Source: a virus
DNA: 20,381 bases
Virus record (IMG/VR): IMGVR_UViG_3300023301_000148
Coordinates: 1-20,381 of that record
Strand: one strand, 5' to 3'
Below are positions 1 through 20,381 of this stretch, piece after piece. The stretch's first letter is position 1. Each line of letters opens with the position of its first letter. Below the pieces are notes generated by a model. It did no database searches and was not told the origin of the DNA. It worked only from the letters and a program-made list of their open reading frames with translations. The position numbers were made by a program, and so were the translations under genes.

Positions 1-294
1 GCAAAGAATGGTGATATGTCGGGTTTTGAAAGGTTATTCTACGAGATACAGTCCCACGTATGGGAGATAAACAGTCTACAAGCATCAAGAGTATATGGAC
101 AATGGCACAGAGCAAATCATTGTGACGTTAAACGAGAGATAAGACATTGTGCCCCACCAAAGAACTTAGACCTGCGACTTCCAATAGTCCTACCGATAAA
201 AATAGAACCCGTAATACATACGATAAATGTTTCTGTTAAAGAGGATATTAATAATAGAACACAATTATTATTTACTTTTGTTGAAAACACATAG
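1..294 (+). CDS. Unrecognised protein, 5' end outside or at window edge
   Basis: The reading frame is open from the first base to a TAG stop, so the gene probably begins upstream; an ATG at 16 could instead be the start of a 92-residue protein. I do not recognise the family. The visible part begins with an aromatic, partly helical segment, then a basic Cys/His-containing stretch (residues about 35-47 from the ATG at 16), then a Pro/Ile-rich run, and ends with alternating hydrophobic residues that look like beta strands. No signal peptide or membrane segment is visible. It lies 2 bases before the next gene, so the two are probably cotranscribed. Little more can be said from this fragment. Confidence 0.6.
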   Translation, partial: AKNGDMSGFERLFYEIQSHVWEINSLQASRVYGQWHRANHCDVKREIRHCAPPKNLDLRLPIVLPIKIEPVIHTINVSVKEDINNRTQLLFTFVENT

Positions 295-296
295 TT

Positions 297-551
297 ATGG
301 CAAAGAAGAAAATAGAACCACGCCCCGTAATGCTTAAAGAAGTCAGGGTAACTGCAAAACCAATGAGAAAGGTTACACAAGAAACAGTAAGGCTATACCC
401 AAAAGGGGAGGCATCAAAGAAAAGTGTTGATTCTCTAAAAAGAGTAGGCTTAGGAAGGGCTATCGGAAACCCAATAATGAAAAAAGGGGAGAAACCAATG
501 TACGGTGCTCAATCAAGTGATGTGATTAAGAAAGCACTAAAGAAGAAGTAA
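297..551 (+). CDS. Small basic protein, unknown function
   Basis: This 84-residue protein is very rich in lysine and arginine and ends in a lysine run (KKALKKK), suggesting nucleic acid binding or packaging inside the virion. Near its N-terminus is the string LKEVRVTAKP. It resembles the EVxVTA-type motif of some Bacteroidota outer-membrane and phage proteins, but that resemblance is from memory and weak. The middle carries a Gly/Lys-rich segment (residues about 50-68) likely to be flexible. It follows the upstream gene by 2 bases and is the last gene before a bidirectional terminator. No enzyme motif is visible. A virion-packaged basic protein is a guess from composition and neighbours. Confidence 0.65.
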   Translation: MAKKKIEPRPVMLKEVRVTAKPMRKVTQETVRLYPKGEASKKSVDSLKRVGLGRAIGNPIMKKGEKPMYGAQSSDVIKKALKKK

Positions 552-595
552 CTTATATTCTTACCGTAAGAACAGAATACAGGTCATTAAAAAAG

Positions 596-629
596 AAAAA
601 GCCATGCAAGTAATTGTCATGGCTTTTTT
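596..629. terminator. Bidirectional intrinsic terminator
   Basis: GCCATG (601-606) pairs with CATGGC (618-623). The stem is extended by the A-run at 596-600 pairing with the T-run at 624-628, and the loop is 11 bases. The A-run before and T-run after give a U-tract in both directions. It sits between two convergent genes, a forward one ending at 551 and a reverse one ending at 649, so it can end both transcripts. Confidence 0.85.
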
Positions 630-648
630 CATTTAACACTACCCATTC

Positions 649-909
649 TTAGGCGTTAATTGCAGTCAGCAAACTTGCTACTGAAATAGACGACCAATAA
701 GCACCTGTCATCACCTGATTATTAGCGTAAAAATTTACGGTGATAATAGAGGCCGTTCCGGGGAACTGAGCAATTTGTGCTGCCGATGCTGCGGTTACTT
801 CCTGAATGTAGTCCGTACCGATAAGGTAAACTGGACAAGGGTTTGCTAACCCTGCGAATGATGTACCATTTGGTAATTGAAGTACATTTGAACTAATTGC
901 TACTGCCAT
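649..909 (-). CDS. Small Ala/Ser-rich protein on the reverse strand, possible virion component
   Basis: This 86-residue protein is the only convincing reverse-strand gene in the window. It starts MAVAISSNVLQLPNGTS and is rich in Ala, Ser, Thr and Val, with a single Cys, few charged residues and alternating hydrophobic residues; the C-terminus (VASLLTAINA) could be a short helix. I do not recognise the family. It is not a typical signal peptide or membrane protein. It is supported by a promoter of the same layout as the portal, scaffold and ring-protein promoters (942-974 on the reverse strand) and by a terminator just beyond its stop. Sharing a promoter type with structural genes suggests a late product, perhaps a decoration or minor virion protein; that is inference. 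Confidence 0.75.
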   Translation of the reverse strand: MAVAISSNVLQLPNGTSFAGLANPCPVYLIGTDYIQEVTAASAAQIAQFPGTASIITVNFYANNQVMTGAYWSSISVASLLTAINA

Positions 910-941
910 GATTTTATGATTTAATGGTTTATTAACTGTGG

Positions 942-974
942 TAAAGATAATTTAAAAGAAAAGTTGTTTTTTAA
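942..974 (-). promoter_or_regulatory. Predicted late-type promoter for the 86-aa reverse gene
   Basis: Read on the reverse strand, TTAAAAAA (974-967) is followed by 17 bases and TATCTTTA (949-942), a one-mismatch version of the Bacteroidota -7 box TAnnTTTG. The first T of TTAAAAAA lies exactly 25 bases before the TA of the box, as in the promoters before the portal, scaffold and ring genes. The start codon is 32 bases downstream of the box. Confidence 0.55.
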
Positions 975-1006
975 TTTGGTATTGTAAAAAATAATACTCA
1001 CTTTTG
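975..1006 (+). promoter_or_regulatory. Predicted host-type promoter for the structured RNA and downstream operon
   Basis: TTTG (975-978), a 20-base spacer and CACTTTTG (999-1006) fit the Bacteroidota housekeeping consensus of a -33 TTTG, 19-21 bases and a -7 TAnnTTTG box, with C in place of the first T. Transcription would begin near 1012-1016. Its -33 box directly abuts the upstream element of the reverse-strand promoter, so the two divergent promoters touch. It lacks the TTAAAAAA element of the other phage promoters. Confidence 0.5.
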
Positions 1007-1012
1007 ATAAGC

Positions 1013-1131
1013 GGAAACTATACATGGAAAATCAAAAAAAAACAATTCAGACCTTAAACCCATACCCAACATCAGAGCGTGCAAACTTTTGCCGTGTGTT
1101 TCCGCACACCAGCTCGGTGTTGGGTTTTTTT
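1013..1131 (+). ncRNA. Structured three-way-junction RNA ending in a U-tract (small RNA or attenuator leader)
   Basis: A short transcript from the promoter at 975-1006 would fold as follows. The closing stem P1 pairs 1064-1073 with 1116-1125, including one T-G pair, and continues after a bulged A1074 as GAGC (1075-1078) with GCTC (1112-1115). Inside are two hairpins: GCAA/TTGC (1081-1084 with 1089-1092, loop ACTT) and GTGTG/CACAC (1094-1098 with 1105-1109). P1 runs into seven T residues, so the element also works as an intrinsic terminator. A second copy of the left arm, AAACCCA (1056-1062), can pair with TGGGTTT (1121-1127), a possible competing fold. The glycosyltransferase ATG lies 8 bases after the U-tract, so this is either an independent RNA of roughly 120 bases or an attenuator controlling the operon. 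No known family is recognised. Exact ends are estimates. Confidence 0.55.
1064..1131 (+). terminator. Intrinsic terminator or attenuator before the glycosyltransferase operon
   Basis: The 14-bp, one-bulge closing stem of the structured RNA is followed at once by TTTTTTT (1125-1131). It lies downstream of a forward promoter and just before the first gene of the long operon, so some read-through must occur unless another promoter exists. I see no other good promoter between 1007 and 1140. Confidence 0.7.
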
Positions 1132-1139
1132 AATTAAAT

Positions 1140-1940
1140 ATGGCACTAATAGTAATGGCTTCCTACGTAACCGAAACAAATAATCGGTTAGAATATGCTA
1201 AAAAAACGCTATCAAAATTATTGGAAACGGTAGATTTTAATAAGCACGAGTTGTTTATAAGCGATAATGATAGTTGCGAGGAAATGCTTAGTTTTTATGA
1301 AAATTTTACATTTATGTTTAATAGGAATTTTCATAGAAAAAACCTTACCATATCATACAATAAAACCAATTTAGGTACTGCCGAAGCGGTAAACTTAGGA
1401 ATAAGACAAAGGAAAGAAGGGCAATACGTAATTAAGATAGATTCCGATGTAACTATTAGCGAAAGCGGTTGGGTAGAAAAAATGGAAGAATGTTTTGAGC
1501 GTTACCCCGACTTAGGTATATTAGGACTAAAGCGTACAGAGGTAATACAGAAGCAAGACCACGAAAATCCTACCTATCAGACAAAGTTAGTATCAGTACC
1601 TCACCAGAGGGGTCAGAGTTGGATTATTTTAGAACTATGTTCGGATATTATCGGAACTTGTACGATGTTTAACCCGAAACTGTTAGACACGATAGGCTAC
1701 CTGTATCAACCTGCAAAATACGGTTGGGAAGATGTACTTGCTTGTGTAAGGTCAGAAAAGGCAGGATTCGTAAATGCTTTCCTACCGAGTATCCCTATTG
1801 TCCATTTAGACGATGGGTTAGGTGAATACACAAAACAAAAACAAAATGAAGCAGGTTTGGTTATTGACGAGTTTTCAGAAATAGCAGATGACTACAAAAG
1901 TGGCGTGAGAGATATTTACTATACCCCCTTTGAGAAATGA
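1140..1940 (+). CDS. GT-A fold glycosyltransferase, family 2-like
   Basis: Predicted nucleotide-sugar-dependent glycosyltransferase of 266 residues, acting in the cytoplasm. The N-terminus (IVMASYVTETNNRLEY) forms the first strand and helix of the GT-A fold, ending in FISDNDS. The segment NLGTAEAVNLGI (about residues 77-88) is the typical family-2 block before the metal site. DSDV near residue 101 is the DxD motif that holds the metal and nucleotide sugar. GWEDV near residue 195 matches the ED catalytic-base region near the acceptor. No membrane segment is present, so the acceptor is soluble or handled at the membrane face. It is the first gene of an operon and overlaps the next gene by the ATGA junction. 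Sugar donor and acceptor cannot be read from sequence. Confidence 0.9.
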   Translation: MALIVMASYVTETNNRLEYAKKTLSKLLETVDFNKHELFISDNDSCEEMLSFYENFTFMFNRNFHRKNLTISYNKTNLGTAEAVNLGIRQRKEGQYVIKIDSDVTISESGWVEKMEECFERYPDLGILGLKRTEVIQKQDHENPTYQTKLVSVPHQRGQSWIILELCSDIIGTCTMFNPKLLDTIGYLYQPAKYGWEDVLACVRSEKAGFVNAFLPSIPIVHLDDGLGEYTKQKQNEAGLVIDEFSEIADDYKSGVRDIYYTPFEK

Positions 1941-2575
1941 AATTAGTTACCGTAGCATCCCATTTAGACGTAAGGGGTTTAGAAAATCTAATCAGTTCTG
2001 CACAGAAGTTCGGATGGGATATAGAAGTGATACTTTCAGAGTGGAAGGGATTCGGCACTAAGTTAATTGAGGTGGCAAACTACTTCAATAACAACCCTGA
2101 CGTTAAAGAACTTATATTTGTAGATGCTTACGATGTTATTGCTTTATCTACTCCGCAAGAGGTTATTGAAAAAATCAAAGACCGAACCAAAATGCTTGTA
2201 AGTGTAGAGAAGGGGTGTTGGCCTGACAGTTCATTAGCAATACACTACCCCGAAGTAGACACCGATTGGAAATATATCAATTCAGGTACTTATTACGCAC
2301 CGAGAGGGGCGTTTATGGATATGATTGAAAAAAATCCACCGCTATATTCAAGTGACGACCAACTTTGGCTTACTATTGAATTTTTACATGAGCCAAGCAA
2401 GTTTGTTTTAGACTATGGTTGCGAGGTGTTCCAATGCTATTCATTTATTGCAGAGGATGATTTCGAGTACAAAGATGGCAGAGTTCACAATTTGAAAACC
2501 AATAGCAATGGGGTTCTGTTTCATGGAAATGGTCGAACCGATATGAGCAAAGTCTTAAATTTGATAGATTTGTAG
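1937..2575 (+). CDS. PLOD-type glycosyltransferase
   Basis: This 212-residue protein matches the glycosyltransferase domain of procollagen lysyl hydroxylases (PLOD), which transfers sugar to hydroxylysine in animals and also occurs in some viruses and bacteria. Visible hallmarks in order are VTVASHLD at the start; FVDAYDVI near residue 61, the DxxD metal site; a VEKGCWPD block with a following YP; YINSG near residue 112; DDQLWLT near 140; LDYGCEVFQ; and LFHGNG near 193. The whole protein is this one domain, with no hydroxylase part. It is translationally coupled to the preceding glycosyltransferase through ATGA. In animals the acceptor is hydroxylysine; here the acceptor is unknown, and a modified virion protein or another sugar are both possible. 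Confidence 0.88.
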   Translation: MKLVTVASHLDVRGLENLISSAQKFGWDIEVILSEWKGFGTKLIEVANYFNNNPDVKELIFVDAYDVIALSTPQEVIEKIKDRTKMLVSVEKGCWPDSSLAIHYPEVDTDWKYINSGTYYAPRGAFMDMIEKNPPLYSSDDQLWLTIEFLHEPSKFVLDYGCEVFQCYSFIAEDDFEYKDGRVHNLKTNSNGVLFHGNGRTDMSKVLNLIDL

Positions 2576-2576
2576 T

Positions 2577-3404
2577 GTGGGTAATCAAGTAATAATAGTG
2601 GTTTCATGTAAACTAAAAAAAGAAAAGCAGTGTGGGAAAAATAAGTGGAGGTGTACTGTACGTGGCGAGGAATGTTTAGTTTCAAGCAAGTATGGCAGAC
2701 TTTGTACACAAAACATGGATGAAGCAACAGGCGTATTTGATATATCGGAGATGGAGTGGATTGATATTCGCATTTACAACGTACAAAAAAATAATATGGT
2801 AGGAATACAGGGAGATTCAGCAGAATACGAATACCTAACCGAAGCGGTTAGGCTAAGTAAAGACGTAAAGGGTTTATGTATTGAATTAGGTGTCAGGCGT
2901 GGCATGGGTTGTAAGACATTAATGGATGCAGTTAAAGAATACTGCCCCGACAAGTCTGTTATAGGCGTTGACCCCTACGGTAACATAGAGTACTTCCACA
3001 AGGAGAACGAGAAAGTTAGGCTTGATTACACCAACACGATGAAGAACGAGGCTATGCAAGCGTTATATGCCTATTCAGAATCTATCGGAGTTTATTTCAA
3101 CCACTACACCTTAGAGGACACCGAGTTTTTTAATTCGTTTAAAAATGGCGTTCCGATCTACAAAGACTTTAAGGAAGTTATTAATCAGTATAGCGTGGTA
3201 CATTTCGATGCTCCCCATGCCGTAAAGGAGATTTTAGCAGAGATTAATTTTTTCAAACAAAGGACACCAAAGGGGGGTTGCTGGATTTTTGATGATATTT
3301 TAGATTTTTATCCACATGATGAAGAAGTAGAACCGTTCATTATTGGATTGGGGTTTGAGTTAATAAAAAAGGGCAACAAGAAAGCGTTATACCAAAGAAT
3401 ATGA
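2577..3404 (+). CDS. Class I SAM-dependent methyltransferase with Cys-rich N-terminal extension
   Basis: The methyltransferase part runs from about residue 95: CIELGVRRGMGCKTL is motif I binding S-adenosylmethionine, VIGVDPYG is the acidic end of the second strand, and VVHFDAPH followed by GGCWIFDDI matches the later strands of the Rossmann fold. The likely substrate is a sugar or glycan, judged from the flanking glycosyltransferases. The first 45 residues hold five cysteines among lysines (SCK, QCGK, RCTV, ECLV, LCTQ), perhaps a zinc-binding or disulfide-bonded module. The frame opens with GTG one base after the previous stop; starts at the ATG of 2715 or 2796 would remove the Cys-rich part, so the N-terminus is uncertain. 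The C-terminus, YQRI, is shared with the next gene product. Confidence 0.75.
   Translation: MGNQVIIVVSCKLKKEKQCGKNKWRCTVRGEECLVSSKYGRLCTQNMDEATGVFDISEMEWIDIRIYNVQKNNMVGIQGDSAEYEYLTEAVRLSKDVKGLCIELGVRRGMGCKTLMDAVKEYCPDKSVIGVDPYGNIEYFHKENEKVRLDYTNTMKNEAMQALYAYSESIGVYFNHYTLEDTEFFNSFKNGVPIYKDFKEVINQYSVVHFDAPHAVKEILAEINFFKQRTPKGGCWIFDDILDFYPHDEEVEPFIIGLGFELIKKGNKKALYQRI
3388..3404 (+). repeat. 17-bp direct repeat, copy 1 of 2
   Basis: TATACCAAAGAATATGA is found at this gene junction and again at 4083-4099. It encodes the shared C-terminal YQRI of the two methyltransferases together with the next start codon in the ATGA overlap. This suggests duplication of a methyltransferase unit with its junction, or recombination between cassettes. 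Confidence 0.8.
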
Positions 3405-4099
3405 CATTTAATGAACTAAAAGAAACGTGGGTAGACACACCCGAATTTCACGAGTTAGTAAAAAACAGTCTAACCGAGTTAGTAAACTCTGATGAGGTAT
3501 TAAGCGAACACAGAACCTTTGTCGAGAACCATGTGTACGGGTTTGGAGAAAGACCGTTTTGGGGAATGTGGAAACTACTGTTTGGGGAACTTGTTAAAGA
3601 GCCTAAAATACTTGAAATAGGGTGCTTTAAAGGAGCGTCTTTATCTGTTTTTAAACTACTTAATCCTAATTGCAGGGTTTATGGGGTAACACCATTAGAC
3701 AGTACAGGAATAGATTGGGAGGGAGATTACGCCCTTTTCATTAAAAATATACACGACCTATACAAGCAGGAGCAACCAATGATATTTCATGGTTTAAGCG
3801 AGAACCCTGAAATAATAAAACAAGCGGAAATGGTATCTCCGTATGACGTGGTGTATATTGATGGTGGACATTCGAGGGAACACATTGACAACGATTTGGC
3901 GTATTATGCACCTATGGTTAAAAGCGGTGGATACCTTGTGATTGACGATGCCTGTAATGACTTAAATATGCCTTGGGGGTACTTTCAGGGGATACAGTCG
4001 GTTAGTGATGGTGTCTTAGCGTGGGAGAAAACAGAGGAGGCCGAAGATTTTTTGTTTGTATTTAACGTAATTCATAACAGAATATACCAAAGAATATGA
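3401..4099 (+). CDS. Class I SAM-dependent methyltransferase
   Basis: A 232-residue methyltransferase of the type often called Methyltransf_24, which commonly modifies sugars or small molecules. ILEIGCFKGASLSVF (about residues 69-83) is motif I. VYGVTPLD (about 94) is the second strand, and YDVVYIDGGHSREHI (about 147) followed by GGYLVIDDA gives the post-I motifs; the IDGGH block with the later DD fits a metal-dependent methyltransferase or cephalosporin-hydroxylase-like fold. An N-terminal helical region of about 65 residues precedes the core. It overlaps the genes on both sides by ATGA junctions, so the three are translated as a coupled set. Substrate is unknown; a glycan made by the neighbouring glycosyltransferases is the simplest idea. 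Confidence 0.85.
   Translation: MTFNELKETWVDTPEFHELVKNSLTELVNSDEVLSEHRTFVENHVYGFGERPFWGMWKLLFGELVKEPKILEIGCFKGASLSVFKLLNPNCRVYGVTPLDSTGIDWEGDYALFIKNIHDLYKQEQPMIFHGLSENPEIIKQAEMVSPYDVVYIDGGHSREHIDNDLAYYAPMVKSGGYLVIDDACNDLNMPWGYFQGIQSVSDGVLAWEKTEEAEDFLFVFNVIHNRIYQRI
4083..4099 (+). repeat. 17-bp direct repeat, copy 2 of 2
   Basis: Identical to 3388-3404 and in the same position relative to gene ends: it contains the last codons of the second methyltransferase, its TGA stop and the ATG of the following GT-B glycosyltransferase. Confidence 0.8.
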
Positions 4100-5079
4100 A
4101 AAACATTTGCTACCTAAGTATGCTTGAAACAAACGCCTCTGCCTTTTACAGAATGGGGGGTGTGCTTAAATACCTATATTCTAACGACATAAATGTTACT
4201 AACCTACATACTATAACAAACAATTACGATTGGAGTATGTTCTTGGGTTACGATACGTTTATATTCCAAAGGCCATCACATGAACCTCATATATCCTTAA
4301 TTAAGTTAGCAAAGGACATGGGACTAAGGGTTATCTTAGATTACGATGATGATTTATTAAACGTACCATTCCACAACAACGCAAGTATTACGCTTAGTGA
4401 GCAGAAAACAAATATCAAGAAAGCTATTCATTTGGCAGACGAGGTTTGGGTAACTACGCCAAGCATTAAACATATTTATAAGCCATTTAATAAGAATATC
4501 CATATTATACCCAATGCTCACAACGACTACATATTTAAAGTAGAGGATAAAAAGCCGTTCAATAGGGATACAAAAATTATGGCATATCGGGGTGGTGGTA
4601 GCCACGATGCAGACGTTTATCAGAATATAAACGATATTGTGAGCATGATAAACGACAACCAAGATTGGAAGTTCAGGTTTCAGGGTAGCAGATTTAAGCA
4701 TATCGAGGAAAGGGCAATGAATAACATGGAATATACTGACCCTGTTACGCTGATGCAGTTTTACAAAGAATACCACGAGTTAAATGCCAATATTGCTTTC
4801 TTCCCGTTACTAACAAACGTATTCAATATTGGTAAGAGTAATATAGCACTATTAGAAGCCACGTATGCAGGGTCAGCGTTTATGGGTAATACGGAGTTGC
4901 CTGAATTTAAACACGACTTTGTTGTAGATATTTCAAATGGTGTCAATCCTTCCTTTTCAGATATTAAGGAGCTGCCTGTTTTTATGGAGCATATAAACTC
5001 TTTGGCATGGGATTGGATTTTAAAAGAGAGATTACTAAGTAAGGTAAACCAATTACGAATAGACAGAATTTGTATATGA
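4096..5079 (+). CDS. GT-B fold glycosyltransferase, family 4-like
   Basis: A 327-residue retaining-type glycosyltransferase of the two-Rossmann GT-B fold. In the N-terminal half, ILDYDDDLLNVPF (about residues 80-92) and ADEVWVTTPSIKHIY (about 114-128) are blocks shared with family 4 enzymes; IIPNAHND closes that half. In the C-terminal half, YRGGGSHDADV (about 164) and IALLEATYAGSAF (about 251) supply the donor-binding region, with the Glu of LLEATYAG in the conserved acidic position. It lacks a membrane anchor. It overlaps both neighbours by ATGA. Its presence beside two other glycosyltransferases suggests at least a two- or three-sugar product. The specific donor cannot be deduced. Confidence 0.88.
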   Translation: MKNICYLSMLETNASAFYRMGGVLKYLYSNDINVTNLHTITNNYDWSMFLGYDTFIFQRPSHEPHISLIKLAKDMGLRVILDYDDDLLNVPFHNNASITLSEQKTNIKKAIHLADEVWVTTPSIKHIYKPFNKNIHIIPNAHNDYIFKVEDKKPFNRDTKIMAYRGGGSHDADVYQNINDIVSMINDNQDWKFRFQGSRFKHIEERAMNNMEYTDPVTLMQFYKEYHELNANIAFFPLLTNVFNIGKSNIALLEATYAGSAFMGNTELPEFKHDFVVDISNGVNPSFSDIKELPVFMEHINSLAWDWILKERLLSKVNQLRIDRICI

Positions 5080-5369
5080 AAAAGATTGATAAATTAAAAC
5101 AGGATTACGAACCCGCTTGTAATGACTATTTGCATGAATTTTGCATAAAGCAAGACATGGAGAACGGTGGTTGGGTTGGTGACAATATTGGTGGGATTGC
5201 TATTTGTAGTGACTTTTTCTTCAATATGCACGATATTGTTTGGGATATAAATTCTAAACAAAAGGCTGGACTGATTATTAATTGGTATTACGATTGTTTA
5301 GACGATATTGGGACATCAATAAATTATTACAGCTATACTCGTGGACTAAAATCTAAGGACTTTAAATAA
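5076..5369 (+). CDS. Small acidic/aromatic protein of unknown function
   Basis: The start chosen is the ATG at 5076, which overlaps the previous stop as ATGA like the other junctions here; a start at 5070 would add only two residues. The 97-residue product has a charged helical N-terminus (KKIDKLKQDYEP), a Gly-rich centre (GGWVGDNIGG), and an aromatic C-terminal half (INWYYDCLDDIG, NYYSYTRGLK). No catalytic motif, signal or membrane helix is clear. I do not recognise the family. Its position between the sugar-modifying enzymes and the packaging genes does not assign a role. Confidence 0.7.
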   Translation: MKKIDKLKQDYEPACNDYLHEFCIKQDMENGGWVGDNIGGIAICSDFFFNMHDIVWDINSKQKAGLIINWYYDCLDDIGTSINYYSYTRGLKSKDFK

Positions 5370-5374
5370 ATAAC

Positions 5375-5536
5375 ATGGAAGAAAAAGTCGTAACGCCACA
5401 GGAAATACAAAAAGAGTTTCCAGAACTAAATGATGAGCAACTTGCTATTATTCGTGGGTGGGTTAATACGGCCTATTCTTTAGGATATAACTTGGGTACG
5501 GAAAATGCTAATTACGCAATGATACTTAACAGATAA
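5375..5536 (+). CDS. 53-residue protein of unknown function
   Basis: A short frame of 53 codons begins 5 bases after the previous stop and ends with TAA 10 bases before the next gene, filling the gap exactly. The predicted protein is acidic at the start (MEEKVVTPQEIQKEF) and probably helical through ELNDEQLAIIRGWVNTAY, with an amphipathic pattern. No family is recognised. The tight fit in the operon and coding-like composition support a real gene, but size limits confidence. Confidence 0.6.
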   Translation: MEEKVVTPQEIQKEFPELNDEQLAIIRGWVNTAYSLGYNLGTENANYAMILNR

Positions 5537-5546
5537 ATCAATCGGT

Positions 5547-6167
5547 ATGTATAATAGAATGTTTGTTCAGTTTGACAAAAAGCACAACAAGGTGTTTAAC
5601 GTGGGTGGCGTAGAAATTATGCGACCCGATATGTGGGTGCATACCGAACATGGTGGCGAAGAAACACGATGGATGGAAAATTTCAACATGAAAGAGGTTC
5701 ATCCACAAATAGCAACGGTTGGATTTACGACCCCTGACTATAAAAAGGGGGACAAGCTATTCTTTCACTACATGGCAAGGGAGGCAGACGAGGAATACGA
5801 AATTAACGGAGAAAGCTATTTCATGGTTTACCCTTATCACGTATTCTTTAAAATAGATGGGGATGAAATCATTATGGCAGACGATATGTACTTGGGTGAG
5901 CAGGTCTATACCGATGCAGTAAAAACAGATAGCGGAATTTACCTGACCTCTGATGAAAAGAAAAAGGAAACCTTGAAAATAAGAATCCTCCACGTTCCAA
6001 AGAACAGGTCAACCGTTAAACTACCAAAAGGGTTCAAAGAGGAAGATTATAAAATAAACGTGGGGGATATTGTGTGTACCGAAGATGATAGCCAATACTA
6101 CCTATCCTACCAAGATAGGGACTACGTAAAACTACACCATAACGAAATTGCAGCCAAGTTTGTATGA
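5547..6167 (+). CDS. Tandem GroES-like co-chaperonin
   Basis: This 206-residue protein reads as two GroES (Cpn10) domains in a row. The first, residues about 1-105, has NRMFVQFDKK like the first strand, GGVEI (20-24) at the mobile-loop position of the GroES GGIVL, IATVG (55-59), YKKGDKLFFHY (65-75) like VKVGDIVIF, and EINGESYFMVYPYHVFFKI (85-103) like the closing strands. The second, about 115-206, has SGIYLT (129-134) in the mobile loop, INVGDIVC (170-177) and DRDYVKLHHNEIAAKF at the end. It probably caps host GroEL during folding of a virion protein, as T4 gp31 does for its capsid protein. Tandem GroES domains are known from chloroplast Cpn20. It overlaps the next gene by ATGA. Confidence 0.8.
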   Translation: MYNRMFVQFDKKHNKVFNVGGVEIMRPDMWVHTEHGGEETRWMENFNMKEVHPQIATVGFTTPDYKKGDKLFFHYMAREADEEYEINGESYFMVYPYHVFFKIDGDEIIMADDMYLGEQVYTDAVKTDSGIYLTSDEKKKETLKIRILHVPKNRSTVKLPKGFKEEDYKINVGDIVCTEDDSQYYLSYQDRDYVKLHHNEIAAKFV

Positions 6168-6514
6168 AAAAGCCTAACTTAGATGGATTAACACAGCAAC
6201 AGTCTGACTACATAACGTATTTAGAGGGGGCGCTATTTGGCTCTAATGACCTAACAAATGAACTTCAATTAATGAAGAAACAGATTGCAAAGGAGTTAGA
6301 AACTATACGTGAGGATGGGCAAGTGTTAAAAGATGATAAAATGTTTACTAAAATTGTAGTGTTAATGGGAGAGGATAATAAGTCCAAAACAATATCAGCA
6401 AAAGTAGGAAAGAGTAAGAAGGAGGAAGAGCAACCACAGGAATTTACAGGCGAGAATATATTTGAGCAGGTAGCAAAAAAGGTAATGAACAAGAATGTCG
6501 GCAAATCAGCATAG
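6164..6514 (+). CDS. Small protein preceding the large terminase, candidate small terminase subunit
   Basis: The 116-residue product begins with LTQQQSDYITYLEGALFG, a likely helical segment, followed by a predicted coiled or helical region (NELQLMKKQIAKELETI), a short beta-like stretch (KMFTKIVVLMG) and a charged Lys/Glu-rich tail. It overlaps the large terminase gene by 20 bases, and translation of the two is probably coupled. Small terminase subunits are usually encoded just before the large one, are small and helical, and bind DNA; those facts make this the best candidate here. No clear helix-turn-helix can be named by eye, so the assignment rests mainly on position. Confidence 0.7.
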   Translation: MKKPNLDGLTQQQSDYITYLEGALFGSNDLTNELQLMKKQIAKELETIREDGQVLKDDKMFTKIVVLMGEDNKSKTISAKVGKSKKEEEQPQEFTGENIFEQVAKKVMNKNVGKSA

Positions 6515-8672
6515 GGGTGAAAAGAAAAGGAAGCAAGAGGCACAGGAATCTGATGCTGAATATGTTCCAAGAGTAAGAACATGGAAAGAGGGTAAGCCTA
6601 TAAGGTCGTCTATTCAGGGCATAGACTATGTTACTCCACCTGTCCCCGATATGTATAAAATTCGGGGGTTTGAGTTACCAAACGAAGATCAGATTTGGTT
6701 CAGGGATGAAACGTATTTACAATGGGATTGGAATACAGACGTAAAAGAGGGCGTTCTATGGCATCAAGCACCGCAGTCTGGTCAGATGGAATGGTTTATC
6801 GAAGAAATACACCGACTACATCATGGCGAATGGGTTTTCATAAATGGTTTCCCTACCTACTTCAATAAATACTGTTATTTCTTTCATCAATGGTTCAAGC
6901 TACAAGAGGATATATACCCGATATATAAAGACACCTCTTTAGAATATCTAAACTTCTACAAGCTATGCGAGGACGATGATTTTACATTAGGGGATTGCGG
7001 TATCAAAGGTCGTAGGGTTGGATTGTCCTCAATGGCGGCATCAATCATGCTTTTAATTGGACTTCTTGAAGAAAACACCCTACAAGGTATTGTTTCTAAA
7101 ACAGGTATTGATGCCAAAGAAATGTACCTAATGGTTAAGAACGGATTAGAGAAACTACCTGAATTTCTTATTCCTGAATTAGCAAAGGTGGCAGAAACAG
7201 AACTTCATATCGCTAAACCAAGAGCGAGAATTTCGGCAAATAACAGAACGGTATCTGCCGACAAGGGTAAAAACAATAGAATAAATTGGCTACCAACGGC
7301 TGAAAACTCTTACGATGGTAGAAAGGCACGAAGGATAACTTTAGACGAAGCCGCTAAAATTGAAGAGTGTAACGTAGAAGTTTTACTATCAAATATTAGT
7401 GAAACATTGGTTGTCGGTGCTTCTGTTAGTGGACATATATCTGTATTTAGTACAGTAAACAAGGGCGACAAGGGCGGTGACAACTTTAAGAATATTTGGT
7501 TGGCATCAAACCATTTGGGCAAGGTAGATAGTATTGGTCAAACACCATCACGACTTAAAAGATTTTTCTTAGAAGGTTTTAGGGGGTATTACGGATACAT
7601 TGATAAGTACGGAAACTCTGTTATTGAAAACCCTACCCCTGAACAATCAGCATACTTAGAAGAAGTGCGTGACCCTATTACGGGTAAAAAAGTGTGCCCA
7701 AACCCGAATATTGGTGCAAGGCAATACCTGCAAGAGAGAAGGCTTCAACTTGCAAACAACCCCGAAAAGTTAGGCGATTGGATTAGAATGTATCCTTTTG
7801 AGTGGATTGAAGTATTCAGGGGCGTAAACAACCAATGCCACTTTAACTTAGAGGAACTAACCAATCAGATAGAACGTATTGAAACGCTATTAGAGGGCAC
7901 AGGCTTATCCGAAAACGGGAGAAGTGGTCGGTTCAGGAAAAGAGAAAATGGCGAGGTTTACTTTGAGGATAGCAATATAGGGATGTGGTATATCCTTGAA
8001 TTTCCAGAAAATCACAATAAGTCGGTCTATCAAGGAAGTATAAAATGCCCCGACAACACCTCATTCGGGAGTGCAGGGCTTGACCCATTCGCTAATTCAA
8101 GGCAAACGGTAGACAAAGGGTCAGATGCTTGCTGTTTAATACATAAGCGTTATGATAGTTTAAACCCCGAAAATTCAGACTATCCATGTGCTATGTTTTT
8201 GGGTAGACCCGATACGAAACAGACTTTCTTTGACCAAATATATTGGGGATTAGAGTACTTTGGAATACGTATGTTAGGAGAACGTGCCCCTACGGATTGG
8301 GTAGATTATGCCATGCACCCAAGTACAAGACTTGCATCCCCTGAAACCGCACCTAAATTACATGGGTATTTAATACCAACCAAGAGGGCAAACGGTTCAG
8401 AGGTGTACGGTTGCGCCCCACAAGACAAAGAAGCGAGAGAGCAACACCTAACAGAAATGGTAGAGTACGCTTTAAATAAAATGCACAAAATAAAATTCCT
8501 AAGACTATTAAAAGATATGTTAGGCTTTAATATAAACGATAGAACGGATTACGATGCTTGTATGGGGTGGGGGTATTCCTTGATGGGATTAAAGTCTGAC
8601 TTTAGAAAGAAAATTGTAGAACCCAAATTAATTAATTTTATGCAAGTAAGGAAGTCTAAAAAGTACTATTAA
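6495..8672 (+). CDS. Terminase large subunit (packaging ATPase and nuclease)
   Basis: This 725-residue protein drives DNA into the prohead and cuts the genome. The ATPase has a variant Walker A, KGRRVGLSS (about residues 170-178), and a Walker B, RRITLDEA (about 279-286), followed by FSTVNKGDKGG, the likely coupling motif. The C-terminal RNase H-like nuclease shows AGLDPF (Asp near 529), MLGERAP (Glu near 595) and DRTDYDA (near 681-687) as its acidic triad. A charged N-terminal extension and a long segment between residues 30 and 160 make it longer than most large terminases, as in crAss-like phages. It is the last gene of the operon that starts at 1140, overlapping the previous gene by 20 bases. 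Confidence 0.96.
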   Translation: MSANQHRGEKKRKQEAQESDAEYVPRVRTWKEGKPIRSSIQGIDYVTPPVPDMYKIRGFELPNEDQIWFRDETYLQWDWNTDVKEGVLWHQAPQSGQMEWFIEEIHRLHHGEWVFINGFPTYFNKYCYFFHQWFKLQEDIYPIYKDTSLEYLNFYKLCEDDDFTLGDCGIKGRRVGLSSMAASIMLLIGLLEENTLQGIVSKTGIDAKEMYLMVKNGLEKLPEFLIPELAKVAETELHIAKPRARISANNRTVSADKGKNNRINWLPTAENSYDGRKARRITLDEAAKIEECNVEVLLSNISETLVVGASVSGHISVFSTVNKGDKGGDNFKNIWLASNHLGKVDSIGQTPSRLKRFFLEGFRGYYGYIDKYGNSVIENPTPEQSAYLEEVRDPITGKKVCPNPNIGARQYLQERRLQLANNPEKLGDWIRMYPFEWIEVFRGVNNQCHFNLEELTNQIERIETLLEGTGLSENGRSGRFRKRENGEVYFEDSNIGMWYILEFPENHNKSVYQGSIKCPDNTSFGSAGLDPFANSRQTVDKGSDACCLIHKRYDSLNPENSDYPCAMFLGRPDTKQTFFDQIYWGLEYFGIRMLGERAPTDWVDYAMHPSTRLASPETAPKLHGYLIPTKRANGSEVYGCAPQDKEAREQHLTEMVEYALNKMHKIKFLRLLKDMLGFNINDRTDYDACMGWGYSLMGLKSDFRKKIVEPKLINFMQVRKSKKYY

Positions 8673-8701
8673 AAAACCCTATAATATTTGCATTAGTTTT
8701 G
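8669..8701 (+). promoter_or_regulatory. Predicted late promoter before the portal gene
   Basis: TTAAAAAA (8669-8676), 17 bases, then TAGTTTTG (8694-8701), a perfect Bacteroidota -7 box TAnnTTTG. The portal ATG lies 18 bases downstream, leaving a leader of about a dozen bases with no Shine-Dalgarno sequence. The spacing is the same as at the scaffold and ring-gene promoters. Confidence 0.65.
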
Positions 8702-8719
8702 TCTAATACTAAATAGATT

Positions 8720-11194
8720 ATGCCAATACCATCCAACTTTGAGAATCCACTTGCTCCCGATGCAGATAAAAATAGTGAGCAGTATGGGTTAAATTTTATG
8801 CGGACTGCCTACGAAAAATGGAGAGTAGGTTCTGCGGAGAGTGCAGCAGATAGAAAACGTAGGTATGAATACAACCGTTCTTACGCTTTCGGTATGCAGG
8901 ACATGACCGAGTTTAAAGACATTTTGGACTTAGATGGAGCGATGTCCGTAATCAATTTAGCGTATGACCCATTACCTATTGCTATCCCGTTCATTAATAG
9001 GCTAAAAGATAGATACTTGCAACGCATAGAGAAAATACAATGTAATGCAGTAGACCCTTTATCTCAAACAAAAAAGGAAAAAGCCAAAGCCAATGCACTC
9101 TTTAAGCTAAAGAATAAAGAGCAAATCATGCAACTTCAAGAAACATCAGGAATAGAGTTAGAGGAATTTAATGATGACGACCCTGAAAGTGAAGCAGAAA
9201 TAGATATTGAGTTTGGATTTAACTACAAGGAGAGGGAAGAAGTAATCATGGAACAGGGCATTGACCTTGTTTTTTATGATAACAGTTGGTCAGACGTAAT
9301 CAAAGATAGAATCCTTACAGACCTAATTAATTGCGGTATATCCATGATATGCCCATATATTGACCCGAATGGCAGGATTAAAACCCCATTTGAGAAACCC
9401 GAAAATATCATTAGTGGTTATTCGGAGCGTGACGATTTAGAAGATGCTCAATACATGGGTCGTTGTACCCAAATGAGTATCATGGATATTCGCTTACAAT
9501 ACCCGAACAAGATAACAGAAGAAAAACTATTTGAACTTGCCCGAAGCCAAAAAGGTATTAATGGTAATGCGAATGAGTGGTCATGGGATTGGAATCCACA
9601 ATGGAGTTCTGCATTAGCAAGACCGTATGACTCATTTACCGTTACCGTAGTAATGCTATCTTTAAAAACCCTGTACGGATTAAAGTACAAAGTTTGGAAC
9701 GATAGTTTTGGTAGTGAGAAGCTAACTAAGGTAGAGTGGTTCTCCAAAGAAGAAGAAGGTTCTAAATACAAAAAAACTAAACCGTACTTTGTAGAGTACT
9801 GCGGTATCCATATTGTAGACACGCCCTATGTATTATCGTGGGGGCTAGCTAAGAACATGATTAAGCCACAAGATAACCTGACAGAGATTAAACTGCCTTA
9901 CATAGTGTTCATGTATAACAATCATAAGATGGTAAACAAGCCAATGATTGAAACCATGATACCCTCGATTAAGATTATGCAGTTGGTAGCGTTACAGCAA
10001 CAAAAGATAATTGCAGCAGCAGCACCCGATGGCTTCGAGGTAGATATTTCCACGATGTCGGATATTACATTGGGGCAAGACTTAAAAAACCTATCTCCAT
10101 TTGAGATTTACAGGATATACAAACAAACGGGTATTCAGTACTACAAAAGGAAAGAAGATGACGGCGAGGGGCAAAGACAAGCACCGATACAACCAAAGAA
10201 TGTACCTTTTAGCGATAAGCTGAATCAGTTGATGGGTGTCTGGAACGCAGAGTACGATAAATTAATGCGTATTGTAGGTACAAACAACTTAGCGGAAGGT
10301 CAGTTAAGCAACCAAGCGGTAGGAAAACAAGTCCTGCAAGATGCAAGGCAAATCGGGGAGAGTGCGTCCAACTATATTTACAATGCCTATCTAAATATGT
10401 ATAAGAGAACTGCAAGAATTGTTCAAATGCGGTTATGGGATATATTGGTATATGGTAAAAAGGACGGCATTACTTATTACGATGGATACAGACAAGCATT
10501 AGGTTCAGACCGAGTAGAATATATTCGTGTAGAGGGCACAGATGATTTCGAGAGGGCACAGTTTGATGTTAAAATCGAAGCAATCTTAGATGATAAGGAA
10601 GCACAAATGCTGGAACAAAACATTCAGGTGTGTTTAGCTAACGATACTATCACGCTCCAAGATGCTATTGATATACGACTATTGGCGAAGTCTAACATAA
10701 AGTATGCAAGTTATATGTTGGCATCAAGAGAAAAGAAGCGTAGGAAGGCGAAAATGGAAGAAGGCATCCAACAATCGAAATCAAATACGGAGGCGGCAAT
10801 CGAGGCGGCTAAGGCTAAATCACAGGGCGAGATGGAATTAGAGCAACTTAAAGCACTACTACAAGCACAAGCAAGGTTAGACGAAATAGAGGCTTTAAAA
10901 TCATCTGAATCAATTAAATTCACTCAAATAGCCAAAGTAGAGGTTATTAAATCTATCCTAAACAAAGAGGGTGGGACTGTTGACCAAATCCCTGCATGGG
11001 CATTAGAGGGTATAGAGCAAACCAATATTCTTTCATCGGTATTATTAGAACAACAAATACAGGGCATTGAAGAACAGGAAATGCAGGAGCAACAAATGCA
11101 GGAGCAACAAATGATGGAGCAAGAACAGATGGCTATGCAACAAGGTCAGATGGGTGAACAACAAATGATGCAGGGTGAAGAAATGATGCAATAG
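8720..11194 (+). CDS. Portal protein
   Basis: The 824-residue product fits the portal, the twelve-subunit ring at the head vertex through which DNA enters and leaves. It lies directly after the terminase and before scaffold and capsid genes. The N-terminus contains the charged, helical entry typical of crAss-like portals (RKRRYEYNRSYAFGMQDM), then the wing region with NLAYDPLPIAIPFINRLKDR, an acidic insertion around residues 145-165, and a stem/clip part leading to long helices (VEVIKSILNKEG). Residues about 680-760 are strongly helical with Ala/Lys/Glu bias (barrel-like). The last 45 residues are an extreme Gln/Met/Glu-rich tail with QEQQM repeats. At over 800 residues it is in the long class seen in crAss-like phages. 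Confidence 0.93.
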   Translation: MPIPSNFENPLAPDADKNSEQYGLNFMRTAYEKWRVGSAESAADRKRRYEYNRSYAFGMQDMTEFKDILDLDGAMSVINLAYDPLPIAIPFINRLKDRYLQRIEKIQCNAVDPLSQTKKEKAKANALFKLKNKEQIMQLQETSGIELEEFNDDDPESEAEIDIEFGFNYKEREEVIMEQGIDLVFYDNSWSDVIKDRILTDLINCGISMICPYIDPNGRIKTPFEKPENIISGYSERDDLEDAQYMGRCTQMSIMDIRLQYPNKITEEKLFELARSQKGINGNANEWSWDWNPQWSSALARPYDSFTVTVVMLSLKTLYGLKYKVWNDSFGSEKLTKVEWFSKEEEGSKYKKTKPYFVEYCGIHIVDTPYVLSWGLAKNMIKPQDNLTEIKLPYIVFMYNNHKMVNKPMIETMIPSIKIMQLVALQQQKIIAAAAPDGFEVDISTMSDITLGQDLKNLSPFEIYRIYKQTGIQYYKRKEDDGEGQRQAPIQPKNVPFSDKLNQLMGVWNAEYDKLMRIVGTNNLAEGQLSNQAVGKQVLQDARQIGESASNYIYNAYLNMYKRTARIVQMRLWDILVYGKKDGITYYDGYRQALGSDRVEYIRVEGTDDFERAQFDVKIEAILDDKEAQMLEQNIQVCLANDTITLQDAIDIRLLAKSNIKYASYMLASREKKRRKAKMEEGIQQSKSNTEAAIEAAKAKSQGEMELEQLKALLQAQARLDEIEALKSSESIKFTQIAKVEVIKSILNKEGGTVDQIPAWALEGIEQTNILSSVLLEQQIQGIEEQEMQEQQMQEQQMMEQEQMAMQQGQMGEQQMMQGEEMMQ
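11067..11191 (+). repeat. Gln/Met-rich repeat encoding the portal C-terminal tail
   Basis: Imperfect copies of CAGGAGCAACAAATG and related GAACAACAAATGATG units encode QEQQM, QEQQMM and GEQQMMQ runs. The region is part of the portal gene and probably produces a flexible or helical tail. Confidence 0.8.
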
Positions 11195-11199
11195 CAAGA

Positions 11200-11232
11200 T
11201 TAAAAAACATTAAAAATTACAATATATATTTG
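11200..11232 (+). promoter_or_regulatory. Predicted late promoter before the scaffold-like gene
   Basis: TTAAAAAA (11200-11207), 17 bases, then TATATTTG (11225-11232), an exact Bacteroidota -7 box. The next ATG is only 4 bases downstream, so transcription would begin at or next to the start codon and the mRNA may be leaderless. Confidence 0.65.
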
Positions 11233-11236
11233 TAAT

Positions 11237-12265
11237 ATGGAAGTAATTGATAATAGTAACGTATGGGATGACGAGGTCAAACCAGAAGTAGAAACACAAG
11301 TTGTAGAGCAAATTTCAGAACAGGTAGAAGTACAAGCACAGGTACAAACAGAAGTACAAGCCGAAGTTGTAGCAGATGTTCAAGAAGACATAGTTGAAAC
11401 AGAGGGAACGGAACTAGTTGTCAAAAAGATAATCGAGAAGTACCCTGAATTTGAGAGTGAAGATGCAAAGTCTTTATTTGAAGCATTTCAGAAAGGCGAT
11501 GAGGATAGTATTTACAATTTCCTTACCGAAAAAAGAAAGGACTATAATACAATGTCCGATCACGATATTGTAAAAGAGGGGTTAGTCAGGGCAAACCCAA
11601 AATGGACTGCAAAGGATATTGAGTTAGAACTAAAGTCAAAGTACGGAAGTATAGCCAAGAAGAAAGACTTATCAGAGATTGACCAAGACATTTATCCCGA
11701 TGAATTTCAAAGTGCTTTCGAGTACAATGAACGAATAGAGGAAAGAGAGATTTTACTTGCAAGAGATGCAAGAGATTTTAGAATCTCTTTGGAGGAGCAA
11801 AAAAAGAATATACAGTTACCAAAAATAGAAAAGGTCGAAGCACCGAATGAGCTTACTCCCGAACAGATTGCCGAAATAAACAATCAATGGGAGCAAAACG
11901 TAGAGTCTGCAATGCCTGATTTAAGGGAACTATCATTAAAGGTAAATGGCGAGGAAGTCAAATACTCAATAACAGATAGTGAACGGTCAGAACTTACAAG
12001 CGAAATGAAATCATTTGATGCGGTGTCTTATTTAACTAACAGGGGGTGGTTTGACAAGGAGGGGAATGCAAATATCAAGAACATAGCCGAAGACGTGTAT
12101 AGGTTCAAGAATTTTGACAAGATGCTCAGTAAAGTCGCAACAACCACAAAAAATGCCACAACAAAAGAAGTCGTATCCGAAATAAAGAATGTCGATTTAA
12201 CAAGAAATGGTATTTCTCCCGAAGTTAAAAAAGTTGACCCTGCAATGGCTGTATGGGGTTACTAA
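11237..12265 (+). CDS. Scaffold-like head assembly protein
   Basis: The 342-residue protein lies between portal and major capsid genes, where scaffolding proteins usually are. The first 60 residues are low-complexity and acidic with repeated Val-Gln/Glu pairs (VEVQAQVQTEVQAEVV), suggesting a coiled or disordered region. The middle is highly charged and helical (YNERIEEREILLARDARDF, LTPEQIAEINNQWEQNV), and the C-terminus is basic and helix-poor, ending AMAVWGY, a short hydrophobic tail that might contact the shell. No protease motif is visible in it. Composition and position support a scaffold, but I do not recognise a specific family; a structural protein retained in the virion is an alternative. 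Confidence 0.8.
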   Translation: MEVIDNSNVWDDEVKPEVETQVVEQISEQVEVQAQVQTEVQAEVVADVQEDIVETEGTELVVKKIIEKYPEFESEDAKSLFEAFQKGDEDSIYNFLTEKRKDYNTMSDHDIVKEGLVRANPKWTAKDIELELKSKYGSIAKKKDLSEIDQDIYPDEFQSAFEYNERIEEREILLARDARDFRISLEEQKKNIQLPKIEKVEAPNELTPEQIAEINNQWEQNVESAMPDLRELSLKVNGEEVKYSITDSERSELTSEMKSFDAVSYLTNRGWFDKEGNANIKNIAEDVYRFKNFDKMLSKVATTTKNATTKEVVSEIKNVDLTRNGISPEVKKVDPAMAVWGY

Positions 12266-12295
12266 CAAAAATATTTAACTTTTTAAACTAAAGAA

Positions 12296-13654
12296 ATGTC
12301 AATTATACAACCAAATACCACACCTGCACAGTATGCAGAATCGTCTGTAAGCAGACAGGGGCTACTTTCAAGTGGTCTAAATGTCGTGAACGTAATTGCT
12401 ATGAGCAAGTTCATCGAAAAATACAATTATGTACCTTATGTTATGGTCAACGAGTTGGCAGGTAACATTGAGAAGTCCGATAACAAAGAAGTGAGATGGT
12501 ATGAATCTCATGGTCGTTATATGGGGTTTGTTTCCGCATCAGCAACAGTTTCAGTATCAGCAGGAGCAGCAGCTACTATTACCGTTGGAGCAGGAAGTTA
12601 TTCTTTGGCGGGTACAGAGTCATTACCAACATCAGGGTTAATTTTCTACAACTCACGTACAGGTATCGAGGGTAGAGTGTCTACATCGAACAAAGCTACA
12701 CCGTATGCACATACTTTCGTGCTTACCCCTGTAAATTCAGGAGAAAATGTATCTGTTTTGGCAGGCGACCAATTATTGAACAGAGGTCAGAAATACTTAG
12801 GTGAGGGTTCAACAAAAACCGAAACTATCATCCGTAACATTGACAGATATGCTAACTTTAATACCGAGTTGAGAAAGGATAGTACCTTGACTGACCTTGC
12901 GTTGGCAGAGAGAATCGAGTTTGAGATTGGTGGTCAGCACTATTTTACTTACAAGCAGAAGCGTGATGACGATATGTCTTTACTTTTGGAGAGAGAGTAC
13001 TTAATCATGGAATCTACTCAAACCAATAACTTAGGTTATGCAGAGTCGGGTTCTAATGGTGTTATCAAGCAAGTAGAAGCAAACGGTATCAATGGTACAT
13101 TTAATACTTTTGGTATTCAGACTACACTTGCAGCGATAGAACGTGCATTGTCAGCAGTAGGTGCTCCAAAGGAGTATGATATTCTTGCCGACAAGACTTC
13201 ATATATCAATATGCAGAACGCTTTCTTCAATACTGTAAACAACGGTGCAATCATTTATGCTGAAGGCGTAAACCGTAACGGAATTGATTTGAGTATAAAC
13301 TTCCAATCAGTAAGTGTATATGGTCGTAAGTACAACTTGACCAACTACCAACTGTTTGACGAAGCGCAAATGTACGGTTCAAGCGGTAACGGGCTACGTA
13401 ACAACTTTATGATGATGATTCCTGTTGGAAAAACACAGGCGATGGATTCAAACGGTCAAACTGTAACTGTACCACGTTTCTGTGTAACTTACCAAAACCC
13501 CGGTGGTGGAGGTATGAAATGGCACACCGCCAACACAGGATTGTTTGCATCCACTCCAACTTCACCAACCGCAGAAAGTGTTTACACTACTATCGGTTAC
13601 TTCGGAGTAAAAGTGTACGGAGCAAGTCAGTACCTTATTATGAAAGGTCAATAA
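12296..13654 (+). CDS. Major capsid protein (HK97 fold)
   Basis: This 452-residue product fits the capsid shell protein by size, position and layout. The N-terminal arm leads to KFIEKYNYVPYVMVNELAG. Residues about 78-165 are rich in Ala, Val, Gly, Ser and Thr (ATVSVSAGAAATITVGAG) and look like an inserted beta domain or extended E-loop exposed on the shell. Then come the long spine helix region (TDLALAERIEFEIGGQHYF, DDDMSLLLEREYLIME) and the A domain toward the C-terminus (LSAVGAPKEYDILADK). The gene uses CGT, GGT and GTA codons more than its neighbours, fitting high expression. It has no promoter of the TTAAAAAA type of its own, so it is probably transcribed with the scaffold gene, and a strong terminator follows. 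Confidence 0.9.
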   Translation: MSIIQPNTTPAQYAESSVSRQGLLSSGLNVVNVIAMSKFIEKYNYVPYVMVNELAGNIEKSDNKEVRWYESHGRYMGFVSASATVSVSAGAAATITVGAGSYSLAGTESLPTSGLIFYNSRTGIEGRVSTSNKATPYAHTFVLTPVNSGENVSVLAGDQLLNRGQKYLGEGSTKTETIIRNIDRYANFNTELRKDSTLTDLALAERIEFEIGGQHYFTYKQKRDDDMSLLLEREYLIMESTQTNNLGYAESGSNGVIKQVEANGINGTFNTFGIQTTLAAIERALSAVGAPKEYDILADKTSYINMQNAFFNTVNNGAIIYAEGVNRNGIDLSINFQSVSVYGRKYNLTNYQLFDEAQMYGSSGNGLRNNFMMMIPVGKTQAMDSNGQTVTVPRFCVTYQNPGGGGMKWHTANTGLFASTPTSPTAESVYTTIGYFGVKVYGASQYLIMKGQ

Positions 13655-13660
13655 ACCAAA

Positions 13661-13697
13661 ATAAACCCCTTCTAATTTGAGGGGGTTTATATTTTTT
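13661..13697 (+). terminator. Intrinsic terminator after the major capsid gene
   Basis: A 12-bp stem pairs 13661-13672 with 13679-13690 (core CCCC/GGGG, one T-G pair, loop TAATTT) and is followed by ATTTTTT. It lies 6 bases after the capsid stop codon and would end the scaffold-capsid transcript. Confidence 0.9.
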
Positions 13698-13714
13698 AAC
13701 AATTAAAAATCATT

Positions 13715-14620
13715 ATGGAAGTAGCAGAGAAAAAAAGAGGTAATCCCGCTTTTGGGAGAAAGGCAGAATCCGATGTATTAGAGATGGATGAGCCAACATT
13801 TAAGATAGACTCAAAAAGGGTTTATCAGTTCCAATTAATCAAGACTTACGAAAGGTTAAAGCCAATCGACAATAAGACAGGCAGGTCTATTGAAAGTCTT
13901 TATCCACCGTATTATATATGCCCAAATGAGGGTGTAGCATTACATGAGGGAGAAATGCGTAGATGGCGTTTTGTCTATGGCTATCCGAGTATTTGGGTAG
14001 ATGAGCAACAAAACCCTGAACCTACAAGCCTACAAGTTGCAGATCCAAGAAACGATCTTATTTTCGAGGAAGGTAATTTATTTGTCAGGGGAAGTGAAAA
14101 AACAAAGATACAAGCCTTGATGATTCAGGACTTATGTCAAGACCAAAAGAACCAAGTATTCCCAGTCCCGACTGTGTTTAGACTTATAAAAGAGGGCGAA
14201 ACATTGGTTAAGGCAAGTGAAATCAACGACCAAGCGTTTGAAGCTGAAACGGCTGCACGTAACGCAAGTATTGAAGAATTACTACCTGTGGCTATGCTAT
14301 TCGGAATTAACGTAGACAATGCAGAGAAACGTGGGGAGCAAATCAAGAAAGAGGTTATCTTAAAAGCAAGACAACTCCCTGATGCGTTCTTAGCGAATTT
14401 CGTTAGTCCTAAGACAAGTATTAAATACTTAGTGACTAAGGCATTGAATAAGAACATTATTTCAGGTGCATCGGGTCAATTAATAATGGTTGAAACAGAG
14501 AAGGTTTTATTCCCTGTCAATAAAGATAGCGACATTGCAGAGCAAGTTGCGACCTTAGTAATGGGTAATGACGAACAAGCGTCACTCCTGTACACACAGT
14601 TGAAGAAAGTCTTATCTTAA
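13715..14620 (+). CDS. Structural-region protein of unknown function
   Basis: The 301-residue product sits between capsid and ring-protein genes, flanked by terminators on both sides. The N-terminus is basic and probably disordered (EKKRGNPAFGRKAESD). A central part (YYICPNEGVALHEGEMRRW, FVYGYPSIWVDEQ, LIFEEGNLFVRG) looks beta-rich. The second half is helical, with IQALMIQDLCQDQKNQ, an Ala-rich helix (AFEAETAARNASIEELLPVAM) and SIKYLVTKALNK. I do not recognise the family. Position suggests a head-completion or capsid-associated protein. Any promoter is unclear: a TATATTTT string lies inside the preceding terminator, so read-through may be the main source of its transcript. Confidence 0.8.
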   Translation: MEVAEKKRGNPAFGRKAESDVLEMDEPTFKIDSKRVYQFQLIKTYERLKPIDNKTGRSIESLYPPYYICPNEGVALHEGEMRRWRFVYGYPSIWVDEQQNPEPTSLQVADPRNDLIFEEGNLFVRGSEKTKIQALMIQDLCQDQKNQVFPVPTVFRLIKEGETLVKASEINDQAFEAETAARNASIEELLPVAMLFGINVDNAEKRGEQIKKEVILKARQLPDAFLANFVSPKTSIKYLVTKALNKNIISGASGQLIMVETEKVLFPVNKDSDIAEQVATLVMGNDEQASLLYTQLKKVLS

Positions 14621-14645
14621 TTCTTCCATAATGTGTTAAGGTCTT

Positions 14646-14675
14646 AAAGCCGTTCACTTTTAGTGGCGGCTTTTT
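14646..14675 (+). terminator. Intrinsic terminator before the ring-protein gene
   Basis: AAAGCCG (14646-14652) pairs with CGGCTTT (14667-14673), and an inner CACT (14655-14658) pairs with AGTG (14662-14665) across a TTT loop. The outer stem runs into TTTTTG. It separates the upstream gene from the promoter at 14679-14711. Confidence 0.85.
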
Positions 14676-14678
14676 GTT

Positions 14679-14711
14679 TTAAAAAAAGGCTTAAAAATAG
14701 GTTTATATTTG
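14679..14711 (+). promoter_or_regulatory. Predicted late promoter before the ring-protein operon
   Basis: TTAAAAAA (14679-14686), 17 bases, then TATATTTG (14704-14711). The gene start at 14729 is 17 bases downstream of the box, giving a very short leader. It probably drives the tightly packed genes from 14729 through the muzzle gene. Confidence 0.65.
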
Positions 14712-14728
14712 TTTTATAATTGATAATA

Positions 14729-15619
14729 ATGGCGACAATTTCTGAAATATATAACCTTATAAAGTACAGAGCCAATAAAAACGGGTTTAATGGAACTTTT
14801 AGTCCTGTTGACATGAATTTATTGTTCCCAAGAGCAGAGATAAAGCTATTCAATAGGTTATATGATAGCTATTATAAAAATCAAAAAGTATCGGATGCCC
14901 TATCGCCCTTTATGAGCGACCCTACGGCTATTACTGTACTAAGTTCGGGTAGATACACTTTCCCTGTTGATATGTTCCACGTAGACGCTTTAACACACAC
15001 CATAAGCGGTATTCAATACGAGATAACACGAGTAGAGAAAGATAGAATTGCAAATCATTTATCAAGCGTTATTGAAGCACCGAGTTTAGAATTTCCTATT
15101 TACACGCAGTATTCTACATTCTTACAGTTCTATCCTGTTGCCTTAGCTACTGCGACCTTAGTTTATTTGAAATCGCCAATACCTGCTGTGTACGGATATA
15201 CATTAAACGGAATTACTACTTTAAACACATTGGTTAATGGTACGTTATATACAAACGGTACATATACAGGAGTAACCCTAACGGGTGGAACAGGAACAGG
15301 GGCTAAAGCTACTATTATTGTTTCGGGCGGTGGTGTGACAAGCGTTACGGTAACTACGGCAGGGAACGGATATGTTTTAGGTAATATACTATCTGCGAGT
15401 TCAGCGAATATTGGTGGAACAGGAAGCGGATTTGCTATTACAGTATCACAAGTAAGTGGCAGGAATCCTGTTTATAATCCTGTAACTTCTGTTCAAACAC
15501 AGTTTAAAGATGACGAGGTAGAGGAATTAATCTACTACGTACTTCAAGATTTGGGCATGAATATGAGGGATGGAATGTTGCAACAGTTTGCACAAGTACA
15601 AGCAAAGGAGGAAGCATGA
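14729..15619 (+). CDS. Ring or head-tail adaptor protein with inserted beta-rich domain
   Basis: The start is the ATG at 14729; the TTG at 14720 upstream would add three residues and is unlikely. The 296-residue protein resembles the first connector ring proteins of crAss-like phages: a helical N-terminus (MNLLFPRAEIKLFNRLYDSY), a beta part (RYTFPVDMFHVDALTH, FLQFYPVA, LVYLKSPIPAVYG) and a helical end (DDEVEELIYYVLQDLGMNM). Residues about 155-241 interrupt this layout with a Gly/Thr/Val-rich stretch (GTYTGVTLTGGTGTGAKAT, VTSVTVTTAGNGYVLGN) that matches a beta-rich module often inserted in phage structural proteins. It is likely part of the neck, between portal and tail. It overlaps the next gene by ATGA. 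Confidence 0.8.
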   Translation: MATISEIYNLIKYRANKNGFNGTFSPVDMNLLFPRAEIKLFNRLYDSYYKNQKVSDALSPFMSDPTAITVLSSGRYTFPVDMFHVDALTHTISGIQYEITRVEKDRIANHLSSVIEAPSLEFPIYTQYSTFLQFYPVALATATLVYLKSPIPAVYGYTLNGITTLNTLVNGTLYTNGTYTGVTLTGGTGTGAKATIIVSGGGVTSVTVTTAGNGYVLGNILSASSANIGGTGSGFAITVSQVSGRNPVYNPVTSVQTQFKDDEVEELIYYVLQDLGMNMRDGMLQQFAQVQAKEEA

Positions 15620-16254
15620 CCTATAAAAAAATAGCAGAACAGATCAGAACAATAATCGGAAACGGTATTGTATCGGATGATTTTCGTTTCTCTTTAAGAT
15701 ACATTGCGGAGTTAGTTGCACAAGAGGTAGCCTTTGAAGCACGTAAAGACGCATTTGAAAGTAGCAATGCAGGTGAAACAACCTTTGCTAACGATGCGTT
15801 TATATCCACGTTTACAAACGTAGAGGTGCTATATGACAGTATTTTGAAGCAGAAGTACTCTGTTATGCCAAGCACACCTACGGCACTCCCTAAAGGGCAG
15901 GAAATAGCCTCTATTACCCCATTGGGTATTCAGGGCAGACGTAGACAGATATTACCGATGCTGAATAAAGATAAGGGATTACAAGATTTATTAGACCCTG
16001 TTCGTGGAGCGATATTAGCGTATCGTGAGAACGGGAGAATCTATTACGATAACATTAATCAGTATATGTTTACTGCGGTAAATATTTCACTTGTGGGAGC
16101 AATATCAACAACAGGAAATCTTTTAGATGGAGAGTTGAATGTTCCAAAGAATGTCGAGTCTGCCATTATAGACAGAGTATCGACAAAGTTAAGACAATTA
16201 GGCAGCGTACCGCAAGACGTTATGAATGATGCAAGAGATTTACCAACAGTATGA
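15616..16254 (+). CDS. Neck or connector-region structural protein
   Basis: The 212-residue product is translationally coupled to genes on both sides by ATGA overlaps. It has a helical N-terminus (YKKIAEQIRTIIGNG, IAELVAQEVAFEARKDAF), a Pro-rich turn region, and a beta-like C-terminal half (AILAYRENGRIYYDNINQYMF) closing with a charged helix (ESAIIDRVSTKLRQLG). I do not recognise a specific family, but its place between two likely ring proteins suggests a component of the neck or tail hub. No catalytic residues are evident. A small tail-completion protein is a reasonable alternative. Confidence 0.8.
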   Translation: MTYKKIAEQIRTIIGNGIVSDDFRFSLRYIAELVAQEVAFEARKDAFESSNAGETTFANDAFISTFTNVEVLYDSILKQKYSVMPSTPTALPKGQEIASITPLGIQGRRRQILPMLNKDKGLQDLLDPVRGAILAYRENGRIYYDNINQYMFTAVNISLVGAISTTGNLLDGELNVPKNVESAIIDRVSTKLRQLGSVPQDVMNDARDLPTV

Positions 16255-17021
16255 AGATAGCATTGAAGAAGTTAGTATCGCAATTCCTGAATAGTGCAGA
16301 CGAGTCTGTGCATGGTTTTAGGCGTTTATATAACATTGGGGTGCAAGGTAGTCGTGAGTTCAATTTAGATATTACAGGGAATATTAAAACCGTAGTATTA
16401 GACGTAAATGCAAACAAGACCGCTAATCTACCACAGGACTACATATCTTATTCTAAAATAGGGGTACTTAACGACAGAGGCGAGGTGGTTACTTATAAAA
16501 GAAACGACCAACTATCTACATGGCATAGTATTTACACCACTCAAAGTTTAAGAAAAACGGGCGCACCTGTATTGAATACATTAACACCATTCTTTGACCA
16601 AGATACCTATCCTAATTACTATTACAACTATTACATTCAGGGTACTTCGTACAACCTATTTGGAGCAGATAGCGGAACACCCGAAGTCGGCTCTTATAAG
16701 TTAGATGAGGGTAACGGGTTAATTATCTTAGATGTTCACAACCATTACAGTCAAGTAGTATTAGAATACATGAGTGATGGGTACGATGAAAATTCAGACG
16801 ATTACGAGATTGACGTAAAGGCAGAACAGGCGTTTATGGCTTTCCTGAGATGGAAAAATGCGATTGATTTAAGGAAGAAGTTTAGCCCAAGAGATGTCAG
16901 AGATTTCAGGGTAGACTATTACAGAGAGAGAAGAATGGCAGCGGTGCGTATTAATCAGTTTATACTCAACGAACTTCAAGATGCCGCAAGGGTTGGCAAC
17001 AAATTGGCGAGTAAAGCATAA
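16251..17021 (+). CDS. Connector or tail accessory protein, second ring-protein candidate
   Basis: A 256-residue protein with a conserved-looking core: HGFRRLYNIGVQGSREFNL, then VVLDVNANKTANLPQDYIS and YSKIGVLNDRGEV. Equivalent strings occur in crAss-like and related Bacteroidota podovirus neck proteins, placed just before the stabilisation gene as here. A Tyr/Asn-rich loop (TYPNYYYNYYIQG) follows. The C-terminal third is helical and basic (AEQAFMAFLRWKNAIDLRKK, DYYRERRMAAVRINQF). It probably forms a ring below the portal, comparable in position to P22 gp4-type accessory proteins. It overlaps the upstream gene by ATGA and ends 4 bases before the muzzle gene. Confidence 0.82.
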   Translation: MKIALKKLVSQFLNSADESVHGFRRLYNIGVQGSREFNLDITGNIKTVVLDVNANKTANLPQDYISYSKIGVLNDRGEVVTYKRNDQLSTWHSIYTTQSLRKTGAPVLNTLTPFFDQDTYPNYYYNYYIQGTSYNLFGADSGTPEVGSYKLDEGNGLIILDVHNHYSQVVLEYMSDGYDENSDDYEIDVKAEQAFMAFLRWKNAIDLRKKFSPRDVRDFRVDYYRERRMAAVRINQFILNELQDAARVGNKLASKA

Positions 17022-17025
17022 TAAT

Positions 17026-20000
17026 ATGCCAGAGAATATAAAAATATTTCGTAGGGGAGGATTAAATCAAGACGATGCAATCGAATTTCTCGCACAAGAG
17101 GATTTCCAAGAAGCGTTCAATCTGCGTGTTTCGGGAACTTCCGATGGCGAAGAAGGTGTTGCGACAAACCCTGAAGGTAATGTTTTAATTTCCAATACGC
17201 TACCATTGGGGCTTAATAAAGCTATTGGTGCATCTGGATTTGAAATAAACCGTACAGGATATTCCTTTATCTACAACTCACAACAATACCACTTAATAGC
17301 TAAGTTAGATTACGATGCAGGTACTCAAACAACTGTATTTGAAAACCTAACAGATAGTGGCGCAGTAAATATATTGCCATTAGACCCTGAATACTACGTC
17401 AACGATATTAAGCTAATAAACGATTACCTATTAGCATGGACAGACGCTAACGGTCAACCCTACATGACCAATCTTACAAGACTTGAATCATCAGGGTATG
17501 GCGTACTGACATTAAACGATTTTCTTATCATAAAAGCACAAGGTTTAATACCGCCAACGGCAGTCTATTCAAATGACGATGGACAGTCGGTAAATCTATT
17601 GCAAGGGAAACTGTTTCAATTCACGCATCAGTATGTTTATTTAGATTACGAATATTCAGCATGGAGTACAAGGTCTAAACGCCCTGTACCTGAAAGCGAA
17701 TCCACTCCAAGCGTAGGGACAAACGTAACCAAGAACAACAATATTATAGTAGGAGTAAATATTGGCACAAACAGGGTAGATACACTTAATGTAGGTGCAA
17801 GATATTCCAACTTCGATTGGTTCTTAGTAAAGTCGGTCAGCAGGGCTTACATATTAACCTTACCAAGTGCTATTGATATATTAAATGAGGTTTACGAGGC
17901 ATACAATCCTACAACCAATATTTATTCATTTGTTTTCTACAATGATGGCTTGTATAGTAATATTGACCCATTAGAAACAGACTTAGATTACGACCATGTT
18001 CCCCTTAAATGTGAAACCTTAGAGAATATAAACGGGAATCAGTTAGCATTAGGCGGTATTACAGAAGGGTATGCAAAACCCGTAGCATCTGTAACACTAT
18101 CAGTTACAGGTTACGACCCAAATATAAATATTCAAACAATATCTCCTACCGCATTAAATATATTATACTCCCATGACGATACAATACCTAGAACTCATAA
18201 ACGCAGGGTAACAATAGCCTTTAATGGAGTTCCAAGAACGGGTGACATTATTACAATTTACACAACCAATATCAATGATTATAAAATCATAGTAAGCTAT
18301 ACCTATACTGTTCCGTTGACACAAGACGGTAGCTTGACATTGGTTATGCAGAGTTTAGCAGCAAGGACACCATCGACAGGGTTGAACTATTCGCTATCCC
18401 CCGATACTATTATTTTAGAATTTATATCAGTATCAAAGTATCAGTTAAGTAGTGTCAAGATTGAACTGTTAAATGCAGGTTCAGGAGCAGTAAAATCCGT
18501 TCATGCTTTAAAATCTAATTCAAGCTACCAATTAGCCTTACTTCACTTTGATAAATGGGGTAGATATTTCCCTGTTGTTACAGGCAACGATTATGTTTTA
18601 AATACAAGGTCTTTTGCTCAATCGGGTGGATTAACACCACAGATTTCATGGAACATACTAAGCACACCTCCAACCGATGCGGTATCAGCACAATGGGCAA
18701 TCACAAAGAATAACACTCACCAAACTACCTTATTTGTAGATGGGGTTGTAGACAATGGATTAAGTCAGGGAGATTACTTAGTGTTTAACATAAACCCGTT
18801 ACGTAAATTCAATCAGCTAAACAGTTCTTCTGTTCTATCTTATGATTATTCAAAAGGAGATAGGTGTACGCTTCAATTCTATATGACAGGAACGGTTAAA
18901 ACCTATTTTAATAACCCTGCTATTGATGTTGAGGTTGTAGGTTTTGAGATTTCAATAACAGACAATAACTATTTATTAAAGGTACGTAAATCATCATCCC
19001 TAAGTATAGCCACTATTCTTAATAAGAATGTAATGCTTGAAATATACACCCCAAAACTAAGGAGTGTATTAAATAATGGTGTTTCTACTCCCGTTGAACA
19101 GGTATTCTATGAGGTAGGAGAACAAATAGCAATTACGGGCGGTTCTTATGCGGTTACAACGGGCAGTATTACTGATGGTGACGTATATTTCAAGACAAGA
19201 AGCTATGTAGGCGCAGCAGACCCTAACGTGCCATACGAGTTTCAGGTAGAGGACTTTAATTTTAGCGACTTCTACGAAAGTCAATATACCTCATACGGTA
19301 GACCACGTTCCGTTGCAGATGAACAAGGCAGGATAGAACGCAAGGCAAGTATCAGATATTCTGAAACCTTTCAGCGAGGTTCGTTAGTCAATGGACTTAC
19401 ACGATTCTACCCCGAAAATATTTATGGCGATGGCGATGGCGAAACTTCATCTAACTATGGATGGATAAGAAAGATAAGACAAAGGAATAACGTATTAGTA
19501 GTTCTACAAGAATTAAAAATAGGTTACGTTCCTGTATTCCAAGCAATCGTTGAAGATCAGCAAGGGGCTGAACAGTATGCCCTGTCCACTAAGATATTCA
19601 ACTATGTACGATACAATGGCAAGAATGTTGGCATGGGTAACGCAAAGGAAAGCTATGCCGAATGGAACAATAACATTTACTTTGTAGACCCGTTTAGAAG
19701 TGAGCCTGTACGTGCAGGATTAGATGGTGCAGACGTTATTTCGGGTAGCATGAGTAAATACTTCAAGAGGGTATTACAACAAGCCTACGAGGAAGGTAAA
19801 AAGATTATAGGGTACTATGACATTTTCTACAACGAGTATTTACTAAGTACTGAAACTATTGGCGATATTTTAGTTGCCGCATCTTTCACACAACTTAATT
19901 GGCAGTTAGATGACACCTATATTATTCCTGCAAACGGTATAAGTCTTACTACCAATGGAACGAAGGGCGTAGCAACCTATAACAGTATAACAGGCGTATC

Positions 20001-20381
20001 TACCTATACTCCAAATACGGGTCAAACAGGGGCAGATAACTATACATTTAGCTTTACGCCAAGTGGAGGTGTTTTAACCACTAAGCGAGTGTGTTTAACA
20101 ATTACAGCAGGGAATACGTGCGGTTTTGTATTTAGCTTCTTAGATATTACCAATGCCCAATGGGGAGAAGTTTACGTTTCTAATAAAATATTAATTGCAG
20201 GGATAAATATTCCTGCACCGATTAGCATTAGTGCAGGGGGTGAGTACAGAATAGACGAGGGTGCATGGACAAGCGTAAGCGGTACTGTTCCACCTGATAG
20301 CGAGGTAGAGGTAAGGTTAACTGCATCTGCAAGTCCAAGTACTGCGGTATCGGTAACATTAACTGTTGGGTGTAATTCAGA
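17026..20381 (+). CDS. Tail stabilisation (muzzle) protein with C-terminal Ig-like domains, 3' end cut by the window
   Basis: The frame opens at the ATG of 17026 and has no stop before the window ends, giving at least 1118 residues. The N-terminal GGLNQDD, FLAQEDFQEAFNLRVSG and GVATNPEGN match the opening of crAss-like stabilisation proteins. The strongest block is at about residues 742-840: TSYGRPRSVADEQGRI, KASIRYSETFQ, NGLTRFYPENIYG, then LVVLQELKIGYVPV. The body looks beta-rich, as in P22 gp10-like hub proteins. From about residue 960 there is an Ig-like domain (TYTPNTGQTGADNYTF). A second one starts near 1030 (VSNKILIAGINIP, ISISAGGEYRIDEGAW, VEVRLTASASPSTAVSVTLT). These appended domains may bind carbohydrate or cell surface. 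The gene follows the upstream one by 4 bases. Confidence 0.88.
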   Translation, partial: MPENIKIFRRGGLNQDDAIEFLAQEDFQEAFNLRVSGTSDGEEGVATNPEGNVLISNTLPLGLNKAIGASGFEINRTGYSFIYNSQQYHLIAKLDYDAGTQTTVFENLTDSGAVNILPLDPEYYVNDIKLINDYLLAWTDANGQPYMTNLTRLESSGYGVLTLNDFLIIKAQGLIPPTAVYSNDDGQSVNLLQGKLFQFTHQYVYLDYEYSAWSTRSKRPVPESESTPSVGTNVTKNNNIIVGVNIGTNRVDTLNVGARYSNFDWFLVKSVSRAYILTLPSAIDILNEVYEAYNPTTNIYSFVFYNDGLYSNIDPLETDLDYDHVPLKCETLENINGNQLALGGITEGYAKPVASVTLSVTGYDPNINIQTISPTALNILYSHDDTIPRTHKRRVTIAFNGVPRTGDIITIYTTNINDYKIIVSYTYTVPLTQDGSLTLVMQSLAARTPSTGLNYSLSPDTIILEFISVSKYQLSSVKIELLNAGSGAVKSVHALKSNSSYQLALLHFDKWGRYFPVVTGNDYVLNTRSFAQSGGLTPQISWNILSTPPTDAVSAQWAITKNNTHQTTLFVDGVVDNGLSQGDYLVFNINPLRKFNQLNSSSVLSYDYSKGDRCTLQFYMTGTVKTYFNNPAIDVEVVGFEISITDNNYLLKVRKSSSLSIATILNKNVMLEIYTPKLRSVLNNGVSTPVEQVFYEVGEQIAITGGSYAVTTGSITDGDVYFKTRSYVGAADPNVPYEFQVEDFNFSDFYESQYTSYGRPRSVADEQGRIERKASIRYSETFQRGSLVNGLTRFYPENIYGDGDGETSSNYGWIRKIRQRNNVLVVLQELKIGYVPVFQAIVEDQQGAEQYALSTKIFNYVRYNGKNVGMGNAKESYAEWNNNIYFVDPFRSEPVRAGLDGADVISGSMSKYFKRVLQQAYEEGKKIIGYYDIFYNEYLLSTETIGDILVAASFTQLNWQLDDTYIIPANGISLTTNGTKGVATYNSITGVSTYTPNTGQTGADNYTFSFTPSGGVLTTKRVCLTITAGNTCGFVFSFLDITNAQWGEVYVSNKILIAGINIPAPISISAGGEYRIDEGAWTSVSGTVPPDSEVEVRLTASASPSTAVSVTLTVGCNS

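Follow-up and report, generated by a model that had tools for sequence, protein, structure and literature searches.

A glycosyltransferase and methyltransferase cassette beside the packaging genes of four unrelated phage types, with a possible role in building a methylated virion glycan

The virus fragment IMGVR_UViG_3300023301_000148 raises the question of what a run of glycosyltransferase and methyltransferase genes upstream of the terminase gene does for a phage. The whole record of 20,381 bases was analyzed and is referred to here as the window; the host of the virus is probably a member of the Bacteroidota. The reading that we favor, with a probability of about 0.6, is that the genes encode a late-expressed cytoplasmic pathway that would equip a virion protein with a variable, O-methylated glycan.

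The initial annotation had placed five linked enzyme genes at positions 1140-5079, and open reading frames together with family and fold matches confirm all of them. They lie on the plus strand. The constant 5' end of the cassette is a GT2-family glycosyltransferase (GT-A, 1140-1940; PF00535, 6.6e-11), whose DxD motif (D101/D103) is invariant in its homologues and which has relatives at 29 viral loci according to profile searches. It is followed by a PLOD-type glycosyltransferase (PLOD-GT, 1937-2575), which belongs to the domain family PF25342 (8.2e-31) with a score of 107.5 bits against a cut-off of 27. Residues D63 and D66 of its DxxD motif are invariant in eight homologues, and its best PDB match is 9dyt, the mimivirus protein R699 (6.3e-29), with human LH3 also matched. 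Two class I methyltransferases both match PF13578 (Methyltransf_24): MT3 (2577-3404; 2.3e-7, and TylF at 0.012) and the sugar O-methyltransferase-like MT4 (3401-4099; 1.4e-10, and RMNT_CmcI at 6.2e-7), for which a profile search retrieved 162 viral relatives. The constant 3' end is a GT-B glycosyltransferase (4096-5079) that has no Pfam match but corresponds to the glycosyltransferase family phrog_7162 (3.5e-24); its AlphaFold (AF2) model has a pLDDT of 94.9 and resembles PDB structures of GT-B enzymes, among them BshA, MshA and PimA. None of the five proteins contains a transmembrane-like segment (maximum KD19 1.14). Pfam, PHROG and PDB fold matches thus agree that the phage encodes glycosyltransferases, which a phage virion glycosylation system requires.

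Within the cassette, three junctions are ATGA overlaps and the fourth is a 1-base gap; a further ATGA leads into a small ORF at 5076. The earlier description of four such junctions holds for the genes as annotated, yet the 1-base gap hinges on the GTG start of MT3, because this protein probably starts at ATG 2796. The later start is proposed from the alignment, in which the homologues do not extend over the first ~72 residues. The stretch 2577-2795 encodes these Cys-rich N-terminal residues, which are either an extension or a separate small gene. Among 90 same-strand junctions counted in relatives, 60 overlap by 4 bases, and together with the invariant catalytic motifs this argues that the cassette is not a product of chance.

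The cassette had been described as leading into a tandem GroES protein and the large terminase. The order is correct, with two small ORFs in between: one at 5076-5369 (plus strand; function unknown; ATGA-coupled to GT-B; phrog_35741, 9.6e-11) and a second at ~5378-5536. The GroES-like co-chaperonin gene follows at 5547-6167 (plus strand; PF00166, 1.5e-5), with a Cpn10 match that lies in the C-terminal half of the protein and spans residues 122-205 only, so that a tandem arrangement is unsupported. Further downstream on the same strand are the large terminase subunit (TerL, 6495-8672; phrog_6681, 8.6e-66), the portal protein (8720-11194; phrog_6547, 3.4e-88) and a putative major capsid protein (12296-13654), assigned from its position in the head block and a match to the virion structural protein family phrog_13704 (2.9e-12); the last has no match among isolates. 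In three relatives the terminase ORF comprises 1042 amino acids rather than the usual ~700 (L020:5405-8533, L022:11150-14278 and L039:12661-15789), perhaps because of an intein or another insertion.

Searches by tblastn with TerL and portal matched only Cellulophaga phages (Pervagoviridae and Pachyviridae), Elemovirus, Maribacter phage Panino and MW202828, all at 24-27% identity. No Crassvirales record was among these matches, although remote homology could escape such a search, and the designation of the block as crAss-like is left without support. According to the NCBI taxonomy, the Cellulophaga phages phi38:1 and phi46:3 belong to Pervagoviridae and Pachyviridae, respectively. The window shares the gene order GroES, terminase, portal, scaffold and capsid with phi38:1. 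In this cultivated phage the slot before GroES and terminase is occupied by tail, tail-fibre-type and endosialidase-chaperone-type genes, which argues for a product of the cassette that acts on the virion.

Relatives of the cassette were found in 91 distinct IMG/VR contig groups, where contigs with identical cassette proteins were merged and the count precedes the PLOD-GT search. Profiles of GT-A, GT-B, MT4 and PLOD-GT were used, which reach viral contigs far from the window; for PLOD-GT a close single-sequence search gave no match and the profile search did. There are 65 groups that combine three or more cassette genes with a visible terminase, and in every one of them the cassette lies no more than 4.2 kb from the terminase; contigs within one packaging type are related, and the independent observations are the four packaging types, not the 65 groups. 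These four unrelated types are the window lineage, a Terminase_3/TerS type, a Terminase_3/portal type and an HK97 type. Most often the cassette of the window lineage reads GTA-MT3-PLOD-MT4-GTB (13 groups) or GTA-PLOD-MT4-GTB (9 groups), followed by GroES and terminase, and the order of the window itself, GTA-PLOD-MT3-MT4-GTB, is rarer. The second type (~40 groups) shows GTB, small ORFs, GTA, PLOD and MT4 ahead of a small terminase and a Terminase_3 large subunit; its closest isolates by terminase are the Flavobacterium phages FPSV-S2 and Fpv5 (55%). In the third type (L077) the cassette lies between the portal and the head-morphogenesis and major head genes. The fourth (L053) carries GTA-PLOD-MT3-MT4-GTB upstream of an HK97-type terminase, with interspersed HNH genes; these endonuclease genes, at 10705-11085 and 12477-13565, lie inside or beside the cassette. 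The same enzyme families thus stand beside terminase, portal or capsid genes in each type, which bears out the coupling to packaging and head genes that had been proposed from the window alone.

Exceptions to this linkage occur. In L192, L200 and L118/L119 cassette genes are present, but the visible sequence around them shows no terminase, and GT-A or GT-B occurs on its own in several further records. In L192, GTB still lies beside GroES and GTA-PLOD about 10 kb away. The full cassette was not found in 50,697 phage records. Bacterial genomes contain only remote relatives, and close bacterial ancestors can be rejected, as the search gave none for GT-B and MT4 reaches only 25-32%. A PLOD-GT homologue is present in the cultivated Roseobacter phage CRP-6 (gp58; L175), in a structural block between tail and capsid genes, and this phage is a possible laboratory model.

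Stability of the system at this locus was only partly confirmed in close relatives. GT-A and GT-B mark the ends of the cassette in the window lineage, and the middle is exchangeable. Among relatives in which this locus can be seen, L013 is the closest (TerL 80% identical); it has kept GT-A and GT-B around an unrelated middle. That middle encodes a transaldolase, an FkbM-like protein, another GT-like protein and a protein of 807 residues that combines nucleotidyltransferase-like, HAD, kinase-like and methyltransferase parts. In L014 the middle is made up of a fusion of HAD and nucleotidyltransferase together with a different methyltransferase. For these two relatives, the labels FkbM-like, kinase-like and GT-like were read from the sequence. 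In gene trees the MT4 of the window groups with L145, L147 and L154, and its GT-A is nearest to L016 and L023; the middle of its cassette is a mosaic, as these two genes have different nearest relatives. Phage type changes only rarely along the gene trees: the MT4 tree takes 5 changes, with 4 as the minimum, against a mean of 23.6 after shuffling.

The recurrence beside packaging genes suggests an exchangeable methylated sugar coat that the phages put on their own virions. The cassette would be transcribed late, together with the head genes, and its soluble enzymes would act in the cytoplasm. One glycosyltransferase would start a short chain on a hydroxyl of a virion protein, the others would extend it, and the two methyltransferases would O-methylate the sugars. 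Nucleotide sugars would come from the host or, in relatives of the L013/L014 kind, be made by the phage, and a swap of the middle genes would change the type of glycan, as in a serotype. The enzyme families fit a methylated glycan such as the initial annotation had inferred, with a virion protein as the putative acceptor. The methyltransferases match sugar O-methyltransferase families in Pfam at weak to moderate levels, which counts in favor of this reading, as do the GT-A gene that adjoins a major head protein in L036 and the position of the PLOD-GT homologue in CRP-6. Against it count the cassette genes that lie away from the head block in L040, L192, L200 and L118/L119, and the cassette-less close relative L006, whose capsid gene is ordinary and no different in length. 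No structural family besides the cassette is common to the four types, and thus the types would have to use different acceptors; the cross-type matches concern packaging genes of related T3 types, replication-type genes and unknown genes. A collagen-like acceptor was rejected, as at least eight GXY repeats were found in none of the loci except L163, a distant GTB-only record.

The strongest alternative, which we regard as rather unlikely, is that the enzymes modify a glycan of the host surface late in infection by extending and methyl-capping lipid-linked O-antigen or capsule units. Such capping would stop progeny from re-adsorbing to debris or would block superinfection. Soluble glycosyltransferases and methyltransferases would also fit work on host lipid-linked glycans, which weighs against the virion as target. 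Bacterial O-antigen and capsule modification clusters with sugar O-methyltransferases are similar in family content: the GT2/GT4-like glycosyltransferases, the sugar O-methyltransferases and the HAD and nucleotidyltransferase genes of L013 and L014 all resemble pieces of such clusters, and the middle differs between relatives as surface-glycan genes do. However, the cassette lacks their assembly and export genes, its close relatives are viral, and no flippase, polymerase, ligase or membrane glycosyltransferase is part of it. Phage gtr serotype-conversion cassettes are likewise compact clusters of phage glycosyltransferase genes, but they need a flippase and membrane glycosyltransferases, and a GtrA-type flippase and membrane glycosyltransferases are absent here according to Pfam and a TM scan. 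The constant site among packaging and head genes in four phage types and the lack of close bacterial homologues for GT-B, with only remote ones for MT4, also argue against a host-surface target.

It is improbable that the genes are passenger morons in a permissive slot before the terminase with no common virion function. The GTB-only and cassette-less relatives (L006 and L138-L142) and the isolate Fpv5, which has no cassette before its terminase, are what such passengers would leave, but families, catalytic motifs and overlapping junctions have been conserved over the long term in four phage types and phage-type labels are strongly clustered on the trees. Action of the glycosyltransferases and methyltransferases on a hypermodified base before packaging is very improbable: the cassette lies beside the terminase and the GT-B model matches the T4 alpha-glucosyltransferase 1y6f (TMq 0.70), but this fold is shared by many GT-B enzymes, no base-hydroxylating or base-modifying enzyme was found among the proteins scanned in the 20-kb fragment, both methyltransferases have their matches among sugar O-methyltransferases, and enzymes of the PLOD family work on protein-linked sugars.

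Phages that glycosylate their virions with enzymes of their own are known mainly among the mycobacteriophages. The phenomenon itself is not new, and no open-access description of the cassette or of its spread was found in a limited literature search, according to which the cassette is apparently undescribed. In Che8 and related mycobacteriophages a glycan has been shown on the capsid (Freeman et al. 2023, via PMC11256854), phage-encoded glycosyltransferases are proposed to decorate virion proteins and the glycosyltransferase genes of Maravista are described near the 3' end of the genome. In contrast, the genes described here lie in the packaging operon, include a PLOD-type glycosyltransferase and two methyltransferases, and are common to unrelated phage types. 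Chlorovirus PBCV-1 glycosylates its capsid protein Vp54 with virus-encoded glycosyltransferases and an O-methyltransferase domain (A64R), independently of the host secretory path (PMC4691112). This resembles the activities predicted for the cassette, but chloroviruses infect eukaryotic algae and use different genes, and A64R fuses glycosyltransferase and methyltransferase in one protein. Mimivirus R699, which adds glucose to galactosylhydroxylysine (PMC9546862), and human LH3 belong to the same Pfam family as PLOD-GT, whereas the phage loci other than L163 lack a collagen-like protein of the tested pattern. If the virion is indeed the target, virion glycans would be a wider, modular trait of phages, and GT-A, PLOD-GT, MT4 and GT-B would be marker genes that predict them from sequence. 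The role of the coat in receptor binding, stability or escape from grazers and host defences would be directly testable, and culturable systems may be within reach, since the nearest isolates are phages of Flavobacteriia.

Upstream of GT-A, the window contains a leader RNA at 1011-1125 (plus strand) that can form a crossing-stem (H-type) pseudoknot and ends 14 nt before the GT-A start. Stem S1 pairs GCGGAAAC (from 1011) with GTTTCCGC, and stem S3 pairs ACCCAACATC with GGTGTTGGGT (ending at 1125). The stems covary in 18 leaders of the window lineage, namely those of the window and of L005, L009, L010, L013, L014, L016, L019, L021, L039, L043, L062, L068, L069, L075, L149, L153 and L158, with 17 distinct S1 and 17 distinct S3 sequences. 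The 333 Watson-Crick and 21 G-U pairs were counted within stems that had been picked by pairing, and because of this selection the fact that no mismatch occurs adds no independent support. Such support comes from the sequence turnover in both stems and from the recurring place of the pseudoknot between a TTTG or TTTA box, 3-7 nt upstream of the RNA in the 18 leaders, and the first start codon. In the window this box is TTTG at 1003-1006 (plus strand), a candidate -7 box of a Bacteroidota-type promoter for the cassette or late operon; we infer this function because the box fits the published Bacteroidota consensus. A scan of 2.67 Mb with fixed score and ATG distance found operon-head sites on 14 contigs and ~8 matches elsewhere, and dinucleotide shuffles of the same regions rarely reached the scores of the leaders (99% quantile 41.5). 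Rfam gave only chance-level matches. The pseudoknot was not found in L006, which has the protein P86 described below and no cassette, in L008, L012 and the GTB-only relatives examined, and at the strict score several phages that carry the cassette (L048, L055 and L154) also gave no match.

The leader RNA may serve in 5'-end stabilisation, translation control or ligand sensing. A role as terminator was rejected, as the T-run that follows it in the window is absent in most relatives. A possible 37-codon ORF of putative coding function (1024-1137, plus strand) runs across the pseudoknot to a point just short of GT-A. Most leaders have a comparable ORF, but a conserved leader peptide was rejected, since none was found in L014 and L019, which are relatives of L016. 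Only tentatively, and at somewhat less than even odds, do we extend the proposal to a portable capsid-serotype cassette that serves at least four unrelated packaging types with a variable methylated virion glycan and that, in one lineage, has a new class of 5' pseudoknot RNA at the start of the late operon as its dedicated regulator.

Divergent from the candidate promoter of the cassette, the minus strand encodes P86 (649-909), an 86-residue protein rich in Ser, Thr and Ala and without Lys or Arg. Of 16 related viral records, 14 contain a member of its family, and its AF2 model (pLDDT 82) has a RemA/FlbD-like predicted fold, with RemA as the best PDB match (Z 6.6). P86 was rejected as a shared acceptor, as it is present in the cassette-less L006 and absent from the other phage types. 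Between P86 and the ORF at 297-551, an AT-flanked inverted repeat read from the sequence at 594-631 (AAAAAGCCATG...CATGGCTTTTTT) is likely a bidirectional terminator.
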